29,513 nucleotides of DNA. Source: a virus. The notes under the pieces are model-generated. The model saw only the letters and a program-made list of their open reading frames with translations, was not told where the DNA came from and ran no database searches. The stretch spans positions 1 to 29,513 of the IMG/VR virus record IMGVR_UViG_3300021959_000269; one strand, given 5' to 3'. Made by a program: the position numbers and the translations under genes. Positions 1-29,513 of this stretch are shown here, in pieces; positions within the stretch are counted from its first letter, which is position 1, and every line of letters starts with the position of its first letter.

Positions 1-14
1 TTACCAAATTAATT

Positions 15-161
15 ATGTTAGAAACTAAATTGATACAATGTAAAATGAAGTTAGATAAACTAGCTGTGCGTGAACCGATGAATGGTAAACAAATGTATAC
101 TCGTATGTTATGGGAACGAGTAAGAAACATATTGATAAGGAGATATAATAGATATGAATAA
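15..161 (+). CDS. Small hypothetical protein, possibly 5'-truncated
   Basis: A 48-codon frame that stays open to the left edge, so the ATG at 15 may be internal and the gene may begin outside the window. The product is basic and ends in an arginine-rich helix (RVRNILIRRYNRYE). It overlaps the next start by 8 bases, matching the packed overlapping style of the genes that follow. I do not recognise a family. The start is uncertain because no clear ribosome binding site precedes position 15. Confidence 0.45.
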   Translation: MLETKLIQCKMKLDKLAVREPMNGKQMYTRMLWERVRNILIRRYNRYE

Positions 162-378
162 CAAAACATACTGTGCGTGTACTATTGATATTCACAATGG
201 TAAAACATATTGGAATGTGCCAAAAGATAATTACTATGATATGATTACACATCTAAGGCAATACGTTCATAGAGATTGTCATGTAATTGTTTACACACTT
301 GAAGGTGCAAAGCCAATGAAATTTCACGAACACATATCAAACTTTAAAACAGATAAGGAGAAAATAGTAAATGCTTGA
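154..378 (+). CDS. Hypothetical early protein (74 aa)
   Basis: A 74-residue soluble protein with no recognised family. A good ribosome binding site (AAGGAG at 137-142) lies 11 bases before the ATG. The protein has two cysteines near its start (CAC) and a mixed beta/alpha pattern with no membrane segment. It overlaps the next gene by 8 bases, so the two are probably translated together. Its place ahead of the replication genes suggests an early host-interaction role, which is inference from position only. Confidence 0.7.
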   Translation: MNNKTYCACTIDIHNGKTYWNVPKDNYYDMITHLRQYVHRDCHVIVYTLEGAKPMKFHEHISNFKTDKEKIVNA

Positions 379-595
379 CGCAACAAAATATATAAATAGA
401 TTACGAGTAGTTATTAAAGGTGCAGATGAATTACAGTATCACAAAGACTGGGAAAAATTTGATTACTTGTATCATCGGGTTAGTAGTATCGTAAAAGATT
501 ATGATGAAGACTTTGACAATGCTATGGAAGACATGGAGAAACAAGAAATGTTTAACATGACACGAGACAATCCATTTAAGGAGGGAACAGACTAA
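371..595 (+). CDS. Hypothetical acidic early protein (74 aa)
   Basis: A 74-residue, charged, probably all-helical protein, acidic in its second half (DYDEDFDNAMEDMEKQEMF). The start is supported by AAGGAG at about 356-361. Its stop codon shares one base with the next ATG (TAATG), so translation is probably coupled. No family recognised. The small size and acidity fit many phage early proteins that bind host enzymes, but nothing in the sequence shows a target. Confidence 0.7.
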   Translation: MLDATKYINRLRVVIKGADELQYHKDWEKFDYLYHRVSSIVKDYDEDFDNAMEDMEKQEMFNMTRDNPFKEGTD

Positions 596-1104
596 TGAAT
601 ATATTTTTTTTAGATGAGTGTCCAACTAAAGCTGCTGAATATATGTGTGACAAACATATACCTAAGATGTTATTAGAAACTTGTCAAATGTTATCGACTG
701 CTATTCAAAAGTATACAGGTGTAAATAAATATTTATATAAACCTGCATATGAAAAACATCCAATGACTATTTGGGTAGGTAACACACGCAACAATTTTTC
801 TTGGGCGTTGGAACACGCATTTAAAATAGAACAAGAATATGAAATGCGATTTAAAAAAGTACATAAGTCTGGAAGAATACTTTCTCAAATACATTTCCAT
901 GGATTACATCATAGTATTCCAAGAGTAATGCATGAGGATTACATTACTGAACCACCTCAATGTATGCCCGATGAATACAAAGATAAAGATTATGTGACAG
1001 GTTATAGGAACTATTACATAGGTGCTAAAAAATATTTTGCTAAATGGCAAAAGGGAAGGAGTGTACCAAAATGGTTTATAGAGAAGACACCATTGAATGT
1101 TTAA
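595..1104 (+). CDS. Conserved marine-phage protein with DKH..KM..E motif (169 aa)
   Basis: This 169-residue protein looks like a family I recall from many marine phages, without a firmly established function. Conserved-looking features are an N-terminal hydrophobic strand (NIFFLDE), D-K-H-x-x-K-M-x-x-E-x-x-Q-M-L at about residues 19-33, a HP-x-x-x-W segment near 55-60, E-P-P-Q-x-M-P-D near 120, Y-R-x-Y-Y near 138, and a final F-x-x-W-x-x-G-R-x-x-P-x-W. Several invariant-looking His, Asp, Lys and Glu residues suggest an enzyme or nucleic-acid-binding protein. Some relatives may be annotated as DNA glycosylases, but I cannot confirm that. GGAGGG lies just upstream of the start. Confidence 0.75.
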   Translation: MNIFFLDECPTKAAEYMCDKHIPKMLLETCQMLSTAIQKYTGVNKYLYKPAYEKHPMTIWVGNTRNNFSWALEHAFKIEQEYEMRFKKVHKSGRILSQIHFHGLHHSIPRVMHEDYITEPPQCMPDEYKDKDYVTGYRNYYIGAKKYFAKWQKGRSVPKWFIEKTPLNV

Positions 1105-1217
1105 AGTGTGACAACGTATACTCTGAAAAAGATGATGAGTTTATATTAGTATGTCCTCATTGTGGGAATGATGATGTACTTGAAACAATATATTTAACAG
1201 TAGATGAGGTACTATGA
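1071..1217 (+). CDS. Zinc-ribbon microprotein (48 aa)
   Basis: A 48-residue protein with two Cys pairs, C10-x2-C13 and C28-x2-C31 (CPHCG), the knuckles of a zinc ribbon. The ATG at 1071 is supported by GGAAGGAG about 10 bases upstream. The gene overlaps the preceding one by 34 bases in another frame, and its TGA overlaps the next ATG (ATGA). Zinc ribbons of this size usually bind nucleic acid or a protein partner. The partner here is unknown, but the early position is compatible with a transcription or host-takeover role. Confidence 0.7.
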   Translation: MVYREDTIECLKCDNVYSEKDDEFILVCPHCGNDDVLETIYLTVDEVL

Positions 1218-1387
1218 CTATAAAAACAAAAAAGAAAAAGTATTGGATAACACATGGGTACGAAGGAACAGAAATTCTAGTACCAATGGATAACCAAGAT
1301 GACTACGCTGTGTTAGATGAAAATGCAGATGATATTTTATTTGGAGAGAGTGATGAAGAAATATTTTCAAAGCCATACAATGATTAA
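1214..1387 (+). CDS. Hypothetical small acidic protein (57 aa)
   Basis: A 57-residue frame beginning at an ATGA overlap with the zinc-ribbon gene, so it is probably read by re-initiation. It has a lysine-rich N-terminus (KTKKKKYW), a short beta-rich centre and an acidic tail (DENADDILFGESDEE). No family recognised. The lipoprotein gene begins inside its 3' end, continuing the overlapping chain. It is accepted as a gene mainly for its exact fit between neighbours. Confidence 0.55.
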   Translation: MTIKTKKKKYWITHGYEGTEILVPMDNQDDYAVLDENADDILFGESDEEIFSKPYND

Positions 1388-1565
1388 AGTATTGATTTTA
1401 TTAGTTTTTTTAGTAGTGTTGTGTGCCTGTTCGATGTTACCAACACTACATAAAAAACCTGTGGAAACAAAAACTGATAGTGTTATACTAACACCAGTTG
1501 AAGAAACAAAAAAGAAAATGCAAAAAGAAATAAATAAAATAAAAGGAGTTGACAATGAAGAATAA
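1353..1565 (+). CDS. Small lipoprotein (about 70 aa)
   Basis: The protein has a basic start, a strongly hydrophobic stretch (VLILLVFLVVL) and a lipobox L-C-A-C with the modified cysteine at residue 26 from the ATG at 1353. It would be processed by signal peptidase II and lipid-anchored. The mature part is short, Pro/Lys/Glu-rich and helical, about 45 residues. ATG 1353 is preferred over 1317 because GGAGAG (1343-1348) precedes it; ATG 1380 would also give a workable signal peptide. The size and layout resemble phage outer-membrane spanin subunits such as T7 gp18.7. However, it sits among early genes, so immunity or envelope modification is equally possible. Confidence 0.6.
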   Translation: MKKYFQSHTMIKVLILLVFLVVLCACSMLPTLHKKPVETKTDSVILTPVEETKKKMQKEINKIKGVDNEE

Positions 1566-1577
1566 TTATGCTATAAT
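1549..1577 (+). promoter_or_regulatory. Sigma-70-type promoter with extended -10
   Basis: TTGACA (1549-1554), a 17-bp spacer, then TATAAT (1572-1577), with TG one base before the -10 element. Both hexamers match the bacterial consensus exactly. Transcription would start near 1584, just before the small membrane protein gene at 1592, leaving it almost no leader. The following gene at 1834 has a normal ribosome binding site. Confidence 0.85.
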
Positions 1578-1591
1578 ACAGAGTTATTTTT

Positions 1592-1837
1592 ATGACTAAT
1601 AAAGTAACACCAAAACATGATTTGTCTTGGTATATAAAATGGACAGCGAGTTATATTTTATTAATCGGTATGGCTTTAACTTCATTAAACATACAACCTT
1701 ATAACTTATACTTTCATTTAGTAGGAGTTACAGGTTGGTTTATTGTTGGAATGTTATGGCATGACAGAGCATTAGTTTTTATTAATGCTGTTGCTATATT
1801 TATTTTTTTAACAGGAATATTAAAGGAGATAGTATGA
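1592..1837 (+). CDS. Small inner-membrane protein, DUF6552-like (81 aa)
   Basis: An 81-residue membrane protein with about three hydrophobic segments, roughly residues 17-33, 40-56 and 59-78. A tryptophan-containing amphipathic start (DLSWYIKWTASY) precedes them. It resembles the small DUF6552 membrane family as I remember it, whose function is unknown; that assignment is tentative. It follows a consensus promoter by only about 15 bases, so its mRNA would be nearly leaderless, and no strong ribosome binding site is visible. It overlaps the next gene by 4 bases. Confidence 0.65.
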   Translation: MTNKVTPKHDLSWYIKWTASYILLIGMALTSLNIQPYNLYFHLVGVTGWFIVGMLWHDRALVFINAVAIFIFLTGILKEIV

Positions 1838-2217
1838 AGGGAAATAAAAAGTTCGATATCGATTTAAAGTATGGACAGATACGAGAAGATAAAGTAAAGG
1901 ATATGTTTTCTGATTGTCAGATAGAAGTAAAATCAGAACGTAGTTGGTGGAAGAAGACAGGTAACATTGCTATTGAGTATGAGTATAGAGGTAAACCAAG
2001 TGGTATCTATGCAACCACTAGTGACTTCTGGTTTCATCGATTAGAAGGAGACAAGGAAGAATTTTGTACGCTTGTATTTAGAACATCTATTCTTAAAAAG
2101 ATTGTGGATAAGTACAAGGATAAGTTAACTAAAAATGTTGGTGATAATAAGGCAAGTAAGTGTGTCTTAATTCCCATCAAAGAAATATTTACTGAGGAGT
2201 TTTATGGGTATGTTTAA
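1834..2217 (+). CDS. Putative PD-(D/E)XK-fold protein (127 aa)
   Basis: A soluble 127-residue protein resembling a conserved marine-phage family. The segment D-C-Q-I-E-V-K-S-E-R near residues 27-36, then T-G-N-I-A-I-E-Y-E and R-G-K-P-S-G-I, looks like the core of a restriction-endonuclease-like fold: a beta strand with E-x-K followed by a second Glu strand. Such proteins may be nucleases or Holliday-junction resolvase relatives, but catalytic activity is inferred. AAGGAG precedes the ATG, which overlaps the upstream stop. Position just before the replication region supports a DNA-processing role. Confidence 0.6.
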   Translation: MKGNKKFDIDLKYGQIREDKVKDMFSDCQIEVKSERSWWKKTGNIAIEYEYRGKPSGIYATTSDFWFHRLEGDKEEFCTLVFRTSILKKIVDKYKDKLTKNVGDNKASKCVLIPIKEIFTEEFYGYV

Positions 2218-2563
2218 AGAAATAGAAAATATAAAAAACACTTTAGAAAATATTGATGATAACTTTAACGATACTATTTTCCCCGAGCTTTGGGAAACAG
2301 CTAACACTTTAGCAAAAGAAAGATTAACTAATACTGATTATCAATTTCTTGATATCAAAAGAAAGATGAATGTAATCCACATCTTGTGTGTACTTACACA
2401 TCTTAACAATAAATATAGTATGTCAATAAATATTAATAAATTTTTAGATAACATAGCTAAACTAAATTTTAATGCTGCGTCAAATAGTATCAAAGCAAAT
2501 ATTAATATGGGAAAAAATATACAGTTATCTAATTTTGTTATTAACTTAATTAAAAATATTTAA
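2204..2563 (+). CDS. Hypothetical helical protein (119 aa)
   Basis: A 119-residue, Asn/Ile/Lys-rich, probably all-helical protein with no recognised family and no membrane segment. GAGGAG at 2194-2199 supports either the ATG at 2204 or a better-spaced ATG at 2210. It is the last gene of the early block; a promoter begins 10 bases after its stop. Function unknown. Confidence 0.6.
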   Translation: MGMFKEIENIKNTLENIDDNFNDTIFPELWETANTLAKERLTNTDYQFLDIKRKMNVIHILCVLTHLNNKYSMSININKFLDNIAKLNFNAASNSIKANINMGKNIQLSNFVINLIKNI

Positions 2564-2572
2564 AAAAAGTTC

Positions 2573-2600
2573 TTGACTTTAAAATTAAATATGATATAAT
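2573..2600 (+). promoter_or_regulatory. Sigma-70-type promoter upstream of the structured RNA
   Basis: TTGACT (2573-2578), a 16-bp spacer and TATAAT (2595-2600), with an extended -10 TG at 2592-2593. The start point would be near 2607. No gene follows for 360 bases. The transcript would first cross an A/T-only tract and then the structured RNA region, so the RNA is the natural product. Confidence 0.8.
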
Positions 2601-2633
2601 ATGTTTTATATAAACTAATTAACTATGTTAAAG

Positions 2634-2689
2634 TATTTTTATTATTATTATTATAATATTATTAATAAATATATATATAATAATATTTA
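2634..2689. other. 56-bp pure A/T tract, candidate DNA-unwinding element
   Basis: Positions 2634-2689 contain no G or C. TTA/ATT triplets dominate the first half and alternating AT steps the second. Such a tract melts easily. It lies directly downstream of a strong promoter and upstream of the replication operon. T7's primary origin likewise has promoters followed by an A/T-rich stretch of about 61 bp. Origin function here is an inference from layout. Confidence 0.5.
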
Positions 2690-2693
2690 CAGG

Positions 2694-2898
2694 TTTCGGA
2701 CAGGTGTTATTGCAAGGCACTTGTTTCTACTGGCTGAACAACAATAAGCTAGTTGTAAGGCAATGGTTTTAATCAGTATGACCAAATGGTTGAGAGATTA
2801 AGATTATGTACTGAGTAGTGTATCTATGAACTGGATAGCTCACGGAAGGTTGCAGGTAAATCCATAAGTCCTGCGTAGAAATCCGAAAATAATTTTTT
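2694..2898 (+). ncRNA. Candidate structured non-coding RNA, about 200 nt
   Basis: No ORF covers this stretch, but it folds into a closed multibranch structure. Closing stem: 2694-2700 with 2882-2888 (TTTCGGA/TCCGAAA). Hairpins: 2701-2706/2718-2723, 2730-2735/2747-2752, 2767-2774/2796-2803 (with an inner hairpin 2780-2783/2788-2791), 2812-2816/2838-2842 (with 2821-2824/2834-2837 above it), and 2852-2856/2870-2874. The first loop (2707-2713) can pair with 2760-2766, a 7-bp pseudoknot, and loop 2738-2741 with 2753-2756. Several stems use G-U pairs that would be A-C mismatches on the other strand, so the + strand is the RNA. It ends in a T6 run (2893-2898). A consensus promoter lies upstream. No known RNA class was recognised. 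Confidence 0.7.
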
Positions 2899-2901
2899 AT
2901 C

Positions 2902-2930
2902 TTGACAATATTTAATTGTTATGATATAAT
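2902..2930 (+). promoter_or_regulatory. Sigma-70-type promoter of the replication operon
   Basis: TTGACA (2902-2907), a 17-bp spacer and TATAAT (2925-2930), with TG at 2922-2923 giving an extended -10. The predicted start near 2937 leaves a leader of about 29 bases with a strong ribosome binding site before the SSB gene. It shares the sequence TTATGnTATAATAC with the promoter at 1549-1577. Confidence 0.88.
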
Positions 2931-2965
2931 ACAAGCTTCAATAAAAAAATAAAAAGGAGGGCAAT

Positions 2966-3394
2966 ATGCCAACAGTTGAAGGAAAAGCGTATTGGGCTAG
3001 TGTGACTAGACCGAATACAACATTCGACCCTGTGTACCAAGTCGACTTAGCTATAAGCGATGATGCTGCTGATAGCTTTAAGAAGGAAGGTATCGCAGTT
3101 AAACAAGACGATAGAGGTAATATCGTTAAGTTTAAACGTAAAGTCAGTCGAGCTGACGGAAATAAAAATCCACCGCCAAGATTGGTGGACTCTGCCAAAA
3201 ACTCTATCGATACGTTGATAGGTAATGGCTCTACTGTAAGGGTTATGTACAAACCTTTTGAGTGGAAGTTTGCCGGTAAGTCTGGCAAAAGTCTTGACCT
3301 ACAAGCTGTACAAGTCTTAGACCTAGTGCCTTATGGCGAGGACTTTGATGTAGCTAGTGGGTACGTTGCGGAGAATAGTAACGAAGAATTTTAA
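2966..3394 (+). CDS. Single-stranded DNA-binding protein, T7 gp2.5-like
   Basis: This 142-residue protein would coat single-stranded DNA during phage replication and recruit the polymerase and primase-helicase. It has a beta-rich OB-fold-like body with basic and aromatic residues (KFKRKVSR, YKPFEWKF). Its acidic C-terminal tail ends in phenylalanine (ENSNEEF), the hallmark of T7 gp2.5-type SSBs, whose tail contacts partner proteins. Start: AAGGAGG at 2954-2960, five bases before the ATG. It is the first gene after a consensus promoter and is followed by primase-helicase and polymerase, the expected partners. Length is somewhat shorter than T7 gp2.5 (232 aa). Confidence 0.85.
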   Translation: MPTVEGKAYWASVTRPNTTFDPVYQVDLAISDDAADSFKKEGIAVKQDDRGNIVKFKRKVSRADGNKNPPPRLVDSAKNSIDTLIGNGSTVRVMYKPFEWKFAGKSGKSLDLQAVQVLDLVPYGEDFDVASGYVAENSNEEF

Positions 3395-3424
3395 ACTAAT
3401 AATATAATGAAACAGGGGGCGACT

Positions 3425-5125
3425 ATGGATAATAAAACTGAAGGTTTTGTAGAGTATCATGTCCCCTGTTTAAAGTGTGGAAGTAGTGATGCAAGAAGTG
3501 TTAATGCCGATGGCAGTAGCTATTGTTTCTCTTGTAACAACTACTTCCGTGCTGAAGAACAGGGACAAATTAATAACGAAGGGGGCGACTTGCAAACGGC
3601 AGAACAATATCAAGCCGATGTAACATCTATTGCACATCGAGTTCAAGAAAAATATAATTCAGATACATCTGGAGATTATCTGGGTATAAAAGATAGAAAC
3701 ATTTCAGTAGATACTTGTAAAAAGTATGGTGTCAAAACTACTATCAATCCAACCAATCAAAGAATTGATACTCATGTATATCCATACCATGATGAAACAG
3801 GTACTATCCTTGCAACTAAGACAAGGTATGTAAAGAATAAACAGTTTTCCATTGTTGGTTCGACATCCAACTCTGGATTATTTGGACAACAACTATTCAA
3901 TGGGGGTAAGTATGTGACGATAACTGAAGGCGAGGTTGATGCCCTTAGTGTGTATCAAATGCTAGGTTCGAAGTATCCTGTTGTTTCGATTAAGAATGGT
4001 GTCTCCTCTGCCTTCAAAGATATTAAGAAGAGTTATGATTGGCTTGATAAGTTTGAGTCTATTGTAATTAATTTTGATAACGATGAGGTTGGTAGAGAAG
4101 CTAGTAAAAAAGTAGCTGAGTTATTTAAGCCCGGCAAAGTTAAGATACTTAAACTACCAGAAACTTACAAAGATGCTAACGAAATGTTAGTGCATCGTAA
4201 GTATGAAGATTATACTAAGTGTTGGTGGAACGCACCTGTTCATGCACCAGATGGTATCATCAAAGGAACACAATTACTTGATGAAGTTTTAAAACCTATT
4301 GTCAAATCTAGTATTAACTATGGTTGGAAAGGTTTAGATGAGCTTACTTATGGTATTCGTAGCGGTGAGTTAGTTACGATTACAGCAGGTACAGGTCTAG
4401 GTAAAACGTCTGTCATCAAAGAGTTAGTGTATCATATTTTTAAAAGTACCGAAAGCAATATCGGTATGATTATGTTAGAGGAAAGTCCTAAGATAACTGC
4501 ATTAGATATTATGGGGACTGAAGCTAACCTTCCTTTACGAAGACCGGATGTAAATTTATCTGATGAAGATAAAACAAACTACTTCAACAAGACTGTTGGT
4601 ACAGGTAGATTTTATTTCTATAATCATTTTGGTTCTAATTCAGTTGACAATATTATTTCAAGAGTAAGGTACATGGCAAAAGCTTTGGACTGTAAGTTCA
4701 TTGTGCTTGACCACATCAGTATGATAGTATCTTCTCAAGAGTTTGGTGAAGAAAGAAAAGCTCTTGATGAAATTATGACAAAGCTTAGAACACTTGTACA
4801 AGAAACAGATGTAGCTTTGATTTGTGTATCACATCTAAAGAGACCAGATGGTAAGGGACATGAAGAGGGAGCTGTAACTTCTCTTGCACAGCTTAGAGGT
4901 TCTGGCTCTATTGCACAGCTTAGTGATATGGTTCTTGGATTAGAAAGAGACTCACAAAGTGAAGACATTGTATCACGAAACACAACCTGTTTGCGTGTGC
5001 TAAAGAATAGATTTGTTGGTATGACTGGACCTGCTACTTATCTTTACTATGATAAAGACACAGGTAGATTAAATGAGATAGACAAACCAACAGGCGAAGA
5101 GAAAGAAGACGAAGATAAATTTTAA
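3425..5125 (+). CDS. Bifunctional primase-helicase, T7 gp4-like
   Basis: This 566-residue protein unwinds the fork and makes RNA primers. The N-terminal zinc-binding domain has C15-x2-C18 and C34-x2-C37. The TOPRIM primase core shows T-E-G-E (E168) and F-D-N-D (D218, D220). The RecA-like helicase has Walker A G-T-G-L-G-K-T-S (322-329), Walker B F-I-V-L-D-H (D429), a conserved C-V-S-H-L-K-R-P segment and the S-L-A-Q-L-R-G-S loop. The tail is acidic and ends in Phe (DEDKF), as in T7 gp4, where it docks the polymerase. ATG 3425 is preferred over 3407 because GGGGGCGACT immediately precedes it. Length equals T7 gp4A (566 aa). A second in-frame start may give a short form. Confidence 0.96.
   Translation: MDNKTEGFVEYHVPCLKCGSSDARSVNADGSSYCFSCNNYFRAEEQGQINNEGGDLQTAEQYQADVTSIAHRVQEKYNSDTSGDYLGIKDRNISVDTCKKYGVKTTINPTNQRIDTHVYPYHDETGTILATKTRYVKNKQFSIVGSTSNSGLFGQQLFNGGKYVTITEGEVDALSVYQMLGSKYPVVSIKNGVSSAFKDIKKSYDWLDKFESIVINFDNDEVGREASKKVAELFKPGKVKILKLPETYKDANEMLVHRKYEDYTKCWWNAPVHAPDGIIKGTQLLDEVLKPIVKSSINYGWKGLDELTYGIRSGELVTITAGTGLGKTSVIKELVYHIFKSTESNIGMIMLEESPKITALDIMGTEANLPLRRPDVNLSDEDKTNYFNKTVGTGRFYFYNHFGSNSVDNIISRVRYMAKALDCKFIVLDHISMIVSSQEFGEERKALDEIMTKLRTLVQETDVALICVSHLKRPDGKGHEEGAVTSLAQLRGSGSIAQLSDMVLGLERDSQSEDIVSRNTTCLRVLKNRFVGMTGPATYLYYDKDTGRLNEIDKPTGEEKEDEDKF
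3581..3592 (+). promoter_or_regulatory. Internal ribosome binding site and TTG start for a 4B-like short form
   Basis: GGGGGCGACT at 3581-3590 repeats the element before the main ATG (3415-3424) and runs directly into an in-frame TTG at 3590, codon 56. Initiation there would remove the zinc-binding domain and leave TOPRIM plus helicase, as T7 gp4B does from Met64. Sequence match and frame are seen; use as a start is inferred. Confidence 0.5.
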
Positions 5126-5142
5126 ATGGGGGCGATTAAAGA

Positions 5143-6882
5143 ATGGGCAACAAATTATTTCTCGACATTGAGACTACAGAAATACAAGGTAGTGTATTAC
5201 CCAGTACTATTTTTTGCTTGGTTACTATTTGTGATAAGGGCAATATTGTACGTTACACTCCGGATAATATTCATCAATTTAAGATTGATGCGAGTAATTA
5301 TCAAGAGTTTATTGGACACAACATCATAGGTTTTGATGCTCCTGTCATTAAAAAAGTTTTAGATGTTGACTTATTTAAGATTGGTAAAGTTACTGACACT
5401 TTAATTTTATCAAGACTATTTAATCCTGTGCGTGAAGGTGGTCATTCACTTAGAGCATTTGGAATTAAGTTTGGTTTTAATAAACTAGACTTTAAAGACT
5501 TTACAAAATTCTCACAAGAGATGTTAACATACTGTGTTAAAGATGTACAGTTAACAATTAAAGTTTACAATCTGTTACAAAAACAAGGAGTAAACTTTTC
5601 TCAACAATCAATTGATTTGGAACATGAAGTTTCAAGAGTAATTGAGAAACAAGTTTCGACTGGATTTTTGTTTGATATAGAAAAGGCACACCTACTATTA
5701 GCTAGACTATTAGAAAAGGTAGATGTTGCTCAACAAAAGGTAAGGGAAAGATTTAAACCTTTACCAACTTTCAAACGATTAGTTAGACCTAGAATAAAAG
5801 CTGATGGGTCTATGAGTATGGTTGGACTTGGATGTCTGGGAGAGGGGTGGGTAAATGTTTCTGGAGATTTTTCTCTTATCGAAATGAAAGAGTTTAATCT
5901 TGGTAGTCGTCAACAAATAGGAAGATGGTTACAAAATTTTGGTTGGAAACCTAATAAGTTTACTGAGCATGGTCAACCAATTGTTGATGAAAAAGTTTTA
6001 GCTGAGATAAAAGATATACCCGAAGCTGAACTTATAAATAAGTTTCTTCTACTTCAAAAACGCATTGCCATGATTGAGTCATGGATTGAAGCTGTAGAAG
6101 ATAATGGGAGAGTACACGGAAGAGTAATTACAATAGGTGCAATTACTTCTCGTATGAGTCATCAGTCGCCCAACATGGCTCAAGTTCCTGCTGTGTACTC
6201 TCCTTATGGTAAAGAGTGCAGAGAACTATGGACAGTCCCTAGCGGTTACAAATTAGTGGGAGTAGACGCAAGTGGACTTGAGTTAAGAATATTATCCCAC
6301 TATATGAACAACAAGGAGTATATTAATGAAGTCATTAATGGAGATATACACAGTACAAATCAAGCTCTTGCAGGGTTGGAAACAAGAGATACTGCGAAGA
6401 CATTTATCTATGCGTTCATTTATGGAGCAGGTAACAGAAAGCTCGGAACTATCTGTGGAAGGTCTGAAAGTTATGGAAGACAGATTAAAGAGAGATTTCT
6501 TAGAGGTCTCCCAAGTCTTGCAAAGCTCAGAACAAGAGTGGATGCAGCTACTAGAAAAGGTTTCCTCAAAGGTCTCGACCAAAGATGCCACATCATCAGA
6601 CAAAAACATTCCGCCCTCAACACCCTCATCCAAGGAGCAGGAGCAATCGTAATGAAGAAAGCTCTTATCATTTTAGATAAGAGTGTAAAAGAAAATAGTA
6701 TTGATGCTCTTCCTGTAGCAAATGTGCATGATGAGTTTCAATACCAAGTAAAAGAAAATCAAGCGGAAGAGTTTGGTAAACTAGCTGTGCAATCTATAGT
6801 AGATGCAGGTAATCAATTAGGACTAAGATGTCCATTAAACGGGGAGTACAAAATTGGCAACAACTGGAAAGAAACCCACTAA
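5143..6882 (+). CDS. DNA polymerase, family A (T7 gp5-like)
   Basis: This 579-residue replicative polymerase has an intact 3'-5' exonuclease: D8-x-E10, N60-x4-D65, and Y130-x3-D134. Polymerase motif A is D375-A-S-G-L-E-L-R, motif B R415-x3-K419-x3-Y423-x3-Y427-G, and motif C H529-D530-E531. Tyr423 sits at the position of T7 Tyr526 / E. coli Phe762. It is shorter than T7 gp5 (704 aa). The region matching T7's thioredoxin-binding insertion (around 205-250 here) is shortened, so processivity may not use host thioredoxin in the same way. GGGGGCG lies 9 bases before the ATG. The gene starts 17 bases after the primase-helicase stop and overlaps the exonuclease by 29 bases. Confidence 0.96.
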   Translation: MGNKLFLDIETTEIQGSVLPSTIFCLVTICDKGNIVRYTPDNIHQFKIDASNYQEFIGHNIIGFDAPVIKKVLDVDLFKIGKVTDTLILSRLFNPVREGGHSLRAFGIKFGFNKLDFKDFTKFSQEMLTYCVKDVQLTIKVYNLLQKQGVNFSQQSIDLEHEVSRVIEKQVSTGFLFDIEKAHLLLARLLEKVDVAQQKVRERFKPLPTFKRLVRPRIKADGSMSMVGLGCLGEGWVNVSGDFSLIEMKEFNLGSRQQIGRWLQNFGWKPNKFTEHGQPIVDEKVLAEIKDIPEAELINKFLLLQKRIAMIESWIEAVEDNGRVHGRVITIGAITSRMSHQSPNMAQVPAVYSPYGKECRELWTVPSGYKLVGVDASGLELRILSHYMNNKEYINEVINGDIHSTNQALAGLETRDTAKTFIYAFIYGAGNRKLGTICGRSESYGRQIKERFLRGLPSLAKLRTRVDAATRKGFLKGLDQRCHIIRQKHSALNTLIQGAGAIVMKKALIILDKSVKENSIDALPVANVHDEFQYQVKENQAEEFGKLAVQSIVDAGNQLGLRCPLNGEYKIGNNWKETH

Positions 6883-7741
6883 GACTTTAGACACTTTAGT
6901 ACCAGATATTAATAAGTTATTAATTAATTTAGCTAAAGGTAAAAAATTACAAGTATCTAAAGAACAGTTAGAAAAGTTTCTAGAAAATATAAAAGAGTCT
7001 ATTGTAGACTGGACTAATCCTACAAAACAAAAGAAAACTAATCTTCGTATGTCTATTCTTGGTAGACCTGCTAGACAATTGTGGTATGATAAACATGAAC
7101 CAGAAAAACAATACGACCCCGACCCTTCATTACAACTTAGATTTTTGTATGGGCATATATTAGAACATCTTATTTTATTTCTTACAGAGTTAGCAGGACA
7201 TGAAGTAACAGACCAACAAAAGAAAGTTAGTGTTAGTGGTGTTGTAGGTCATATGGATAGTAAGATTGATGGTGAAGTTGTTGATGTTAAAACTGCTTCT
7301 GCTTATTCATTTAAAAAGTTTGAGCAAGGTACACTTAATGAAGACGACCCCTTTGGATACATCGCACAGTTAAGTGGCTATGAAGAAAGTGAGCAAACAA
7401 ATCATGGTGGTTTTCTTGCTATCAATAAATCAACTGGACAACTTGCTTTGTTTAGACCAGATGATTTAATGAAACCTAATGTTAAAACTTTAATAAAAGA
7501 TTTAAAAGAAAAGTTAGACCAAGATAATCCACCAGAAAAATGTTATGAACCTGTTAAACATGAGAAGTCTGGCAACATGAAGTTACCTGTTGGTTGTGTT
7601 TACTGTTCACATAAAGTTAAATGTTATCAAGATGCTAATGATGGACAAGGACTAAGAACATTTAAATATGCTAATGGTAAAGTATACTTAACTCATATTG
7701 AGAAAGAACCAAAAGTAGAGGAAGTAAAAATTAATGAATAG
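6854..7741 (+). CDS. PD-(D/E)XK exonuclease, RecB/Cas4-like
   Basis: A 295-residue nuclease that fills the slot of T7 gene 6 exonuclease, degrading host DNA and processing recombination ends. The catalytic core is visible as G-H-M-D-S-K-I-D followed by V-V-D-V-K-T-A (the D-x-K signature), then a Q-L-S-G-Y helix motif. C-terminal cysteines C248-x2-C251-x5-C257 match the spacing of the Fe-S cysteines in Cas4/AddB nucleases. The fourth candidate is C230, not an N-terminal Cys as is usual there. The start is TTG at 6854, chosen because GGGGAG (6841-6846) precedes it at proper distance and no better ATG exists. It overlaps the next gene by 8 bases. Confidence 0.85.
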   Translation: MATTGKKPTKTLDTLVPDINKLLINLAKGKKLQVSKEQLEKFLENIKESIVDWTNPTKQKKTNLRMSILGRPARQLWYDKHEPEKQYDPDPSLQLRFLYGHILEHLILFLTELAGHEVTDQQKKVSVSGVVGHMDSKIDGEVVDVKTASAYSFKKFEQGTLNEDDPFGYIAQLSGYEESEQTNHGGFLAINKSTGQLALFRPDDLMKPNVKTLIKDLKEKLDQDNPPEKCYEPVKHEKSGNMKLPVGCVYCSHKVKCYQDANDGQGLRTFKYANGKVYLTHIEKEPKVEEVKINE

Positions 7742-8003
7742 AAAACAAATGAAAGTTATCCGAAGAAAAGCAAAGACTATTATTGTAGAATGGTTACAGT
7801 CTTTGTTACCCGAAGAAGAAAAAGATAAAGTAAATGAAAAGAATATTTTTTCTATGATGCCTAAACAAACTCATTACTATTTTCAGAATCAAATTAGACT
7901 AAGTGCATGGTCATATAAGTGGGTAATTAAAAAATTAAAACGAAATCCGGACTTGACATTTACCGAATTAAATGATATAATTATGAGGAAAAATGGAAAT
8001 TAA
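7734..8003 (+). CDS. Conserved hypothetical phage protein (89 aa)
   Basis: An 89-residue basic helical protein. The segment S-L-L-P-E-E-E, then M-P-K-Q-T-H-Y-Y, and R-L-S-A-W-S-Y-K-W-V-I-K-K-L-K-R-N-P resembles a protein I recall from other marine podoviruses next to nuclease or polymerase genes, without known function. It starts inside the exonuclease stop and overlaps the glutaredoxin gene by 11 bases. Its last third contains a consensus promoter, so this region serves both as coding and as control sequence. Confidence 0.65.
   Translation: MNRKQMKVIRRKAKTIIVEWLQSLLPEEEKDKVNEKNIFSMMPKQTHYYFQNQIRLSAWSYKWVIKKLKRNPDLTFTELNDIIMRKNGN
7953..7981 (+). promoter_or_regulatory. Sigma-70-type promoter inside the 89-aa gene
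   Basis: TTGACA (7953-7958), a 17-bp spacer and TATAAT (7976-7981), with TG at 7973-7974. Transcription would start near 7988, about 5 bases before the glutaredoxin ATG. This gives the nucleotide-metabolism genes an independent transcript. The match is perfect although the DNA also encodes protein. Confidence 0.8.
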
Positions 8004-8208
8004 AATTTATTCAAAACATAACTGTATCTTTTGTGATAAAGCAAAGATGAGACTAGCTAAGTATAACCCAACTGTTCTCATGTTAGATGAAGATTTTACT
8101 AGAGAAGAATTTTTTAAATTATTTCCCAACGCTAAAACATTTCCACAAATTGTTATGGATGGAAAGTCTGTTGGAGGTTACATGGATTTAAATGAATTAT
8201 CGGTCTAA
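7993..8208 (+). CDS. Glutaredoxin
   Basis: A 71-residue thioredoxin-fold protein. The active site is C11-I-F-C14, the cis-proline loop T-F-P-Q-I (49-53) and the glutathione-site G-G-Y motif (around 61-63) are all present. It would reduce disulfides and is the likely electron donor for the ribonucleotide reductase encoded less than 1 kb downstream, whose large subunit keeps its C-terminal redox cysteines. The length is typical of phage glutaredoxins. It overlaps both neighbours and is probably on the transcript from the promoter at 7953-7981. Confidence 0.93.
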   Translation: MEIKIYSKHNCIFCDKAKMRLAKYNPTVLMLDEDFTREEFFKLFPNAKTFPQIVMDGKSVGGYMDLNELSV

Positions 8209-8566
8209 GTTTGAAGAAACAATAATAAAGAATTTAGAAACTAAAAAAATTAAATTCTTTTATGAGAAAGAAAGATTAAAATATGTCCAACCGATTATTC
8301 ATCGCTCTTATCTTCCCGACCTTTATTTTCCTGCTACTAACATCTATGTAGAAATTAAAGGAAGGTTTACTGTTGCCGATAGAAAAAAACATTTATGGAT
8401 TAGAGAGAGTACTAAACATGATATTCGTTTTTGTTTTCAAAACTCAAGAGTAAAGATTAGAAAAAATTCTAAGACAAGCTATGCAGATTGGTGTAACAAA
8501 TATAATTTTAAATGGTGTGAGAAAAAAATACCTAGAGAATGGATGGTAAAAAATGGAAGAAGGTAA
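8192..8566 (+). CDS. Endonuclease I (Holliday junction resolvase, T7 gp3-like)
   Basis: A 124-residue resolvase that cleaves branched DNA during replication and packaging and helps degrade host DNA. It aligns by eye with T7 endonuclease I: P-D-L-Y-F-P (D43), V-E-I-K-G (E54, K56), then D-R-K-K-H-L-W-I-R-E, F-x-x-S-R-x-K, S-Y-A-D-W-C-x-K and a final I-P-x-E-W. Glu8 matches the remaining catalytic acid. It is a little shorter than T7 gp3 (149 aa), lacking the basic C-terminal extension. The start overlaps the glutaredoxin stop by 17 bases. Confidence 0.94.
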   Translation: MNYRSKFEETIIKNLETKKIKFFYEKERLKYVQPIIHRSYLPDLYFPATNIYVEIKGRFTVADRKKHLWIRESTKHDIRFCFQNSRVKIRKNSKTSYADWCNKYNFKWCEKKIPREWMVKNGRR

Positions 8567-8780
8567 AGCTTATATTGTGTTAACACCTATTGGTTTAGGT
8601 AAAACAAAACAGATTGATGTTGAGTTTGTAAATTTATGTGAGAGTGATAAAGATATAATGATGTTAGGTCATGGTATATTTTGGTTAGCTAAAAATAATA
8701 ATGAACTTGCATCTTACATTGGTATGAGAGAATTTGAAAAAATATTATTTAAGAAAGGAGATAGTAGTGAACATCACTAA
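8553..8780 (+). CDS. Hypothetical protein (75 aa)
   Basis: A 75-residue soluble protein with a beta-rich start (AYIVLTPIGLGKTKQIDVEF). The G-L-G-K-T stretch resembles part of a nucleotide-binding loop but lacks the first glycine of a Walker A motif, and the protein is too small for a P-loop NTPase. It overlaps the endonuclease stop by 14 bases and the next gene by 14. No family recognised. Confidence 0.55.
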   Translation: MEEGKAYIVLTPIGLGKTKQIDVEFVNLCESDKDIMMLGHGIFWLAKNNNELASYIGMREFEKILFKKGDSSEHH

Positions 8781-9054
8781 AAAATATTTAGACGAAGCAA
8801 TTAAATTAGTAGGAGGACAAAGACACATTGACTATGGAGACAAAGTAGATAACCATAACAACATTGCAAAGCTATGGTCTTCATACTTAGATGTTAATAT
8901 AACAGCACATGATGTTGCTATAATGATGTGCTTACTAAAAATAGCAAGAACAAAATTGGGTAAGCCTACAGCAGATACATACATTGATGCATCAGCGTAT
9001 ATGTCTATTGCCGGGGAATGTAAAGAAAGGGAAAAGAATGAAAATAAAAATTGA
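8767..9054 (+). CDS. Conserved phage protein, DUF6378-like (95 aa)
   Basis: A helical protein with the pattern R-H-x-D-Y-G-D-x-x-x-N-H-x-N-I-A-x-L-W-x-x-Y-L, followed by I-T-A-H-D-V-A-I-M-M-C-L-L-K-I-A-R and D-x-Y-I-D-A-S-A-Y. This matches a small family I know as DUF6378, frequent in phages and often near nucleotide-metabolism genes; function unknown. The start is taken as GTG 8767 because AAAGGAG (8754-8760) lies 6 bases before it, whereas the longer ATG at 8734 has no such signal. It overlaps the NrdA start region by 17 bases. Confidence 0.75.
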   Translation: MNITKKYLDEAIKLVGGQRHIDYGDKVDNHNNIAKLWSSYLDVNITAHDVAIMMCLLKIARTKLGKPTADTYIDASAYMSIAGECKEREKNENKN

Positions 9055-10933
9055 TTTAAGCAGGGACAAAAACTTAACACCATTTGGTGTGGCAACTGTT
9101 AAGGATAGATACCTTGACAAAAATGAGACATCACCACAACACGCTTTTGCAAGAGCGGCTAAGTATGTGTCAACCTATCATGGAGAAACAGATTGGGATA
9201 TGGCACAGAGAATATACGACTATGCTAGTAAGACTTGGTTTGGTTTTTCATCACCTATTCTTTCTAATGCAGGTACAAAAAAAGGTTTACCTATATCTTG
9301 TTTCCTTAACTATGTACCAGATAGTCGAGGAGGATTGAGTGAACACTATGATGAAAACATTTGGTTAGCTAGTAATGGTGGTGGTATTGGTGGTTATTGG
9401 GGTGATGTTAGAAGTGATGGAACATCTACTTCTCATGGTTCTAAATCAACTGGGTCAATACCTTTTATGAGAGTTGTTGATAGTCAGATGTTAGCCTTTA
9501 ACCAAGGAACAACAAGACGAGGTAGCTATGCTGCTTATATGGATATATCTCATCCAGAAATAGAAGAGTTTTTATTTATGCGTAAATCATCTGGTGGTGA
9601 TTCAAATAGAAAATGTCTTAACTTACACCATGGAATAAACATTACAGATTTATTTATGGAATGTGTTTCTAAAAATATTGATTGGGAATTAGTTGACCCT
9701 CATTCTAAAAAAGTTGTAAAGACAATAAATGCTAGAGAGTTATGGAGATTAATTTTAGAAACAAGACATGAAACAGGTGAGCCTTACTTACATTTCATTG
9801 ACACATCTAATAAAGGTTTACCAGAACCACAACAAAAGTTAGGATTAAAAGTAAATCAATCTAATTTATGTAGCGAAATAACATTACCTACTAATGAAGA
9901 GAGAACTGCGGTGTGTTGTTTATCAAGTGTTAATCTTGCACAGTATGATGAGTGGTCAATGTCTCCTACATTTATATCAGACATGGTTAGAATGTTAGAT
10001 AATGTTCTTGAACATTTTATTCAAGAGACTTATGAATTTACTTATGATTATAAAGGTACTATAAAAAGTATGGACTCTGTTCGATTAGGATTTAAGAAGG
10101 CAGGATATAGTGCATACAGAGAAAGAAGTATTGGTTTAGGTGCTATGGGTTTTCATAATTATTTACAGAAATTAAATATTCCTTTTGATAGTCCTATGGC
10201 AGATGGTCAGAACATAAAAATATTTAAACAGATAAAAGAAATAGCAACAGAAACATCTAAAGAGTTAGCCCTTGAAAGAGGGGAAGCACCGGATATGGAA
10301 GGAACAGGTATGCGTAATGCACACTTGTTAGCTATTGCTCCTAATGCTACATCAAGTATTATTTGTGGTGGCACTAGTCCTTCGATAGAACCTATTAGAG
10401 CTAATGTATATTCACATAAAACTTTAAGTGGTACATTCCAAGTTCGTAATGGACAACTACATAATCTATTAAAAACAAAATGGAATATGTCGGAAGACTT
10501 ACAAAAAGAATATGAGAATGATTACCAATCTTATAAAGATAGTATTTGGAAAAGCATTAGTGAACATGAAGGTTCAGTAAAACATCTATCCTTTTTAACT
10601 GATGTGGAAAAAGATGTATTTAAAACTGCGAATGAAATAGACCAAAATTGGATTGTTGAACACGCAGCAAGACGACAAGAATATATTTGTCAATCACAAT
10701 CAGTTAACTTATTCTTTGTTGCTCCACGCATACAAGCATCCCAAGAAGAGCATGATAATTTTTTACGTTATACTAACAAAGTACATTATCAAGCTTGGAA
10801 AAAAGGATTAAAGAGTTTGTATTATCTAAGAAGTAGAGAAGCAAAAAGTGCAGAGAATATTAACTTAAAAGTTAAGCGAGTAAGATTAGAACAAGAAAAT
10901 ACAGAGGAGGTTTGTTTATCATGCGAAGCGTAA
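9038..10933 (+). CDS. nrdA: Ribonucleoside-diphosphate reductase, large subunit
   Basis: This 631-residue class I large subunit reduces ribonucleotides to deoxyribonucleotides. Expected residues: C88 and C293 as the active-site pair, N276-x-C278-x-E280 (thiyl radical Cys and neighbours), the P-N-A-T-S-S loop near 435, Y595-Y596 for radical transfer, and C626-x2-C629 at the tail for re-reduction by glutaredoxin or thioredoxin. E. coli's matching first cysteine is C225, so about 135 N-terminal residues, including the ATP-cone, are missing. dATP feedback inhibition is therefore probably lost. ATG 9038 has AAAGG upstream and is preferred over upstream in-frame starts inside the previous gene. It overlaps NrdB by 13 bases. 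Confidence 0.96.
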   Translation: MKIKIDLSRDKNLTPFGVATVKDRYLDKNETSPQHAFARAAKYVSTYHGETDWDMAQRIYDYASKTWFGFSSPILSNAGTKKGLPISCFLNYVPDSRGGLSEHYDENIWLASNGGGIGGYWGDVRSDGTSTSHGSKSTGSIPFMRVVDSQMLAFNQGTTRRGSYAAYMDISHPEIEEFLFMRKSSGGDSNRKCLNLHHGINITDLFMECVSKNIDWELVDPHSKKVVKTINARELWRLILETRHETGEPYLHFIDTSNKGLPEPQQKLGLKVNQSNLCSEITLPTNEERTAVCCLSSVNLAQYDEWSMSPTFISDMVRMLDNVLEHFIQETYEFTYDYKGTIKSMDSVRLGFKKAGYSAYRERSIGLGAMGFHNYLQKLNIPFDSPMADGQNIKIFKQIKEIATETSKELALERGEAPDMEGTGMRNAHLLAIAPNATSSIICGGTSPSIEPIRANVYSHKTLSGTFQVRNGQLHNLLKTKWNMSEDLQKEYENDYQSYKDSIWKSISEHEGSVKHLSFLTDVEKDVFKTANEIDQNWIVEHAARRQEYICQSQSVNLFFVAPRIQASQEEHDNFLRYTNKVHYQAWKKGLKSLYYLRSREAKSAENINLKVKRVRLEQENTEEVCLSCEA

Positions 10934-11916
10934 GTCCATTATTTGAAGAAAGAACTTATTATAAACCATTTGAATACCCGTGGGCATTTGATTATTATCA
11001 ATTACAAAATCAATTGCATTGGTTACCAGAAGATGTACCCATGCATGAAGATGTAAAAGATTGGAATCAAAAACTCTCACCGGCAGAGAAGAATTTGTTA
11101 ACACAAATATTTAGATTGTTTACACAATCAGATGTTGATGTGGGAGCAGGTTACTATGATAAGTATATACCATTATTTAAGAAACCAGAATTAAGAATGA
11201 TGATGGGTTCATTTGCAAACATTGAATCCGTACATCAACATTCATATTCTTTACTGTTAGATACAGTTGGTATGCCCGAGTCTGAATACAAAGCATTTGC
11301 TAAGTATGAAGAGATGTCGGATAAACATGAGTACATTCAACAGTTTGAAACATCAGAAGTAAAAACAAAGAAACAATTAAAAGACTTGGCTAAAGCTCTT
11401 GCAGTTTATTCTGGTTTTACGGAAGGGTTACAATTGTTTTCTAGCTTTGCTATTCTTATTAACTTCCAACGCTTTAATAAAATGAAGGGGATGTGTAAGA
11501 TAGTTGACTATAGTATTCGTGATGAGTCACTTCATGTTGAAGGCATGACTAAAGTATTTAGAACTCTGATTAAAGAAAACTTAGATATCTGGACTGATGA
11601 TTTCAAGAAAGAACTCTATGACATATGCAGAGAAATGGTAGCACACGAAGATAAGTTTATTGAATTAGTTTTTGAGATGGGAGATATTCAAGGTCTAACA
11701 TTAGAAGAGATGAAACAATACAATAGATATATTGCCGATAGACGCTTATTACAATTAGGATTGAAACCTAATTTTGGTGTGAGTGTTAATCCTTTAACTT
11801 GGTGGGATGAAGTGATTGGTGTTGAACATCAAAACTTTTTCGAGGGAAGAGCTTCGGCTTATACTAAAGCAAGTGTAAAAGGAAATTGGTCAAATGTCTT
11901 TGACGATGCCGAATAA
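10921..11916 (+). CDS. nrdB: Ribonucleoside-diphosphate reductase, small subunit
   Basis: A 331-residue class Ia R2 subunit that generates the tyrosyl radical for NrdA. The di-iron site is readable: E102-x2-H105, E168, and E202-x2-H205, with an Asp in S-D-V-D (71/73) as the first ligand. Y109 sits where E. coli Y122 does (E-S-V-H-Q-H-S-Y), so this is a radical-tyrosine, not a Tyr-less class Ic, enzyme. ATG 10921 has GGAGG at 10906-10910; a TTG at 10912 is too close to that site. The gene lies directly behind nrdA with overlapping ends. Confidence 0.96.
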   Translation: MRSVSPLFEERTYYKPFEYPWAFDYYQLQNQLHWLPEDVPMHEDVKDWNQKLSPAEKNLLTQIFRLFTQSDVDVGAGYYDKYIPLFKKPELRMMMGSFANIESVHQHSYSLLLDTVGMPESEYKAFAKYEEMSDKHEYIQQFETSEVKTKKQLKDLAKALAVYSGFTEGLQLFSSFAILINFQRFNKMKGMCKIVDYSIRDESLHVEGMTKVFRTLIKENLDIWTDDFKKELYDICREMVAHEDKFIELVFEMGDIQGLTLEEMKQYNRYIADRRLLQLGLKPNFGVSVNPLTWWDEVIGVEHQNFFEGRASAYTKASVKGNWSNVFDDAE

Positions 11917-12139
11917 AAAAGAAGCAGTACTATTTTCGTATTCACTTATTCTTGATAAAGAGGGAAAGCTAATTACAGAAGTTAAATCTTTACCTGTTGA
12001 AGATAAAGAACTTATGCAAAAAGCTTTCTCTCAGAGTCGGGAGGAACGAGTCTTTTTTACCAATTTAGTACTGGAAGCAAAAAGAAAATTTATTGTTGTC
12101 CATGAATGGTTGGAAAAATATTGTCGAGTTATTTCTTAA
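11894..12139 (+). CDS. Hypothetical protein at end of rightward block (81 aa)
   Basis: An 81-residue soluble protein with a beta-hairpin-like start and a helical, charged second half. No family recognised. It overlaps nrdB by 23 bases; an ATG at 11906 is an alternative start. It is the last + strand gene, and its 3' end overlaps the 3' end of the convergent holin-like gene by 11 bases. Being behind nrdB it may assist nucleotide metabolism, but nothing in the sequence shows that. Confidence 0.6.
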   Translation: MSLTMPNKKEAVLFSYSLILDKEGKLITEVKSLPVEDKELMQKAFSQSREERVFFTNLVLEAKRKFIVVHEWLEKYCRVIS

Positions 12140-12563
12140 CTAGACTTCCACCAAAATATAATCCAACAATCGCACTCATTAGATGAGTATCAAGAGGTGT
12201 TATTACTACACCTGCAAAAGACCTATCCATAAGTATTTCTTTTTGTTCTATGAGAAATAAAAATCCTCTTGTAAATTCTGTCCATGTTAAATAGACAGGT
12301 ATGTCATAAAATACAGGGACAAGTTTAGGATAAGCTATTACCATAAATACTGCGGTAAGAGCTATGATTCTTCTTGTCCATTGAAATCCTCTGTTCTCGT
12401 AGGTTCGGGCTTTCTCAATATGTTTCATTTGATTATCAGCCCGAGCCAATAACATTTTTTGTTCGTCTTGTTTAGCTTTAATGCTTTGACCCCATAGACT
12501 CATAAAGCCACCTAATAAAGATGACCCTAACATGGTTATCATTTCTACAGGTAAACCTCCCAT
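12129..12563 (-). CDS. Membrane protein, putative 3-TM holin
   Basis: A 144-residue protein with an N-terminal hydrophobic segment (about 8-24), a charged helix with K-A-R-T-Y-E-N-R-G-F-Q-W-T-R-R, a second segment (about 66-88, IIALTAVFMVIAYPKLVPVF) and a third near the C-terminus (about 122-140, ending LVKK). The hydrophobic-charged-hydrophobic layout recalls the three-TM holin family of gene-transfer agents and marine phages. Such a holin would permeabilise the inner membrane at lysis. No endolysin lies next to it, which weakens the call. Its start shares a base with the stop of the upstream 37-residue membrane peptide. Confidence 0.5.
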   Translation of the reverse strand: MGGLPVEMITMLGSSLLGGFMSLWGQSIKAKQDEQKMLLARADNQMKHIEKARTYENRGFQWTRRIIALTAVFMVIAYPKLVPVFYDIPVYLTWTEFTRGFLFLIEQKEILMDRSFAGVVITPLDTHLMSAIVGLYFGGSLVKK

Positions 12564-12676
12564 TATAAAACAATAACTCCTATAACAATTGCCGCAATAA
12601 CAACTAGTGCAACAATCTTACCTTTACTAGTAAGACTATCCCATGGTTTTTTAATCATGTTAATTATTTTTTTCAT
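12563..12676 (-). CDS. Small single-pass membrane peptide (37 aa)
   Basis: A 37-codon gene: a basic N-terminus (MKKIINMIKKPWDSLTSKGK) followed by a hydrophobic helix (IVALVVIAAIVIGVIVL). AAAGGA lies a few bases before its ATG, and its TAA overlaps the next ATG (TAATG), so it is probably co-translated with the holin-like protein. It could be a holin partner, antiholin or small pore former. Function is inferred only from this pairing. Confidence 0.65.
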   Translation of the reverse strand: MKKIINMIKKPWDSLTSKGKIVALVVIAAIVIGVIVL

Positions 12677-12698
12677 AGTTTCCTTTCTTAAAATAAAC

Positions 12699-12926
12699 TT
12701 ATTTAATTTTATATTGTTCAGAAATTTTATTTAGTTTGTATTTTTTTCTCATATCTTTTTGAGTTGATACTGTATTAAAAACTCCATAAAAATTATCTTG
12801 AACTTTTTTTTCCTTGGCTTTAACAACAGGAACTTTAACTTGCCCATATTGTTTACCAAGGTATTTACTTCTTGTATCTGCCATAGCTCCTCCTGTTAAC
12901 AGTAATAATATTAATACTAATTTCAT
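12699..12926 (-). CDS. Small exported protein (75 aa)
   Basis: A 75-residue protein with a clear Sec signal peptide (hydrophobic LVLILLLL, then A-M-A-D as the likely cleavage site after residue 16). The mature part is about 58 residues, very lysine-rich, and predicted to reach the periplasm. No family recognised. No usual ribosome binding site precedes the ATG; instead a GC-rich hairpin (12935-12950) lies 8 bases upstream. It sits between Hsp20 and the membrane peptides, so an envelope or lysis role is plausible. Confidence 0.6.
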   Translation of the reverse strand: MKLVLILLLLTGGAMADTRSKYLGKQYGQVKVPVVKAKEKKVQDNFYGVFNTVSTQKDMRKKYKLNKISEQYKIK

Positions 12927-12934
12927 TTTAAAGT

Positions 12935-12950
12935 GGGGGCTTTCACCCCC
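12935..12950. terminator. GC hairpin between Hsp20 and the exported-protein gene
   Basis: GGGGG (12935-12939) and CCCCC (12946-12950) form a 5-bp stem with a 6-base loop. On the + strand it is followed by a T-rich stretch (TACCTTTTATTTTATTTT), so it looks best as a terminator for rightward transcripts leaving the nrd operon. On the - strand only TTT follows, so at most partial attenuation after Hsp20 is expected. Confidence 0.55.
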
Positions 12951-12956
12951 TACCTT

Positions 12957-13373
12957 TTATTTTATTTTAATTGTCTTTGGTTTTTTTTCTTCGGGTAGAT
13001 TTAATTTCATATCTACAATAAGAACACCATCTTTAAATGTAGCATTATCTACTTCAAGATGTTCTGCCAAAGTCCATTGTCTTTTAAATGCTCGTTGAGC
13101 AATACCTCGATGTACAAAATTGTCATCATCTTTTTCTGAAGTTTTTGCAGAGATAGTTAAGATACTTTCTTTTACCTCAACATCTATATCCTCTTTTGAA
13201 AAACCTGCCAACGCCATTTCTAATTGATAGTTTTCTTTATCAATTTTCTTGATGTTGTAGGGAGGGTAGTTAGGTGTCTCATAATGAGACAACGTAGACA
13301 ACTGGTCAAAGATATTATCAAATCCAACTGTCATATTTCTAAATGGGTCAAAGACCCCTGTAGGTAGGTTCAT
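12957..13373 (-). CDS. Small heat shock protein, Hsp20/alpha-crystallin family
   Basis: A 138-residue IbpA-like holdase chaperone that would bind unfolding proteins without ATP. The alpha-crystallin domain spans roughly 35-125, with Y-Q-L-E-M-A-L-A-G-F-S-K-E-D-I-D-V, the R-x-F-x-R segment (F-K-R-Q-W-T-L) and the G-V-L-I-V-D motif. The C-terminal I-K-I motif for oligomer assembly is present. ATG 13373 is chosen because AAAGGAG lies just before it; an upstream in-frame ATG (13388) sits in that leader. It has its own consensus promoter at 13444-13472. Hsp20 genes are known from marine T4-like phages; here it may protect virion assembly. Confidence 0.93.
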   Translation of the reverse strand: MNLPTGVFDPFRNMTVGFDNIFDQLSTLSHYETPNYPPYNIKKIDKENYQLEMALAGFSKEDIDVEVKESILTISAKTSEKDDDNFVHRGIAQRAFKRQWTLAEHLEVDNATFKDGVLIVDMKLNLPEEKKPKTIKIK

Positions 13374-13408
13374 GTTAGCTCCTTTCATAAAGCGAGTTAT
13401 TATAATAA

Positions 13409-13433
13409 TGGAATACTACCTATAGCTATTCCA
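13409..13433 (-). promoter_or_regulatory. Leader hairpin of the hsp20 mRNA
   Basis: TGGAATA (13409-13415) and TATTCCA (13427-13433) pair perfectly, and CTA/TAG extend the stem inside. The hairpin would form just after the predicted transcription start of hsp20. A second short pairing (CTTT with AAAG) touches the ribosome binding site region. RNA thermometers are common before bacterial hsp20 genes, but this one is unproven. Confidence 0.45.
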
Positions 13434-13443
13434 TCAAACCTAT

Positions 13444-13472
13444 ATTATACACCTCTATCTTCAACTTGTCAA
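13444..13472 (-). promoter_or_regulatory. Sigma-70-type promoter of hsp20
   Basis: Reading the - strand: TTGACA (13472-13467), a 17-bp spacer and TATAAT (13449-13444). Both hexamers are exact. The -35 element overlaps the stop codon of the giant virion gene. It would give Hsp20 and the three genes after it expression separate from the late structural transcript. Confidence 0.85.
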
Positions 13473-16400
13473 CCCCTTTTTTTGTCAAGTAATCCGCCCC
13501 TTTTAAAGTTAAAACTTTTTCCTATATTAAAGTTTCCTTCTTCTGTTACAAATACATCAGCACTTCCTATTGGAGTAGTTACTGTTGCTCCAATTTGACC
13601 ATCAAAATTATCACCTTTATTTAGTGGTTTGTATGTTGCAGACGCATAAGGTGTTACTCCAACAGTCATTGACTGACCTAAAATACTTGGTTTAAATTTG
13701 CTTGTTTTTCCAGAAACATCATATCCTATAGTTGCTCCTTCTTTACTATCAAGTGAACCAGTTAGTAATCCATAGTTTCCACCAACACCTGCGGCAATAC
13801 CAACTGCACTATCATCCAATACATTTGATACATTTATATTTGGGACTTCTGTTGGATAAGTTTTTCTATCACCAAGCACTCCAAACGTAACTGTTCTATC
13901 GCCTTCTAAAATACCTCCTGTTTTTCCATATATACTTCCTCCTGCATTGTCTCCGATATTAAAACTTTTACCAAATTTTGCTCCTTCGTAAGCTAAGTTT
14001 ATATTTTTTTCATAAGTTTCACCACCCGGAAGTATGTCTGCATTTTCTGTTGTAAATCTTTCAATTTTGTTTCTTGTTTTTTTAAGAAGGCTTTTAACTT
14101 TATCTTTAGTTTTTTCTTTAGTAGAGTTACCACCGCCACTATTTCCAGAACCTGCATTAGTAGTAGTAGTTGTAGTGGTAGAGCTTTGATTTGTATTAGT
14201 GTTGTTGTTACTATTAGTTTTACCACTACCTCCAGATTGACTAGAAATATATCTTTCTCTGTTAGTAGAACCACTATCACTTTTTATTGTTTTTGATTTA
14301 GATTGATTACTACTTGATATATATCTTTCTCTATTTGTAGAACCACTACTACCACTATAAGCTCTATTAGAAGTCATAGCTCTTCTCATAGCAGCATAAC
14401 CACCATATCTAAAATTTACTTTATCTTTTCTAGTAATAATAACACCAGAGCCACCTAAACTATATTTTTTAGGTACATCTATTACATCAAATAAATCTCC
14501 TAAAACTTCTGATATATAATTTTTTAATTCGCTTTGACTAAATCCTTTTTGAAAGGTAAACTCTTTTCCTTTTTTAATTAAGAACCCATCAAGGTAAGGT
14601 TTTTTTGTTGAAGCCGATGCAACATCTTGAGCTGTTCTTGTAGTTATAACACCAACACCTTTATCATTTAGTAGATTAGCAATTTGTTTTACAACAATAT
14701 CTCTTTCTGTTTTATTTTCAATAACATTTAAAACCATGTGGTTTATAACACCATCTTTAGATTTAACACCCTCACCCATAATCATATCTTTTACATCAAT
14801 ATAATCTGGTTTTCTTCCTTTAACTTTTTCTATCTTTTTTAAATCAGCAAAAGGTTCATGACTTGTTACTTTTTTGTTAGTAAATTTTTTAGTACCAACA
14901 CCTAATCCCGAACCAAAATCATGTACACTTTTTACTTTAAAATCATCAAATATTTTATTTACCTTTTCATAAGACTTTGCAGTATTAGTAACTTGAGTTA
15001 GACCTCGTTGTATTGTTTTTGCTAATCCGCCAAGATTAAATCCTAATCTTTTCAATGTCTTATCATAGTCTTCTTGTAAATAATATTGGTTATAACTACC
15101 GATTGGATAATTATATTTTTGACCTACTGTAGAATTTTCAACATGAGTAATTCCTTTTAGTAATGCTTCTACATGAGAAGGATTATTAAAATCTATTTTA
15201 TTAGGGACACCAAATTGTTTTCTTAATATGTTTTCATAATTAGCTGCTCGTTTACCACTCGCATCATCTTTAGCATAGATACCCATGATTGTGTTTAAAT
15301 CATTTACTTTATATTGTTTTATTGTATTAATTATATCTACAAGACCTTCATCTTTTGATGGATATTTTTTATAAATTTCACCAGAAGAACCAGTAAATGT
15401 TTCACCTTTCCAATTAGAACTAACCTTAACCATCCCCGGATTATTATTTTTAAAAAGAAAACTAAGAGGAGGTACAGGTTTTTCCTTACGAACTATCTGT
15501 GGTTTTTCATTAACAAGTTCTTTTAATTGTTCTTTATCAGACACATCTTCTTGATAAGGAATTTCAGTATTTAAATCAACTTGATAATCTGTTTTAATAA
15601 CAGGAACTTTTTCAGGTGTTACCTCTTCTTCTTGTTCTGCTAAACCACCAGTTGCAAAATTCATTAATTTTATTAACTGACCTTTTAAACCTTTTTCAGC
15701 AGTATCTTTTCTGTCTTTTTTTATTTTAAATTTTAAAGGAATATTAGTATCTTTTTTATAAACTGTAAATGGAACTCCTAATCTATTTGCTATTTCTCTA
15801 ATTGCAGGAGCAGGAAATACATTATAAAATTGATAAAATAATTCATCAAAACTTCTTTTACTACCATAAGACATCGGTACATCTACTGCTGCTTGTGCAA
15901 ACTTTACCCAATCTTGTGCTATTTGAAATGCAGGAGCAATATCTGTAGGTCTATTTTTATTATAACCAAAAAAATTATTAACAATAGTGCTAGGCAACCA
16001 CCCTAAATTTCCAGAAAGTTGTGTAGCATCTGCTAACCATCGTTGTTTGTCATCAGAAAAATCATCACTAACATTCCACTCACCATACTTTGCCCATTCT
16101 CTAATCTCTTTTATACCCCCATAAACATTCAATGCAAATAATGAACCTAAAAGTTGTTTTAAATTTCCTTCTTCAACTCTTGCTATCATAGCATTTGTTT
16201 GTGCAGATTTAGCCATAGCCCATGAAGAAAACTGTCCTAGTAATCTAAGCCAAGGGTTTCTTGTTTGTGTAAATAATAATCTATTACCTACTGTTGGAAT
16301 AATAGCATCTCTGTCAGCAGCTTTTATTCCAACTCTTTGAATAATATTTGCAGAGTTTGTATCTTTTAAAGCAGTTGCTACATTTTTTGTTTTACCAAAA

Positions 16401-19366
16401 TTTATAATAGAATTTAAATTAACAATGTTACCATTCACATCAATTTGTAATGCTCCTGTTTTTTGTAAATGTAAAATATCTGCTAGTAATTTTTTATCTC
16501 GAATATTATTTAAATTTATTTTTGTAACATTAACATTATTTGTATTAATTTGTCCAAGTCTTTTAACAAAATTTTGTGCTGTTTTATGAGTATCTATTGC
16601 ACCTACATTATATGCGTATCTTCTAGCAATGTTTGTAATACCTTCTAATCCAATTGCTTTAAAAAAATATTCATTAGACTTACCAATAATATTCATTATA
16701 TTACCAGAAGTTTTATTATTTAAAATTAAACCAGAAGATTCTCCGGGACTTGTTGTAAATGCATCTTTTAAATTTGATTTAGCTGTGCCGCTTAAATATT
16801 GATTTAAATCTTGACTTGCTTTATTACCTCTATTAAATCCTATTCCTTTAAACCATGAAAACCAATGTCTACTATTTTGAAATGGTTGTATAAGGTCACC
16901 AAGATTTGCAATAGTAACTTTATCCATCATACTAAAGTTAGCTAACGTTGATAATATTGCAGCAGTTCCTTTTTGCCAATCATCTACTTGTGTTCCATAT
17001 CTACCAAAATAAGAATTAACTGCATTTTTAATAGACTCAACATCTGCTTTATGTTGTTTATTAAAAAATCCGTTTGTTAACCCTTCATTGCTAAAACCAT
17101 TATCTTGATATTGTTTATATATTCTAGAAAAATATCCATTAATAGCTTCTCCTTCTCTACCAAATGCTCTAGCAAACTCAACAGATTTAACAGTATTTCT
17201 AGTAATATCAGTCAATACACTTCTAACATCATTAACTAAAAAATCTTTTAAAACATCTTCAACTTCTTCATATTTGCCTTGTAATTTTCTTTGTTCAGTT
17301 ATATGTTTTGATAAAGGCAATTGAGTTTTACCTCTAATAATTTTTTTATCTAAACCTAATGATAGTATATCACCATTATCGGGTTGAGTAATTCGATTAT
17401 AATATTCTCGAGCTAATGTTTTAGATGGTGTTGTTTTTTCTCTAGCAGATAAATTACTTTTTTTATTTGCTTTTAAATTATCAAATGCTTGTTCAACTTT
17501 TTTTAAAAATTCTCTTTTGTTATTATTAATTAATTCAAAATTAAACTTACGAGGAAAATAATTTTCGATTAATTCTTTTTCTTCAAAGCCTACATCTCTA
17601 AAATATTTTCTAAAATTAGACAAATAATCTTTAATATTTCCTGCCATTTTTTGTGCTTCAAAAGAAGCATTGTCAATCTTACCACCTCTAACAAGTGTCA
17701 ATGCATCTTGTTCTACTTTTAAAATATTTTGTTCTTCAACTGTTAAACGAAGTGGAGTTTTTAAATATCTATTTCTAAATAATTTACCTTTAGCAGAGTC
17801 TAATATAGCACTATTTTTTATTCCAATAGTTTCACTAATACCTCCAACAAAATATGCAAAGTTTTGCTGTGCTAATTCTTCAACAGAAGAACCAGACCCA
17901 ATAACTCTACTTTGATTTTTAGAAATGCTACCAAAAAAATTTCTTTGAACTGTATCAGTTGGTCTAGCAAATATAGTAGCGGCAAAAGAATCTAGTATTG
18001 GTCCTCGTGCAGACATCTTACTCCATTGTGAAGTTGATGTAAGTATAGAAATATTTCTTAAAAGATTTTGTGTGTAACTAGTTTTAATTTGACCGGCAAT
18101 TTCTTTTTGTCTTGGTATACTTATACCTTTTGCTCTACCACTCATTAAAACTTTATTAGTTAAACCAAGAGCAGCTCCTGTTCCAATATACCAATCAATA
18201 CTATCACCTTCACCAAAAAGAGTACCATAAACTGCACCTCCTCCTGCTCCAACAGCAGGTCTTGCAGCTATAGCTGTTAGTGTTCTCACAACTTTTGCAG
18301 TAGCTCCTTGTCTTTTTTCAAGTTCTTCTAAAACTTTAATGAAATGTTTATGTCTTCTTTGTACAATTAAATCATTAAATTTTGCACCTTGTTTAGCATA
18401 GATATCTCTTACTTCTTTTATAGCTTTTTGAACACTAGACTCACTACTGTCAAGAAGAGAAACATTTTGTCCTCTAACTTTAAATGAAATATTTTTTATA
18501 TTTTTGTACTTTTTTTTGTTTTGAATTTTTTGCAACTTATTAATTATTTGATGCATGGGCGTATAAAATTTACTTGCTGTATTTTCTGCTCTATTTAAAT
18601 TATTAAACAGTTTATTTATACTTGATAAAGTTGAAACTTCTTCAACTCTTTGTAGTTGCGTTGCATTTAAGTCATATTTTTTTTCGTAATTTTTTTTAAG
18701 TAAATTCTCAACAGCTTCTGCTTGTTGTTTTGTTTTAAATAAATTTGGAAAAGCTGCATTTAAAACTTTACCACCTAATTTTTGAACACCAAAACCTAAA
18801 GGACCTGCGGCTGCTCCTATACTTCCACCTAGTAATAAACTACTTGGAGTTACTTCTCCAGTTCTACTATACTCTCTTACTGCTGCATCACCAGTTCCAA
18901 CTGCTCCACCCATTGCTGCTAATTTTGCTGCTTTTGTTGTTAACGATGCACCTTTTAAAGCTAAACCCCAAGGCATTAAAAAGTATACAGGGTCTAACAT
19001 TAATGTTGCAGTTCTACCACCCCATGTTGCTAAATCATTATCATACTTTCCACTTGAAAATTCTGGATACAATTCATAGATTTCTTTTAATCTTTCTTCT
19101 TCAATATCTTTTCTAGCATCAGAGAAATCTACATCTGGACTTGTACTTCTATATGCAGCATTACCCAATCTCCAGATATCGCCAACAAGATTTGTTTCTA
19201 AATCTGCTCCATATTTTGCTTTACGAAAATCAGTTGGCTCTTCTCTAAACTGTAAAGGTAGAGGTAAAGCGTTTGATTTATTTTTATTATTTTTTTCTTT
19301 GGAATTGTCTTCTTTATTAACATTTAAATTGTTAATAATTGAAGGACTAATAGGTAGACCGGACAT
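13469..19366 (-). CDS. Giant modular internal virion protein (1965 aa)
   Basis: Probably a virion protein ejected with the DNA, in the position of T7 gp15/gp16. Modules: 1-1236, a mixed helical body with hydrophobic stretches; about 1290-1430, a muramidase-like domain (F-K-N-N-N-P-G-M-V at 1304-1312, then N-W-K-G and E-G-L-V-D-I-I) that could cut peptidoglycan on entry; about 1465-1645, a class I SAM methyltransferase-like fold (H-D-F-G-S-G-L-G at 1482-1489, H-M-V-L-N-V-I-E at 1543-1550); about 1660-1760, a Ser/Asn/Thr/Gly linker; about 1760-1953, a Gly-rich beta domain. A motif F-x-x-G-G-(L/Y)-(A/L) ends each module at 1237, 1443, 1652 and 1954. It starts 3 bases after the upstream gene's stop. 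T7 gp16 is 1318 aa, so this is much longer. Enzyme activities are inferred. Confidence 0.8.
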   Translation of the reverse strand: MSGLPISPSIINNLNVNKEDNSKEKNNKNKSNALPLPLQFREEPTDFRKAKYGADLETNLVGDIWRLGNAAYRSTSPDVDFSDARKDIEEERLKEIYELYPEFSSGKYDNDLATWGGRTATLMLDPVYFLMPWGLALKGASLTTKAAKLAAMGGAVGTGDAAVREYSRTGEVTPSSLLLGGSIGAAAGPLGFGVQKLGGKVLNAAFPNLFKTKQQAEAVENLLKKNYEKKYDLNATQLQRVEEVSTLSSINKLFNNLNRAENTASKFYTPMHQIINKLQKIQNKKKYKNIKNISFKVRGQNVSLLDSSESSVQKAIKEVRDIYAKQGAKFNDLIVQRRHKHFIKVLEELEKRQGATAKVVRTLTAIAARPAVGAGGGAVYGTLFGEGDSIDWYIGTGAALGLTNKVLMSGRAKGISIPRQKEIAGQIKTSYTQNLLRNISILTSTSQWSKMSARGPILDSFAATIFARPTDTVQRNFFGSISKNQSRVIGSGSSVEELAQQNFAYFVGGISETIGIKNSAILDSAKGKLFRNRYLKTPLRLTVEEQNILKVEQDALTLVRGGKIDNASFEAQKMAGNIKDYLSNFRKYFRDVGFEEKELIENYFPRKFNFELINNNKREFLKKVEQAFDNLKANKKSNLSAREKTTPSKTLAREYYNRITQPDNGDILSLGLDKKIIRGKTQLPLSKHITEQRKLQGKYEEVEDVLKDFLVNDVRSVLTDITRNTVKSVEFARAFGREGEAINGYFSRIYKQYQDNGFSNEGLTNGFFNKQHKADVESIKNAVNSYFGRYGTQVDDWQKGTAAILSTLANFSMMDKVTIANLGDLIQPFQNSRHWFSWFKGIGFNRGNKASQDLNQYLSGTAKSNLKDAFTTSPGESSGLILNNKTSGNIMNIIGKSNEYFFKAIGLEGITNIARRYAYNVGAIDTHKTAQNFVKRLGQINTNNVNVTKINLNNIRDKKLLADILHLQKTGALQIDVNGNIVNLNSIINFGKTKNVATALKDTNSANIIQRVGIKAADRDAIIPTVGNRLLFTQTRNPWLRLLGQFSSWAMAKSAQTNAMIARVEEGNLKQLLGSLFALNVYGGIKEIREWAKYGEWNVSDDFSDDKQRWLADATQLSGNLGWLPSTIVNNFFGYNKNRPTDIAPAFQIAQDWVKFAQAAVDVPMSYGSKRSFDELFYQFYNVFPAPAIREIANRLGVPFTVYKKDTNIPLKFKIKKDRKDTAEKGLKGQLIKLMNFATGGLAEQEEEVTPEKVPVIKTDYQVDLNTEIPYQEDVSDKEQLKELVNEKPQIVRKEKPVPPLSFLFKNNNPGMVKVSSNWKGETFTGSSGEIYKKYPSKDEGLVDIINTIKQYKVNDLNTIMGIYAKDDASGKRAANYENILRKQFGVPNKIDFNNPSHVEALLKGITHVENSTVGQKYNYPIGSYNQYYLQEDYDKTLKRLGFNLGGLAKTIQRGLTQVTNTAKSYEKVNKIFDDFKVKSVHDFGSGLGVGTKKFTNKKVTSHEPFADLKKIEKVKGRKPDYIDVKDMIMGEGVKSKDGVINHMVLNVIENKTERDIVVKQIANLLNDKGVGVITTRTAQDVASASTKKPYLDGFLIKKGKEFTFQKGFSQSELKNYISEVLGDLFDVIDVPKKYSLGGSGVIITRKDKVNFRYGGYAAMRRAMTSNRAYSGSSGSTNRERYISSSNQSKSKTIKSDSGSTNRERYISSQSGGSGKTNSNNNTNTNQSSTTTTTTTNAGSGNSGGGNSTKEKTKDKVKSLLKKTRNKIERFTTENADILPGGETYEKNINLAYEGAKFGKSFNIGDNAGGSIYGKTGGILEGDRTVTFGVLGDRKTYPTEVPNINVSNVLDDSAVGIAAGVGGNYGLLTGSLDSKEGATIGYDVSGKTSKFKPSILGQSMTVGVTPYASATYKPLNKGDNFDGQIGATVTTPIGSADVFVTEEGNFNIGKSFNFKRGGLLDKKRG
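14242..14349 (-). repeat. Duplicated SGSTNRERYISS segment in the linker
   Basis: Two near-identical DNA stretches (about 14242-14277 and 14314-14349, 72 bases apart) encode S-G-S-T-N-R-E-R-Y-I-S-S within the low-complexity linker of the giant virion protein. The DNA copies differ at only a few bases, suggesting a recent internal duplication. Confidence 0.75.
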
Positions 19367-19369
19367 TAT

Positions 19370-21052
19370 TTACTCCGTTGGTTTGTATGCTTCTGCTACT
19401 TCTTCTGGACTTGAATTTTGCCACTCTGTATAACTTAGAGGACCAGTTGGATTAAAGGGAGGTTTATTAAGAGCATTTTCTACATACTCTTCATCTTCTT
19501 TATTAGCTTTAGCAGTTTCTTCTCCATCATAATCAAAGTCGGGTGGGAAAATAAATTGATATTTACCTGTTTTCTCATTACCTTTTACTGGATTATTTAA
19601 AAAATCATCAATAACTTCTGCTCTAGTTTTATTATTTTCTTCCATTTGTTGTTGTATCATTTCTTCTGTAATAGTTATATTTGATATAACATCATCTGCT
19701 GTTGGAGGAGCGTCTTCTCTTTCCTTTAAAATTTTACCTACTATTTGAGATGCTCCTTGATTAACTACATTTTCTGTAATATTATTAGTTATACCTTTAC
19801 CATTTGTTACAACTTTAAACTCTTCAGTATTTACAAATTCATTTAGTTCTGTCATAAGTTTATCTTTTTCTTGTGACGTTAAAACTTCTCCAATAGGTAA
19901 TACTCTTTCATTTAAAACAAATAAAGATGCAACTTGTCGTTCTCCCCATAAACCAAATAGATATGGTTTATCACTAGCAATGTTAATAGTTCTATTACTT
20001 ACTTCTTGTCGATACAATTCTAAAAACTCACCGGATGACCAATCTGTACCCTTTCTATTACCGCCACTATAAAAAGACTGACCAAAATAAACTTTTTCAG
20101 TTTCATAGTATAGTTGTTTCATTTGTTGGTAGTAAAGTGAGCCTTGAGGTGTCAATGTAATTTCACCACTTTCTCTATCCCATTTAGTTACATAATCTCC
20201 ACCGACCTCACTAAAATCTGGAACAATAGTATTTAAAGTTGACATAATATTTTCTGTAGCAGGAGCTTTACCAGTTAATACAGAAGTTCTTAGTTGTACT
20301 GCATCATCATAAAATGATGCATCTATTCCATCTAAACTTGTATTAAAATTAGCTTTTAGTATTCCTTCACTAAAACCATAATCAATTGTCGAAGTATTTT
20401 TTGAAACAACTGGTTCTGACAATTCTAAATTATTTCTTATAGTTGTTCCTTGTACTTCCATATCAAGTTTTAATTGATTCTCTGGTTTTACATCTCTACC
20501 TAAAAGTTTTTTAACTTGTTTAGATAACGGACCATCAGTAGTTGTTCTAATTTCTTCTGCATAAGCTTTCCAAAAATCTTCACCACCTTTAGTTGTTTTA
20601 TTAAAGTAATCAAGTTCATTTGGTCGAGTAACAGTTTGTAATGGAGTCTGAACACTAAAACCAATATTTGCACCTGAAGCATCTTTTTGGTCAACAAAAT
20701 CACCCATAGTAGCTTGAAGCATTATTTCTTTATCATCATCACCTAGTTCTTTAAACATATTAAATTTACTTGGGTCAGCTTCAATAAGAGTTAAGGCTGC
20801 TTGTCTTTTAGACATACCATTACCTGCACTAATTGCTTTTAAAGCTTTATTCATATTTGCAAGATTTGCAGATTCTTTTTCATATGTAGCTAAATCTGTA
20901 GCATATCTTGTCTTTGCAATTTCTCTATATAAAGCTCTATTTTCTTTCATCTCTTCCATACGAGACGCAAGTTTTTCTTGTCTTATTTCTTCGTCTTTTT
21001 CTAATGCACCTTGAGCAACATATCCTAAACCTTCTAAAAAATTAATACCCAT
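19370..21052 (-). CDS. Putative internal virion protein (560 aa)
   Basis: A 560-residue protein beginning with a short hydrophobic segment (INFLEGLGYVAQGAL) followed by a long charged coiled coil (about 17-70, EEIRQEKLASRMEEMKENRA...). The rest is mixed alpha/beta and acidic, ending in a Pro-rich tail. It sits directly upstream of the giant virion gene, the place of T7 gp15-type internal core proteins. I recognise no enzymatic motif. It is separated by 1 base from the preceding gene and 3 from the next, so all are one transcript. Confidence 0.65.
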   Translation of the reverse strand: MGINFLEGLGYVAQGALEKDEEIRQEKLASRMEEMKENRALYREIAKTRYATDLATYEKESANLANMNKALKAISAGNGMSKRQAALTLIEADPSKFNMFKELGDDDKEIMLQATMGDFVDQKDASGANIGFSVQTPLQTVTRPNELDYFNKTTKGGEDFWKAYAEEIRTTTDGPLSKQVKKLLGRDVKPENQLKLDMEVQGTTIRNNLELSEPVVSKNTSTIDYGFSEGILKANFNTSLDGIDASFYDDAVQLRTSVLTGKAPATENIMSTLNTIVPDFSEVGGDYVTKWDRESGEITLTPQGSLYYQQMKQLYYETEKVYFGQSFYSGGNRKGTDWSSGEFLELYRQEVSNRTINIASDKPYLFGLWGERQVASLFVLNERVLPIGEVLTSQEKDKLMTELNEFVNTEEFKVVTNGKGITNNITENVVNQGASQIVGKILKEREDAPPTADDVISNITITEEMIQQQMEENNKTRAEVIDDFLNNPVKGNEKTGKYQFIFPPDFDYDGEETAKANKEDEEYVENALNKPPFNPTGPLSYTEWQNSSPEEVAEAYKPTE

Positions 21053-21053
21053 A

Positions 21054-21611
21054 TTATTCCTCTATTCCTAACTCTTCTTTTTCTGGTAATGTTTTTACTC
21101 TTTGTAATAAAGATTCTGGTACACTATCTTTTCTAATTGTTGGTAATTTTTTACCAAGTGTTTCTGATGACTCTTGCATTTCTTTTTTTCCTTTTAGATA
21201 ATCTTGTTCATCAATTAAATCATCATCTTGGTCTTCATATATAACAGGTTCAATTTCATATTCTTCAGCAATAGCAATAAGAAGATACATAGTTGGCTCT
21301 ACTAACATTAACATAAGGTCCATGTTAAACTGACCTGCTGTCATACCTTTATATAAAACAACTTGAGCTATTTCATCGATTGGTGTTTTATCTTGTAGCA
21401 TCCCAATTAACGGAATAAGATTTTCTTTTTCTGTAATATTTAAAAAAATATTTTCTATAGCAGGTTTAACCTCTGTGTGACGAGGTGTTTGTTCCCACGG
21501 AAACTTTTGTTCGGGGCTTTGTGTTAAACCTTCACCCGGAGTAGGACTGTTAAAAGGGTTAACTCCTGCTTGTTCAAATTGGTTTGGTTGTGCTTTATCT
21601 ATTTCAGCCAT
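21054..21611 (-). CDS. Conserved hypothetical virion-region protein (185 aa)
   Basis: A 185-residue acidic protein. The N-terminus is Pro/Gln/Gly-rich and disordered (PFNSPTPGEGLTQSPEQKFPWEQTP), the centre helical and hydrophobic (DLMLMLVEPTMYLLIAIAEEY, about 98-118), and the tail very acidic (YEDQDDDLIDEQDYLKG). The P-G-E-x-L-T...P-W-E-x-T-P pattern recalls a protein found in other marine podovirus structural regions, function unknown. It lies between the small basic proteins and the 560-residue virion protein, overlapping the former by 8 bases. Confidence 0.65.
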   Translation of the reverse strand: MAEIDKAQPNQFEQAGVNPFNSPTPGEGLTQSPEQKFPWEQTPRHTEVKPAIENIFLNITEKENLIPLIGMLQDKTPIDEIAQVVLYKGMTAGQFNMDLMLMLVEPTMYLLIAIAEEYEIEPVIYEDQDDDLIDEQDYLKGKKEMQESSETLGKKLPTIRKDSVPESLLQRVKTLPEKEELGIEE

Positions 21612-21858
21612 TTACTCTCCTATATTTTTTTACTTTCTTTGCAATGTTCTTTGGTTGCTTCACAAACTGTTTCCCCTTTTTTGTTCCTTTTCGTTTTGCT
21701 TTTGTCGTTGCCGCATATTCCGCAGATGTTAGATTTTCTATTGCTTTCTTGGGTAGATACCTTTCGCCAGTAACGCTTGATTTCTTCCCAGACTTTGTTT
21801 GCCATTCTTGTTTAGTCCAAGCTTTAAGGCTTCTTTGTGATTTTTTTAGATTTCCCAT
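21604..21858 (-). CDS. Small basic conserved protein (84 aa)
   Basis: An 84-residue, highly basic protein: L-K-K-S-Q-R-S-L-K-A-W-T-K-Q-E-W-x-T-K-S-G-K, then G-E-R-Y-L-P-K-K-A-I, S-A-E-Y-A-A-T-T-x-A-K-R-K-G and K-Q-F-V-K-Q-P-K-x-I-A-K-K. I recall this family from many marine phages and some large viruses, without known function. A basic, probably disordered protein in the virion gene block could bind packaged DNA. The frame chosen is this one because its sequence matches that family; a shorter overlapping frame does not. Confidence 0.75.
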   Translation of the reverse strand: MGNLKKSQRSLKAWTKQEWQTKSGKKSSVTGERYLPKKAIENLTSAEYAATTKAKRKGTKKGKQFVKQPKNIAKKVKKYRRVNG

Positions 21859-21952
21859 TTTTCTTTCGTAATGTTTTTAAATCCGCAGATGTAATCTTAT
21901 TTCGAGGTTCAGCAACCGCAGCTAACTTCTTTTGTTTTTTTGTATACGTCAT
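21824..21952 (-). CDS. Small basic protein (42 aa)
   Basis: A 42-codon gene: MTYTKKQKKLAAVAEP, then N-K-I-T-S-A-D-L-K-T-L-R-K-K and a Lys-rich tail. The A-x-A-E-P...K-I-T-x-A-D-x-K-x-L pattern resembles a short marine-phage protein family I recall without a function. GGAGG lies about 11 bases upstream. It overlaps the following gene by 35 bases and starts just after the preceding one, completing an unbroken run of four basic genes. Confidence 0.6.
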   Translation of the reverse strand: MTYTKKQKKLAAVAEPRNKITSADLKTLRKKNGKSKKITKKP

Positions 21953-21953
21953 A

Positions 21954-22139
21954 TTAATTATAACCTCCTCCGGCTTTTTTATATTCAGATGCTAACAACT
22001 GTGCTTTTCTAGCACTCCATTGTCCTGCATTGCCGCCCTTAGTTCCTGCTTTTATTTTATTAAATAATCTTTTACGCATAGTAGGTTTAGTGTAATTATT
22101 TGCTTCGTTTACTTTTGACTTAGTTTTAGTTTTTGTCAT
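21954..22139 (-). CDS. Small basic conserved protein, AGGGY tail (61 aa)
   Basis: A 61-residue basic protein: K-P-T-M-R-K-R-L-F-N-K-I-K-A-G-T-K-G-G, then G-Q-W-S-A-R-K-A-Q-L-L-A-x-x-Y-K-K-A-G-G-G-Y. This is a widespread marine-phage family in my recollection, function unknown. ATG 22139 is chosen over an upstream start at 22232 because AAGG precedes it and the family begins there; the longer frame runs inside the preceding gene. Confidence 0.75.
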   Translation of the reverse strand: MTKTKTKSKVNEANNYTKPTMRKRLFNKIKAGTKGGNAGQWSARKAQLLASEYKKAGGGYN

Positions 22140-22140
22140 A

Positions 22141-22467
22141 TTAGCCTTTTTTATGTTTTTGAGATTTAGGTGGAGATTTTTTAGAACCCCCCGGACCTGC
22201 CCACAAAACTTTGTTAGCCCAATATGCCGCACTTGTTTTTCCTTTAGCTATATTCTTTGCGTGTCTAGCTTTAAAACTTTTTCTTGCTTCTGCGGAGTAG
22301 TTATGACCCATTCCTGTTGAGTCTCCAAAGTGTATAATTTTTACGCTATCATTATCTCTAATAGCAACAACACCTTTCTTACCATGTTTACTTGTTTTAA
22401 TAGGTTTGTTTAAACCTTTTAAATTATATTTTTTTAATTTATTTTTTTCTGCATCAGATAAACTCAT
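22141..22467 (-). CDS. Small basic conserved protein, SAAYWANK motif (108 aa)
   Basis: A 108-residue basic protein with two parts: an N-terminal K-H-G-K-K-G-V-V-A-I-R...V-K-I-I-H-F-G-D-S beta region and the signature R-K-S-F-K-A-R-H-A-K-N-I-A-K-G-K-T-S-A-A-Y-W-A-N-K, followed by W-A-G-P-G-G and a basic tail. The signature is very common in marine phage genomes and has no assigned function that I know. As the first of the four basic genes it probably belongs to the virion or DNA-packaging set. Confidence 0.78.
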   Translation of the reverse strand: MSLSDAEKNKLKKYNLKGLNKPIKTSKHGKKGVVAIRDNDSVKIIHFGDSTGMGHNYSAEARKSFKARHAKNIAKGKTSAAYWANKVLWAGPGGSKKSPPKSQKHKKG

Positions 22468-22470
22468 GTA

Positions 22471-23697
22471 TTAACCTCTTACAATATTTAGCTGTGATTC
22501 TTGTATTTGTTTTGCTAACTCTGGATTTATTTGAGCTAGTAAACTACCACCACTAGACGATGTTACATTTGTTCCTGCATAGTTTGAACCTACAACATTT
22601 AAGTTAGCAGGTGAACCTATTTGTAAAGCTGTTTGTGTGCCGGGGTCACTAGCAAAGAAATTCTTTGCAGTTTCAACCGCAGCTCTTTTTACATTCTTCT
22701 TACTTAGTATACCACCATCTTCAGCACCTGGCATTTCAAATGCTTCACCATTTGCAATTTTATTTGTGTAACCTAAGTTAACATTAATATTATTTACATC
22801 AATAGTTTTCTTTATATTATCACCAGTAAATTTATAATCAGATGCAATTGTTGAACCCGGTAGTGGGTCAACTGGAGCAGTAAAACTAAAATCTGGTGAA
22901 AGACTATAATCTAATAATTTTGTTTCTGGAGTATATCCATTTAGTTTAATATATTCAAATGCAGCTTTATCATCAATACCCGGATAATATTTTTTAACAC
23001 TATTAAAATATTTTAAACCATCACCTTGCATACCTGTAAACAAAGTATTTTTTTTCATAGCCGCAGCAATTGTATCTCTATAAAAACTGTTAGCAACATT
23101 AACATTACCAAGAGCAACACCACCAGTTTGAGTAATTGTATTTGGATTATAAACTGGTACACCAATTTGACTCATAGAGTATTGACCTAGTTTAGTAGTT
23201 CCCATTCCGGCTTTACCACTAAGAACTTCACCTGCACCTTGGTATAAATTTTTAAATCCTTCACTTACACTACCATTAGCAAAACCTTTAAATGTTGCAC
23301 CAATAGTTTGTGAAATACCTTTTGCAGTTCCACCTACAAAGTTTGCAGAGTTATACATTCCTTTACCTACATGACCCATAACTTTTAAAAATGGATTAGT
23401 ACTTAACGAACCTGTTTCTGCAAGTTTACCAAAACCAGTCCATAGTCCTCCACCTGTCGCACCAAATGCTCCAAGTAAATAAGGCATTGCCATGGAAACA
23501 CCTATCATACCTATTGGTCCAAGTTTTTTACTAAACTTACTATATGCTTGAACAGCTTTACCTCCAAGACCTTTTACGCCTTTCCATACATTCTTAGCAA
23601 CTTTAGCAATACCTTTACCAATACCTTTAAATATTTTTGATACTGGTTTTGTTATTGCTTTTTTTACTTTTTTAAATATACTACTGAAAAATCCCAT
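22471..23697 (-). CDS. Putative membrane-active internal virion protein (408 aa)
   Basis: A 408-residue protein. The first 60 residues are an amphipathic Lys/Gly/Phe-rich array (FFSSIFKKVKKAITKP, IFKGIGKGIAKVAKNVWKGVKGLGGK), much like pore-forming peptides. A hydrophobic Gly-rich stretch follows (IGMIGVSMAMPYLLGAFGATGGGLW, about 62-86). The rest is Gly/Asn-rich, with a G-G-I-L-S-K-K segment near 327. In place and make-up it fits the T7 gp14-type protein that forms the outer-membrane channel during ejection. That role is inferred. It starts 13 bases after the hendecad-repeat protein. Confidence 0.65.
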   Translation of the reverse strand: MGFFSSIFKKVKKAITKPVSKIFKGIGKGIAKVAKNVWKGVKGLGGKAVQAYSKFSKKLGPIGMIGVSMAMPYLLGAFGATGGGLWTGFGKLAETGSLSTNPFLKVMGHVGKGMYNSANFVGGTAKGISQTIGATFKGFANGSVSEGFKNLYQGAGEVLSGKAGMGTTKLGQYSMSQIGVPVYNPNTITQTGGVALGNVNVANSFYRDTIAAAMKKNTLFTGMQGDGLKYFNSVKKYYPGIDDKAAFEYIKLNGYTPETKLLDYSLSPDFSFTAPVDPLPGSTIASDYKFTGDNIKKTIDVNNINVNLGYTNKIANGEAFEMPGAEDGGILSKKNVKRAAVETAKNFFASDPGTQTALQIGSPANLNVVGSNYAGTNVTSSSGGSLLAQINPELAKQIQESQLNIVRG

Positions 23698-23710
23698 TGA
23701 TAGTTACTCC

Positions 23711-25744
23711 TTAATTTGGAAATAGTTTAATTGCAAACTCACCTAAAGTTTTTAACATATTTACTTTAGCTTGGTCTGATGCTGCTTCGTTTCCAAGTGC
23801 TGCTACTGCAAGTGTTGCTTTTCTTTCTTCATCATTTTCTGCCGCTTCATATTCCCATTTAGCAGCGTCTCTCATTTCTTGCCATAAGAAAGATAAACCT
23901 TGATTACTTAAATTAAAAGCGTTCATTGCATTAGCTTGGTTAACTGCATTAACTCCTGCTGTGTTTGCTGTGTTTGTTTGTCTACGCCATTGAACATTTG
24001 ATTGTTCAATAGCTAGTGCATTAGCTGTATTAAACTGGTCTCTTTGAAAAGAAAGATTAGCATTATATTGAGCAATCTGTGAATTAAGTTGCTCTTCTAA
24101 TCTATTTGCTTCTAAAGTATTACCGGCATTTAATTCAGCAATTCTATTTGCATTAGTTGCATTAAACTGTGACATTGCATCGTTACGTTGTGCATTGCTT
24201 TGATTAACTGTGTTTGACAAGTTAGCCATAAACTGTTGTGTTTGTGATTGACTTGTTGCATTGAACTGTCTTGATGCATTTTCTGATGCTTGGTTAGATA
24301 ACATTGCTTGTTGTTTTTGTTGTGCATTAAGAACAGCTACTTGTTGACTGTTACTTAAATTAGTCATATCCATTTGTAAAAATGATTGTGCATTTAACAC
24401 TTGAGCTTGTTGTTCGTTACTCAAGTTAGCCATATCTAAAGAAGCTAACCTAGCAGCATTTTGTAATGTAGACTGTTGTTGGTTATTTAAATTTGTTAAC
24501 TCAAATGTTCTAAACAAGTTAGAGTTTGATATAACTGATTGTTGTTCATTGTTTAAATTAAGAACATCCATACCTGCAACAGTTTTAGCATTTGCTAAAG
24601 CAACAGATTGAGCATTGTTTAAACCTGCTAAACCTACTTGTTGTTGTAACTGTGCATTGGTTAAAGCTGTAGATTGTAGATTTGCTAGGTTTTGTAATCG
24701 AACTTGTTGTTGTTGATTAGCTGTAGTAAGGATTGCTTGTTGAGCATTTTGTAAATTAGCCATGCCTGTTTGCTGTGCAAATTCAGCAGTTGCCATTCCT
24801 GCTTTCATTTGATTTTCAGCATTAACTAACTGTGCTTGAAATTGTTGTTGTTTAGTTAAAACTTCTGCTTGTTGTTCGTTACTTAAATTAGCCATTGCTG
24901 TTTGTTGTAACATTGCAGAGTTTGCTTGAGCAATTGGAACAGCAGATTGTATAATAGAATTAATTAAAGCTTCTCTTCCAATGGAAGAACGAGATAAACC
25001 TCTTTGTGCTAAGTTAGCATCAACAGCTTCTACCGCAGCTCTAGCCCATGTAGGGATAGTTCCTGTTTCAATACCACTTAATAATGTTTCAAGCTGTGCA
25101 GAAACAAGAGTTGTTGTCGGCATAGCCGCAACCTGTGCTTGTACTGCTGTTGGTTGTTGAACAATACTTGCTTGTACTTGTGCAGGATTGTTTCCTATAG
25201 CTCCTTGTATTGCAGGGGGAAGTGTAGCTGTTTGTGCTTGAACAGTAGATGCAGTACCACTTACAGCTTGTGCTAAAGCTCCGGATGATAATTGACCAGA
25301 TGCAGCTTGTGCAATTGCTTGACTTGTTGGTACAGCAGTTTGTCCAGTAGTTATTGCTCCTGTTGATAATGTTCCTTGAGCTGCTGTTGCTTGTGCTTGT
25401 TGTCCAAGAGTTCCCTGTGCCGCAGTTCCTGTTTGAGCAGTACCTGTTGCCGCAGTTGTTGTTGGGGCAGTCATAGAAGTAGGTTGACCAATAGCTGTTG
25501 CCGATGATGGACCTGCTCCTACAATAGTTGGTGCTGTAACTTGAGCTTGACCAACACTAGTTGGTTGACCCATTGTTGCACCTTGTAAAATCTCATTTGA
25601 TTGTACTTGTTGTTGAGTATAAGTTTGTTTTGCTTTAGATGCAATCTTTGGGTCAGATATATTTTCTTTTAAATAAGTATCAATATCTAACTGTTGTGAA
25701 GGTTCTGAAGCTTCTGGTATTTCTTTAAAATCTCTAACTGCCAT
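23711..25744 (-). CDS. Ala/Gln/Asn-rich virion protein with hendecad repeats (677 aa)
   Basis: Residues 1-50 are charged, and about 57-205 are a low-complexity Thr/Ala/Gln/Gly region with repeats such as G-Q-P-T-S and A-A-Q-G-T-L. Residues 210-283 are a compact helical region with R-G-L-S-R-S-S-I-G-R-E-A. Residues 284-591 are an uninterrupted array of 11-residue repeats, and 592-677 a charged helical end. The composition predicts a long rigid helical or coiled rod. Located between small membrane proteins and the putative channel protein, it is probably an internal or tail structural component. No enzyme motifs are visible. The N-terminal low-complexity part resembles other marine phage structural proteins. 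Confidence 0.7.
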   Translation of the reverse strand: MAVRDFKEIPEASEPSQQLDIDTYLKENISDPKIASKAKQTYTQQQVQSNEILQGATMGQPTSVGQAQVTAPTIVGAGPSSATAIGQPTSMTAPTTTAATGTAQTGTAAQGTLGQQAQATAAQGTLSTGAITTGQTAVPTSQAIAQAASGQLSSGALAQAVSGTASTVQAQTATLPPAIQGAIGNNPAQVQASIVQQPTAVQAQVAAMPTTTLVSAQLETLLSGIETGTIPTWARAAVEAVDANLAQRGLSRSSIGREALINSIIQSAVPIAQANSAMLQQTAMANLSNEQQAEVLTKQQQFQAQLVNAENQMKAGMATAEFAQQTGMANLQNAQQAILTTANQQQQVRLQNLANLQSTALTNAQLQQQVGLAGLNNAQSVALANAKTVAGMDVLNLNNEQQSVISNSNLFRTFELTNLNNQQQSTLQNAARLASLDMANLSNEQQAQVLNAQSFLQMDMTNLSNSQQVAVLNAQQKQQAMLSNQASENASRQFNATSQSQTQQFMANLSNTVNQSNAQRNDAMSQFNATNANRIAELNAGNTLEANRLEEQLNSQIAQYNANLSFQRDQFNTANALAIEQSNVQWRRQTNTANTAGVNAVNQANAMNAFNLSNQGLSFLWQEMRDAAKWEYEAAENDEERKATLAVAALGNEAASDQAKVNMLKTLGEFAIKLFPN
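23972..24895 (-). repeat. 28 gap-free hendecad (11-residue) repeats, first half as nine 22-residue units
   Basis: The first 198 residues (284-481) divide exactly into nine 22-residue units with core N-L-(S/N/Q)-N-x-Q-Q (for example MANLSNEQQAQVLNAQ). The next 110 divide into ten 11-residue units, many starting Q-F-N-A or similar. The total is 308 residues without insertion. DNA copies have diverged, so the repeat is old and kept at protein level. Confidence 0.85.
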
Positions 25745-25746
25745 TT

Positions 25747-25947
25747 TTATTTTCCATTTGTCTCAATCAAATATTTTTCCATCCACACTATCTTTTCTTT
25801 TATAACTGCAACATCTTGTTGTATCTGATTAACTGAATTAACTTTATTTTCAACTGCATTGAGTCTGGCTGAAAACATTCCCCAAGTAATTCCTATTGCT
25901 ACAATTAATGGTGTGTAAGATAGTATAAATTTTAAATCAATTTTCAT
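25747..25947 (-). CDS. Small membrane protein with coiled coil (66 aa)
   Basis: A 66-residue protein: one membrane segment (about 7-24, FILSYTPLIVAIGITWGMF) followed by a coiled coil (RLNAVENKVNSVNQIQQDVAVIKEKIVWMEKYL). This is the layout of phage i-spanin-like or holin-accessory proteins and of small membrane fusion proteins. It shares W-G-x-F-x-x-R-L-x-x-V-E with the next upstream protein, so the two may be paralogues. It ends 2 bases before the hendecad-repeat gene begins. Confidence 0.65.
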   Translation of the reverse strand: MKIDLKFILSYTPLIVAIGITWGMFSARLNAVENKVNSVNQIQQDVAVIKEKIVWMEKYLIETNGK

Positions 25948-25949
25948 AA

Positions 25950-26438
25950 TTATTTTGCTAATGGATTATTTGATTTAAGTTTTATTTCATCAAGTACTAC
26001 GTCTTGTACTTCATTTTCTTTTTTAACAATAGCTACTTGTTTTTCTAGCTCTGTTAATTTATCTTTAAGTTCTTTTAACGATTTGTTAATTGGACTTAAA
26101 TCTGTTTCTTCGGGAATATCTAGCATTGCTACTTCCTCTCGAAGTTTTCCTATTTCTTTAAACACAAGAGTTAAATCAACAGGAACAATTTTATCATCAA
26201 CTGTCTTTATTCTATCTATCAAATCAACTTTATATTCATTTGCATATAGTAAAGCATTGTCAACTTTTTTATTTAACTCTTTATCTTTACTATGTAAAGG
26301 TTGTAAGTTAATGGGTGGCTCACCTTCTAGTACTGATAGTCTATTGTTAAATTCACCCCATGCATAAAATCCACCACCAATAGCTGTTATAGTTCCTATG
26401 AGTGCGGCATATGTAGATAGTTTATCTAATATTTTCAT
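25950..26438 (-). CDS. Membrane-anchored coiled-coil protein (162 aa)
   Basis: A 162-residue protein with an N-terminal membrane segment (about 9-28, TYAALIGTITAIGGGFYAWG), then W-G-E-F-N-N-R-L-S-V-L-E and a long helical, heptad-rich region to the end (KSLKELKDKLTELEKQVAIVKKE). It should be anchored in the inner membrane with its coil in the periplasm or cytoplasm. Layout fits a spanin or a membrane organiser, but its place in the structural block leaves other roles open. It overlaps the acidic secreted protein gene by 4 bases. Confidence 0.65.
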   Translation of the reverse strand: MKILDKLSTYAALIGTITAIGGGFYAWGEFNNRLSVLEGEPPINLQPLHSKDKELNKKVDNALLYANEYKVDLIDRIKTVDDKIVPVDLTLVFKEIGKLREEVAMLDIPEETDLSPINKSLKELKDKLTELEKQVAIVKKENEVQDVVLDEIKLKSNNPLAK

Positions 26439-27889
26439 TGTTTCAGAATCTCCAATTCTCTTAACAGTTTAGTTTTTTTGGATTTAACTTCCAATAATTT
26501 AACCCTATGAATTTCTATAGGGTCACTTTCCGTGTATGAGTTTAACGCAACTCCTGCATAGATATCTGCTGTGTAGCTAGATAAATTCATTTCTAAATAT
26601 AATCCTAGATGTGATTTTTCGTAAATATCTTTTGAGGAATAAAACGCTAAATTTTTATATTCATCTAAGTTTTTTAGTTTAAAAAATAAATCTTCTTTTG
26701 ATAAATTTTTTGTTGTTTCTTTTGTAACTTGTGTTATTTGTTTTGTTATATTTTTTATACTTTGTTTTACTTTATTTTCTACGTCTGAAGCATCTGTAAT
26801 AACCCTGTCATCGGTGTCCATTTCTCTGTCTTCCGATTGTACTTCATCTTGTTTTTCACTATCTTCTGATTGTACTTCGGACTCCTCAGTTCCTTCGCTA
26901 TCGGGTTTTTCTTCTTTTTGTTCTTCTGTTTTTTCTTGTGGACTTTCTGTTTCGGTTTCATTTTTAGCTACAATAGTTTCCACAGTTTCTTCTTCATCCG
27001 TAAAAGTCTCTGGTATGCTTTCTTCGTTTTCTGTGATTTCCTGCATTGGTTCTTCAAAGTACATATCATCTTCAAAGTAGTCACTTTCAATAATACTATA
27101 AGTCTCATCTACAGTAACCTCTGGTTCGTTAAACGAATACATATCTTCTATAAGATAGGTATTATCTACTTCCCAATAAAATTCTTCTGGTATATCATCT
27201 ATGATATCAATAATATTTTCATCAATATCATCTATAGCTTCTTGTGCATCTTCATTAATAGGCGGTATATTACTATACGCTACATTTAATGTAACATTAT
27301 CTACATCTGGTCCATAGTGAAAACTATCATACGATGTACCGGCAGTTTCATTAAATAACTCTGCTCTGATTGTAAAGTCTGTTTGTGTATTATAACCATG
27401 CGTATACACATTTGTGTAATTTATAAACTTATTATCAGTTGTCGAGCTAGTTCCAGTTATCTCTCTAACTTGTGTTGATACTGAACCATCAGAGCTTGTA
27501 ATAGTTTGTTTGAGAGTTAGTGTGTTCTCTACATTATTCCAAAACCATACATCTGCTGCCATGGTTGAAGTAAAACCTTGATTAACTTCTGATTGTGTTA
27601 GATGACCATCATCAACTAAATCTACATCTTGGTATACATTATCTCCTGTATTTCCTTCAAAAGCTAGTACACCACCACTATCATCCATACCTGTTTGATA
27701 TGGAAATCCCCATTCGCCATGTGTGTGAATAGTTGTTCCGTCTGTTGACCAACCAGTTGTATCTACAGTTTCACCAGTTCCAAAAGTAGAATTAGTTAAT
27801 ATATTTCCTGTTGTTACAGTTTGTCCAAAAGATTTATCCCATGCTAAAATAAAAGCACAAACAATTAACGTTGGAAGTATATACCGCAT
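26435..27889 (-). CDS. Secreted acidic protein with beta-sandwich-like domain (484 aa)
   Basis: A 484-residue protein with a Sec signal peptide (YILPTLIVCAFILAW, cleavage near residue 22). Residues about 25-215 look like a beta-sandwich of the carbohydrate-binding type (N-I-L-T-N-S-T-F...W-S-T-D-G...V-Y-Q-D-V-D-L, ending V-D-N-V-T-L-N-V). Residues 216-370 are extremely Asp/Glu-rich and disordered, with a duplicated E-V-Q-S-E-D segment. The last 110 residues are Lys-rich and helical. Export by a phage suggests action on the host envelope or release to the medium. It follows the 253-residue secreted protein with a TAATG overlap. No known family. Confidence 0.7.
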   Translation of the reverse strand: MRYILPTLIVCAFILAWDKSFGQTVTTGNILTNSTFGTGETVDTTGWSTDGTTIHTHGEWGFPYQTGMDDSGGVLAFEGNTGDNVYQDVDLVDDGHLTQSEVNQGFTSTMAADVWFWNNVENTLTLKQTITSSDGSVSTQVREITGTSSTTDNKFINYTNVYTHGYNTQTDFTIRAELFNETAGTSYDSFHYGPDVDNVTLNVAYSNIPPINEDAQEAIDDIDENIIDIIDDIPEEFYWEVDNTYLIEDMYSFNEPEVTVDETYSIIESDYFEDDMYFEEPMQEITENEESIPETFTDEEETVETIVAKNETETESPQEKTEEQKEEKPDSEGTEESEVQSEDSEKQDEVQSEDREMDTDDRVITDASDVENKVKQSIKNITKQITQVTKETTKNLSKEDLFFKLKNLDEYKNLAFYSSKDIYEKSHLGLYLEMNLSSYTADIYAGVALNSYTESDPIEIHRVKLLEVKSKKTKLLRELEILKQ

Positions 27890-28650
27890 TAATTATGTAC
27901 GTTAATTATTTTATGTTCTTTTGTTTCTAAATCTGTTTCAATTATAATTTTATCTACTTCTTTTTGTTCTAAAAGTGTTGCTAGTTTCTTTTTTTCTTCT
28001 TCAAGTTTTCTAGCAAGTTCTTTTTTTTGTTCTTCTATTCTAATCGCTTCTAACTCTGCATCTATTTGAGACCTAGTTTTTAATTTTTTAATATAGGTTT
28101 CATAGTCTGGTCTTTCAACATCATATTTAGTCCATTCTGATAGTGCATCTGGACCAATTTTACCTTCAAACGGACAGGGAGTTCCAGCCATTTGCATTGC
28201 TTCAAAGACCCTTTCATCTTGACATAACAGGCTTACAGCCGCAATACGCATACCATAGTCGAAAAGTACCTTACTGAGCTTAATACGCTCACAATTTAAA
28301 TCCCTAAAATGTTTTCCACCAGATAAGCCAAAGCCCATGGTAGAAACACCACCACTAATACCCATGCTACAAACGTCTTGAGACATAGCTGAGTAACTCG
28401 GAGCGGAAGATGAACTAACGGGTATATCTGACCCATTGGTAGTGCTGTTATTTGTTGTCGTACTTGTCGTTGTGTTTGTTTGTCCATCATTATTATTTGT
28501 TGTTGTTGATGTATAACCACCAGTAATCTGAGTATTACTACCGGAAGAATTTGTTTGTGCGTTGTTATCGTTAGTAGAATCTGCAAAAGTAATTGTACTT
28601 ACACATAAAATAAAACTTAATAAAAATACTAGGAGTATATTATTTTTCAT
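27889..28650 (-). CDS. Secreted conserved protein with Cys domain and coiled coil (253 aa)
   Basis: A 253-residue protein with a signal peptide (about 1-24, ending T-F-A-D), a Ser/Thr/Asn-rich linker (25-88) and a compact domain (about 89-165) with four cysteines and the sequence V-C-S-M-G-I-S-G-G-V-S-T-M-G-F-G-L-S-G-G-K-H, then N-C-E-R-I-K-L, L-L-C-Q-D-E-R-V-F and G-T-P-C-P-F. A charged coiled coil follows (about 190-235). I recall relatives of the Cys domain in marine phages and bacteria, function unknown. Two disulfides in the periplasm are plausible. Start codon overlaps the stop of a 19-residue Cys-rich ORF. Confidence 0.72.
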   Translation of the reverse strand: MKNNILLVFLLSFILCVSTITFADSTNDNNAQTNSSGSNTQITGGYTSTTTNNNDGQTNTTTSTTTNNSTTNGSDIPVSSSSAPSYSAMSQDVCSMGISGGVSTMGFGLSGGKHFRDLNCERIKLSKVLFDYGMRIAAVSLLCQDERVFEAMQMAGTPCPFEGKIGPDALSEWTKYDVERPDYETYIKKLKTRSQIDAELEAIRIEEQKKELARKLEEEKKKLATLLEQKEVDKIIIETDLETKEHKIINVHN

Positions 28651-28706
28651 TTACCACAAGTACACTTTCCATCTACACAATCAGGACAAGGATTAATCAT
28701 TTGCAT
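28647..28706 (-). CDS. Cys-rich microprotein (19 aa), CPDC...CTC
   Basis: A 19-codon frame between two real genes, encoding MQMINPCPDCVDGKCTCGK. Four cysteines in C-x2-C-x4-C-x-C could bind a metal ion. Its ATGs (28706 or 28700) overlap or abut the preceding stop, and its TGA overlaps the next ATG (ATGA), so ribosomes would pass through it. It is either a true microprotein or a translational coupler. No strong ribosome binding site is seen. Confidence 0.45.
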   Translation of the reverse strand: MQMINPCPDCVDGKCTCGK

Positions 28707-28929
28707 TATCCCAAGCTGTTTGTAGTTCTACAAGTTTAGCATTTACTTCTTCTTCGGTAGGTAATTCTGTTACTGGATTGTCTACAATGTTTCCATCTAT
28801 TCCTACTTTTTCAGAAAGTCTTAAGTTAGCATAAATTTTATTTGAACTATCTGTCCAAGTAAACCACTGTCCAGTATGTATAGTTATTAAAGCGTCTTGT
28901 ATATGGTCAGGTCTACCATCTTCTCTCAT
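28693..28929 (-). CDS. Small tail-fibre-associated protein, putative assembly factor (78 aa)
   Basis: A 78-residue protein: R-P-D-H-I-Q-D-A-L-I-T-I-H-T-G-Q-W-F-T-W-T-D-S-S-N-K-I-Y-A-N-L, then E-L-P-T-E-E-E-V-N-A-K-L-x-x-L-Q-x-x-W-D. The P-T-E-E-E...W-D ending is typical of small proteins coded next to phage tail fibres, such as XkdW-like or fibre-chaperone proteins. It lies one base after the C1q-like fibre gene, which supports that reading. The exact role (chaperone or structural) is not shown. Confidence 0.65.
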   Translation of the reverse strand: MREDGRPDHIQDALITIHTGQWFTWTDSSNKIYANLRLSEKVGIDGNIVDNPVTELPTEEEVNAKLVELQTAWDNAND

Positions 28930-28930
28930 T

Positions 28931-29470
28931 TTATGTATCTCCTAATCTAATAAAGGTAAAATGTGTTTCGTTTTTTCCACTGTCTCCATGCGTCATTACA
29001 TTATTGTTATTAAAAACTCTAAAAGAGCATTTGCATTGTGTAGTGTCAGTAACATCAAAAACATAGTGTGCTGTTGAGGTACAATATCGGTGGTCTTCTA
29101 CTCCAGTTCCATTAAAAGCAACTTCAGTATAGGTACTATTATTAGTAGTGACTTTAATAGTAAGTCTAAATTCACTGTCGTTTGCCGCTCCAGAGCCATT
29201 GTTACCTCTACCTTGTAGAGTAGCAATAATCATGTAAATACCTGTGCTTGGAAAAGTAAATACACCAGATGATTGTGTCATAGATGAGCCAATAGGAACA
29301 CCATTTCCTGTGCTATCATTCTGTTCTAAGTTAGAAGTTATTGGATTTGCAACACCTGTAAAATCAGTAGTTAATCTCCATTGGTCAGCAACAGTAATAC
29401 CACTTGTATAATTACTTGTAGGCAAAGTACCTGTAACTCCTTGTGCTAAATTTAAAAATGTCTGTGCCAT
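28931..29470 (-). CDS. C1q/TNF-like tail-fibre or receptor-binding protein (179 aa)
   Basis: A 179-residue beta-rich protein ending in F-T-F-I-R-L-G-D-T, with G-V-F-T-F-P-S-T-G-I-Y-M-I near 88-100: both are marks of the C1q/TNF jelly-roll fold that trimerises at fibre tips. Phages use such heads to bind cell-surface receptors. The short N-terminus (AQTFLNLAQGVTGTLPTSNY) recalls fibre proteins that join a shaft made by another gene. GGAG lies 9 bases before the ATG. It should be an adhesin that sets host range. Confidence 0.82.
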   Translation of the reverse strand: MAQTFLNLAQGVTGTLPTSNYTSGITVADQWRLTTDFTGVANPITSNLEQNDSTGNGVPIGSSMTQSSGVFTFPSTGIYMIIATLQGRGNNGSGAANDSEFRLTIKVTTNNSTYTEVAFNGTGVEDHRYCTSTAHYVFDVTDTTQCKCSFRVFNNNNVMTHGDSGKNETHFTFIRLGDT

Positions 29471-29476
29471 TATGGT

Positions 29477-29513
29477 TTACTCCAAATTGAATGTGTTAAA
29501 GTTATATTGGGAG
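29477..29513 (-). CDS. C-terminal end of an upstream gene (partial)
   Basis: An open frame enters from the right edge and ends S-Q-Y-N-F-N-T-F-N-L-E-stop, 6 bases before the fibre gene's ATG. The spacing fits the close packing of this strand, so it is probably the end of another tail gene. Twelve codons are too few to identify it, and chance is possible. Confidence 0.4.
   Translation of the reverse strand, partial: SQYNFNTFNLE

Follow-up and report, generated by a model that had tools for sequence, protein, structure and literature searches.

The window analyzed here, a 29,513-nt stretch of viral DNA, contains a 402-nt non-coding gap (2564-2965) ahead of its replication genes, which raises the question of what this gap encodes. 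The source is a pelagiphage fragment related to HTVC115P (81% identity over 39% of the first 25 kb). The genes 3′ of the gap encode a gp2.5-like single-stranded-DNA-binding protein (SSB), a primase/helicase, a DNA polymerase, a Cas4-like exonuclease, and a ribonucleotide reductase. Elsewhere in the window, an Hsp20-type heat-shock protein gene lies on the - strand at 12957-13388 (PHROG 432, E 5.1e-44). An earlier reading of the sequence (the original prediction) had correctly pointed to a sizeable non-coding gap at this place. It had proposed there a closed multibranch RNA with pseudoknots, its own promoter and a terminal T6, matching no known class, which might be a host-directed regulatory RNA, a replication primer or a ribozyme.

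We analyzed the fold of the region and its conservation. The + strand folded at -55.7 kcal/mol (z = -2.72), and 3 of 200 shuffled sequences folded equally well. In an alignment of 17 window-type sequences, 97.9% of the cells at 51 base pairs were paired, compared with 32-43% in slid controls, and two-sided changes were observed at 19 of the 51 pairs. Similarly, 10 RNAs of the type found in the T4-like pelagiphage HTVC008M showed 98.8% pairing over 57 pairs, with two-sided changes at 11. The original prediction had named missing compensatory changes in homologous phages as its refutation; such changes were found in both alignments, and they back the closed multibranch form with five hairpin domains. 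A structured RNA of ~195 bases is encoded at 2694-2888. A 40-aa ORF (2625-2747) overlaps this RNA, and a small ORF is annotated over the HTVC008M copy, as might be expected of a protein-coding stretch. However, the start of the HTVC008M ORF falls within the promoter, small insertions and deletions occur between relatives, and the strong covariation in both pelagiphage groups contradicts a coding or chance-fold reading, which we regard as hardly credible.

Coordinates of the RNA, its helices, and its flanking elements in the window
Feature	Position	Strand	Basis
Sigma-70 promoter 5′ of the RNA (TTGACT-16-TATAAT, extended -10)	2573-2600	+	11/12 consensus matches; retained whether or not a relative has the RNA
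A+T-rich leader with palindrome, between promoter and RNA	2601-2693	+	Position kept in relatives with or without the RNA
manA-type structured RNA, helices P0-P6	2694-2888	+	Covariation in 17 window-type and 10 HTVC008M-type RNAs; Rfam manA 30.0 bits at 2701-2884; window-type model
Helix P0	2694-2699/2883-2888		
Helix P1	2700-2706/2718-2724		
Helix P2	2725-2730/2875-2880		
Helix P3a	2733-2735/2759-2761		
Helix P3b	2738-2742/2752-2756		
Helix P4a	2763-2774/2796-2807		
Helix P4b	2780-2783/2788-2791		
Helix P5a	2818-2820/2841-2843		
Helix P6	2852-2856/2870-2874		
P5-P6 pseudoknot, 5′ strand	2832-2836	+	Complementarity with changed letters in L255, HTVC008M type, and cyanophage manA
P5-P6 pseudoknot, 3′ strand (partner of 2832-2836)	2860-2864	+	As for the 5′ strand
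T6 run 3′ of P0, candidate termination point	2893-2898	+	Sequence; no canonical terminator found; not conserved in L271, L255, and others
Sigma-70 promoter of the SSB/replication operon, between operon and RNA	2902-2930	+	12/12 consensus matches; 11-12/12 promoter at the same place in nine relatives listed
gp2.5-like SSB gene, first of the replication operon	2966-3394	+	PHROG 112, E 2.3e-10

The proposed 7-bp closing stem is present in the window; 6 bp of it are kept among relatives, the outermost pair being lost in L277. The letters of P0 differ between the two pelagiphage groups (TTTCGG/CCGAAA versus TATCTTA/TAAGATA), and P4 forms one hairpin interrupted by an internal loop, backed by covariation in both groups. 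As for the pseudoknots, the proposed 7-bp pairing of 2707-2713 with 2760-2766 was rejected because it excludes the covarying helices P3a and P4a and fails in several relatives (4 of its 7 pairs in 2-5 of the 17 sequences). The second one, 2738-2741 with 2753-2756, turned out to be part of the ordinary hairpin P3b. The possible loop contact, by comparison, corresponds to the P5-P6 pseudoknot of the Rfam family manA, and its pairing is kept with different letters across groups: UGGAU:AUCCA in the window, UGUGA:UCACA in L255, AUUGG:CCAAU in the HTVC008M type, and CUGUA:UACAG or AUGUA:UACAU in cyanophage manA. This pseudoknot carries a question mark in the original manA paper (PMC2864571).

Judged by sequence and model comparison, the window RNA is a distant relative of manA (RF01745), which removes the statement that it belongs to no known class. 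The Rfam scan that had been advised listed no RNA family at gathering thresholds, because the manA score lies under the cut-off of 55.2 bits; under permissive settings, the manA model matched along its full length (model positions 1-192) with 30.0 bits (E 4.7e-6 in 411 bases). The RNA is therefore termed a divergent relative and not a curated member. The HTVC008M type ranged from 26 to 35 bits, with HTVC008M itself at 25.9 bits (E 7.7e-5 in 401 bases) and L263 the best of its relatives (34.9 bits, E 1.5e-5 in 39 kb). The window-type RNAs of L271, L277, L255, L113, and L265 stayed below the manA reporting limit in larger scans, so that the manA link rests on the window itself and the HTVC008M type. 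A model built from the 17 window-type RNAs alone matched all eight HTVC008M-type RNAs searched (97-114 bits, E 1e-27 to 5e-32), and besides these and the window nothing reached 7 bits; therefore, both pelagiphage groups share one RNA. A joint pelagiphage model missed cyanophage manA with default filters; with filters off, its best match fell on the single cyanophage manA copy tested, although weakly (E 0.004).

The family alignment and covariation further showed P1, P2, P3, P5, and P6 in manA order with conserved unpaired letters. In both manA and the pelagiphage RNA, helices P1-P6 follow in order around a closing P2, letters are conserved around CUGAAYAA...UAAGG and GGUA...UCC, the P5-P6 loop pseudoknot is present, a sigma-70 promoter lies just 5′, and the carriers are marine phages. 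In contrast, the pelagiphage RNAs have an additional closing helix, P0, and one long P4 hairpin in place of the branched P4 domain of manA; the window RNA also differs in its low score, its 93-nt leader, and the promoter 3′ of it. The range of manA is thus extended to SAR11 phages, and covariation is now given for a subtype below the Rfam cut-off. A pattern search for CTGAAYAA...GTAAGGNNATGG in viral contigs gave 67 matches that look like chance, except for contigs of the window's own clade. An Rfam scan of the records behind these matches returned no manA, and it is uninformative for weak members since it also missed the window's copy. A scan of a genome collection yielded three contigs only. 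An anti-Shine-Dalgarno role for the CCUCCC strand of manA was dropped, as that P2 strand reads GUAGAA in the window.

In HTVC008M, an RNA of this kind immediately precedes the gp32 SSB gene. Like the window RNA, it shows full-length homology, possesses P0, and adjoins an SSB gene. However, its SSB is gp32 and not gp2.5-like, the two being unrelated by sequence, and its promoter abuts the RNA without an A+T-rich leader; the same arrangement is seen in cyanophages. The annotated HTVC008M 'hypothetical protein' gp008 (L109:4441-4611) overlaps the promoter and the RNA, and it is probably not a gene.

Next, the transcription signals and the gap in near relatives were analyzed. The promoter claimed for the RNA exists, although it ends 93 nt before it, and a second, stronger match directly 3′ of the RNA had been overlooked. 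In each of the nine relatives listed, as in the window, an 11-12/12 promoter lies 26-36 nt ahead of the SSB gene. The T6 at the RNA's end is likewise present, but no canonical terminator was recognized 3′ of the window RNA, and the T-run is missing in several relatives. In near relatives, the SSB promoter, the upstream promoter, and the A+T-rich leader are all retained, while the content between leader and SSB promoter varies. This slot holds no RNA in, for example, L079-L083, one other stretch in HTVC115P and L099, and another in L084. In L271, L274, L275, L277, and L280, it holds the manA-type RNA followed by 235-565 nt before the SSB gene, a stretch that includes the SSB promoter along with additional modules of structured appearance; L255 and L262 have a small ORF separating RNA and SSB gene.

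The extra modules of those five relatives occur in varying combinations: module B (AACTTGGTTGAC...CACCCAAGTT), module C (GAGTAGTACC...AAACTACTC), and module D (CGTAAGGAG...CTACTGACGAGTAG...CTCCTTACG). An Rfam scan of them in L271, L275, and L277 matched no RNA family. The conserved non-coding stretch in the same slot of HTVC115P (L002:7685-7850) and L099 is different and has module C in common with them; Rfam gave a chance-level match only.

The A+T-rich palindromic leader is kept in all relatives, with the RNA behind it or not, and it is a candidate replication origin or structured leader. As at T7-like origins, a promoter and an A+T-rich palindromic leader here adjoin replication genes, so the RNA might serve as a primer or R-loop transcript of an origin. 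We consider this improbable, since promoter and leader are kept in relatives without the RNA, and the cyanophage RNA occurs at many unrelated places without the leader.

In the published description, manA is a candidate riboswitch found in what may be the 5′ UTRs of genes related to photosynthesis, chaperones, nucleotides, and mannose or fructose, and both Rfam and that paper class it as cis-regulatory (PMC2864571). One manA lies on a Bifidobacterium megaplasmid (PMC10832533). The literature searched contained no functional study of manA since the 2010 description and no report from pelagiphages.

The cyanophage copies were then surveyed. Each of the 12 annotated cyanophage genomes carried exactly one manA, in a search whose stricter filters could lose weak second copies, and the locus and neighbours varied among these genomes. 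In P-HM1 and P-HM2, listed as one species, manA is at different places: beside gp23 and followed by a terminator-like hairpin in P-HM1, and ahead of gp32 in P-HM2, the reciprocal gaps being short and without manA. The two thus form a natural contrast of one copy with a terminator behind it and one leading gp32. The following counts are those among the matches listed, and they are not independent because the contigs came from an exact-pattern search and are related to each other. A match to the sigma-70 promoter consensus with no more than two mismatches was found in 111 of 116 distinct regions upstream of manA, compared with 26 of 480 control stretches, and manA mostly started 3-6 nt after the -10 box. 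The largest downstream class was gp32 (24 of the 79 copies with an identified downstream ORF). A terminator-like hairpin followed none of these 24 copies, against 26 of the 55 not before gp32 and 5.8% of random stretches; terminators on both sides were seen in 7 of 67 distinct copies.

These results bear on whether the RNA is a cis-acting leader, that is, a riboswitch or protein-binding element controlling the SSB gene behind it, as its family label would imply. An SSB gene of one of two unrelated families is the neighbour in three settings (the window, HTVC008M, and the 24 cyanophage copies). For the gp32-leading copies of HTVC008M and cyanophages whose spacing to the start codon is listed, that spacing is 29-38 nt, and the lack of terminators behind the 24 cyanophage copies, together with pelagiphage copies beside SSB, could reflect cis control. 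T4 gene 32 has an autoregulated, pseudoknot-bearing structured leader ahead of its SSB gene, as the window RNA is structured and ahead of one. However, a promoter separates the window RNA from SSB, no Rfam match to the T4 leader was obtained, and many manA copies are not beside SSB at all. The window RNA is therefore not placed as the 5′ UTR of a gene thought to be controlled, although upstream read-through across it into SSB may occur. Moreover, the window and nine relatives have a separate SSB promoter 3′ of the RNA, and up to 565 nt, including other modules, can intervene between RNA and SSB gene; P-HM1 gp32 lacks manA; the remaining cyanophage copies are followed by unrelated genes or by terminators; and a riboswitch serving many targets would not usually occur just once in a genome. 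Control in cis thus appears rather unlikely to us.

We lean instead towards the reading that the window encodes a manA-type phage RNA gene, driven by sigma-70 and acting in trans on a factor common to different hosts. An RNA gene fits better than a switch because manA is single-copy, has its own promoter and frequently a terminator, has variable neighbours, differs in place between P-HM1 and P-HM2, and in the window-type phages is followed by a second promoter before SSB. Of the signals of such a gene, the promoter is present, and a terminator is found 3′ of about half of the non-gp32 cyanophage copies and none is recognized 3′ of the window RNA. That manA is single-copy, has a promoter to itself, and changes neighbours speaks against the cis-regulatory label; on the sequence evidence, manA is more likely a small RNA gene than the gene switch of that label. 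The folded RNA itself would be the product, transcribed from a strong host-type (sigma-70) promoter and accumulating as a discrete RNA; it would act in trans without switching the adjoining gene. The target would be some factor common to very different hosts, presumably a component conserved among hosts; the ribosome, RNA polymerase, and the RNA-processing machinery are examples, and to name any one of them would be a guess. Should manA act in trans, many ocean phages would be targeting a host component common to cyanobacteria and SAR11.

In its wider form, the proposal is that marine phages of cyanobacteria and SAR11 carry manA as an RNA gene that acts in trans, is present in one copy, can relocate, and in HTVC115P-like pelagiphages fills a two-promoter slot that is elsewhere empty or occupied by other undescribed structured RNAs; we give this an even chance. 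Among the three functions first offered, the host-directed one, taken to include other action in trans, would fit best, and no positive evidence was found for a replication primer or a ribozyme. The compact pseudoknotted fold of ~195 nt with conserved unpaired letters would suit a self-cleaving or otherwise catalytic RNA, but no Rfam ribozyme family matched and the anatomy bore no sign of a cleavage site, making catalysis very improbable. As phage-carried structured RNAs without an assigned role, GOLLD and ROOL offer a comparison in manner of working; they are much larger than the window RNA, and neither was matched by Rfam here.

Two arrangements recurred around cyanophage manA. Upstream (for example, in L121, L131, and L132), the -35 box is often embedded in a terminator hairpin at which transcription from upstream stops. 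Downstream (for example, in L132, L134, and L144), a recurring hairpin, GACCTAAGATGCAACT...GGGCAGATGGTC, is followed by a T-run, and its internal-loop letters are conserved.
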